NCBI GenBank assembly: GCA_028284955.1 | Contig: JANQQS010000025.1 | Location: forward strand, 1-39,238 | DNA length: 39,238 bases | Source of the DNA: Myxococcota bacterium | Lineage (GTDB): Bacteria > Myxococcota_A > Polyangia > Polyangiales > Houyiibacteriaceae | Direction of reading: 5' to 3' | Shown: one piece after another, positions 1 to 39,238 of the stretch | Layout: each line of letters starts with the position of its first letter | How positions within the stretch are numbered: position 1 is the stretch's first letter | Translations under genes and position numbers: made by a program | Notes under the pieces: generated by a model | Seen by the model: the letters and a program-made list of their open reading frames with translations, nothing else | Database searches by the model: none | What the model was told of the DNA's origin: nothing

Positions 1-2
1 TT

Positions 3-62
3 GTCAGCCCCGAGCAAGCCGAACGCGATTACGCCAGCGCCATAGGGGCCCTGGCTGCATAA
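3..62 (+). CDS. C-terminal tail of a truncated gene at the window edge
   Basis: An open frame enters from the left edge and ends at TAA (60-62). Its last 19 residues read VSPEQAERDYASAIGALAA, which has normal protein composition. The tail vaguely resembles C-termini of hydantoinase B-type proteins, but it is too short for a family call. The next gene starts 40 nt later on the same strand. Confidence 0.4.
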   Translation, partial: VSPEQAERDYASAIGALAA

Positions 63-102
63 CTCACATCCTCTCTCCACTTTTTCCGGGCAAGTCCAGG
101 CC

Positions 103-804
103 ATGATACTCGCGCTTAGTTCTGGCTGCACCGCGGCAACGCCTGTCGCGAGCGCGGACCTAGAGACTGAGAAAGGACTGCAATACCTCGTGGTGCCCGC
201 GTCTGTTGTCGCTTTTGTCGCGCTTCTGCTGGTCGTGCACCAATACTACTCGTACCAAATCACGCAGAAGGAGCCATTTGACGTGTCTGCAGCAGGTAAA
301 CGTGCGAGAGGCTATCGCTCACTTCAAGCCTATCTCCCTGACGCCAACGCGGCGATCAGATCGGTGCTAGGAGACAGACACGTTGCGACGAAGGTATGGA
401 ACGATGTCACCGAGCTCAGTGGTTACGTTCCGAAGTCTTCGGGGCAGATTGACCATGCAGTCACCACGGCTCTCGCTGTTGGAGCAGCGGTCATGACGAA
501 CCAAACGCTGGCTGAGATTGCAGCGTATTCGGCGTGGCGGCACTACACGAAAACGTGCTCCGCGAACGCCGCGCGCAGGACGATGGCGAAAATTATGGAC
601 ACGTTCTTCAACGACTATCGAGGCAGCGGGCAGTCTGGATTTCCGCAGTTTCCGAACACAAACCGCAGCAAAGTGCACATGAAAGCGGCGCAGCGATTTG
701 AAAACTATCTCAAAGATCCCAACGATCCGTGTAGGCGACAGACGCCATCGGTTGCACCTCCCATAGACGGCTGCAGCGACCGAAATCGTGACGAATGCCA
801 CTAG
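103..804 (+). CDS. Unknown single-pass membrane protein
   Basis: This 233-residue protein was not recognised. The frame is closed upstream by a stop at 43-45 and ATG 103 is the only good start. Residues 1-9 precede a cysteine (LSSGC), which is a poor lipobox because the hydrophobic stretch before it is very short. A clear hydrophobic segment lies at about residues 28-48, followed by a Lys/Arg-rich, presumably soluble part. A second mildly hydrophobic, Ala-rich stretch lies near residues 118-140. It is followed by a relic of another gene, so it borders the rearranged region around vapBC1. A membrane-anchored protein is the safest description. Confidence 0.55.
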   Translation: MILALSSGCTAATPVASADLETEKGLQYLVVPASVVAFVALLLVVHQYYSYQITQKEPFDVSAAGKRARGYRSLQAYLPDANAAIRSVLGDRHVATKVWNDVTELSGYVPKSSGQIDHAVTTALAVGAAVMTNQTLAEIAAYSAWRHYTKTCSANAARRTMAKIMDTFFNDYRGSGQSGFPQFPNTNRSKVHMKAAQRFENYLKDPNDPCRRQTPSVAPPIDGCSDRNRDECH

Positions 805-849
805 CCGCACGATCCAGACCGCTTGTTTAGACGCGAGGAGCGAACGCGC

Positions 850-1035
850 TCAAGCTCGCCCGTGCGGGTCGGTGAAATCGATGTCCGGGCCCACGGGAAC
901 GATGCCCGTGGGGTTGATGCTTGAATGGCTGCCGTAGTAGTGCTGCTTGATGTGGTCGATGTGGACCGTGTTCGCTATGCCGGGCACTTGGTAGAGTTCG
1001 CGCGTGTATCCCCATAGGTTGGGGTAATCGATCAG
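850..1035 (-). pseudogene. Detached 3'-end copy of the glutathionyl-hydroquinone reductase gene
   Basis: This 186-bp segment is co-linear, without gaps, with 2192-2377, the last 61 codons and stop of the intact reductase gene. I count 11 mismatches (about 94% identity). Most are silent; the four residue changes are Ile/Met, Gly/Ser, Asp/Glu and Ala/Val. Homology begins exactly at the stop codon and ends after GATCAG; no upstream part of the gene is present. It has no start of its own in the homologous part, so it is a relic. It lies on the far side of vapBC1 from the intact gene and in the same orientation. Confidence 0.9.
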
Positions 1036-1191
1036 TTGATCAGTTGACGCTGAATCGCGTTGAGCTCTAACCCCACTTCGGACAACTGTCGGGAATCCGC
1101 GACAAGTATGGGAACGGACTTGCATTCCCGTCTGCGTTTCGTCTTTCTCGGCGCGATCATTGACCGTGAAGATCGATAAAGGCGACCCGCC

Positions 1192-1284
1192 ATGATCCGC
1201 GATGAAAGCGAGTATCAGGAAGCAGTGCGGCGACTCAACGATGAGCGCGATCGCTTACCCACAACGCTTCGCGATACATATTGA
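1192..1284 (+). pseudogene. Truncated 30-codon ORF, possible antitoxin N-terminus remnant
   Basis: ATG 1192 opens a 30-codon frame beginning MIRDESEYQEAVRRLNDERD, with AAAGG about 11 nt upstream. The start resembles the N-terminal helix of HigA-like or hypothetical proteins that begin MI(R/K)NE.EY, which are normally 70 residues or more. Here a TGA at 1282-1284 cuts it short, inside the -35 region of vapB1. It may be the remainder of a regulator gene displaced when the vapBC cassette arrived, or a chance ORF. Confidence 0.3.
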
Positions 1285-1309
1285 CCATATAAAAGAGTAT
1301 GGCTAGTAT
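1281..1309 (+). promoter_or_regulatory. vapBC1 promoter, predicted leaderless
   Basis: TTGACC (1281-1286) and TAGTAT (1304-1309) are separated by exactly 17 bp. The predicted transcript start, about 7 nt after the -10, falls on ATG 1317, the likely vapB start. A short inverted repeat (CCATA 1285-1289, TATGG 1298-1302) lies between the boxes and could be an autoregulatory operator. Confidence 0.6.
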
Positions 1310-1316
1310 GTATCCC

Positions 1317-1562
1317 ATGAAAACAACGGTTGTGATCGCAGATCCCTTGCTGCGTCGAGCCAAGGAGCATGCACGTCGAGTCGGCCGACCCCTGCGCGCG
1401 TTGATTGAAGAGGGATTGCGGCGCGTGCTCGAAGCCGCCGAGCAAAATGCAACTTCGAGGTACCGTCTTGTGGACCGATCCGTTGGGCAGACCGGTGCAC
1501 CGAACCCACTCGAGCGCATGTCTTGGCAAGACCTGCGCGAAGAGATGTACGCCGGGCGCTAG
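1317..1562 (+). CDS. vapB: VapB-type antitoxin
   Basis: The 81-residue protein starts MKTTVVIADPLLRRAKEHAR, a typical VapB N-terminus with a ribbon-helix-helix DNA-binding fold (beta strand, then helices through about residue 42). The C-terminus (WQDLREEMYAGR) is the toxin-wrapping tail common in this family. It should neutralise the PIN RNase encoded next and repress its own promoter. An earlier in-frame ATG at 1299 lies inside the promoter spacer, so ATG 1317 is preferred. The toxin start follows the stop by 4 nt. The pair lies between two copies of a reductase 3' end. Confidence 0.85.
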   Translation: MKTTVVIADPLLRRAKEHARRVGRPLRALIEEGLRRVLEAAEQNATSRYRLVDRSVGQTGAPNPLERMSWQDLREEMYAGR

Positions 1563-1566
1563 AGAA

Positions 1567-2010
1567 GTGCTTGCCGTCGATACCAATGTGCTGGTCTATG
1601 CTCACCGACGCGAGGCATCGGAGCACGACGTTGCCAAAGGTCTTCTCGTTGAGCTCGCGGAAGACGACCTGCCTTGGGCAATTCCGTGGCCATGCATCTA
1701 TGAGTTCTTTAGCGTGGTTACCAACCCCAAAATTTGGAAAGACACCGCCAGCACACCTACGCAGGCGTGGGACCAGTTGCAAGCGTGGTTGGGCTCACCT
1801 TCTCTGCGTTTGCTTCACGAGACCGACGCGTTCACGCAACTTCTTGGGACTTTCATGACGATGCCCCGCGTCCGTGGTCCGATCATCCACGATGCCAGAA
1901 TCGCAGCCCTATGCTTGGTGCACGGCGTAGAAGCGCTGTTGAGCCGCGACCGAGACTTTTCGTTGTTCCCTGACCTGCGCCTGCGCAATCCATTTGAGAC
2001 GGAGCACTAG
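1567..2010 (+). CDS. vapC: VapC-type PIN-domain RNase toxin
   Basis: The 147-residue protein is a PIN-domain toxin, a metal-dependent RNase in this family. Acidic residues at the expected places are the Asp in VLAVDTN near the N-terminus, the Glu of YEFF, the Asp in IIHDARIAALC and the Asp pair in LSRDRDF. GTG 1567 is chosen because the PIN core begins directly there (VLAVDTN) and AGAGA precedes it. Longer forms would run through the vapB coding region in another frame. It follows vapB closely, as expected for translational coupling. The 181 nt between its stop and the reductase gene contain no convincing gene. Confidence 0.85.
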   Translation: MLAVDTNVLVYAHRREASEHDVAKGLLVELAEDDLPWAIPWPCIYEFFSVVTNPKIWKDTASTPTQAWDQLQAWLGSPSLRLLHETDAFTQLLGTFMTMPRVRGPIIHDARIAALCLVHGVEALLSRDRDFSLFPDLRLRNPFETEH

Positions 2011-2191
2011 CCGACTTCCGGAGAGGCCGGCCAAGTGACGTCATCGCGACCATCTAGACTTGGGTCACGAACCTGCCCGAGGTGCGGTACTCCCTTTCCG
2101 ACAGCAACGGTGAGACTATGGCGGTGGGTCATTGCGAAAAACCAACCCTACGATTTCGCTAACGAACTTGCGGCAGCGGAGAGTCGGACCA

Positions 2192-2377
2192 TCAAACTCG
2201 CCCGTGAGGCTCGGTGAAATCAATATCCGGGCCCACGGGGACAATGCCCGTGGGGTTGATGCTCGAATGGCTGCTGTAGTAGTGCTGCTTGATGTGGTCC
2301 ATGTGGACCGTGTTCGCTATGCCGGGCACTTGGTAGAGTTCGCGCGTGTATCCCCATAGGTTGGGGTAGTCGATCAG
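2192..2377 (-). repeat. 186-bp direct repeat, intact copy within the reductase gene
   Basis: This is the second member of the repeat pair with 850-1035 (offset 1342 bp, no indels). It forms the last 61 codons and the stop of the intact gene. The two copies face the same way and bracket vapBC1, leaving about 1156 bp between them. Confidence 0.9.
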
Positions 2378-3163
2378 CCGCCGCCGATTGGTTTTGAAAT
2401 GACCCACGTACACCGGGTCGAACCGGACCAGCGTGGTGAAGAGGCGCCAGTCGGCTTCGGTGATTTGGTTGCCCACGAGGTATCGTGATTGGGAGAGCCG
2501 CGCTTCGAGCCAATCTAGCGTGTCGAATAGCGCTGTCACCGCTTCCTCGTAGGCTTCCTGCGTCGTCGCGAAGCCTGATTTGTAGACCCCATTGTTGAGC
2601 GTGTCGTAGACGCGCGCGTTGACCTCGTCGATTTCTGCGCGGAGGGCCTCAGGGTAGAAGTCTCCCGCGCGCGCGCCGATTCCGTCGAACGCCGAGTTCA
2701 GCATGCGAATGATCTCGGACGACTCGTTGCTTACGATTGTGCAGCGCTGCTTGTCCCAGAGCACGGGCACGGTGACGCGACCGGTGAACTTCGGTTCTGC
2801 CGCGGTGTAGACCTGATGGAGAAACTCCGCCTGGCCCACTGAATCTTCGATCACGCCGGGACCTTCATGAAACGTCCACCCCTGCGCGCCCATAAACGGG
2901 TGCACCACGGACAACGAAATCATGTCTTCGAGCCCTTTGAGCGCGCGAAAAATCAGCGTGCGGTGGGCCCAAGGACACGCGTAGGAGACGTAGAGATGAT
3001 AACGCCTCGCCTCCGCAGCGAACCCGCCCGAACCCGAGGGCCCCGCCGCGCCGTCCGGCGTGATCCAATGGCGAAACTTCGCATCCTGGCGCACAAACCG
3101 CCCGCCTGTCTCCCGAGTGGCGTACCACACGTCGTGCCACTGCCCATCCACCAGTTTGCCCAT
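2192..3163 (-). CDS. yqjG: Glutathionyl-hydroquinone reductase (glutathione S-transferase Xi class)
   Basis: The 323-residue length matches the YqjG/PcpF/ECM4 family, which uses a nucleophilic cysteine to strip glutathione from glutathionyl-hydroquinones in the cytosol. The catalytic motif YACPWAHR is present with Cys63, and the C-terminal GST helical region ends with the family-typical NPTGIVPVGPDIDF. ATG 3163 is preceded by AAGGTGAG. The last 61 codons also exist as a relic at 850-1035, on the other side of vapBC1. The 3' half of the intact gene may therefore be a hybrid; no frame damage is visible. Confidence 0.9.
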   Translation of the reverse strand: MGKLVDGQWHDVWYATRETGGRFVRQDAKFRHWITPDGAAGPSGSGGFAAEARRYHLYVSYACPWAHRTLIFRALKGLEDMISLSVVHPFMGAQGWTFHEGPGVIEDSVGQAEFLHQVYTAAEPKFTGRVTVPVLWDKQRCTIVSNESSEIIRMLNSAFDGIGARAGDFYPEALRAEIDEVNARVYDTLNNGVYKSGFATTQEAYEEAVTALFDTLDWLEARLSQSRYLVGNQITEADWRLFTTLVRFDPVYVGHFKTNRRRLIDYPNLWGYTRELYQVPGIANTVHMDHIKQHYYSSHSSINPTGIVPVGPDIDFTEPHGRV

Positions 3164-3342
3164 CGACGCTCACCTTTCCGCTCGAAGAACTCGACCGTTC
3201 GAAGCATACCGCCGATGAGGTCAGGAACGCTTGTTTTCACGAATCCGAAGCCAACGCGTTCAAACCGGCCACTCGCGTGCGACATGGACGACACGAAGAA
3301 CGTCAAGCGTTTCAGACTGAACTCGGTCGAAGCTGTGACTAT

Positions 3343-3576
3343 CTACGCGGGGGACACTTCCTCGCGATCTGTTCCCCAACATTCGAGCCACGCTTTGACC
3401 TGCTCGTGGGGCACGCAGTCTCCCGCGTCTGCGTTCGCGATGCCTTCTTCGATCATTCGAATTTGCCAGGCTTGATCCACGAGAAATCGGTCGAGCGCCC
3501 GCTCAAGCAACCACTGGCGATTGCGATCGGTCGACTTTGCGAGACGATCCAAAACATCTGCTTTCTCTCGGCTCAC
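3343..3576 (-). CDS. Orphan ribbon-helix-helix antitoxin-like protein (CopG/ParD type)
   Basis: The 77-residue protein has a hydrophilic helix pair (SREKADVLDRLAKSTDRNRQ, then WLLERALDRFL) and the tail VPHEQVKAWLECWGTDRE, as in CopG/ParD antitoxins paired with ParE/RelE toxins. It begins with GTG 3576 without a good ribosome site; the reading frame stays open upstream. Its first 74 nt overlap the end of the lipoprotein gene on the same strand in another frame. No ParE/RelE-like toxin is present downstream (3164-3342) or upstream, so it is an orphan or a remnant of a lost module. Confidence 0.65.
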   Translation of the reverse strand: MSREKADVLDRLAKSTDRNRQWLLERALDRFLVDQAWQIRMIEEGIANADAGDCVPHEQVKAWLECWGTDREEVSPA

Positions 3577-3976
3577 TCTCAGGCATTCGGCTTCGAATCT
3601 GGTTCGCGGCCGCGTGCCCTTCGGCCCCGTGCTTTTCCTCGAGACGTTTCGCGACTTGATGAAGCGTGTCCTCGCTGCTCTGCGCCATGAAGTTCACCGT
3701 TCCAGCCCCGCTCGCGACATAGAAAAAAGCCTCCGCGATTTGAGGGAGCATCGACGCGAAGCCGGTGAGGAGCCACCAGACGCCGGATAAGAAGCCCCAG
3801 ATCAAACCCACCAAATCGAAACCTTCGGAGGCGGTTCTCGACGGGGTCTTGACGGTGACCGTGTCGTCCTCGGCGTCGACATGAGCGACGCATCCGCCAA
3901 TCAGAATCGTCAGCGCGACCCAGACGGTCGCCGCGCGACCTAGCGCGCACGAGCGCAATACTACGAGCGAGTGCAC
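3503..3976 (-). CDS. Putative lipoprotein with two hydrophobic segments, unknown function
   Basis: The 157-residue protein was not recognised. GTG 3976 is chosen because AAGGA lies 5 nt upstream and it yields a compact signal sequence with a lipobox-like LIGGC (Cys29). An earlier TTG/ATG pair (4027/4021) would add 15-17 residues. A long hydrophobic region at about residues 54-90 is rich in Trp, Phe and Leu and probably spans or lies on a membrane. The C-terminal third is charged and overlaps the orphan antitoxin gene. It is divergent from putA. Confidence 0.5.
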   Translation of the reverse strand: MHSLVVLRSCALGRAATVWVALTILIGGCVAHVDAEDDTVTVKTPSRTASEGFDLVGLIWGFLSGVWWLLTGFASMLPQIAEAFFYVASGAGTVNFMAQSSEDTLHQVAKRLEEKHGAEGHAAANQIRSRMPESEPRESRCFGSSRKVDRSQSPVVA

Positions 3977-4125
3977 AATGTTCCTTCGATTCGCAGCTTT
4001 CCTTACATGCTGCGCGTGCATCAGCAACCCGGGCGCGGATCGCTTCGAGCCTTGCGCTGTCTGCTTTCCGCTTTCCGCTTGTTGTGCTCTAGAAACGATT
4101 TCGCGGGCCTGGGCGGATAGCCCGG

Positions 4126-7100
4126 ATGGTACGATCCCCTATGCGAGGAGCATCGCGTGCGGGGCAGGCGGCACTGGGCAAGGCTCGACAGCTGCTCGCG
4201 GAAGTTCGCGCGCGTTCGATGTCCGAGTCGCGAACCATCGAGCTCAGCGCGGCGCTGGCGGCCGAGCTATTGGTGCTCAGTCGCGCGTTCGAAACGCGCG
4301 CGGAGCGCAGGGATCGCGCGTTTCTGGCTCGTCTGATGGATGACCCGGCGGGGCAGCGGTTTTCGACATTGCTGACCGATCGGGTGCCGCGGCTGAGTCA
4401 GCCGGTAGACGTCGTCCGCCAGACGCTGCGGGTGTTGGAACAGACTGGGGTTCCCGCATCGAGTTCGCCTTGGGATCGCGCTCGCTTGCATTCGCTTCAG
4501 CGACTGGGCCGGGCGCTCGAGCGATCGGCTCGTGTGGTCGAGGCCGCGGGCACTGCGGTGCGCCGAAAGATCGCCGACGAAGCCGCATCGTTCGTGGTGC
4601 TCGACGAAGGCGACGAAGTGTCGGCGCTGGCCTCGCGATGTCGCGCGGAGGGGTTGGACCTCAATGTGAACAAGCTCGGCGAAGCGGTGCTGGGCGAGCG
4701 CGAAGCCGAGCGTCATATCGCGGCGTACCAACGTTTGCTGGCCCTTCCCGAAGTGCGCCACATATCGATCAAGATTTCATCGATCTGTGCGCAGCTGAGC
4801 TTGGCGGCGTGGGATACATCGCTCGCTCGGATCGAAGACGCGCTCTGCGGGCTATATCGCGCGGCGCTTGATGCTCGCGTATCGACCGGCGCTCCGAAGA
4901 TCATCACCCTCGACATGGAAGCCTACGACGACCTGCGCCTGACCTATGAGGCGTTCGTTCGCACCCTGTCGCGACCCGAGTTTCGCGAGCTCTCGGCGGG
5001 CATTGTACTTCAGGCGTATGTGCCCGACGCACACGCGCTTCAAGAATCGCTGAACCGTTGGGCAATGCGCCGCGTGGCCGAAGGGGGTGCCCCGATTTTC
5101 TTGCGGTTGGTAAAAGGCGCGAATCTCGCTGCCGAGCGCGTGCATTCAAGCCATGCCGGATGGGCGCTGCCCACGTTTTCTTCCAAGGAAGAGGTCGACG
5201 CGAGTTTCAAAGCGATGGTCGACCGAGCCGTTCGTGCCGACGTGCTGCCGGCAGTGCGCGTAGGGATCGGCAGCCACAACCTGTTTGAGATTGCCTACGC
5301 GCTGGTACGTGCGGCCCAATTACCGGCAACCCATGTACCGGTGGTCTCGCGGCCAAGAGCCGCCGTGCGAGGAGGGCAGGGCGTACGGTTTGAAGTGTTG
5401 TTTGGCATGGCCACTCCACTGTCACGTGCGCTTCGCGCGCTCGGGCAAGACGTGCTCGTGTACTGCCCGGTCGTCGAGCCTGCTTCGCTGCATTCCGCGG
5501 TCGCCTATTTGGTTCGCCGCCTCGACGAGAATACCGCCGACGAGAACTTTCTTCGGCACATTTTCGGCATGAAAGGTCCATCTGGAGCATGGGCGGGACA
5601 AGTGGCGCGTTTTCGCACCAGCGCGGCACGGCGCAATGGCCTCGACGTTCGCCCTCGGCGAGCAGCACGGCGCGCGGCGCGGATCGCGCCGTCTAAGGAA
5701 GCAGCTCAGTTTTGCAATGCGCCCAACACGGACTTCGGTTCGGCGGAGAGACGCGCGGCCCTCGCGCAGCATCTTGAGCGTCAGCGTAGGCAGCCGATTC
5801 TTTCGCTGTCGTCCATGATCGGGGAGAGAGCCATGTCTTCGCGCGCGCAGGCGAGCGCCGACGTGTCTGGCTTCGATCCTTCGCGGCCCGAGCATGTGCC
5901 CTATCGGTATGCGCTCGCGACGCCAGCAGAAATACAACAGGCGCTGGCGACCGGGACTGATGCTCAGCAAGCGTGGTCGAAGAAACCTTTCGCCGAACGC
6001 GTCGACATCGTTCGTGCGGTCGCCAGCGTGCTTCGCCGAACGCGCGATTCGCTGATTGCCGCGATGGTGATGGATGGCGGAAAATCGGTGATCGAGGCCG
6101 ACGCTGAAGTCAGCGAAGCGATCGACTTTGCCGAGTACTACGCGCATACGTGGTCGAGCTGGGCATCGCATGCGCAACAGGCACCGTCTGCGCGTCTTGC
6201 ACCTCGTGGGCTTACCGTGGTGACCCCGCCGTGGAACTTTCCTTTGGCGATTCCCCTGGGGGGCGTTTTTGCCGCGCTCGTGGCGGGCAATGCGGTGATT
6301 CTCAAGCCAGCGCTAGAGACAGCCTACGTGGCGTGGCGCGCCGCGCAAGCGTGTTACGAGGCGGGGGTTCCGCAGAGCGCGCTGCAGCTGATTCTTTCGG
6401 GTGACGAAACCGCGACCGCGCTTATTACCGACGAGCGAGTGCACACCGTCGTGCTCACTGGGGGCACGAGCACAGCGCAGCTCTTTCGAGCGCTTCGCCC
6501 GAATCTGCACCTGCTTGGAGAAACAGGGGGGAAGAATGCGACCATCGTGAGTCGGTTTGCCGACCTCGACATCGCGGTCGAGTCGGTGGTTGATTCGGCG
6601 TTTCTCCACGCCGGGCAAAAATGTTCGGCGACGAGCTTGCTCATCGTGACCCCCGAGCTTGCGCGAGACGACCGATTCTTCGGCGCCCTGGTCGATGCTG
6701 CGCATACCATGCGAGTGGGCAGCGCGTGGTCCCCGGCCTCGCGGGTCACCCCGCTGATTCACCCGCCTCGAGGCGCATTGCTACGCGGGCTCACCGAGCT
6801 CGACCGAAGCGAACGCTGGCTGCTCGAACCAAGGCCATCTTCGGAAAATCCGCGGCTCTGGAGCCCGGGCATCAAAATCGGCGTCGCTCCAGGAAGCTTT
6901 TCTCATCAAACAGAATTCTTCGGCCCCGTGCTCAGCGTGATGGTGGCGCGCGATCTCGATGAGGCTGTCGACTGGGCCAATGCGACGCCGTACGGACTCA
7001 CCGCGGGCTTTCATTCGCTCGACGAATCTGAGCAGCGAACGTTTCGCGAGCGCATGAATGCCGGCAATCTTTACATCAATCGCCCCACCACGGGCGCCAT

Positions 7101-7872
7101 CGTGCAGCGACAACCCTTCGGTGGCCGCAAAGCGTCGTCATTTGGCCCCGGCGCGAAAGCCGGCGGCCCGAACTACGTGCTTCAGTTTTGCCGCATCGAA
7201 GACGGTGCTGCCGCGCACGACATCAAACCCCATCAAGCGTGTCCAGGCACTCCAGAATCCGCCGAAGTAGAGCCCGCCGAAATAGAGTCGGTCGAACTGT
7301 CGCGCAGCGCAGCAGAGGCGCTCAATGAACTGACCGCGCGTTTCCCCGACTGCGCAGTCGACCTTCGCCGCTGCGCAGCCGCCTACGCACGCGAAGCGCA
7401 AACCTACTTCGGGCAAACCTACGACCCAACCGCGCTACTCGGCCAAGACAATCTCTTCCGCTACCAGTTCGATGCGCCCGTGCTCGTGGCTGCATTCGAG
7501 CGCGCGACATCGCTCGACCTTGGTCGCGTGGCCCTGGCCCTCGTGACGCTCGACGTACCGTGGGAACTTTGCTTTGCCGGAAGTGCTCCACAACCGTTAG
7601 AGACACGAATGCGCGACATCTTCGGCGCCGACATCGTGCGCTACGAACCTTGGCCAAAACGAATCGAGCAGCGCTCATTTCACCGCATCCGCGCGCTCGG
7701 CGACGCCCCCTCCGACATGGCCCAGAGTGTCGTGCCGGACGTCACGTTCATCGACATGTCACCCGTGATCGCCCACCCGCGAATCGAACTACTCAAATAC
7801 GGCCGCGAGCAAACCATCAGCATCGACACCCATCGCTACGGCCACGTAGACGTTACCGATCTTCGCAAATAA
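4126..7872 (+). CDS. putA: Bifunctional proline dehydrogenase / L-glutamate-5-semialdehyde dehydrogenase PutA
   Basis: This 1248-residue enzyme oxidises proline to glutamate in two steps. The N-terminal PRODH barrel (about residues 60-490) carries FAD- and substrate-site signatures such as RLVKGANL and RRLDENTADENF. The aldehyde dehydrogenase domain (about 590-1030) has the catalytic pair Glu799 (ETGGKN) and Cys833 (AGQKCS). A further C-terminal domain (about 1060-1248), including the DNLFRYQ segment, is characteristic of long bacterial PutA proteins. ATG 4126 or ATG 4141 could be the start. No DNA-binding ribbon-helix-helix domain is evident at the N-terminus. A 19-bp part of its 3' end (7835-7853) recurs at 9118-9136, beyond the DUF4143 gene. 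Confidence 0.93.
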   Translation: MVRSPMRGASRAGQAALGKARQLLAEVRARSMSESRTIELSAALAAELLVLSRAFETRAERRDRAFLARLMDDPAGQRFSTLLTDRVPRLSQPVDVVRQTLRVLEQTGVPASSSPWDRARLHSLQRLGRALERSARVVEAAGTAVRRKIADEAASFVVLDEGDEVSALASRCRAEGLDLNVNKLGEAVLGEREAERHIAAYQRLLALPEVRHISIKISSICAQLSLAAWDTSLARIEDALCGLYRAALDARVSTGAPKIITLDMEAYDDLRLTYEAFVRTLSRPEFRELSAGIVLQAYVPDAHALQESLNRWAMRRVAEGGAPIFLRLVKGANLAAERVHSSHAGWALPTFSSKEEVDASFKAMVDRAVRADVLPAVRVGIGSHNLFEIAYALVRAAQLPATHVPVVSRPRAAVRGGQGVRFEVLFGMATPLSRALRALGQDVLVYCPVVEPASLHSAVAYLVRRLDENTADENFLRHIFGMKGPSGAWAGQVARFRTSAARRNGLDVRPRRAARRAARIAPSKEAAQFCNAPNTDFGSAERRAALAQHLERQRRQPILSLSSMIGERAMSSRAQASADVSGFDPSRPEHVPYRYALATPAEIQQALATGTDAQQAWSKKPFAERVDIVRAVASVLRRTRDSLIAAMVMDGGKSVIEADAEVSEAIDFAEYYAHTWSSWASHAQQAPSARLAPRGLTVVTPPWNFPLAIPLGGVFAALVAGNAVILKPALETAYVAWRAAQACYEAGVPQSALQLILSGDETATALITDERVHTVVLTGGTSTAQLFRALRPNLHLLGETGGKNATIVSRFADLDIAVESVVDSAFLHAGQKCSATSLLIVTPELARDDRFFGALVDAAHTMRVGSAWSPASRVTPLIHPPRGALLRGLTELDRSERWLLEPRPSSENPRLWSPGIKIGVAPGSFSHQTEFFGPVLSVMVARDLDEAVDWANATPYGLTAGFHSLDESEQRTFRERMNAGNLYINRPTTGAIVQRQPFGGRKASSFGPGAKAGGPNYVLQFCRIEDGAAAHDIKPHQACPGTPESAEVEPAEIESVELSRSAAEALNELTARFPDCAVDLRRCAAAYAREAQTYFGQTYDPTALLGQDNLFRYQFDAPVLVAAFERATSLDLGRVALALVTLDVPWELCFAGSAPQPLETRMRDIFGADIVRYEPWPKRIEQRSFHRIRALGDAPSDMAQSVVPDVTFIDMSPVIAHPRIELLKYGREQTISIDTHRYGHVDVTDLRK

Positions 7873-7890
7873 CAAAGTAAAATCATATAT

Positions 7891-7923
7891 TTGACATTTT
7901 ATAATATTGGTTTTATAAAATGT
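7891..7923 (+). promoter_or_regulatory. Promoter with a perfect 11-bp palindrome before the DUF4143 gene
   Basis: TTGACA (7891-7896), 17 bp, TATAAA (7914-7919) is close to consensus. A perfect inverted repeat, ACATTTTATAA (7894-7904) and TTATAAAATGT (7913-7923), covers both boxes with an 8-nt centre. It is strikingly AT-rich against the surrounding GC-rich DNA. The predicted transcript start falls at GTG 7926, so the message would have no leader. The layout suggests tight repression, possibly by the gene product or a nearby regulator. Confidence 0.75.
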
Positions 7924-7925
7924 AG

Positions 7926-9098
7926 GTGGAGCGAGTGCTCAAGGATCAGCTTGTCGTGCGGCTCAGCGAGCCAGACGCGCTGATTCAGGTTCTCTCTGGG
8001 CCGCGACAAGTTGGGAAGACGACTGCGTTGCGCGCCGCGCTCGCTCAGACGGGAGGCGTCTACGAAAGCGCAGACAGCCCGGTCCCGTTTTCGTTTCGCG
8101 ACGTGAGGGAGTGGTGGCAGAACGCGGAACGTCGCGGCGAGTCGATTTTGGCGGTCGACGAAATACAAAAAGTCGCCCAATGGACCGAGGCCATCAAACA
8201 ATTGTGGGATCGCGAGGGGCGTACGATGAGGCTGTGTCTGACCGGCTCTGCGGCGCTCACCGTACAGCAGGGACTCAGCGAATCGCTCGCCGGTCGATAC
8301 GAGCGAATACTCGCCGAGCACTGGCATCTCGCCGAAGCGGTCGAGGCGTTTGGCGCGACCACGCGGTCGTTCGTGGAATACGGCTGCTACCCGGGATCGA
8401 TGAGATTTCTCACAGAACCCGAGCGGTGGGCTGAATACGTCCGAGATGCCATCGTAGAGCCCGCGCTGGGGCGCGACCTGCTGCAGCTTCACCCGATCGA
8501 ACAGCCGGCTCTACTGCGGCAGTTGTTCGGCGTAGCGGTGGCGATGCCCGCGCAGATCGTCAGCTTTGAAAAGATTCAAGGGCAACTTCAAGGTCGCGGC
8601 ACGCTGCCGACCCTCGGGCGCTACCTTCGGCTCTTGGAGAGCGCATTCTTGGTGAGCGGCATCGACAAATATAGCGGCTCCGCGTTTCGGCTGAAACGAA
8701 GCAGCCCGAAACTCATCGTCCACGACAACGCGCTGCTGCGTGCATTCGAGCGCCCCGTCGACGCCCCGCTCGCCCCCGCGCGATTCGGCCACTACTTCGA
8801 AAACGCCGTCGGCGCGCGATTCATCGAAGCTGGATGGGCCACCCACTACTGGCGCGACCGCCAAGACGAAGTCGACTTCGTGGTCATCGGCCCGCGCGGC
8901 CAGCGTCTAGCCATCGAAGTCAAAAGCAGCCCCACGGACGAACCCAGCCTCTGCGGCCTTCGTCGCTTTTGCACCCGCCACCCAGAGTTTGAACCGTGCC
9001 TCGTATCCTGGGTCGACCAAGAGCTCCCCGGAGTGCGCACTCTACCGACCGCCGAAGTGCTTTCGCTCCATCGAGACGCGCGCACTTCGTTTGAGTAG
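7926..9098 (+). CDS. AAA+-like ATPase with DUF4143 C-terminal domain
   Basis: The 390-residue protein has a Walker A motif GPRQVGKT (residues 25-32) and Walker B ILAVDE (74-79). The DUF4143 region carries a PD-(D/E)XK nuclease-like signature: Glu292 (FEN), Asp317 (EVDF) and the EVK at 331-333. This family is widespread, scattered and of unknown role. GTG 7926 is placed where the promoter predicts the RNA start. The AT-rich palindromic promoter and its position directly behind putA resemble the neighbouring TA cassettes. Its last about 72 codons also exist as a frameshifted copy at 9811-10025. Confidence 0.85.
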   Translation: MERVLKDQLVVRLSEPDALIQVLSGPRQVGKTTALRAALAQTGGVYESADSPVPFSFRDVREWWQNAERRGESILAVDEIQKVAQWTEAIKQLWDREGRTMRLCLTGSAALTVQQGLSESLAGRYERILAEHWHLAEAVEAFGATTRSFVEYGCYPGSMRFLTEPERWAEYVRDAIVEPALGRDLLQLHPIEQPALLRQLFGVAVAMPAQIVSFEKIQGQLQGRGTLPTLGRYLRLLESAFLVSGIDKYSGSAFRLKRSSPKLIVHDNALLRAFERPVDAPLAPARFGHYFENAVGARFIEAGWATHYWRDRQDEVDFVVIGPRGQRLAIEVKSSPTDEPSLCGLRRFCTRHPEFEPCLVSWVDQELPGVRTLPTAEVLSLHRDARTSFE

Positions 9099-9117
9099 CC
9101 TCGGTTGCGCACGTGGA

Positions 9118-9136
9118 GCTACGGCCATGTAGACGT
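9118..9136 (+). repeat. 19-bp relic of the putA 3' end
   Basis: GCTACGGCCATGTAGACGT matches putA 7835-7853 (codons for RYGHVDV) with one mismatch in 19. It lies 19 nt after the DUF4143 stop and just before the vapBC2 promoter. A match this long over about 1.3 kb is very unlikely by chance, so it is probably the remainder of a longer putA 3'-end duplication. Confidence 0.65.
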
Positions 9137-9140
9137 CCGG

Positions 9141-9169
9141 TTGACATCATTGCCTACATTGATGACAAT
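9141..9169 (+). promoter_or_regulatory. vapBC2 promoter/operator, predicted leaderless
   Basis: A perfect TTGACA (9141-9146) is followed after 17 bp by GACAAT (9164-9169). An imperfect palindrome, TTGACATCA (9141-9149) and TGATGACAA (9160-9168), 8 of 9 matching with a 10-nt centre, overlaps both boxes and fits an antitoxin operator. The predicted RNA start coincides with ATG 9176. Confidence 0.65.
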
Positions 9170-9175
9170 GGAGGC

Positions 9176-9427
9176 ATGGCGGTGCTCAACATTCGCGACT
9201 TGCCGACCGAAGTGCACGCGCGCCTTCGGATTCGGGCTGCAGAAGCGGGTCGAAGTATGGAGGCTGAGGCGCGCGCGATTCTCGCCGAAGCATGTCTTGA
9301 AGACGCACGCGCGGTGCCTGCAACCGAGCTCCAAAAGTGGGTCGATCGTTTGTACGGTAGCGACAAACCCGAAGGCGTCGTGGATTCCCTGATCGAGGAA
9401 CGTCGCAAAGAGGCGCAACGCGAATGA
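9176..9427 (+). CDS. FitA-like ribbon-helix-helix antitoxin
   Basis: The 83-residue protein begins MAVLNIRDLPTEVHARLRIR and contains AAEAGRSMEAEARAIL, the hallmark N-terminal DNA-binding segment of FitA/StbC-type antitoxins. The C-terminal part is acidic/basic and should wrap the PIN toxin. Longer in-frame starts (for example ATG 9113) lie upstream of the promoter and are unlikely. Its stop overlaps the toxin start by 4 nt (ATGA), indicating translational coupling. Confidence 0.85.
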   Translation: MAVLNIRDLPTEVHARLRIRAAEAGRSMEAEARAILAEACLEDARAVPATELQKWVDRLYGSDKPEGVVDSLIEERRKEAQRE

Positions 9428-9804
9428 TCGCGCTCGATGCATCGGCGCTGCTGGCGTTCATGTTCCGAGAACCGGGGCACGAATACGTCGCCTCGTTGAT
9501 CGAGGATAGCTGTATGTCCTCGGTGAACATGGCGGAGGTTCTCGGGCGCTTTGAACGAGACGGGCATGCGCCGCGTCAGGTCGCGCAAGCGCTCCGATCG
9601 ACGTCGATTGAGTTCGTCGATTTCGATGAGAATCATGCCGAGATGGTGGCGACCTTGGTGCCTACCACGCAGCCTTATGGATTATCGCTTGCCGACCGTG
9701 CATGCCTCGCTCTCGCGGCGTCCCGCGGCATCCCCGCAATCACCGCGGACCGAGTCTGGGCCGACATCAAGCTCGGCGTCGACGTGCAATTGATCCGCGA
9801 CTAG
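9424..9804 (+). CDS. vapC: PIN-domain RNase toxin (VapC/FitB family)
   Basis: The 126-residue protein has the PIN acidic set: Asp5 (ALDASALL), the Glu of NMAEVLGR, the Asp in LADRACLALA and the Asp in ITADRVW. It starts with ATG overlapping the antitoxin stop. The partner type suggests a FitAB/VapBC pair. About 6 nt after its stop begins a decayed copy of the 3' end of the preceding DUF4143 gene, so the whole pair is bracketed by that repeat. Confidence 0.87.
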   Translation: MIALDASALLAFMFREPGHEYVASLIEDSCMSSVNMAEVLGRFERDGHAPRQVAQALRSTSIEFVDFDENHAEMVATLVPTTQPYGLSLADRACLALAASRGIPAITADRVWADIKLGVDVQLIRD

Positions 9805-9810
9805 CTATCG

Positions 9811-10025
9811 TCATCGGTCCGCGCGGCCAGCGTCTGGCCATCGAAGTCAAAACGCAACCCCACGGACGACCCCGACGCTCGCGGCCTTCGTCGCTTTTGC
9901 ACCCGCCACCCAGAGTTTGAACCGTGCCTCGTATCCTGGGTCGACCAAGAGCTCCCCGGAGTGCGCACCCTGCCAACCACTGAAGTGCTTTCGCTCCATC
10001 GAGACGCGCGCACTTCGATTGAGTA
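9811..10025 (+). pseudogene. Detached, frameshifted 3'-end copy of the DUF4143 gene
   Basis: This segment aligns with 8884-9097, the last about 72 codons of the ATPase gene, with about 16 substitutions and one inserted base (about 92% identity). The insertion lies after the codons for AIEVK and shifts the frame; the original TAG stop reads TAC here. Homology starts just after the vapC2 stop and ends inside the stop codon. Changes in the part after the insertion are largely silent relative to the original frame. The following 10026-10249 holds no recognisable gene. Confidence 0.88.
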
Positions 10026-10249
10026 CGTCACCCCACGTTCCGATTTCGAGATCCCATGCATGTGGACACCTGACCCACCTACTCCGGAAACTAAGAAATC
10101 CTTGGAGCGCGGATTCATCAACAACGTCAGCACGTTATGCGCTCATCGCACACGCGGTACGTTGTATGCATTACATATACCCAAAGCAGCCGCGAGAGGG
10201 GAACAGCCGTCTCCAGCTCGGCGTGTCGCAACAGAAGTGGGAGTTATCT

Positions 10250-10684
10250 ATGTTGCAGATCAGAATCGTTGTTTTGAGCACAGCCTGCGCTGGGTTGTCG
10301 TTGGCCGCCTGTACCGCATCAACGGATGTCCCAGATACAGAATCGGTTGAGGCGGAGCAGAAGGGCGGCACCTGCCGTGGTCCTAGGTGCGGAAAGACAG
10401 ATCCTTGCAAAGAATTTGAGGACATCGATTGCCAATACAGTCTGATCTGTGAAGAGGAACGCGGGCACAATCTCGCCAACTGCAGAGCCATGCAGGAGGA
10501 AGAGGCAAAGGCAGAAGCAGTTCGAAAAGTTGAGCGCAGTAGGCAGACCTGCTGGAAAAAAAGTGAATGCAGCCGCCTCAAGGGTCACTACAAGTACGGA
10601 GCGTGCTACAAGAAAGATGAAATCGGTTCTGACACATACGACCTCGAACCAGCACCGAGTAAGGAAGAATATCAATGTCCATGA
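10250..10684 (+). CDS. Small cysteine-rich lipoprotein, unknown function
   Basis: The 144-residue protein starts at ATG 10250, with GGGAG just upstream. A type II signal peptide ends in LSLAAC. The mature part is rich in charged residues and has about ten cysteines, several in Cys-x3-8-Cys spacings (TCRGPRCGKTDPC, TCWKKSECSR, ACYKK), suggesting a disulphide-stabilised exported domain. Not recognised. Small Cys-rich lipoproteins like this are common in myxobacteria. Confidence 0.65.
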   Translation: MLQIRIVVLSTACAGLSLAACTASTDVPDTESVEAEQKGGTCRGPRCGKTDPCKEFEDIDCQYSLICEEERGHNLANCRAMQEEEAKAEAVRKVERSRQTCWKKSECSRLKGHYKYGACYKKDEIGSDTYDLEPAPSKEEYQCP

Positions 10685-11015
10685 GAGGATGATCGAAGGG
10701 CCGATGTCGAAAGCCGTGAAGGATCGGAACGCTCATTTCATTTCATTCATCACCGGATAGCGCGTCAGGCTGACCATACGACGAACACAAATGAAATTAG
10801 CATCCTCGCCCGGTCGAGATGTAAGCCGACCGGAAGCGGTTTCCGAAAACCGCCGTCATGGATTCGATCGTCCGCCGGTTTCCATTTTCCCAAGGAAGAT
10901 CACCAGCGATACATCGCGATAGCCCCCGGATGCCTGCGCTCGGGCGCCGGCACATCGCTCGTCGTCTCTCTCACCATTGGTCCAAAGGTCGACATAGCTA
11001 TACTCTTCAGCGCAC
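10685..11015. other. Intergenic region with two adjacent hairpins
   Basis: No gene was recognised here. Two perfect 7-bp inverted repeats lie side by side: CCGGTCG (10810-10816) with CGACCGG (10827-10833), and GCGGTTT (10836-10842) with AAACCGC (10847-10853). No T tract follows, so they are weak terminator candidates. The HEPN gene promoter lies at the right end. Confidence 0.4.
10977..11004 (+). promoter_or_regulatory. Promoter of the HEPN/MNT pair
   Basis: TTGGTC (10977-10982) and TATACT (10999-11004) are 16 bp apart. The predicted RNA start near 11011 leaves only about 5 nt before ATG 11016, and no ribosome site is visible there. Confidence 0.5.
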
Positions 11016-11426
11016 ATGGTCGAGCGATGGGAGCAGCGATTTCAAAACTTTGAACGAGCTTTCTTGCTGCTCAAAGACGCTCTCGACGGCGACATTGATG
11101 ATTTGTCCGATCTCGAGAAGAAAGGCGTGATTCAGCGCTTCGAGTACACGTTCGAGCTCGCGTGGAAAACGCTCAAGGACTACCTTGTGCATCAAGGCAT
11201 TGTGTTCGATCAGGTGACGCCTCGCGCAGTCATCAAAGCAGCGTTCTCGGCGCAGGTCGTCATCGACGGGGCGCTCTGGGTGGATATGCTGGGGCGCCGA
11301 AACTTGATGAGCCGTGTGTACGATCAGCAGAAGTTTCATGAGACGATCGTGTTTATCTCGACGCGATACTTGGAAGGGTTCGACGAACTATGGCGGTGGC
11401 TCAAGGCAAAGATCGCCGAAGAGTAG
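11016..11426 (+). CDS. HEPN-like nucleotidyltransferase substrate-binding protein (HI0074 family)
   Basis: The 136-residue all-helical protein (NFERAFLLLKDAL, FEYTFELAWKTLKDYL, QQKFHETIVFI) is typical of HI0074-type partners of minimal nucleotidyltransferases, in which MNT and HEPN form a type VII-like TA pair. The classical HEPN R-x4-6-H RNase motif is not obvious, as is common in this subgroup. The start is fixed by the promoter position. The following MNT gene overlaps its end by 37 nt. Confidence 0.85.
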   Translation: MVERWEQRFQNFERAFLLLKDALDGDIDDLSDLEKKGVIQRFEYTFELAWKTLKDYLVHQGIVFDQVTPRAVIKAAFSAQVVIDGALWVDMLGRRNLMSRVYDQQKFHETIVFISTRYLEGFDELWRWLKAKIAEE

Positions 11427-11716
11427 ATGGTGGGCTTCGAGAGTCGGAGCGGCGCATGATTGCGTCGGTGTTTGCGCGACACCCCGAGGTGACGCGCGTC
11501 CGGTTGTTCGGGTCGCGGGCGATGGGCACAAACCGCCCCAACTCAGACATCGACATTGCGCTCTGGGGGCGCATTGATGTGTCGCTGCTGGGTCAGATCA
11601 AACTCGAACTCGATGAACTACCGCTTCCCTATACGTTCGATGTCGTGGTGTATTCGCAGATCAAGCACGACGCGCTCAAGCGCCATATCGACGACTACAG
11701 CCGCGACTTTCACTGA
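11390..11716 (+). CDS. Minimal nucleotidyltransferase (MNT) antitoxin-like protein
   Basis: The 108-residue protein has the nucleotidyltransferase signature VRLFGSRAMGTNRPNSDIDI, with the GS motif and the DxD metal pair. MNT proteins of such pairs AMPylate or otherwise modify the HEPN partner. ATG 11390 overlaps the partner gene; an internal ATG (11456) is also possible but would trim the first helix. Its TGA stop lies inside the first of two short copies of the end of the convergent gene at 11744. Confidence 0.85.
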   Translation: MAVAQGKDRRRVDGGLRESERRMIASVFARHPEVTRVRLFGSRAMGTNRPNSDIDIALWGRIDVSLLGQIKLELDELPLPYTFDVVVYSQIKHDALKRHIDDYSRDFH

Positions 11717-11759
11717 GGGCAGATGCGCTGAGGGCAGATGTGCCTACGGGCAGGTGCGC
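11714..11759. repeat. Tandem 15-bp copies of the neighbouring gene's 3' end
   Basis: TGAGGGCAGATGCGC (11714-11728) and TGAGGGCAGATGTGC (11729-11743) are followed by CTACGGGCAGGTGCGC, the true 3' end (stop and last codons) of the secreted-protein gene on the minus strand. The end of that gene has thus been repeated two more times outward, up to the MNT stop codon. Confidence 0.7.
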
Positions 11760-13264
11760 AGGCGGTCGAAGGCGATGATGAGGTCTCGGAAGGTGATGCG
11801 GCCGCTGTTGTTCAGGTCGGCCGCGGCGAGGTAGCGGGGTCGGCCGGCGCGGGCGCCGAGGCGAATCCATACTTCGCGCACGTCGTTGAAGGTCCAGTCG
11901 CCGGTTCCGTCGACGTCTTCGCATCCGGGCGGGAAGGGGCCTGGCTCGGGGCAACCGTCTTCGTCTTCGAAACCGTCGAAGTCTTCAGGCTCGGCCGGGC
12001 AGGCGTCGCTTGCGTCGGGGATTCCGTCGCCGTCCGCGTCGGGCAGGGAGAGGCCGCCGATGCGCCACACTTGTCGATCGGTGGTGTTGAAGTCGCTGGT
12101 GATGATCGAGACTTCGCCCGCGTTATTGAGCTCGCCGAGCGTCACGAACGAAAAGAGCAGGGCGCCCATCACGTCGCCGACTTGGATGATTTTGTCGGCG
12201 ACTACGTCAGGCCCGGTGAAGATACCGAAGCCGGTGGGGTGGGAGGCTTCGAATACGACGACGCCTTCGTCGTTGATGTCGACGTCTTGGTAGTTGGTGA
12301 AGCCCGACGACGCGTCGACGAGCTGGGTGACGCTTGAAGGCTGTCCGAACGCGGTGGGCGTCGCTACATAGACGCCGGGGGTGAAGTTGATGACTTCGAC
12401 TACGGCGCCGCTCGCGTCGTCGGGCGGGTCGTAGAAGGTTGCGGTGGCGTTGTTGTTAAGCACAAAGGCGACTTGGCCAGCGCTGTTGATGGCGGGCTCG
12501 GGTTGGGTTCCGATCGATTGTTTTTCCACCGCGGTGACGATGTCCGAGGTCGCCTGGGCGGGGGAGTCGAAGATCAAGATGCCGCGCGCCAACCCGCGCG
12601 TCGGGTCGAAGTATTCCATTTGAATCGGCACCTGGCCGGCGTCGTTCACGTCGAGCCGCTTGGTGTTGAAAAACGTGCCCGTGCCTTCTCGCAACACAGA
12701 AACCGGCCCCGCGATGGGTCCGCGGTAGATGGCGCCGTCGCCGTTAACGATGGTCGAGAACGCCAGCGTGCCGTTCGGAGACACCGCGACGTTGCGATTA
12801 ACCGGCGGCGTCATGGTGCTCATAAGCATGCCTTCATAGATCGTGCTGAAGCCCGAACCGGCGATGTCGGTGATGTACACCCCTCGCGCGCGGTTGATGC
12901 CCATGCCCGTTTCCGCAACCAGCGCGACCGCGCCTGTGTCGATCACCTGAAGCGATGAAACGTCGGACAGCCCCGCCGTGCTCGGGTCGATCGACACAAT
13001 CGGCGCCATGCCGTTGCCGGAAAAAACGCGCTCGTCACCCGGCCCATTGCGCCCCGCGAAGACCACGGTTCCGTTGTCCGACAGCGCGGGCCGAACCTCG
13101 GGAGTGAGAAAACCAAGCCCGTCGGTAAACTCTCGAGCAATCTCGGTGAACGTGAGCTGCGCCGAGGCCGCGCCAGCACCGACCGAACTCGACCCGAACT
13201 CACCAAACACCGCGCACAGAACTGTCAGCCCCGCAGCGACGCATCGCCCGTCGATTCCCCTCAT
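11744..13264 (-). CDS. Secreted beta-propeller-like protein with TSP3 and EF-hand (dockerin-like) C-terminus
   Basis: The 506-residue protein has an N-terminal export signal ending near GAASAQ. Residues of about 40-400 contain repeated blocks with motifs such as VSPNGTLAF, LDVNDAGQV, INSAGQVAF, INDEGVVVF and LNNAGEVSI, the pattern of DUF7453-type repeats thought to form a propeller. A thrombospondin-3-like calcium loop (DADGDGIPDASDACP) follows. The last about 60 residues hold two EF-hand/dockerin-like loops (DVDGTGDWTFNDV, DLNNSGRITFRDL). This suggests a calcium-stabilised extracellular or surface protein. It converges on the HEPN/MNT pair, where its 3' end is repeated. Confidence 0.8.
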   Translation of the reverse strand: MRGIDGRCVAAGLTVLCAVFGEFGSSSVGAGAASAQLTFTEIAREFTDGLGFLTPEVRPALSDNGTVVFAGRNGPGDERVFSGNGMAPIVSIDPSTAGLSDVSSLQVIDTGAVALVAETGMGINRARGVYITDIAGSGFSTIYEGMLMSTMTPPVNRNVAVSPNGTLAFSTIVNGDGAIYRGPIAGPVSVLREGTGTFFNTKRLDVNDAGQVPIQMEYFDPTRGLARGILIFDSPAQATSDIVTAVEKQSIGTQPEPAINSAGQVAFVLNNNATATFYDPPDDASGAVVEVINFTPGVYVATPTAFGQPSSVTQLVDASSGFTNYQDVDINDEGVVVFEASHPTGFGIFTGPDVVADKIIQVGDVMGALLFSFVTLGELNNAGEVSIITSDFNTTDRQVWRIGGLSLPDADGDGIPDASDACPAEPEDFDGFEDEDGCPEPGPFPPGCEDVDGTGDWTFNDVREVWIRLGARAGRPRYLAAADLNNSGRITFRDLIIAFDRLRTCP

Positions 13265-13566
13265 AGCCCCCCCGTTTAGCGCTTGAAACTACTGCACTGA
13301 ATGGGCCTGGGTCTACGAAAATCTGGACTCGTTACGGCGCGAGAAGCGTCTGCAGATCTTGAAAGAGGGAAACTCTTTCTTCCGTTGAGTGGGTGCTCAG
13401 TCACCAGCGATCGCGGCACGATTGTTGGGATCTGCCTACGAAACACTGGCCAGTGTTCTTGCCGGTTTTGGGACTAACGACGTGCATCAAAGCATCCCGG
13501 AGACCATAAAACCGGGTACTTGAGTAAATGGTTCAGAACTTGCTATGTCTCGGCTGGCTCACAACG
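13265..13566. other. Divergent intergenic region with one hairpin
   Basis: No gene was found in these 302 bp. A perfect inverted repeat GAAAGAG-GGAAA-CTCTTTC lies at 13361-13379. It sits between divergent genes, so an operator role is as likely as termination. Confidence 0.4.
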
Positions 13567-14025
13567 ATGCGTAACATTCTTGAAAAGATTGCCTCCTCAG
13601 CTCGAACGACGTCGTGGTCGCCACTGGTTCTGCTCATTTCATCATGCGCGGCTGAGGTTCAGGTCGACGATGAAACCGACGTCTACGAATCGAAGCAGCT
13701 AGTGCATAGCGGTACCGTACCCAGGTTCCAGGGGCGGCCGATCTATCGCCGATGTGTCAAAAAAGGCCTTCTAGGCACCGGTTTGACCCTACGCGCATGC
13801 AGTCAAATGGACGTCGCCAACGCCTACTGTAGATGGCTTCACAGTTCACGTTCTGCCTGCGCATCTCAGATCGGACACGGGGTACACCAATCGCCGAAGT
13901 ACAAAAAAGAGGTCGCGCATTGGAACGACGACGCAGGTCGCTTCGAGCTCCGCAACAACCTCGAGTATGAAGTATTTGACGGCATCTCCTGCGGGCCATG
14001 CGGGGAGCACACCGCATCGCAATAA
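13567..14025 (+). CDS. Small putative lipoprotein, unknown function
   Basis: The 152-residue protein begins MRNILEKIASSARTTSWSPL and has a lipobox-like LLISSC near residue 28. The mature part contains about seven cysteines (for example SCGPCGEH at the C-terminus) and no family I recognise. ATG 13567 is preferred over 13528 because it gives a normal signal-peptide length. It converges with the gene at 14046. Confidence 0.5.
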   Translation: MRNILEKIASSARTTSWSPLVLLISSCAAEVQVDDETDVYESKQLVHSGTVPRFQGRPIYRRCVKKGLLGTGLTLRACSQMDVANAYCRWLHSSRSACASQIGHGVHQSPKYKKEVAHWNDDAGRFELRNNLEYEVFDGISCGPCGEHTASQ

Positions 14026-14045
14026 TCTATCTGGGGTTGCGTGGG

Positions 14046-14882
14046 TCATTTCCCGGGTTTCACCCGCGGCCCGACAAATAAATACAAATCCGCGGGCACG
14101 TAGGGGAAGTTCTCCAGCCGCTCCTCCTCTAGTTCCTGCTGGGTTCTCTTGAACGCTTCTGCGTGGGCCTCGTTGCGCACTTCGGCGATGCGGCGTGCCA
14201 TTTCTTCGCGGACTTTGGGGTCTTTGACGACGGCGTACATTTCTTCGAGGTGGCGGGCGGCCTGTTCGAGTTTTCCGAGGCGGCGAAGCTGGGAGGAGTT
14301 GCTGAGCGCGATCCACGCCGGGCCTGCGCCGAGGCGGGCGGCTTTCATGAGAAACTCGGTGCCGCGGGTGCGCGCGCGGGCTTGTTCTTTTTTGTCTTTG
14401 ATGCGGGGGGCGACTTCGTAGCTGAGGGTGGCGCCGAGCTCCCAGGCGAGCTTTCCGTCTTCAGGAAATCGGCGCGAGCCTTCTTCGAGAATCGATACCG
14501 CTTCGTACATTTCGTCAATACTGACGTCGCCCGGTCGGTAGAGCCCGGCCATACCGATCCATCGGTAGGCCCGTCGAAAATGTGGGTCGAGATGCAAGAT
14601 GCCTCGCCCGTAGCGAAATACATGCTGCACATGGCCCTTGGCCCCGAGCTCTTCGCCGAAATAAATCAACGAACGCATCCAGATCAGGTCGGCCATCGCT
14701 TCGCGGTAGCCCAGGGAGACTACGGGGAGCCAATGGGTAGGGGGCAGATAGTAGATGTCTTCGTAGCGCTGGGTTGCCGCGAAATGGTCCTGGCCGAGCA
14801 AGCGGAGAGCCCGGCTTCCGGCCATGAGACAACCAAGCGCCATCAGAATGGCGATCGTGGGGGCCACGGCGAGCGCGCGCAT
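14046..14882 (-). CDS. Membrane-anchored TPR-like protein of the pilin cluster
   Basis: The 278-residue protein has an N-terminal membrane anchor (about residues 5-25, APTIAILMALGCLMAG). It continues with helical repeats resembling tetratricopeptides (LHLDPHFRRAYRWIGMAGL, ILEEGSRRFPEDGKLAWELG). It lies 60 nt downstream of a pilin gene on the same strand and may share its transcript. A role as a scaffold in pilus or envelope assembly is plausible but only inferred from position. Confidence 0.65.
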   Translation of the reverse strand: MRALAVAPTIAILMALGCLMAGSRALRLLGQDHFAATQRYEDIYYLPPTHWLPVVSLGYREAMADLIWMRSLIYFGEELGAKGHVQHVFRYGRGILHLDPHFRRAYRWIGMAGLYRPGDVSIDEMYEAVSILEEGSRRFPEDGKLAWELGATLSYEVAPRIKDKKEQARARTRGTEFLMKAARLGAGPAWIALSNSSQLRRLGKLEQAARHLEEMYAVVKDPKVREEMARRIAEVRNEAHAEAFKRTQQELEEERLENFPYVPADLYLFVGPRVKPGK

Positions 14883-14942
14883 CGTTTCGCCGGATAGCCT
14901 AACCGCGTTCGACGGGCGCGCGAAAGATTTTTGTCGCGCGGC

Positions 14943-15518
14943 CTACTCGAGTTCGTCGAGCCCGAAGATGCCAGCCGAGCGGAAGAGCTGGTTGCCCGCG
15001 CTGCTGCCGACGGCGACTTCAAACGTGGATTGCATGCCGTCTCCATCGAGGTCGCCGATCGCTCGAAATGTGTAGACGTCGAGCATGTTGGGCGCAGACC
15101 CGCAGCCACCGCCTTCGGTGACGATGTGATACTCGTAGTAGACAGGGTCGCTGATGGTGAAGTTCAGCGCCACATAGCTCGGGCTTGCCGCCGCAAAATC
15201 CACGGAGTTCTTTTGCTCCGACGCGGTGTAGGTGGCGGCGGCCGCGTCGACCACGCAGTGGGTGGTCGCGGCGGCGGCGCCCAGGACCACGCCTTGTCCC
15301 CAGCGCTCCTGCTCGTAGTACGCGGCGGCGCCTGTGTAGAGCGCTTTGAGGTTGGCGCCAGCTTCGGAGGTTTTGGATCGCCTTACATACTGAACAAACC
15401 CGGGTATCGCGATCGCCGCGAGCACCCCAATGATCGCGACCACGATCATCAGCTCAATGAGGGTAAATGCGCTTGTTTTTCTGCGGTTAGCGGGCTTACG
15501 GCATCCGTGCGGCGTCAA
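14943..15518 (-). CDS. pilA: Type IV pilin-like protein
   Basis: The 191-residue prepilin is cut before Phe in [17 protein letters not shown], with the conserved Glu5 of mature pilin and the hydrophobic helix that packs in the fibre core. The C-terminal domain has Cys residues that could form the D-loop disulphide. TTG 15518 is chosen: TAGGAG lies 5 nt upstream and the leader is a normal length. The longer ATG at 15545 falls within the -10 box. It resembles the next pilin upstream closely in the first 60 mature residues, which points to duplication. Confidence 0.85.
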
Positions 15519-15543
15519 GACTGCTCCTACATCTGGTTCAAAC

Positions 15544-15574
15544 ATTATACTTCAAAAACTTAGAAATAGTGTAA
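15544..15574 (-). promoter_or_regulatory. Sigma-70-type promoter of the first pilin gene
   Basis: On the minus strand a perfect TATAAT (15549 to 15544) is preceded by TTACAC (15574 to 15569) with a long 19-bp spacer. The predicted start leaves a leader of about 19 nt before TTG 15518. No sigma-54 element is seen for this gene, unlike its neighbour. Confidence 0.45.
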
Positions 15575-15584
15575 CACAAGTATA

Positions 15585-15646
15585 AAAAAAGACGCCCTCG
15601 TTTCGAAGGTGGCACGCAGATGCCGCCTTCCGAGGGCGTCTTTTTT
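15585..15646. terminator. Strong bidirectional terminator between two pilin genes
   Basis: The outer stem pairs 15585-15600 with 15631-15646 (16 bp: A6 plus GACGCCCTCG and its complement ending in T6). An inner stem pairs GAAGGTGGCA (15605-15614) with TGCCGCCTTC (15621-15630). Poly-A/T flanks make it work in both directions. It should end the transcript of the upstream pilin gene on the minus strand and isolate the two pilin genes. Confidence 0.9.
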
Positions 15647-15651
15647 GTCGA

Positions 15652-16233
15652 CTATTCGAGTTCGGCGATGGTGAAGATACCAGGCGAACGGAAGAGGTCG
15701 TTGTCGGCGTTGGAGCCGACCGAGATCTCAAACGTGCTCAGCGCCGCGTCGCCGTCCAGGTTTCCTTGCGCCTGGAAGGTGTATACGCCGAGGTTGCCCG
15801 GCGCGCCGCCGCATCCGGCCGCCCCGTTGATGATGTGGTAGCGGTAGTAGAGCGGGTCGGCGGGGGTGAAGTTCAGCGACGCGAACTCACCGGTGCCGAG
15901 CGTGCTGAACGCCACCGAGCTCTTGTTGTTGCCCGGCGCGTTGCCGCTGGTCAGCGGGCCGACGGTGCAGTTCGTGGAGGCGGCGACCGCGGTGCCCGCC
16001 GCAACGGCGCCTCGGGGCCAGATTTCGCGCTGATAGTACGCCGCAGCTCCGGTGAACAACGACTTCAGGTTGGCGCCGGCCTCGGAGGTCTTCGAGCGTT
16101 TCACATAGTTGATGAATGCGGGAATCGCGATCGCGGCCAACACGCCGATAATCGCCACGACAATCATAAGCTCGATGAGCGTAAATCCTTCTTTCTTCCT
16201 GAGTACGTTGTGTTTCCTGAGTACGTTGTTCAT
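15652..16233 (-). CDS. pilA: Type IV pilin (major pilin candidate)
   Basis: The 193-residue prepilin has the leader [16 protein letters not shown], then [22 protein letters not shown] with the conserved Glu5. ATG 16233 follows GGAAGGTG. It has its own sigma-54 promoter and a strong terminator, as expected for an abundant, regulated pilin, and the PilR-type gene is nearby. The leader contains an in-frame 5-codon duplication (NVLRK repeated). The C-terminal globular part is rich in Ala, Gly and Asn, with conserved YYRYHI and FEISVGS segments also present in the neighbouring pilin. Confidence 0.88.
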
Positions 16234-16272
16234 CACACCTTCCCCTTGGCGGTTTAGAGATACCCTCGATTG

Positions 16273-16288
16273 TGCAGCATTTGTGCCA
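16273..16288 (-). promoter_or_regulatory. Sigma-54 promoter of the major pilin gene
   Basis: The minus strand reads TGGCACAAATGCTGCA, which has GG and GC elements separated by 10 nt, the canonical -24/-12 geometry. The RNA start expected about 12 nt beyond GC leaves a leader of about 28 nt. A PilR-type activator gene lies 750 bp upstream. Confidence 0.8.
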
Positions 16289-16320
16289 CAGTACAAAGAA
16301 TTTTCCAATGATGAAATCAT

Positions 16321-16417
16321 TGTCGATTCTCCGACATCGAATTCACTGAAACTAGAAATCGACCAGTCATACGACAAAAATCGTCAGTCGCGCACTTCGA
16401 TACTGACAAAAATTGTC
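16321..16417. promoter_or_regulatory. Candidate activator binding sites upstream of the pilin promoter
   Basis: Two perfect palindromes lie in the intergenic region: TGTCG-N6-CGACA (16321-16336) and GACAA-AAA-TTGTC (16405-16417). A half-matched relative (GACAAAAATCGTC) lies at about 16373-16385. All sit 35-145 bp upstream of the -24 element, a normal distance for an upstream activating sequence of a sigma-54 activator such as PilR. Confidence 0.55.
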
Positions 16418-16427
16418 GATTCGGCTG

Positions 16428-16988
16428 TTAGTCCCAGCCCTGCGTCGAGCTCGTCCAAATCGTATTGCTCGCGGAGTACGATTCAAACGTGAGTACCGCG
16501 CCTTGGCCATCGAGATTGCCGCGGGCTTGGCTAACGAACCAGAAGTCGCTGCCATCGTAGCCGTTCCCTGATGGACCGGGCGGCGTGGTGCCAGGAAAGC
16601 CGGCGATGGTGGCGTACTGAAATCGAATCGGACCATCCGGACGAACACCTAGCTGGTCCCATACCGGGGTCGCCGCGGGCCAGCTCTGCGCGTTCCGGCC
16701 GGTGCCGGCGAGCGCGTTTGGCGTAAACGCGGCAAACGCGGCGCCGCTGACGGCGGCATACTGACCAAACTCCGCGCGATAGGCCTCTTGCCGCTGCCGA
16801 ATTTCGCCGAGGAACGTCGTCGCTTCGCCGGTGCGCGCGATGTACACGTAGCGGGTAAACGCGGGAATCGCGATCGCTGCGAGTACCCCTACGATCACCA
16901 CCACGATCATGAGCTCAAGCAGGGTAAACCCCTCCTCGCGACGATGTGATGATGGGTCGACGGAGCGTTTGCGTTCCACAGTAAACAT
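16428..16988 (-). CDS. Type IV pilin-like protein (third pilin)
   Basis: The 186-residue prepilin has leader MFTVERKRSVDPSSHRREEG, cleaved before [22 protein letters not shown] with Glu5 conserved. The C-terminal domain differs clearly from the two downstream pilins (Trp/Gly/Pro-rich, TTPPGPSGNGYDGSDFW), so it may be a minor pilin. It lies 52 nt after pilR on the same strand and could be cotranscribed. Confidence 0.82.
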   Translation of the reverse strand: MFTVERKRSVDPSSHRREEGFTLLELMIVVVIVGVLAAIAIPAFTRYVYIARTGEATTFLGEIRQRQEAYRAEFGQYAAVSGAAFAAFTPNALAGTGRNAQSWPAATPVWDQLGVRPDGPIRFQYATIAGFPGTTPPGPSGNGYDGSDFWFVSQARGNLDGQGAVLTFESYSASNTIWTSSTQGWD

Positions 16989-17040
16989 GGATTATTCGAG
17001 TGTAGTCGGTTTTGCGAGGGAAAGCGAAGCAGATTCTTGG

Positions 17041-18453
17041 CTACGGTTCTTCCGCAGAATCGCGCTCTGCGTCCCCACTGGGGTCGTGCATGCCGTATTT
17101 GGATAGCCGATAGCGAAACGAGCGCAGGCTCATGCCGAGCAGCTTGGCCGCTTGGGTGCGGACGCCTTTCGCCTCGGCCATCGCACGCTCCAAAATGCCT
17201 CGTTCGATCTCGGACAAATGCGCATCGAGGTCGCATGGGAGCTCGAGCGTAGCGTTCGAAGCCGGCGCGGGCGTATGGACGACATCGTCCATGGTGATGT
17301 CGGAACCTTGCGTCAGGGTGACGGCTCGTTCGACGATATTTTCGAGCTCCCGAACGTTGCCGGGGAATCGCTGGTGGGCGAGCCACCGCAAGACCTCCGG
17401 GTTGATCGAGAGCCGTCGTCGCTGCAGTGCGCTGTGCTTGCGTAGCATATGCTCAGCGAGCAGGGGAATGTCTTCCACGCGCTCGCGGAGCGGGGGAAGA
17501 TGCAGCCGAATCACGTTGAGCCTGAAAAACAAATCGCTTCGAAATAGCCCCTGTTCGACGTCGGCGTCGATATCGCGATTGGTGGCCGCGACCACGCGAA
17601 CATCGACCTCGGTTTCTTCGTGGCCGCCGAGCGGGCGAACTTTGCGTTCCTGGAGCACCCGCAGCAGTTTGACCTGCAGGTTGAGGGGGAGTTCGCCGAC
17701 TTCATCGAGGAAGATGGTTCCCGCTTGGGCTTGCTGAAAAAGCCCTTTTTTGCGCTTGTCGGCCCCGGTAAAGGCTCCTTTTTCATGGCCGAAGAGCTCG
17801 CTCTCCATCAAGTTTTCCGGCAGCGCGCCGCAGTTCACCACCACGAACGGCCCGCCGCGTCGGTCGCCTTGCTCATGCACCGCCCGCGCCACGATCTCTT
17901 TCCCTGTTCCGCTTTCGCCAGTGATGAGGACGCTCGTGCGGGCGTCTGCCACGCGGCGCACCAAATCGCGAACGCGGCACATGGCGTCGCTTTTTCCCAC
18001 CATGTCGCCCTCGCTCCAGGAGGCATGCACTTGGGCGCGGAGGGCTCGGTTTTCATCGACAATGGCGCGTTTTTCGAGCGCTTTTTCAATCGTGGCGAGC
18101 AGCTCGCGGTTGCGAAAGGGCTTCTGCAAGTAGTCGTAGGCGCCCTCCCGCATCGCTTCGACCGCCTGCTCGGTTGTCGCAAAGGCGGTCATCATCACCA
18201 CTTGGGTCGCCTCCTCGCGGGCGAGGGCCGCTTTCAGCACCTCCATCCCCGACCCGTCCGGCATCACCAGATCGGTAATCACCAAGTCAAACGGGGGCGA
18301 CGATGCAATTCGCGCTTGCCCTTCGTGGGCGCCCGAAGCGACCACCGGCGCATACCCATGCCGGCGAAGCAGAATCTCGAGCATTTCCCGGAGACCCGGT
18401 TCGTCGTCGCAGATCAGTACGCGCGGTCCCGCGTTCGCGGTGCCTTCCCTCAC
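17041..18453 (-). CDS. pilR: PilR-like sigma-54 response regulator
   Basis: The 470-residue protein has a receiver domain with Asp16/Asp17, phospho-acceptor Asp61, Thr89 and Lys111. The AAA+ domain has Walker A GESGTGKE (179-186), the sigma-54 contact motif GAFTGA (226-231) and Walker B IFLDE (247-251). A Fis-type helix-turn-helix lies at the C-terminus (QAAKLLGMSLRSFRYRL). GTG 18453 is chosen since it begins 10 nt after the preceding gene's stop and gives a normal-length receiver. The location beside three pilins supports a PilR role. No PilS kinase gene is present here. Confidence 0.87.
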   Translation of the reverse strand: MREGTANAGPRVLICDDEPGLREMLEILLRRHGYAPVVASGAHEGQARIASSPPFDLVITDLVMPDGSGMEVLKAALAREEATQVVMMTAFATTEQAVEAMREGAYDYLQKPFRNRELLATIEKALEKRAIVDENRALRAQVHASWSEGDMVGKSDAMCRVRDLVRRVADARTSVLITGESGTGKEIVARAVHEQGDRRGGPFVVVNCGALPENLMESELFGHEKGAFTGADKRKKGLFQQAQAGTIFLDEVGELPLNLQVKLLRVLQERKVRPLGGHEETEVDVRVVAATNRDIDADVEQGLFRSDLFFRLNVIRLHLPPLRERVEDIPLLAEHMLRKHSALQRRRLSINPEVLRWLAHQRFPGNVRELENIVERAVTLTQGSDITMDDVVHTPAPASNATLELPCDLDAHLSEIERGILERAMAEAKGVRTQAAKLLGMSLRSFRYRLSKYGMHDPSGDAERDSAEEP

Positions 18454-18463
18454 CGACGCAGCT

Positions 18464-18745
18464 CTACGCGAACCCGGCGCGTTCGGTTTGTTCTTTGAGG
18501 GTACGGTCCGCGAAGGCCACAATGGCGTCGTACTCGACGTATACGACCCGTTGTTTTTCGTTCGACCGGAGCGCGACAAAGCGCTCCCCCAGCTCGCAGT
18601 GCTCGACTTCCGTCACTTCCATCGCCCCGCCGGCTCGTCCGATGTAAAAGGTGAGGCGATGGCCGGCTGCGACCTCGTATCGGGCGTGGGCTCCGGAGAC
18701 GCCTTCGGCGTGTTCGAGCACTTCGATCAAAGTATTGCGTTCCAT
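18464..18745 (-). CDS. Conserved small protein upstream of pilR, unknown function
   Basis: The 93-residue protein begins MERNTLIEVLEHAEGVSGAH and has an alternating beta-strand pattern (HRLTFYIGRAGGAMEVTEVE, KQRVVYVEYDAIVAFA). Not recognised. It is followed by pilR after 10 nt and probably shares its transcript. Its 5' end is divergent from, and almost touches, the TPR lipoprotein gene. Confidence 0.7.
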   Translation of the reverse strand: MERNTLIEVLEHAEGVSGAHARYEVAAGHRLTFYIGRAGGAMEVTEVEHCELGERFVALRSNEKQRVVYVEYDAIVAFADRTLKEQTERAGFA

Positions 18746-18763
18746 GGCCCTGATGGTCCCGGT

Positions 18764-19651
18764 CTGGAGCGGCGACGTCAAGGCCGTGTCCTCTCGCCAG
18801 CGCTCGCGGTGGCGATCGCGGCGGTGACCCTGTCGGCCGCCGGTTGTGTGCCGCGCGATGTGGCACGTGGCCGACACGCGATGGATGCTGGACGTTTCGA
18901 GCAGGCCGCGACGCATTTTCGTCGTGCGGCGGAGAACGACCCCCAAGAGCCCGCGCGATGGATGGCGGTGGCTCGCGCGGAGTTGCTCGCTGAACGACCC
19001 GCACGCGCGAGAGAAGCGTTTCAGCATGTGGCTGCGCTTCGTCCCAACGATCCGCGGCCGTGGATCGAAATCGGCTATACCCACGAGCTCGAGCGGCACT
19101 TTGATCGGGCCGCGGTGTCGTATCAGCGCGCGATAAACGTCATGCCGAAGGCCGCGTTCCCGCGTCGCGTGCTCGGCACGCGGCTGCTTCGGTGGGGCGA
19201 CGCCGCGCGGGCTGCAAGGGTGCTCGATCGCGCGGTGCGTCTCGAACCGGATCACGCGGAGACGTGGAACGCGCTCGGCCACGCCTACGTTCAATCAGAG
19301 CGACCGGATCTGGCACTACGCACCTTCCAGCTCGGCGCGCGACGCCATCCGCAACATATTGGGCTCAAGCTCGGATGGGCGGCAGCGCTGATCAATCGGC
19401 GCAGCTATCCCGAGGCGCTGGCCGTGTACGACGAGGTGGTGAAACTAGCGCCTCGGTTTGCCCCGGCGCACGCCGGACGCGGCATTCTATTGCACGAGCT
19501 TCGACGCGAAGAGGAAGCCGAAGCTGCGTTTGTGCGTGCGGCGGAAGTCGCTCAGCGCCCCAAACCCTATCGGCGTCGTCTCACCGAGTATCGTGCGCTT
19601 CGCAAGCGAGGACACAGGACAAACGAGAGCCGCCGCAGGCCGGAAGATTGA
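18764..19651 (+). CDS. TPR-repeat lipoprotein
   Basis: The protein has an Arg-rich n-region, a hydrophobic stretch and the lipobox SAAGC, followed by about six tetratricopeptide repeats (for example GRHAMDAGRFEQAATHFRRA, IGYTHELERHFDRAAVSYQR, YPEALAVYDEVVKLAPRFAP). The start is uncertain: CTG 18764 gives a complete signal peptide (LERRRQGR then hydrophobic), whereas GTG 18809 would lack a basic n-region. No ATG exists between them. TPR lipoproteins often serve as envelope assembly scaffolds, and this one borders the pilin cluster. Confidence 0.75.
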   Translation: MERRRQGRVLSPALAVAIAAVTLSAAGCVPRDVARGRHAMDAGRFEQAATHFRRAAENDPQEPARWMAVARAELLAERPARAREAFQHVAALRPNDPRPWIEIGYTHELERHFDRAAVSYQRAINVMPKAAFPRRVLGTRLLRWGDAARAARVLDRAVRLEPDHAETWNALGHAYVQSERPDLALRTFQLGARRHPQHIGLKLGWAAALINRRSYPEALAVYDEVVKLAPRFAPAHAGRGILLHELRREEEAEAAFVRAAEVAQRPKPYRRRLTEYRALRKRGHRTNESRRRPED

Positions 19652-19687
19652 CTTGCCGAGATTTGACTTGCCGAGATTGACTTGAAG
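19645..19687 (+). repeat. Tandem 14-15-bp repeat across the TPR gene stop
   Basis: Three copies are present: AGATTGACTTGCCG (19645-19658), AGATTTGACTTGCCG (19659-19673), and AGATTGACTTGAAG (19674-19687). The first contains the TGA stop of the TPR gene. The rest lies between it and the next gene. Confidence 0.7.
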
Positions 19688-19714
19688 GCGGAGTAGGGCA
19701 GGCTGGCAGAGAGC

Positions 19715-20506
19715 ATGACCGCCCACGCCCACGGAGTCGAAACCCGCATCGAAGGCAGCGTCGCGGTTTGGACGTTGAACCGGCCTCAGCGCCGCAACGC
19801 GCTTGCCCGCGCGACCGTGCGACAGCTCGGAATCCTTGCGCGCGCGGTCGCAAAAGACCGCGCCGTGCGTGCCGTGGTGCTCACGGGGGAGGGCGACCAA
19901 GCGTTTTGCGCGGGCGCCGATTTGCACGAGCGCCAAAGCATGACCCACGAGGACGTTCGCGACCTACTGAGCCTGTATCGAAGCTCCTTTGGCGCCGTCG
20001 ATCGCTGCCCCAAACCCATCGTCGCCGCGATCAACGGCGTTGCGCTCGGGGGCGGGTTCGAACTCGCGCTGGCCTGCGACTTTCGCGTTATGGCGACCCA
20101 CGCCAACGTTGGCCTGCCTGAAGTTTCGCTGGGCATCATTCCCGGCGCAGGCGGCATTCCCCGGCTGACTCGATTGGTCGGCGAAGCCCGAGCCAAAGAG
20201 CTCATTTTGTTTTCCGAGCGCTTGGATGCCGACGCCGCACTCGCTTCGGGCGTCGTGCATCGAGTGGGCGACCCCGCCATCGACGTGGCCCTCGAGATGG
20301 CCCGTTCGCTCGCGGCAGGCTCCCCCACCGCCATCGCCCAGGCGCTCGCCGCCGTCGACGGCTGCGCGGGAGCCTCTCTCGATGCCGCGCTCTCGATAGA
20401 ACGGCGCTGCTACGAACGCACCCTCGAATCGCCCGACCGAGAAGAAGCCCTGCGCGCATTTCGCGAAAAGAGAGCGCCCGTGTTCCAGCCGCCTACTGAA
20501 GATTGA
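19715..20506 (+). CDS. Enoyl-CoA hydratase/isomerase family protein
   Basis: The 263-residue length is normal for the crotonase fold. The oxyanion-hole segments are FCAGADLHER and INGVALGGGFELALACDFRV. The catalytic-region motif LPEVSLGIIPGAGGIPRL is close to that of methylglutaconyl-CoA hydratase (AUH) types. It should add water to, or isomerise, enoyl-CoA substrates in fatty- or amino-acid breakdown. The exact substrate cannot be assigned. ATG 19715 is suitable and follows the short tandem repeat. Confidence 0.88.
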   Translation: MTAHAHGVETRIEGSVAVWTLNRPQRRNALARATVRQLGILARAVAKDRAVRAVVLTGEGDQAFCAGADLHERQSMTHEDVRDLLSLYRSSFGAVDRCPKPIVAAINGVALGGGFELALACDFRVMATHANVGLPEVSLGIIPGAGGIPRLTRLVGEARAKELILFSERLDADAALASGVVHRVGDPAIDVALEMARSLAAGSPTAIAQALAAVDGCAGASLDAALSIERRCYERTLESPDREEALRAFREKRAPVFQPPTED

Positions 20507-20536
20507 GCGATTGGTTTGAGCGAGGGCGCATGATCT

Positions 20537-21112
20537 TCACTCCAGCGTGATCGGATATTTGACGACCATGTCGGGGCCGTCGAATGTGGGGAAGGAGAGC
20601 GATCGAGCGACGCGTTCGAGGCAGGCGCCGGGTTCGCCTTGGGTCACCGCCGCGGGGCCGGAGAGGTTGGCTTTGGTGACGCGACCGCTTCCGGCGATGC
20701 GGAGCCCGAACCGAAGGGTGCCGACAGCGGGCTGGTCGGTGTCGACGAGAACCAAGCAGCGGCGTATGGCGCGCGACGCGCCATCGAACGCTGCTTCGAT
20801 TTGAGATGCGGGGAGCTGCTGTTCTCCGCCGTGTTCTCCGGCGTTCAGTTCTCTCGGGGAGCCATCATCGAGCAAGTCTCCTCGTTCAAAGTGGCCCGCC
20901 GGATCGTGCTGGCGCCGCCGGGCGATTCGTCTGCGCCGCCTGCGTGGTCCTTGTGCGCCCGGTTTGTCGTCTTTCACCAGCGTTCCGGAAGGAACGGCGG
21001 TGATCTCGGGTTCCGTGGCTCCGAAACTGGGCAACAAGCCCGTCAACTGTGCAGCCCAAGCCGCTCCCCAAAGCACACTCGCAACCACGAATCCAAGCGC
21101 GAACCGACCCAT
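20537..21112 (-). CDS. AgmX/PglI-type C-terminal domain protein
   Basis: The 191-residue protein begins MGRFALGFVVASVLWGAAWA, a single N-terminal membrane anchor or signal, followed by a low-complexity Arg/Pro-rich linker. The last about 90 residues (IEAAFDGASRAIRRCLVL to PTFDGPDMVVKYPITLE, with CLERVARSL) match the TonB-like AgmX/PglI domain of myxobacterial motility proteins. It is convergent with the hydratase gene. A role in gliding or envelope machinery is possible. Confidence 0.7.
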   Translation of the reverse strand: MGRFALGFVVASVLWGAAWAAQLTGLLPSFGATEPEITAVPSGTLVKDDKPGAQGPRRRRRRIARRRQHDPAGHFERGDLLDDGSPRELNAGEHGGEQQLPASQIEAAFDGASRAIRRCLVLVDTDQPAVGTLRFGLRIAGSGRVTKANLSGPAAVTQGEPGACLERVARSLSFPTFDGPDMVVKYPITLE

Positions 21113-21190
21113 AGCGCACGGTGTAGCAGTTTCTGAAGCGACCGGCCTTTTTGGGACATGACGACCGTGCACGCTTGGCTTGTGTGCAAC

Positions 21191-21604
21191 TCAGAACAGC
21201 GGAGGAACGCGCTCGCAACGGTTCGCTCGACCTTTCTCAATTGCGCCATTCAACAACACAAAGGAATCAGACAACACGTCGATCTGGTTGATTTCCTCGT
21301 CGCGCGCGTACACGGGCGAACTCAGATAGTACCGTGTTCCTTTGACTTTCTTGAGCTGCCCGAGCGCGGACCGACCCGTGAGGTCCCAAGAATAAATCAG
21401 GGCTACGGCACTGGTGGAGTAGATGTCCAGATACACCAGACCGTCCTGGCACTTCAAATGTAAAGCCTCCACGGTGGGCTGCGTCTTTTCAGTCTGCTCT
21501 GACAGCGAAGCATCTGTACCCGCGACGCATCCACCACAAACGACGCATCCAAGGACCGCGAGGCGAACGTAGATTTCGACTCCCCGAATTGTTCGGTTTG
21601 GCAT
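21191..21604 (-). CDS. Small lipoprotein, unknown function
   Basis: The 137-residue protein starts MPNRTIRGVEIYVRLAVLG and has Cys residues in a lipobox-like CVVCGGC. ATG 21604 has AGGAG seven nt upstream. The mature part contains mainly beta-strand sequence (GLVYLDIYSTSAVALIYSWD, GTRYYLSSPVY). Not recognised. Confidence 0.65.
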   Translation of the reverse strand: MPNRTIRGVEIYVRLAVLGCVVCGGCVAGTDASLSEQTEKTQPTVEALHLKCQDGLVYLDIYSTSAVALIYSWDLTGRSALGQLKKVKGTRYYLSSPVYARDEEINQIDVLSDSFVLLNGAIEKGRANRCERVPPLF

Positions 21605-21718
21605 GTTTGAGCTCCTAGTGACTCCCGAAGTGTGAAGCAAATCACGTGCCATCTGGGCGCGAGCGTTCTCCGACCGTCCGCAAACCCGCTACTCGTCGAC
21701 TCGCTGTTTGTCGACCTG

Positions 21719-22654
21719 CTATTCGTCGACAAAGCGGCGATGCCATTCCTCTTGTGCGACGCGCGGGTAGTCGATGTCCTCGGTGGGCTGAAAATAGAGA
21801 ATCTCCGGCTGAAGCAATGCATGCTCCCATCGCTTCGCGACGTCTCGATAGAGCGGCAGTCGATCCCTTCGGTTGACGTCGCCGACGGCTGGGTACTCGC
21901 CAAGCTTCGCGACGACGATTCCGTTTTGCAGCGTTCGGATCTCTACCTCAGGCGGCAACGCCTCGGGGGTCACGCTGGATGGACCAAGGGTGGACATGAC
22001 CGATGGACCGAAGGCGTTGAGCCAATAGGGCCCCATGATGCGCCCTCGAATGTTCCAGGCGGCGGACGCTGGCTCCGCGATGTCGAACCCCGGGTATCGC
22101 TTTACGATGGGATAGGTTCTCTCGTGGGCGTTGTCGCACACCAGAGCGGGATGACCGTACGCGTATTCACAAGACAGCAGCGCGCACATTTCTTCGAAGA
22201 AAGAAATCACGCCAGAGGTGTCCACATCCAAAAACGTTTCCTGCGCGATTCGAAAGGTCAGTACGCTGAGCTTGTTTGGTCGCTCTTCTGCAGGAACTTC
22301 CGGATTGTGGCAGTAGAACACCTCATGCACGTTCGCGTTTTCTTCTGACCCCAGCAACGCGAGCTCCGCGTAGTCCGCGCGCGCGGTCGGTTCGACCACG
22401 TCTTGTTCGATCAGCGCCGCGTAGTCACGGGGAAACGGAAGCATTTCGCCTTCCTCATCGACGAAAAAACGGATTTTGCCGTGTCCTATGCCATTGAGAA
22501 ACCGCCTGAACGCGTCGCCCACAATGGCGGGCTGAATATCCTCCCGGCGAAGAAAAAAGGCGAACAAGAACGAATCACGAACTCTGAGCATTCGGCCATC
22601 GCGAATGGTGATGGTCGGCCAAAGGGGCGAGCCTGGTTTTTGCGGATCGCGCAT
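21719..22654 (-). CDS. Cytoplasmic protein, possibly DUF3396/TsiV-like immunity protein
   Basis: The 311-residue protein starts at ATG 22654 with AGGAG five nt upstream. It has no signal peptide. Its layout (RVRDSFLFAFF, EMCALLSCEYAYGHPALV, RGRIMGPYWLNAFGPSVMSTLG) recalls DUF3396/TsiV type VI immunity proteins, in which a GP.WL.F motif follows a central region, but the identity is not certain. No toxin gene lies next to it. Confidence 0.45.
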   Translation of the reverse strand: MRDPQKPGSPLWPTITIRDGRMLRVRDSFLFAFFLRREDIQPAIVGDAFRRFLNGIGHGKIRFFVDEEGEMLPFPRDYAALIEQDVVEPTARADYAELALLGSEENANVHEVFYCHNPEVPAEERPNKLSVLTFRIAQETFLDVDTSGVISFFEEMCALLSCEYAYGHPALVCDNAHERTYPIVKRYPGFDIAEPASAAWNIRGRIMGPYWLNAFGPSVMSTLGPSSVTPEALPPEVEIRTLQNGIVVAKLGEYPAVGDVNRRDRLPLYRDVAKRWEHALLQPEILYFQPTEDIDYPRVAQEEWHRRFVDE

Positions 22655-22871
22655 AGACACTCCTGATTTGAACTAGCTGGGAAAGATGAGCTTGGGCTCG
22701 ACTCCGAGAATCCGTCGGTATGACTCTTTCTGTCCGCGACGCCATTTCCCTGGCTTTGATTGACCAGACGGGCAAGGAAACTTCAGATCCCGCACCCCGG
22801 CGAGTGCGGTTTCGCCTCGCCAGCTTTTGTGGATGCCCGCGCGGGCATTTCCAGGCTACAACGGCGGCCTC

Positions 22872-25520
22872 ATGTCCGGGGTGCGCCGAAGCTCGTCGAC
22901 CCGGGAGCGGGTGGCCTCGATGGTCGACGCGCTGCTGGAAAGTCGGCCTGCGAAACTGTTGCTCGCAACGCTGATTGTGATTTCGGTGTTGCCGTATCCT
23001 GCGTTCGACGATCTGCTGCGGCCTGTGTACCTAACGGTATTCGGCGTCGAATTTATGTGTCGCGCCGCGCTGCTCGCGATGGGCCATACGCCGCGCACCC
23101 GCCCTGAGTTTGCTTTTTTGGCCATCGACGCCGGCGCATTGGTGAGTTTTTTGCCGCTGGAACATTGGCTATCTCCCGAGTGGCGCTTCGCCGCGCGGTT
23201 TTTGAGGCTGGCCCGGCTTCTGGCTCTACTGCGGTTTTTTCGCGGGCTCGCCATCAACGTCTATCGCGTGCTCACTCGGCGCGAGCAGTTGCAGCAGCTC
23301 GGGTTGATCACGCTCGCCGTGTCGGTGCTTTCGTTTGGTTCGGCAGTGGTGCTCACCAACCTGGACATTCTGCACGACTACAACGGCACCGCGCGTCCCG
23401 ATGATTTTTGGGATCGCATGTGGTGGGCCTTTCGCCAGGTCGAAAGCCCAGACAACTTGGTGCGCAGTGTGCGCGGACATCCGCTGCTCGTGGGCACTTC
23501 GCTGGCCCTGACCATCGTCGGCATCTTCGTGTTTTCCTACTTGATCGGTATCGCTGCCAACGTCGTGGACCAAGTCGTTCGCGCGGAGCGGCGCCGGCCG
23601 GTGGTCTATCAAGGGCACACGCTCATCATGGGCGCGATTCAGCGCAGCGAGCTCTTGGTGCGCGAATTTGTTCGGATGTATTTCAAGAATCGCGAGCATC
23701 GTCGATTCCGCTTGCACGAAGTTGCGGCCTGGTTGCGTTCGGGAGGGCCTCGTCCTCGCCGAGGGGCGCTCCCGCGAATGGCGTTATTGGGGAAAGGCCA
23801 ACAGCCGCCGGGATACCTTTTTGACCCTGGCATGCGCTGGGTCGTGTATCGAGAGGGCGATCCGTCTGATTTGCACGCCCTCAATCGCGTCGCCGCCGCG
23901 GATGCCAAACGCGCCGTGATCATCGCCGACCGCGACGCGGGCGACGATGCCGATGCGATTACGGTGGCACGTTTGGGAGCGCTTCGCGCGCAAAATCGAG
24001 CTGCGCATGTGTTCGTCGAAGTGGTGCGAGGCGAAACCGATCGGGTGGTTCACGCGGTGGGCGGGGAGGGCACGTTTTCCCTGAATATGTCGCGCTTTCT
24101 CGGTCTGCTCTTGTGCCACCACCTCATCGTGCCGCGCATGGAAGACCTGCTCAAAGAACTGCTCACCGCGCAGGGCAGCGAGTTTTATACCCATGTGTTT
24201 GTGGACCCCGCGGAGCATCGCGCGCTGGCTCGCGTGGAGCACCCCGCGGCGTCATTTAGAGAGCTCGCGCGCCAGGCATACGCCGAGCACGGCCTGATTC
24301 TCGCGGGCGTGTTGCTCGGACCTGAACCCGTCCATCTACAGCCCGCCGCGCTAATTCCGGTGGATCGTTTGGCCACGTGGGTCAATCCGCTCGGAGAACC
24401 GCAGCCTGACGGTGAAGCGCTGGGCGCGAAGCGCGGGGAGGTGCCGCTGGCGAATTTGCGCGGCATTATCGGCATCGCGGATAGCTATGGTCCGCTGCGG
24501 CGGTTTGGGTCGTCGCTCATGACGCGTAGCCGCTCGTCGATGAAGCCATCAGAATACTCACCCTCTGAACACCCCGCCTCCGCGCACGCGGCTGCGTTGG
24601 TCGATCGGATTCGTGTTCCCAAACGGGCTTTGCGGCGCGTGCTGATCGTGGGCCAAAGCCCCGCGTTGAGTTCACTGGTCGACGGGCTCGCGCGCTTTGT
24701 GCCAGAAATCGACGTGCACGTCGTGCTTCGGGAGAACAAACACCTTCCGCGCGTGCTCCGTGACCTTGGTCTTCAACCTCATGCATCGCACAACCTACGT
24801 GAGCCGCAGGGATGCTCCCGCGAGCTAGAGCGCGGAGGCCGGCTCACCGTGCGTACGACGCAAGAACGAGGGCTCGCGCAGTTCACCGCGTCTTGTTTGA
24901 GCCCCGCGCAGACGCCCGATGCGATGGTGTTTCTTGCCGATCCCGACGCCGTCGATGTCGATGCACGAACCGTGATGGAAGTGTTGCAGTTTGCCGACGT
25001 GGCTGGCGACACGTTGTCCGCGCAGGATGCCGAGCCTGCGGCGGGCGGGCTGCGGCAGTTCTTGGTGGAAATTCGAGCAATCAGCCGAGGCGCTCAGCTT
25101 GACGAAAAAGTGGCGGCCATCATGCGCGCGAAACACTGCGCACCAGTGCGCGTGACCTTGGTGAGTACCGACCAAATCCGAAACTACTTCATGGTGCACA
25201 GCGCGTTCGTGCCGGGCGTGACGGCTATCTACGAGCAGCTGCTGGGTGCGCGTGGCCAGGAGCTCGTCCGTTTGCCGGTCGCGCCGACCTCGTCGGACGA
25301 GCCTGCTGCGAGCGTGACCCTGACGCTTGCTGAGATCGCCGATGCATTGGTGGATCGTGAATGCGTGCCCATCGCGATCGAACTGGCCGACCAAGTCGTG
25401 ATTCGACCGTCGCCTCAGCAAACGTTCGATACTGCATCCATACGCGCCATCTTCGCCATCGGCGAAAGCGACACGCTCAGCGATGTGTTCCCGGCAACTG
25501 TATTTCCGGAAACCAGCTAG
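22872..25520 (+). CDS. CASTOR/POLLUX-like ion channel with two RCK-type domains
   Basis: The 882-residue membrane protein has about six N-terminal transmembrane helices (residues about 25-235). Its pore-loop segment between the last two is FWDRMWWAFRQVESPDN, without the potassium signature TVGYG. Two Rossmann-like RCK domains follow: one beginning GHTLIMGAIQRSELLV, the other RRVLIVGQSPALSSLV. This layout matches CASTOR/POLLUX/SYM8-type channels, known in plants and in bacteria. It is probably a cation channel gated by a ligand on the RCK domains. ATG 22872 is preferred over an upstream ATG at 22827. Confidence 0.8.
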   Translation: MSGVRRSSSTRERVASMVDALLESRPAKLLLATLIVISVLPYPAFDDLLRPVYLTVFGVEFMCRAALLAMGHTPRTRPEFAFLAIDAGALVSFLPLEHWLSPEWRFAARFLRLARLLALLRFFRGLAINVYRVLTRREQLQQLGLITLAVSVLSFGSAVVLTNLDILHDYNGTARPDDFWDRMWWAFRQVESPDNLVRSVRGHPLLVGTSLALTIVGIFVFSYLIGIAANVVDQVVRAERRRPVVYQGHTLIMGAIQRSELLVREFVRMYFKNREHRRFRLHEVAAWLRSGGPRPRRGALPRMALLGKGQQPPGYLFDPGMRWVVYREGDPSDLHALNRVAAADAKRAVIIADRDAGDDADAITVARLGALRAQNRAAHVFVEVVRGETDRVVHAVGGEGTFSLNMSRFLGLLLCHHLIVPRMEDLLKELLTAQGSEFYTHVFVDPAEHRALARVEHPAASFRELARQAYAEHGLILAGVLLGPEPVHLQPAALIPVDRLATWVNPLGEPQPDGEALGAKRGEVPLANLRGIIGIADSYGPLRRFGSSLMTRSRSSMKPSEYSPSEHPASAHAAALVDRIRVPKRALRRVLIVGQSPALSSLVDGLARFVPEIDVHVVLRENKHLPRVLRDLGLQPHASHNLREPQGCSRELERGGRLTVRTTQERGLAQFTASCLSPAQTPDAMVFLADPDAVDVDARTVMEVLQFADVAGDTLSAQDAEPAAGGLRQFLVEIRAISRGAQLDEKVAAIMRAKHCAPVRVTLVSTDQIRNYFMVHSAFVPGVTAIYEQLLGARGQELVRLPVAPTSSDEPAASVTLTLAEIADALVDRECVPIAIELADQVVIRPSPQQTFDTASIRAIFAIGESDTLSDVFPATVFPETS

Positions 25521-25642
25521 CGACGGTGGTGCACCTCCCCACGACGGATCTCATGCGAAGTTTACATAATATACCTTCTGCGAAATATGAACCTGAAGGA
25601 AGCGGTTCTCGACCGCGGGGTCGCTGCTAAGGGGCCGTCCTA

Positions 25643-26881
25643 CTAGAGCAAATCGAAGGCGAAGAAACCGCCGCCGTTGGAGAGCACAAAGCCCAGTCGG
25701 CCCGAGGCGACTGCCGGAGCGCCGAAGCCGTGGTCGCTGCTTAGCCGGGCGACTTCGGTGCCGTCGCGCAACGCGATCGCGAGGAACGAGCCCTTGGATT
25801 CGCCGACGAGGACCAAGCCGTTGTCGGTGACGATCGGCGCGGTCGGTGCGCCCCGGCCGACCGGATGTTTCCAGTAGATTTTGCGCGTCTGCCGATGCAC
25901 CACGACGACGCCGTCGATGGCCGAGGCGAGCACCAGCCAATCGCCCACCGTGGTGATGCCGGAGACGCGCAGGATGTCCGGCTCGCGCCACACCACCGAG
26001 CCGTTGGACAGCTCGAGCGCGTACAGCCCGCCCGAAAACGATGCCGCATACACCTTATCGTCGACCACTGCGGGCGTCGTGTCGACGTCGAGAAACTGCG
26101 TCACGCCTCCGCTTTCGCTCGGCAAATCGAGCGACGTGTCGCGCTCCCACTGCACGCTTCCGTCGCCAGGGTCGAGGGCGACCACCACGCCGTCGGTGGA
26201 TGCGGTCAGCAGATGCCGATCGATCAACGTCACACCCGCGTGTCCAGCCACCGAAAGGTCTTCGCTTTCGTATTCGCGGTCATAGCGCCACACAACTTCG
26301 CCATCTTTTCGCGACAGCGCGACAACCTGGTCGTCGTCGGTCGCGGCATAGATGACATCATCGCTGAGCACCGGAGCGGTGCGGAGCGGTCCGCCGAGCT
26401 CCGCTGTCCACTGCTTGGCGCCGTCCCGCGCGCGAAGCGCGTGCATCGTTCCGTCTTCGGTTCCCACGAAGACTTCTTCGCTGCGCGTATCGACTACGGC
26501 GGGCGCATCAATGGGCGCTTTGGCGTCATACTCGAACGCGAGCCCACCCTCGGAGGTAAACGAGAGAAAATGGCCCTCGCTGTCCCCGATGAATACCCGG
26601 TTGTGCGCCGGGTCGAGCGCTGCGCTGGCTCGCTCGATGACGGTGAAGTCGCCCTCAAACCGGCGTGTAATGTCTTTTTTCCAGCGCACGCGAAAGGCGC
26701 CCTGCCCTGGCTGGAATTGCGAGATCCGGTCGCGGTCGATCCAGCGGTAGTCTTTCGCCGCTGCGCCGTTGCATCCGGCCAGCGCGAAGATCGGGAGCAG
26801 TGTCATAGACCAAAGTGCGATGGAACACGACAGCCCGCCGGGCCATCGGAGCGAGGGGCGCGGCGATTGAGCGGAGATCAT
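25643..26881 (-). CDS. bamB: BamB-like outer-membrane assembly lipoprotein
   Basis: The 412-residue protein has a lipoprotein signal ending FALAGC and a beta-propeller of PQQ-like repeats (GTMHALRARDGAKQWTAELG, QVVALSRKDGEVVWRY, GLYALELSNGSVVWRE). This is the architecture of BamB, a component of the outer-membrane beta-barrel assembly machinery. It overlaps the stop of the upstream YfgM-like gene by 4 nt. The yfgM-bamB order is conserved in many proteobacteria. No der gene follows here. Confidence 0.85.
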   Translation of the reverse strand: MISAQSPRPSLRWPGGLSCSIALWSMTLLPIFALAGCNGAAAKDYRWIDRDRISQFQPGQGAFRVRWKKDITRRFEGDFTVIERASAALDPAHNRVFIGDSEGHFLSFTSEGGLAFEYDAKAPIDAPAVVDTRSEEVFVGTEDGTMHALRARDGAKQWTAELGGPLRTAPVLSDDVIYAATDDDQVVALSRKDGEVVWRYDREYESEDLSVAGHAGVTLIDRHLLTASTDGVVVALDPGDGSVQWERDTSLDLPSESGGVTQFLDVDTTPAVVDDKVYAASFSGGLYALELSNGSVVWREPDILRVSGITTVGDWLVLASAIDGVVVVHRQTRKIYWKHPVGRGAPTAPIVTDNGLVLVGESKGSFLAIALRDGTEVARLSSDHGFGAPAVASGRLGFVLSNGGGFFAFDLL

Positions 26882-28281
26882 GGTGCGTCAGGCGCAGAGG
26901 GAGGTTCCGCTTCGGCGGGTTTTGGAGTTTCCGAACCCGGGTTCTCTGGCGCGGCCGAGGCGGAAGGAACCGAGGTCTCAGGTTCCGAGGAGGGTTCAGG
27001 CGCCGCGGTTTTGGAGGGTACCGGGCGTTTAGCGGGACGCTGTGATTTGATGGGACGTTGTGATTTGGCGGGACGCTGTGATTTGGCAGGACGCTGTGAT
27101 TCGGCGAGATCTTGGGATTTGATTGGACGCGGCGACGTGGGTTGCGATTTGACTGGCGACGTGACCGGGCTTTGAGCCTCGGCCGGACCTTCCGTGGCTG
27201 GCGTTTCTGGTGCGTTGGGGGCGCCCGCGCCTTCTGCAGCAGGATTAGCCTTCTTCTGTGCCTGCAGCTTCTTGATGATCTCCTGGAGTTTTTCCTGGGA
27301 GATTCCGCCCGACCCGTCGCCCCCGCTGGTCGTAAACGCGCCCGGAGGGCCACCTGGCGCGCTCGGCATCCCCGGCGGGCTCGATCGCCGCGCGCGAGAC
27401 GGGTCGAGCATCGTCAGCCGCAAATCGGCTTGGTCTTTGAGAAATGGTGCGTCGGGAGCGTCTTCTTTTTCGAGGTTCTTGAGAAGCGCCTCCAGCGTTT
27501 TCTGCGCGGTGGCCTCGTCTCCCTGGGCGAGTTGAATCCGCGCCCGATGGTAGGTCGCGAGATTCGCAAACGCGCCCTTGTTCATCTTGCTGAGCGTATC
27601 GAGCCGCGCGTTCGCCTTGCCGAACTGCTTTTGTGCTTCAAACGCGAGCGCAGCGCCTTCGGCGGCTTTCCCGCGAACAAAAGGGTCTTTTGAACTTTTG
27701 CCTGCCGCATCGTAGGCGACCTGAGCTTTTTGATATTCTTCTTGCTCGAAAAGCGCCGCAGCTTGTCCGAGCTTGGCCCACGCGCCGATGTCGGTTCCCT
27801 GATGACGCGACACCACGCGACCAAACTTCTTCTGGGTGGCCTTGGCGCGGGCCTGGGCGGACGCAAACGGCTTCTGGTCATCCTCTACCGCGGCGGCCGA
27901 GCCCTCCGATTCGAGGGGCGTGTTCGCGGTTTCGACGGCCGCCCACAGCAAGCCCGACGCCGCTTGTGCTTTCTGCCCCAAATACATCTGCGCGCCGACT
28001 CCTGCCGCGACCGCGATCACCACGCCGCCGACCGCTCCCCATACTTTGCCGCGGTTGTTCTGCACCCATTGCAGGGCCGACGATGTTCGTTTGAGGGCTC
28101 GGGTCTCGACCTGCTCGGCTTGCCTTCCCTGCTTGGCCGCTTTTCGCGCCGCCTTCGCGGCCTTGGCCGCGGCGAGACGTTGGCCAGGGGTTAGCGGCTT
28201 CGGTTTGTCGTCGCCACTTGAGCCCCTTGCTGCCTCAGGATCGTCTGACGAATCAGGGGATGTTGGTTCTGTGTTTGCCAC
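26878..28281 (-). CDS. YfgM-like membrane-anchored TPR protein with a repeat-rich tail
   Basis: The 467-residue protein has a charged N-terminal part, one transmembrane segment (VWGAVGGVVIAVAAGVGAQM, about residues 80-100), then TPR-type helical repeats (ALFEQEEYQKAQVAYDAAG, AFEAQKQFGKANARLDTLS). The C-terminal about 170 residues are low complexity, including SQRPAK hexamers. It fits YfgM, a chaperone-type partner of the Sec translocon. The overlap with bamB by 4 nt indicates an operon. Confidence 0.75.
   Translation of the reverse strand: MANTEPTSPDSSDDPEAARGSSGDDKPKPLTPGQRLAAAKAAKAARKAAKQGRQAEQVETRALKRTSSALQWVQNNRGKVWGAVGGVVIAVAAGVGAQMYLGQKAQAASGLLWAAVETANTPLESEGSAAAVEDDQKPFASAQARAKATQKKFGRVVSRHQGTDIGAWAKLGQAAALFEQEEYQKAQVAYDAAGKSSKDPFVRGKAAEGAALAFEAQKQFGKANARLDTLSKMNKGAFANLATYHRARIQLAQGDEATAQKTLEALLKNLEKEDAPDAPFLKDQADLRLTMLDPSRARRSSPPGMPSAPGGPPGAFTTSGGDGSGGISQEKLQEIIKKLQAQKKANPAAEGAGAPNAPETPATEGPAEAQSPVTSPVKSQPTSPRPIKSQDLAESQRPAKSQRPAKSQRPIKSQRPAKRPVPSKTAAPEPSSEPETSVPSASAAPENPGSETPKPAEAEPPSAPDAP
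27034..27141. repeat. 18-bp tandem repeat within the YfgM-like gene
   Basis: Four good units start at 27034, 27052, 27070 and 27088 (consensus GGGACGCTGTGATTTGGC), followed by two degenerate ones up to 27141. Each codes six residues (SQRPAK or SQRPIK) in the C-terminal tail. Confidence 0.85.
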
Positions 28282-28512
28282 TGCGTGAAGCTCCGAATTC
28301 GAAGGCGCGAAGGAACGCGAGACTATACACAGGGGTCGGGACCGGTCAACGAGCCGCGCACGCTAGACATCCGGATACCGGGTCTCCGGATACGTTCAGT
28401 AACCTTATATCGATGTACTTCATGAACTGTTCAATGTGCGCTTGGGGAAGTTTTTGGATAGACGGTTCGAGAAGCGTTTGAGAAACAAGACGGCGCTACA
28501 ACGGAAAGGCGA

Positions 28513-29058
28513 ATGCGCGGATTGACCCAAAAGACTCTCGTCTACACATGGCTTGCGGTCGCAAGCGCGTTTCTCACCCCGGCCGTGGCGGAAGCCTATG
28601 AGGAACAGCTCACGATCGCGCTGGATGCAGGGTATTCGTCGATCGTGGGCGAGACTGCAGCGCCGCGAGGGGGGCCCGGGGCCGGGATCGCGGTGGGGCT
28701 TGGGATCGGCGACGCATGGGTCGTGCAAGCTCGGTACGGGTATGCGCGCCATGTTGCCGGCGACGGTCTGCACGTGCACGTGTGGGGCGCAGAAGCCCTC
28801 TACCAACTCGATGTGACGCGCTGGGTACCCTACTTTGGCGCAGGCGTGGATGCGCTGGGCACCATGTTCCAGGGCGCGTTCACGCCCGATTTTGCGGTTC
28901 ATGGCGTGCTGGGCCTCGATTTTCTCGTGAATCGACGCTGGATTGTGGGCGTCGAGGTGCGCCCCTACGTGCTTCCTCTGGATATTGACGACGTAAGCGT
29001 CGACCCGGTCTACATTACCGCGTCGGCTCGCGTGGCATGGGTGATCGACCTCTTTTAG
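28513..29058 (+). CDS. Small outer-membrane beta-barrel protein
   Basis: The 181-residue protein has a signal peptide (MRGLTQKTLVYTWLAVASAF, cut near AEA-YEE) and alternating amphipathic strands (QLTIALDAGYSSIV, GDAWVVQARYGYARHV, WVPYFGAGVDALG). It ends in the strand VYITASARVAWVIDLF with terminal Phe, typical of outer-membrane beta-barrels. GGAAAGG precedes ATG 28513. Its end overlaps the convergent ComEA-like gene by 44 nt. Confidence 0.75.
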   Translation: MRGLTQKTLVYTWLAVASAFLTPAVAEAYEEQLTIALDAGYSSIVGETAAPRGGPGAGIAVGLGIGDAWVVQARYGYARHVAGDGLHVHVWGAEALYQLDVTRWVPYFGAGVDALGTMFQGAFTPDFAVHGVLGLDFLVNRRWIVGVEVRPYVLPLDIDDVSVDPVYITASARVAWVIDLF

Positions 29059-29482
29059 CTCCGCGATTTGGGTGTTTGGTCGGCCCCTTAGCCGTAACGG
29101 TGACAAGGTGTCGAACTTGATCGACGGTTCGTTTGCCGATGCCTCGAACTTGAGCGAGGTCGTCGACCGACTGAAATCGTTTGGCTCCGCGTCGATGACT
29201 CACGATGCGTTTGGCGATGGCCGGGCCAACGCGAGGCAGGAGCTCGAGGTCTTCGGCGGTGGCTGTATTTAGGTCGATGCGTTTTCCATCACGAAGCGCA
29301 TCGGCCGCGCCTTGTCGCTGCTTTTCGCGCTTGTTTCGCGGCTGAAGCGGCGCCTCGGTACGCGCTCCCGCTCGATGCTCCGCTTCAATGTATCTCGCTC
29401 GAGTACGGCCTCGTTCGGCAAGGCCGACCAAACCCATCGCGATGACCAACACCGCGGCTGCTTGCGTGGCCGCTGCGTTCAT
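29015..29482 (-). CDS. ComEA-like helix-hairpin-helix protein
   Basis: The 155-residue protein has an N-terminal export signal or anchor (MNAAATQAAAVLVIAMGLVG), a charged linker, and two helix-hairpin-helix units (IDLNTATAEDLELLPRVGPA, DLAQVRGIGKRTVDQVRHLV). This is the ComEA layout, a periplasmic DNA-binding protein used in natural transformation. Together with the type IV pilins this is compatible with DNA uptake. No other competence genes are nearby, so the function is inferred. Confidence 0.7.
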   Translation of the reverse strand: MNAAATQAAAVLVIAMGLVGLAERGRTRARYIEAEHRAGARTEAPLQPRNKREKQRQGAADALRDGKRIDLNTATAEDLELLPRVGPAIAKRIVSHRRGAKRFQSVDDLAQVRGIGKRTVDQVRHLVTVTAKGPTKHPNRGAKRGRSPMPREPTR

Positions 29483-29555
29483 ACTCGTTTATCGGTTTCG
29501 CCTTCGACGGGTTGCGTACAAAGTGCGAGGAAACCTACAAAGCGGAAGAAACGGA

Positions 29556-30779
29556 CTACACGGACGATTCGTTTGCCAAAAAACCGTCGTGCAGGGTTCT
29601 TAGCGCCAATTCGGCGTACTTTTCGTGAATCAAGCACGAGGTTTTGATTTCGCTGGTGCTGATCGCCTCAATATTGATGCCTTCGGTGGCGAGCAAGCGA
29701 AACATGCGCGCGGCGACTCCGGCGTGGCTGCGCATGCCCAGTCCAACGATCGAGATCTTTACAACCTCGTTGTCGATAACGACCCCTGATGCTCCTATAT
29801 CGCTTGCGATACGTTCGGTTAGATCGCCGATTCGGTCGGCGTCGTCTCGGGTCACGGTGAACGTCAGGTCGGTGGCCTGGTCCTTGGAGATGTTTTGAAT
29901 GATCATATCCACCGACACATTGGCTTCGGCGAGCGGCTCAAACACGTTGGCGACCATGCCCGGCTGGTCGGGCACCGAGCGCATGGTGACCTTCACCGCG
30001 TTGCGGTCGGTGGTTACGCCGGCCACCACCACCGACTCGAGCGCTTCCTCTTCCCCAGTCACCATCGTTCCCTCCGCGTCGGAGAAACTAGAGCGCACAT
30101 GCACGCGCACCCCGTACTTCATGGCCAGCTCGACCGACCGAATTTGCAGCACTTTGGCTCCCAGCGACGCGAGTTCGAGCATCTCTTCGTAGCTGATGCA
30201 GTCGAGCTTCCGCGCGCTCGGGCAAATGTTGGGGTCGGCGGTATAGACCCCGTCGACATCGGTGTAGATCTCGCACACGTCGGCGTTCGATGCGGCGGCA
30301 ATCGCGACCGCCGACGTATCGGTTCCGCCGCGACCGAGGGTGGTGATGTTCCCGTCGGCGTCCGTGCCCTGAAACCCAGCCACCACCACGACATCATGCG
30401 TGCCAAGCGCTTCTTTGAGCCGGTCGGCATCGATTCGGGCGATACGGGCTTTGGTGTGGACGTTGTCGGTCAGAATTCGGGCCTGAAATCCCATCATCGA
30501 CCGAGCTTGAATGCCCATATGATTGAGCGTGATCGAGAGCAGCGCCGAGCTCACCTGCTCGCCGCTAGACACCAGCACATCCATCTCGCGATCGATGGGC
30601 TGGCCCGCGAGCTCGCGTCCGAGCCGAAGCAATCGGTCGGTCTCCCCCGCCATCGCGCTCACCACCGCAATCACGTGATGACCCTGCCGCTGCGTCGCCG
30701 CGATACGCTCCGCGACGGCGCGTATCCGATCCGGCGACCCGACGCTGGTACCGCCAAACTTCTGAACATAGAGGCCCAC
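29556..30779 (-). CDS. lysC: Aspartate kinase
   Basis: The 407-residue enzyme phosphorylates aspartate, the first step toward Lys, Thr and Met. The N-terminus VGLYVQKFGGTSVGS carries the K-F-G-G-T nucleotide motif. TTLGRGGTDTSAVA is the substrate-site loop, and two ACT domains lie in the C-terminal third (VKVTMRSVPDQPGMVANVF, VKISIVGLGMRSHAGVAARM). GTG 30779 is chosen because the family motif begins within a few residues; the longer frame to 30815 has no good start support. Confidence 0.92.
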   Translation of the reverse strand: MGLYVQKFGGTSVGSPDRIRAVAERIAATQRQGHHVIAVVSAMAGETDRLLRLGRELAGQPIDREMDVLVSSGEQVSSALLSITLNHMGIQARSMMGFQARILTDNVHTKARIARIDADRLKEALGTHDVVVVAGFQGTDADGNITTLGRGGTDTSAVAIAAASNADVCEIYTDVDGVYTADPNICPSARKLDCISYEEMLELASLGAKVLQIRSVELAMKYGVRVHVRSSFSDAEGTMVTGEEEALESVVVAGVTTDRNAVKVTMRSVPDQPGMVANVFEPLAEANVSVDMIIQNISKDQATDLTFTVTRDDADRIGDLTERIASDIGASGVVIDNEVVKISIVGLGMRSHAGVAARMFRLLATEGINIEAISTSEIKTSCLIHEKYAELALRTLHDGFLANESSV

Positions 30780-30843
30780 GGCGCCGCAGCTTAATGACGC
30801 CCCTTTGCGAGTCAACGGCGGCGCGCGCCCCGCCCGCGGCCAA

Positions 30844-30872
30844 TTGACGATTCGACCGATGAGTCACAAAAT
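30844..30872 (+). promoter_or_regulatory. Promoter of the Phd-like/PIN pair, predicted leaderless
   Basis: TTGACG (30844-30849), a 17-bp spacer and CAAAAT (30867-30872, 4 of 6 to consensus). The predicted RNA start falls at ATG 30880, the likely antitoxin start. Confidence 0.5.
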
Positions 30873-30879
30873 GAGACAC

Positions 30880-31137
30880 ATGAAAGAAATCACCATTCGC
30901 GAGCTGCACGAACGCACCGGACATTGGGTTCGGCGCACCAAGCTCGACCGAGTCGTGATCACGGATCGCGGCGTCAAGCGAGCGGTACTGATTCCTTTCG
31001 AAGACGACGAGGCTCCCCCGCGTACGCTGCGAGATCGCAAATTGACTCGTGCGTACGCGGCGCTGCAAGGACGGCTCGGTCCGGGCCGTGCCCTCGACGT
31101 GACCGACCTTATTTCTGAAGATCGCGATCGCGAATGA
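30880..31137 (+). CDS. Phd/YefM-like antitoxin
   Basis: The 85-residue protein begins MKEITIRELHERTGHWVR and contains VVITDRGVKRAVLIPFE, the Phd/YefM N-terminal pattern that binds operator DNA. The C-terminus is Arg/Asp-rich and should bind the PIN toxin. Upstream in-frame ATGs (30859, 30871) lie inside the promoter and are unlikely. The stop overlaps the toxin start by 4 nt. Confidence 0.85.
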   Translation: MKEITIRELHERTGHWVRRTKLDRVVITDRGVKRAVLIPFEDDEAPPRTLRDRKLTRAYAALQGRLGPGRALDVTDLISEDRDRE

Positions 31138-31574
31138 TCTACTTCGATACAGCTTATCTTGCGCGATGCTATCTCGAGGATGAAAGCTACGAAGCGGTTC
31201 GTGGTTTGGCCGAAAACGATGTCGTCGCGTGCTCCGAACTCGGTCGCGCGGAGCTTTCTGCGGTGTTTCATCGAAAGCGACGCGAGGGAGCGATCGACGA
31301 TCAAACCCATGAAATCCTGCTGGCCCAACTCGAGCAAGACGACCGCGACGAGATATGGCAGTGGCTAACTCTCGACCGCGACGTCATTGACCGGGTCATG
31401 GAATCGTTCCGCGCCCTCCCCGCCGACCTCTTCGTACGCACCGCCGACGCCGTGCATCTCTCCACAGCGAAGCACGCGGGCGTAACCCGCTTGTTCACAA
31501 ACGACCGCCACATGCTTCGCGCAGCTCCTCATTTCGGAGTCGCCGCGGACGACATCATCGGCCGGCGCGGCTAG
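31134..31574 (+). CDS. PIN-domain RNase toxin
   Basis: The 146-residue protein has PIN acidic residues: the Asp of MIYFDTAYLA, the Glu of RAELSAVF, the Asp of RTADAVHLS and the Asp of FTNDRHML. It is translated from an ATGA overlap with the antitoxin. Its TAG stop (31572-31574) overlaps, within a CTAG tetranucleotide, the TAG stop of the convergent gene (31571-31573). The pair thus sits exactly on the 3' end of that gene. Confidence 0.87.
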   Translation: MIYFDTAYLARCYLEDESYEAVRGLAENDVVACSELGRAELSAVFHRKRREGAIDDQTHEILLAQLEQDDRDEIWQWLTLDRDVIDRVMESFRALPADLFVRTADAVHLSTAKHAGVTRLFTNDRHMLRAAPHFGVAADDIIGRRG

Positions 31575-32110
31575 CGCTGCCGCGAGCTTACGCTTCCCTG
31601 CTTTTCGTTCCGGTCCCGCGCTTCGTCACGGTCCTTGCCGCGACGCACGTCTCGCTCGGCGGGTGAACCGTTGCCCTTAGACGGCGCGTTACCAGGCCGG
31701 TCGGCGCCGCCCTTGCGCCCGCGCTTCGACTTCGAACGTGAAGGAAGTGGCTCGCCGTAATCTTCCTTGAGCTTCTTGGTCAGCCGGTCGAGCATCATAC
31801 GCTCGATGTAGCTCGGCATCGCAGGCACGGTAAACACCACCCGGATTCGAGATTCGCCATTCTCTTGAAACCGAATCAGCTCAGCGCTCCCCGGCACCGC
31901 GCGCCCGCCATCGGTGTAATCAAACACGACATAGCCAATATCGGGATCCCGGTCGCGAATGGGAAAGCCATAGTCAACCCGCACCATCCGCACGAGCCCT
32001 CCCCAAACCTGGTCAAACCGATAACGATACTCCGAACGATTCTTGGCCTGCGCAGGAGATGAAAGGCACAAAAACAGCATGAAAGGCGCAAAACCGGCGC
32101 AGAGACGCAT
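31571..32110 (-). CDS. Secreted or periplasmic protein, unknown function
   Basis: The 179-residue protein has a clear signal peptide (MRLCAGFAPFMLFLCLSSPA, cut after AQA). It continues with RYRFDQVWGGLVRMVRVDYG and GYVVFDYTDGGRAVPGSAEL, followed by a very basic, low-complexity C-terminus. Not recognised. ATG 32110 is preferred over the upstream start at 32182 because it gives a normal signal sequence. Convergent with the PIN toxin, sharing a CTAG stop overlap. Confidence 0.65.
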   Translation of the reverse strand: MRLCAGFAPFMLFLCLSSPAQAKNRSEYRYRFDQVWGGLVRMVRVDYGFPIRDRDPDIGYVVFDYTDGGRAVPGSAELIRFQENGESRIRVVFTVPAMPSYIERMMLDRLTKKLKEDYGEPLPSRSKSKRGRKGGADRPGNAPSKGNGSPAERDVRRGKDRDEARDRNEKQGSVSSRQR

Positions 32111-32320
32111 CACACGTCTCTCCCCTACTCTTCTATCCACGCCTCTTCTGAGACGAACGCGAAGCGATTGAGCCCGGAGCATAGGAACACTCTACGCTGT
32201 CGCTCCTCGCGTCCTCAAAAAAGTGATCCCTACGGTGGGCTCCTCGTGCTGTGCCTTGCGACGGACGTAGCAGCGTCCCGAGAAACCGAGGCTGGTGTGT
32301 TCAGCCTCCAAGTAGCGGTC

Positions 32321-32359
32321 TTGCTTTATTGGCTCCCGTACCGTATGATATTTACGGTA
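32321..32359 (+). promoter_or_regulatory. Promoter and operator of the AbiE pair
   Basis: TTGCTT (32321-32326), 17 bp, TATGAT (32344-32349). A perfect inverted repeat TACCGTA (32339-32345) and TACGGTA (32353-32359) overlaps the -10 box and is the likely AbiEi operator, consistent with known autoregulation of this family. Leader about 23 nt. Confidence 0.7.
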
Positions 32360-32378
32360 GATTTATGACGGTTATACG

Positions 32379-32966
32379 ATGAGCCTCGCAGCAAAGCCAA
32401 ATCTCAAGCCTGGACGAGCCTACCGCACGAAGGAGCTTCGGCGCTGGAGCGCCAACCCGACGCGGCTGGCCCGGCGCCTCGTGCATGAAGGCAGGTTGCG
32501 AGAAGCTGCGCACGGGCTTTTCTACGCACCCGTAGAGAGCCGCTTTGGTCTGGCACCGGCGCGAGACGAGGAGATTCTGCGTGCGTTCTTCGACGGTGAC
32601 CGCTTCGTGATCACCGGACCACCGCGCTGGAATGCACTCGGCCTCGGCTCGACCGCGATGTTCGCGGCAACGCTCGTCTACAACACTCGGCGCACGGGCG
32701 AGTTCATCTTCGATGGGCGACGCTTCCTGCTTCGGCGGGTGATGTTCCCCGAGTCACCGCCGCCAGAGTGGTTCGTGATCGATCTGGTTCAGCATCACGA
32801 AATGGTTGGTGTCTCTCTCTCCGATCTCGAACAGCAGTTAACGTCCACGCTGGTGGATGGACGCTGGGACGCGAAGCGTCTTCGTGCCATGGCAAGCGAG
32901 TACGGAATGAAAGCGACGCTCGAGATGGTGGAGCGCTGTCTGGCAGAGGCCGAACTCAGCGGATGA
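32379..32966 (+). CDS. abiEi: AbiEi-like antitoxin / transcriptional repressor
   Basis: The 195-residue protein begins with a winged-helix-type N-terminal region (AYRTKELRRWSANPTRLARR, LVHEGRLREAAHGLFYAP), as in AbiEi antitoxins of type IV TA systems. The C-terminal domain (FDGDRFVITGPPRWNALGLG) completes the family layout. It should repress the pair via the palindrome upstream. Its TGA overlaps the next ATG. Confidence 0.82.
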   Translation: MSLAAKPNLKPGRAYRTKELRRWSANPTRLARRLVHEGRLREAAHGLFYAPVESRFGLAPARDEEILRAFFDGDRFVITGPPRWNALGLGSTAMFAATLVYNTRRTGEFIFDGRRFLLRRVMFPESPPPEWFVIDLVQHHEMVGVSLSDLEQQLTSTLVDGRWDAKRLRAMASEYGMKATLEMVERCLAEAELSG

Positions 32967-33916
32967 GATTCGTCCACCAAGACCGAGATTTCCAGGAGCT
33001 CATCAGCATCGTCGCGCGTGACACTGGGATCGCTGCTGCGCTCATCGAGAAAGACTACTGGGTGACGCACACGCTGTGGGCGCTGCATGAGACCGGTCTT
33101 GAACTTTGGTTCAAAGGCGGCACTTCGCTCTCCAAAGGCTTCGCTTTGACTCAGCGCTTCTCCGAGGATCTCGATCTCATGATTCAGCATGGCACCGTCT
33201 CGAGGCTGCCCGAGGTCGCGAACTGGACGAGCACAAACAAAGGGCCGGTGAAGCAGCGCGTCGAGTTCTACGACGCGCTCGCCCAGACCCTCGTCGTACC
33301 CGGCGTTCGGGTCGAGCGCGACGCGAGCCGAATCGACAAGCATGCACGCGGCGCCGACTACCTCGGTCACTACCCCGGCACGCTGCTTGTTCAGCTCGCG
33401 CCGGCCATGAGTCCGTTCGTGCGGCTCGAGGTCGGCCGCGCTCGCGTCGTCCCGTACGTATCACGGAGGCTCGACTCGTTCGTCCACACCCACCTCTCCA
33501 AGCAGAGGATGCTGGTCAACTACGTGGACAACCGTCCCATGGCAGTCCGCTGCGTTCATCCGCTGGTCACTTTGCTTGAGAAGCTCGACGCCATGACGCG
33601 CCGGTATGGCCGTGACGAGATGAAGGCGGATGCGTTCGTTCGCCACTACGAGGACGCGGCGCAGATCATTCGGGCATCAGACAACCTGCCCGACATAGGC
33701 CTGTCGTCCGCTAGCCTCGCTGCAGATATGCTTGCCCAGAAAGACATCGCTAAGCTCCCCTCCATCGACGAGCCCGCCTTCCACCTCGCCGACCAAGACA
33801 AGCGTGTGAAGGTCGAGCGAGCGTTCGGAAAGATTGCGCCGATGTTTTGGGGCCCTCGGATCCCGCTCGACGAGTGCTGCTCCGTCATCCGTGCTTGGAT
33901 CAAGCGGCTGGTCTAG
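32963..33916 (+). CDS. abiEii: AbiEii-like nucleotidyltransferase toxin
   Basis: The 317-residue protein has the signature FKGGTSLSKGF, then SEDLDLMI, the DxD metal site of AbiEii/Cog2253 nucleotidyltransferases. EKDYWVTHTLWALHE is the family's N-terminal helix pair. AbiE proteins act as bacteriostatic TA and phage-abortive systems in which the toxin modifies RNA acceptor ends. It overlaps AbiEi by 4 nt and is convergent with the PLD-like gene. Confidence 0.85.
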   Translation: MRFVHQDRDFQELISIVARDTGIAAALIEKDYWVTHTLWALHETGLELWFKGGTSLSKGFALTQRFSEDLDLMIQHGTVSRLPEVANWTSTNKGPVKQRVEFYDALAQTLVVPGVRVERDASRIDKHARGADYLGHYPGTLLVQLAPAMSPFVRLEVGRARVVPYVSRRLDSFVHTHLSKQRMLVNYVDNRPMAVRCVHPLVTLLEKLDAMTRRYGRDEMKADAFVRHYEDAAQIIRASDNLPDIGLSSASLAADMLAQKDIAKLPSIDEPAFHLADQDKRVKVERAFGKIAPMFWGPRIPLDECCSVIRAWIKRLV

Positions 33917-33992
33917 TCGCCCACCGCGCGCGACTACGACTCATCACGAAAACAAACTCCGCTGGCATGTGAAGCATCCGGCGGACAAAGCT

Positions 33993-35348
33993 TCATTGCC
34001 CAAGGGGTCGCGCTTCTTTCCACATGTCCTGAAACACTTTCTCCACCTTGTTGCGCATGGTGTTGTCCAGGCGCGTAATGAACGAGTGGTTTTTTCCCAA
34101 ACTGTTTAGGGACGTTCCCAGGAGAAAAGCCATGTGTCGACCAATGACGAAGCGGTCGTGGATGTTCTGATGGGTTCGAATCTCGAATGAAGCATTCGCT
34201 GCGATGCGTGTCATGTCGCCGACTTCTTCTGGTTTCAGTTTGTTTTTGTTGAGCAGAACTCGACCGTTGCGACGAAGAAAGTGCTTCACCTCATCCGCCT
34301 GGGCCGGTTTCAAATATGGGTCGCAAATGGATAGGTCCCCGCCGGTTTGTCTGAGTTCCAGGACATCCGCGAGAGGAATGTCCTCGCCAAATGGCGGTAT
34401 ATGTCTCACGGTCGCAGGAGCGGAAAAGCCGAGCCAGGGAGCACGAGATTTCCACGGCTCGTTGGTGACATATCCGCCGCCGAAACCCCTGACCAAACGG
34501 ACCGGAATCGAATCCCACTTACCCTTCGAATCGACGACGGTAAGGGTCCAGTCGCTACCGGACACTCCGTGATGCTCTCTGGGCGTACGCGCCGCCCGTG
34601 GTGGTCGGGTTTCGCTTGCCGCCGACATACACGAAAACATGGGCTCCACATACTTGAGTTGCAGGAACTTCAGCGCCTCCGTTTCAGGTACGCTATGCCA
34701 TGCACCACAGTCCTGAACTTTGCAGCTGGCCTTGGAAAGAGAGACCGATCCGTCACGAACTTCAGAGATAAGGAGTGCTTGATCAAGCTCCGCGCCGTCG
34801 TGGACAACCAGTTGATTCGAATCGCAGAAGAAAAGTTCCTTGAACTGAGGAATGATCACGACAGCGGAGCCCGCATAGCCTCGAGTAGAACGCTTCAACC
34901 CATGCTTCTCGAGTTCATTTTCGTCTACCGAGTCCCAGATTTCGGCTGCAGCGCGGTATTTTTCATCGGGCAGTGCCCAGAGTTCATAGACGACTATGGG
35001 CAGTGCTAGGTCCCAACTCGCGGAGCACGGATCGGTTTCAGGAAATCCCCATACCGGGGGCTCTGTCCGCCGTGCTTCAAACTGCGAGGCGCCAAGCAAG
35101 TCTTTCACCACGGTCGATACTCGGACCGGGTCGCTCAGACATCTGCGCGATGTTTTGAGCTTCGAGGTCCCAACGTCCGCACACCACTTCGGGGGATCTG
35201 AATCGTCCCATCCCAAAACGCGCTGCAAAACGGTGATGCCGGCATTTGTGCTTTCCGTGGTGAGTATGAACCACCTCGTGATCGACGACGCATCTTCTTC
35301 CTCCGCGCGGAGGAGCCATGCGTTGTGTATTGATTTGTCAAGATCCAC
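33993..35348 (-). CDS. Large protein with a C-terminal phospholipase D-like domain
   Basis: The 451-residue protein was not recognised over its first about 330 residues. The C-terminal part (GGDLSICDPYLKPAQADEVK, then IHDRFVIGRHMAFLLGTSLN) has the layout of single-site PLD-like proteins, in which His, Asp and downstream residues form a half active site. It lies between AbiE and an XRE-type gene, which suggests a defence function such as nucleic-acid cleavage, but this is inferred. GTG 35348 is the likely start; AGAAGA lies nearby. Confidence 0.6.
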   Translation of the reverse strand: MDLDKSIHNAWLLRAEEEDASSITRWFILTTESTNAGITVLQRVLGWDDSDPPKWCADVGTSKLKTSRRCLSDPVRVSTVVKDLLGASQFEARRTEPPVWGFPETDPCSASWDLALPIVVYELWALPDEKYRAAAEIWDSVDENELEKHGLKRSTRGYAGSAVVIIPQFKELFFCDSNQLVVHDGAELDQALLISEVRDGSVSLSKASCKVQDCGAWHSVPETEALKFLQLKYVEPMFSCMSAASETRPPRAARTPREHHGVSGSDWTLTVVDSKGKWDSIPVRLVRGFGGGYVTNEPWKSRAPWLGFSAPATVRHIPPFGEDIPLADVLELRQTGGDLSICDPYLKPAQADEVKHFLRRNGRVLLNKNKLKPEEVGDMTRIAANASFEIRTHQNIHDRFVIGRHMAFLLGTSLNSLGKNHSFITRLDNTMRNKVEKVFQDMWKEARPLGQ

Positions 35349-35571
35349 GATCTTCTGAATTCAACCCTGCGAGTCATTCAGTCAAGTTCGTGCTTTCGTC
35401 GTGGGGACCCGACAATGGCTGGAGAATCTCTTGGCTAGGATTCCGAAGAAATCAAATGCGCGGGGCTCGACCAACTGCGTACTGGGCCGGCGCTTCGCGA
35501 GCGTTCCGGTCGCAGTGCCGTGGGTCTATTCAAGCAGGCGGAAGGATCGAGACCTGGTTCCAGGACCTGAG

Positions 35572-35608
35572 TGTCCTTTGTTGACATAGTTTTAAAAAAG
35601 GACATATT
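35572..35608 (+). promoter_or_regulatory. Promoter and operator of the XRE gene
   Basis: TTGACA (35581-35586) and CATATT (35603-35608), 16 bp apart. An 8-bp perfect inverted repeat TGTCCTTT (35572-35579) and AAAGGACA (35597-35604) brackets the -35 box, suggesting autoregulation by the HTH protein. The stretch 35349-35571 shows no convincing gene. Confidence 0.65.
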
Positions 35609-35640
35609 GTTGGAGGCGACCTCAGCCGTGGGGAGGACCA

Positions 35641-35742
35641 ATGGTGTACACCCCGAAGACCGTGCGTGGCGGATTGGTCTGCGGGACGGAGAGTGATTGG
35701 TGCATACCCCAGTGTACGTTCTCGACGATGAGGAACTCATGA
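35641..35742 (+). CDS. Possible 33-codon leader ORF or displaced N-terminus of the XRE gene
   Basis: ATG 35641 has a textbook ribosome site (GGGAGG, 4 nt before) but reads only 33 codons (MVYTPKTVRGGLVCGTESDW onward) before TGA 35740, in a different frame from the XRE gene, which starts at about 35700. The first part could be the true N-terminus joined to the main frame by a lost or gained base near 35697-35702, or a regulatory leader peptide. Confidence 0.35.
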   Translation: MVYTPKTVRGGLVCGTESDWCIPQCTFSTMRNS

Positions 35743-36470
35743 TGCCGAGCGCGGTGAAGGTATGTTCGGCCGACGATGCTCGGCGAGCCTACGCCGAGAA
35801 AAGGCACTCGATCTGGTTCGCTCCGAACAATGCTAGTCTGAGCGTTCTTGCGAAGGCGGTCACCATCGGGAAGCCGCGACACGCGCTTCTGGCTTTGAAG
35901 AAGGTGTCGGTGGCCCGTCGAGGGCTCTTGGACGCACTCTTCGCTGTGGTGGTCGAGCCGACGGTCACGAAGATGTTGCCGCGTGATGAATTGCGCGAAG
36001 TATTGGTTGCGGACAATCGGCAGGATCTTTTTGTAGCGGCTCATGCGGTGCCGCAGGACGACGCTCTGGTTCTTTTTCGCGGTGACCTCCGCTCTTTGAT
36101 CGTTCCGCTCTCGGCCTTCAAGGGAAAGAAAGGGGGACCAAAACCGAACCCAAGGAAGGTGTCGGTTGCAGACTATGGGCAGACGGTCTGCCTTGGTGAG
36201 TTCGAGATTGCTTCGGATGCGCTGCTCTACGAGTTCGATCCGGATGCACGACGGCGGGCGAAGCATCGCGAGATCAGCGCTGACGACTCTCTCGGGGCAA
36301 GTATCAGGCGCCTGCGGCTACAGAGAGGCCTCGCGCGAACGGATTTCGGGTCACTTGCCAGCAAGACCATTGCTCGGATCGAGCGGGGAGAGGTGGAGCC
36401 GCGACCGACGACGGTCGCGTATATCGCGAAGGCTCTCGGCGTGAATGCAGACGAGCTAAGCTCGTTTTGA
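35700..36470 (+). CDS. XRE-family regulator with an N-terminal unknown domain
   Basis: The 256-residue protein ends with a helix-turn-helix of XRE type (LGASIRRLRLQRGLARTDFG, then SKTIARIERGEVEPR and AYIAKALGVNADEL). About 190 residues before it form a mixed domain not assigned (FAPNNASLSVLAKAVT, LRSLIVPLSAFKGKKG). GTG 35700 has GGAGAG six nt upstream; TTG 35697 is too close to it. It may regulate the island or act as the antitoxin of a lost partner. Confidence 0.7.
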   Translation: MHTPVYVLDDEELMMPSAVKVCSADDARRAYAEKRHSIWFAPNNASLSVLAKAVTIGKPRHALLALKKVSVARRGLLDALFAVVVEPTVTKMLPRDELREVLVADNRQDLFVAAHAVPQDDALVLFRGDLRSLIVPLSAFKGKKGGPKPNPRKVSVADYGQTVCLGEFEIASDALLYEFDPDARRRAKHREISADDSLGASIRRLRLQRGLARTDFGSLASKTIARIERGEVEPRPTTVAYIAKALGVNADELSSF

Positions 36471-36517
36471 GGATTCGATGACTGCAGATGGTTTTTGCTT
36501 CGTAGAGATCTAGAGGC

Positions 36518-37315
36518 CTAGGGAGACACCACTTCGATCATTCGGGAGCCGCCGTGGGATCGTGGGCCGTGTTCGTGGCAGTAGAACTCTTGGGAGAATG
36601 GTGCGCGGAAGGGTTCGGCTCCGGATGGTGGTGCTCCCGGATCATAGAGCGCGTTCGCCGGCGGGTTCCATCGCATGCCGCGGGCGAAGTCGCTCAAGGA
36701 GCGGCCGTTCATGTGCGGAAAGTCGAATCCGCCGGAGTGGATGCCGTGCGGGGTGCCGGGGTTTTCCATGAGAAGGATGGTCCCGGTTTTAACTTCGAGC
36801 GTTCGATAGGAGAATAGGCCGCCGCGGGGGTCGGCTTGGTTTGGGAGCAAGCGGTCGTAGAAGATGGGCCCGGTCGATACGTTGAAGGCGAGCTCTTCGT
36901 TTGCTCCGTCGCGCCGCGCGCGCACGACGACGGGGAGCGCGGCTCGAGGCGGTGGGACCACGGTTCGGTCTCCGTCGGTGGTCACTTCTGAAGTCACGAC
37001 TACCTGGACGTTGCGACCGGGGTCGATTTCGGAAACGACTTGCCCGTCTTCGTTTTCGAAGTGCACGCGGACTTCATCGCTCTCGCTTTCCCCTTGCAGG
37101 GTGACCTTGCCCTTCCCTGCGATTGCCTCCCCTCGGATCGACAGCGGCAAAGAGGTGCGCCCTCCTAAATCGACTTGGAGGTCGGCGCCGTCGTCCAATG
37201 CGAGGGCGAGGTTCGGGTTGCCGGCTTGTCCTGGCTCGCTGGTCACCGATTGGCTGCACCCGAATGCGCTCGCGGCGAGCCATGCGAGCGTGGTCGCCCT
37301 ACTACGACGTGTCAC
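36518..37315 (-). CDS. Cupredoxin-like lipoprotein
   Basis: The 265-residue protein has an N-terminal signal with Cys20 (SAFGC). The C-terminal domain contains a type-1-like copper site: His190/His193 in TPHGIHSGG, then Cys246, His249, His254 and Met259 in EFYCHEHGPRSHGGSRM. The N-terminal about 150 residues are an unassigned beta-rich region. It starts 5 nt after the di-haem cytochrome gene and probably serves the same electron-transfer pathway. Confidence 0.7.
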   Translation of the reverse strand: MTRRSRATTLAWLAASAFGCSQSVTSEPGQAGNPNLALALDDGADLQVDLGGRTSLPLSIRGEAIAGKGKVTLQGESESDEVRVHFENEDGQVVSEIDPGRNVQVVVTSEVTTDGDRTVVPPPRAALPVVVRARRDGANEELAFNVSTGPIFYDRLLPNQADPRGGLFSYRTLEVKTGTILLMENPGTPHGIHSGGFDFPHMNGRSLSDFARGMRWNPPANALYDPGAPPSGAEPFRAPFSQEFYCHEHGPRSHGGSRMIEVVSP

Positions 37316-37320
37316 TGCGA

Positions 37321-38814
37321 TCAGTCCTTGGCCAGGTATCCGATCACTTGCTCGAGCTCAGGCTCGGTGAACGATCGGAAGCGAATCGGCGGCATACGCC
37401 CAGGGTCATGGTCGGGCGCGCGGAGCCTCTGAATGGCGACGTCTTTTTGCTCTCGCGTGAGAGCCGATACATCATCGACGAGGAACTTCGCCTTTGCCGT
37501 TCCCGCGGCCGTTGCTTCGGTATGGCATTGCGCGCAGGCGTTGACGAGCATCGCCTCGGGGTCGAGGCCTTCTTTCACGCCCAGGCCCATGGCGCGCGCT
37601 TTGTCGGGGTCGAGCGCGCGCCGCAGGTCGGGGAGATCTTCGCGCGAAAGGTCTCCCTTTCGATAGGCCTCGTAGGCTGCTTTGAGTTCGGCGATGCGCT
37701 CGGGCGACTCCACCGCGGCGGCAAAATGGGGCGGGGGATTGGTCTGCCCCGTCACGAATGCGTTGTAGAGCTGATTCCAGGTTTCGCTTGTGCCCGTGTT
37801 TCGTAGCTCGCCTTGAATCTTGCGCCCTTCAAACTCGATGGGCTGCAGATCGGGTGAGCCGCTGAAATACATTCCCGACCACAGAGCTTCGCCTTCCGCG
37901 TGCTCGAAGTCGTCGGCGGAGATGACCCCGTAGCCATTTCCTTCGCCGTGGAAATCGTAGAACGTGTTGTAGTGTCGACGCGGGTTTTCATCGAAGATGG
38001 GATTGCCGACATCTGGATCAAACCAGTGGGTGGGGTCGAGCTGCGATTCCGCGAAGAGCCAAATCTTGCGGCCATCGGCTGAGGCCGGCTGGTGGCAGCC
38101 CATGCAATCGAGGGTGGTGTTTCGCAGGTCGAGGTCTTCGTAGATCGAAATCCGTTCCCAGTTTTCCTCGAACTCGTCGGTGTAGAAATCAGCCGCGTCG
38201 CACGAATCGGATGCTTCGCAGGCTTTGTCGAATTTGATGAGATAGAAGTTGTGATGTTGCGCGCCAGGCCCCGAACGCCCTCGGTGCTCGGCGACGAGTT
38301 CGATGTAGGGCTCGCCGCGGGTATAGCTGATCGCGATTTCACCGCGATCGTCGTCTGGCGCGTCTTGGAAGCCTTCAAAGAAGGCCTGCGTGAACACGAA
38401 TACCCGAGGGTTGATGGAGGATACTGAGCGGGTGGAGATCGACGACGAATGCGCGGCCAACGCGAGCCCGAAGCGGGAGTCTCGGCCGATATTGTCCGTT
38501 ACGCCGAGCGCTTTGAAGAGGTCGGCGAGCCCGCGAATTTCTGGAAACGCGCCCGAGCAGAAGGTGTTGCGCACGCGGTCGTTGTATTGTTCGTTGAGCG
38601 GTTCGGCGCAAAACCGCGCGTTTTGCTCGTCACCGCGGGGTAGGCCTCGCAGTTCGTTGACGACGTGATGGGTGCCTGCGCCGCGCTCGGGAAGCGGGGT
38701 GGATGATTCCTCGTCGCTCGCTTCGTCTTTCGCAGTATCGCTACTGCAGGCCCCGGTTAACGTTAGCCCCGCGAGAGCCAGCAAGGTCGTAACGGCCAAC
38801 CCAAACTTCTGCAT
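37321..38814 (-). CDS. Di-haem c-type cytochrome lipoprotein
   Basis: The 497-residue protein has a lipoprotein-type signal ending TGACSS and two haem c motifs: CMGCH (237-241) and CAQCH (427-431). Met474 in GRMPP is a likely second-site axial ligand. The central part has other Cys residues (FCAEPL, FCSGAF, KACEASDSCDA) not in CxxCH form. It is the first gene of a pair with the cupredoxin lipoprotein. Function is inferred as a periplasmic redox protein; the substrate is unknown. ATG 38814 is preferred over the longer frame to 38892. Confidence 0.75.
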   Translation of the reverse strand: MQKFGLAVTTLLALAGLTLTGACSSDTAKDEASDEESSTPLPERGAGTHHVVNELRGLPRGDEQNARFCAEPLNEQYNDRVRNTFCSGAFPEIRGLADLFKALGVTDNIGRDSRFGLALAAHSSSISTRSVSSINPRVFVFTQAFFEGFQDAPDDDRGEIAISYTRGEPYIELVAEHRGRSGPGAQHHNFYLIKFDKACEASDSCDAADFYTDEFEENWERISIYEDLDLRNTTLDCMGCHQPASADGRKIWLFAESQLDPTHWFDPDVGNPIFDENPRRHYNTFYDFHGEGNGYGVISADDFEHAEGEALWSGMYFSGSPDLQPIEFEGRKIQGELRNTGTSETWNQLYNAFVTGQTNPPPHFAAAVESPERIAELKAAYEAYRKGDLSREDLPDLRRALDPDKARAMGLGVKEGLDPEAMLVNACAQCHTEATAAGTAKAKFLVDDVSALTREQKDVAIQRLRAPDHDPGRMPPIRFRSFTEPELEQVIGYLAKD

Positions 38815-39004
38815 GACGCCTCCAACCGATTCAGACCACATCGATTCGTCCGCAAGCTCGCTCTCGCGGGGTCTGAGCCGATGATTGAGCAAAGAGTGAG
38901 CCAGCCAACTTTGCCGCGTTTTTTAGGGGGATTGGTGCGAGGTTGGGGGCGCGAGGCGTACATGTAGGCTGTTCCCCACGGTCCACCACCCTCTGTAGAG
39001 CCGC

Positions 39005-39230
39005 GGCCTTTTGGCCTGAGGGGCGGCTGCCCCTGCCTATCTACACTAGGGGTCCTTCGGACCCGTACTGCGTCTGAGACCTGTGCAGCTCCACGGACTA
39101 CGTCCGCTCCGCCTTGCACAGCTCCAGCCGCGACAACCTCCTCGCTCTCTCCCTGCGAAAGGCTCGGAGCCTTCCTCAGTCGTTCGCTGCCCAGTAGGGG
39201 GTGGGGCCCCATCGGATGTATTCGATGGGG
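39005..39230. other. Hairpin-rich non-coding segment
   Basis: Six stem-loops in 226 bp: GGCC-TTTT-GGCC (39005-39016), GGGGC-N4-GCCCC (39020-39033), GGGTCC-TTC-GGACCC (39050-39064), CTGTGCA...TGCACAG (39081-39121) with CGGAC-TAC-GTCCG inside, AAGGCT-CGG-AGCCTT (39159-39173) and CCCCATCG-N8-CGATGGGG (39207-39230). An overlapping ORF on the minus strand looks non-coding. It lies upstream of the cytochrome gene, so it may be a leader or another structured RNA; the gap 38815-39004 shows nothing else. Confidence 0.45.
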
Positions 39231-39238
39231 CGGGGGCG

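Follow-up and report, generated by a model that had tools for sequence, protein, structure and literature searches.

A possible relic of the putA 3' end behind a DUF4143 gene, set among clearer gene-end duplications in a Myxococcota genome

We analysed a window of 39,238 nucleotides from a Myxococcota bacterium (assembly GCA_028284955.1, contig JANQQS010000025.1), in which putA is followed on the same strand by a DUF4143 gene and a toxin–antitoxin pair, vapBC2 (Table 1). The true start of putA may lie downstream of position 4126, and the C-terminal HRYGH motif of its product is common to relatives. AT-rich leaders like the one separating putA from the DUF4143 gene also precede many of the remaining DUF4143 genes in this genome. 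The DUF4143 product matches the PADLOC profile PDLC04791 over nearly its whole length (residues 2–361 of 390, 5.9e-108), and this full-length profile match makes it a predicted member of PDC-S01, which is a candidate family only; a defence role here is putative. Apart from the DUF4143 gene, 7873–9117 contains no Pfam-supported gene, and the insert lacks the recombinase ORF that an integrase- or transposase-borne cassette would carry. Further left in the window, a second pair, vapBC1, lies behind a glutathione-transferase-like (GST-like) gene on the opposite strand; its antitoxin-like ORF (1299–1562) has no Pfam match. Two other features were observed nearby: a ribbon-helix-helix antitoxin-like ORF on the minus strand at 3343–3576, with no evident toxin partner, and a HEPN/MNT-type pair (NTase_sub_bind and Polbeta) at 11016–11716, close behind the vapBC2 region.

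Table 1. Genes, repeats and candidate scars around putA and the GST-like gene (window positions)
Feature	Position	Strand	Basis or remark
Relic of GST-like gene 3' end	850..1035	-	94%, ends exactly at stop codon
vapBC1, between GST copies	1299..2010	+	antitoxin-like ORF 1299-1562; PIN toxin 1567-2010, PIN 7.2e-9
GST-like gene; last 186 nt (2192-2377) duplicated	2192..3163	-	Pfam GST_C_2 9.1e-19
putA, proline dehydrogenase / aldehyde dehydrogenase fusion	4126..7872	+	Pfam Pro_dh 5.5e-51, Aldedh 2.4e-100
Source copy of 19-nt repeat	7835..7853	+	in HRYGHVDV codons of putA
AT-rich leader, GC 0.17, promoter-like; proposed left end of insert	7873..7925	+	begins directly at putA stop
DUF4143 / AAA_14 ATPase gene, 390 aa	7926..9098	+	Pfam DUF4143 1.5e-23, AAA_14 1.5e-19
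Duplicated DUF4143 3' end, intact copy	8883..9097	+	last 215 nt of DUF4143
Candidate putA 3'-end relic	9118..9136	+	18/19 match, difference synonymous in putA
Putative vapB2 leader: TTGACA and imperfect inverted repeat CATCATTG/CATTGATG	9140..9175	+	sequence, inference; directly behind candidate relic
vapB2, FitA-like ribbon-helix-helix antitoxin	9176..9427	+	Pfam 6.9e-17
vapC2, PIN-domain toxin	9424..9804	+	Pfam 1.8e-17
DUF4143 3'-end relic	9810..10025	+	93%, three indels, stop TAG lost (TAC)
Spot where simple layering predicts a putA relic	10027..10101	+	weak gapped alignment only

Near its end, putA contains the segment GCTACGGCCACGTAGACGT (38 to 20 nt from the ORF end), which recurs as GCTACGGCCATGTAGACGT 20 nt past the DUF4143 stop codon. 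The two copies are identical at 18 of 19 positions, and the sole difference is synonymous in putA (CAC/CAT). An earlier note on this DNA had reported both the recurrence with one mismatch and the location of the second copy just behind the DUF4143 stop, and we could reproduce both. The match is sharply bounded: no similarity remains in the flanks of the pair beyond the 19 nt, and on the right only CCG continues, after a 2-nt gap. On the putA side, it stops 19 nt before the stop codon. The 6.07-Mb genome contains no third copy of the 19-mer at up to three mismatches, and the reversed pattern matches one place.

Taken alone, the 19-mer repeat is not clearly beyond chance. The mean number of such pairs in third-order Markov windows of 39 kb was 0.72 without a distance limit and 0.12 for spacings below 2 kb, and some are expected genome-wide. 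A comparable-looking pair in the window itself (15439/16900) is part of a coding repeat inside a pilin-like family, whose repeated N-terminal methylation genes at 14943–16934 share segments of 72–90 nt. The position of the putA pair makes it more distinctive. In a 2.15-Mb sample of the same genome, with ORFs called by length and codon-position GC and gene borders consequently approximate, we took the last 60 nt of each gene and looked for a shared 19-mer, allowing one mismatch, in the 60 nt that follow either of the next two ORFs. One of 3,176 tests was positive, namely putA/DUF4143, and the reversed control gave none. Of 1,546 genes, 8 are flanked on either side, at a distance of up to 150 nt, by direct repeats that reach the score of the putA pair (controls: 0 reversed, 2 inverted). 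These comprise three dispersed repeats, two tandem paralogues, the dnaE relic described below, one other duplication and putA/DUF4143, so that six or seven of the eight are otherwise explained. In a further reversed control, 0 of 1,391 gene tails reached this score in the 3 kb downstream. The position-test figures overstate the surprise somewhat, because the 19-mer came from a reader's search of many places. A Fisher test on the DUF4143 genes was set aside, as its counts were entered by hand and include the putA/DUF4143 finding itself.

Clear relics of gene 3' ends are present in the same window and elsewhere in the genome. Copies of the DUF4143 3' end flank vapBC2 as a repeat of 217 alignment columns, and copies of the GST-like gene end flank vapBC1, with 9 of 11 differences at third codon positions. 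On contig C108, the 3' end of a gene for an 84-aa CPXCG protein is duplicated around an inserted deaminase-like gene. On C106 (L114, 1221-6864), the inserted gene encodes a 445-aa protein with a lipoprotein-like start and no Pfam match, and the dnaE 3' end recurs behind it as an old relic (80%). On C44:20001-36533 (L102, 1535-5244), an RCC1-repeat gene was inserted and the end of a pectate-lyase-like gene duplicated; the event also duplicated parts of a convergent gene, and all five coding differences are synonymous. The ends of the clear relics, relative to the stop codon, fall at -1, 0, +2, +6, +12 and +23 nt, five of the six lying within -1 to +12. In these other relics, homology thus ends near the stop codon, as additive insertion by homology-facilitated illegitimate recombination (HFIR) expects.

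Two loci bear directly on DUF4143 genes and on how relics erode. On C116:20001-40000 (L186, 2760-8688), a DUF4143 ORF stands between the gene for a 1,493-aa fibronectin-III (fn3) protein and pieces of that gene's tail farther downstream; here a DUF4143 gene was added independently behind a host gene whose 3' end is duplicated. Of the fn3 3' end, the relic retains two pieces (-176 to -109 and -34 to +2) and has lost the part between them by deletion; the DUF4143 gene there may be a pseudogene, its N-terminus lying in another frame. On C16 (L064, 315-3405), two DUF4143 genes, a FitA-like antitoxin gene and a truncated PIN toxin gene stand in a row. Behind the second DUF4143 gene and the vapB/vapC fragment, the tail of the first DUF4143 gene survives as an old relic (-92 to -32, 80%); like the putA 19-mer, this relic stops short of the stop codon. 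Together, C116 and C16 show that parts of relics are lost by deletion, leaving short islands, and that relics may miss the stop codon.

Such structures do not accompany every DUF4143 gene. The whole genome has 19 DUF4143 and about 30 PIN-domain matches, and flanking repeats are absent at most of the 16 DUF4143 genes examined in it. One gene, on C156:20001-40000 (L098, 14384-15871), lies between 29-nt perfect direct repeats outside a gene tail, with no further copies in the 2.15 Mb examined. Most of the apparent relics on L049, L097, L115, L126, L185 and L187 proved to be a dispersed intergenic repeat and were rejected; those on L115 and L187 look like one and the same sequence. This repeat, also seen at loci other than these, has a motif near CTCCCCCGCCAGGAGGCACGTGACCTGG and occurs in dozens of copies in the 2.15 Mb. 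Loci L063, L083, L090, L100, L101 and L111 were left out as tandem paralogues.

The codon positions of the differences indicate how the clear relics arose. In the five less-eroded relics, 30 of 39 substitutions are at third codon positions (P 3e-8 against 1/3; P 3e-5 against 0.44, a rough figure of our own for a pair in which one copy is constrained and the other drifts). In the two older relics, dnaE and C16, 6 of 24 differences are at third positions, as drift predicts. The less-eroded copies thus differ in the manner of alleles, and the older two do not. Judging from this pattern, the copies of the less-eroded relics probably diverged as functional alleles before one of them became a relic, and the third-position excess favours one-sided homologous recombination with a related strain's DNA over target duplication followed by drift. 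The putA pair, with its single synonymous difference, says nothing on this question.

Comparison with other genomes placed the putA locus in context; among the genomes searched, no other belongs to the same genus. The C-terminal 133 aa of PutA as query found no relative in 57 genomes, and a longer putA query finds relatives of the same build. None of these relatives has DUF4143 or vapBC behind putA as far as the loci reach (for L029 and L033, no further than the reading frame), which suggests that both are lineage-specific additions. In the nearest relative, L028, the C-terminal tail after the HRYGH motif is equal in length to that of the window putA, so the last putA codons look native rather than supplied by the insert. 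The plasmid collection gave no match. Among 20 DUF4143 loci from other genomes, no convincing flanking repeat was found at the gene-tail position; a few of their scores exceed their own reversed control, which itself reaches 46.

The order of events at the locus is less straightforward than its layout. The earlier note had remarked that the second copy, lying between DUF4143 and vapBC2, may complicate this order, and our analysis agrees. The duplication of the DUF4143 3' end around vapBC2 implies that whatever followed the DUF4143 gene before vapBC2 arrived now lies after 10026, and a putA relic is expected there. Strict scoring found nothing at 10027–10101, and a loose alignment reached the 1–4% background level; a putA relic behind the DUF4143 relic is accordingly not claimed. 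As a way out, and as speculation, the strain that donated vapBC2 might already have carried the DUF4143 gene with the putA relic behind it.

Several other explanations were weighed against a putA relic. By coincidence, a coding 19-mer of putA could recur at 18 of 19 positions in the vapB2 leader, the DUF4143 gene having arrived by another route. The Markov expectation, the end of the match before the putA stop, the bare flanks and the conflict with simple layering all agree with this account; against it stand the sole positive among the position-specific tests, the empty reversed control, the presence 700 nt away of a proven relic of this type, and the full pattern at another DUF4143 gene. We consider coincidence possible as a minority explanation. 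A shared functional site would instead make the sequence, with its short palindrome CTACG-GCCA-CGTAG, a putative binding site 40 nt upstream of vapB2, in keeping with the 5-nt inverted arms that the second copy retains as a G-T pair. No further genome copy accompanies the many PIN-domain matches, and the putA copy codes for a C-terminal motif that is largely conserved among relatives; this reading was rejected and is hardly credible.

Had the insert come in by a transposition-like or staggered-break event with target-site duplication, the copies would have been identical at first and then drifted. Long variable duplications of the order of 100 bp are known for restriction-modification units (PMC3874152), and the perfect, unique repeat around the C156 DUF4143 gene, outside a gene tail, would suit such an event. 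Flanking repeats of about this length or more are found at vapBC1 (186 nt) and vapBC2 (217 columns) and not at putA/DUF4143 (19 nt). The third-position excess argues against this account, as it means that both copies were still coding when much of their divergence accumulated; the other relics thus do not behave as copies identical at origin. The lack of a recombinase ORF and the native length of the putA end, which was therefore not brought by the insert, point the same way, and we regard target duplication as very unlikely for the putA locus. An assembly chimera was also considered. There is no N in the window or the event loci; indels, the lost stop codon and the internal deletion argue against it in the DUF4143, C116 and dnaE cases, and it may apply to the GST, C108 and C44 relics.

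That 9118–9136 is a true relic of the putA 3' end, and the scar of the DUF4143 addition, we hold to be somewhat probable. The earlier note had proposed that the DUF4143 gene was added behind putA by a route that duplicates gene 3' ends, and that the duplicated putA end is now almost erased. The route itself stands: that gene additions leaving a second host 3' end operate in this genome is well supported, and C116 supports the view that at least one other DUF4143 gene arrived by it. Its extension to putA, and the near-erasure with it, stand less firmly: the position is unique among the tail tests, but the match is only 19 nt long and ends 19 nt before the stop codon, where clear relics reach the stop or just past it (-1 to +23). 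We infer both that the 19-mer belongs to the class of the larger relics and how its origin is ordered relative to vapBC2.

If the putA relic is real, the addition may have proceeded as follows. The donor DNA, from a related strain, would have comprised a putA 3' end and, behind it, a DUF4143 gene under an AT-rich promoter of its own. This DNA would recombine homologously inside putA on one side and join illegitimately on the other. The incoming end would complete putA, and the DUF4143 gene would then sit behind it, the AT-rich leader starting at the putA stop. The resident putA end would be displaced downstream and worn by deletion to 19 nt. Genes for DprA, ComEC and Ku are present in the genome; they make DNA uptake and end joining possible and prove nothing. 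More broadly, this lineage might spread DUF4143 and toxin–antitoxin genes without a recombinase, each riding as a passenger on the 3' end of an ordinary gene: a gene end plus cassette would be traded one-sidedly between strains, with the host gene left whole, and each event would leave an allelic scar that dates and orders the additions. We offer this larger proposal tentatively and think it rather unlikely as it stands.

The movement of toxin–antitoxin and DUF4143 genes without a mobile element is poorly understood. Gene 3'-end scars combined with the codon-position test allow such additions to be recognised and classified simply, from any one genome, since the test separates traded alleles from target duplications. 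The putA scar is a marginal example here; the useful part is the set of relics around it.

Among known systems, long target duplications of variable length have been described for the insertion of restriction-modification units (PMC3874152; Nobusato et al. 2000). The vapBC1 and vapBC2 cases share with these units an insert between direct repeats of roughly 100 bp or more; in contrast, the cargo here is not restriction-modification, and the copies diverge like alleles rather than fresh duplications. In HFIR, one-sided homology with illegitimate joining on the far side adds foreign DNA by a homologous anchor (PMC3240628), which fits the allele-like divergence of the relics. HFIR is known from transformation and conjugation experiments, whereas here it would be read from scars, that of putA being too short to show it. 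In the type VI secretion (T6SS) clusters of Vibrio cholerae, new modules displace old effector 3' ends, which has been attributed to HFIR (Kirchberger 2017, PMC5361080). Entry behind a homologous anchor, the shift of the old 3' end downstream and layered arrays from repeated events are common to both settings. There, the modules are toxin effector–immunity modules at three clusters, whereas in the present genome the 3' end of the housekeeping gene stays complete, and what is gained behind it is a DUF4143 or toxin–antitoxin gene. By this analogy, the present case may work like the V. cholerae displacement.
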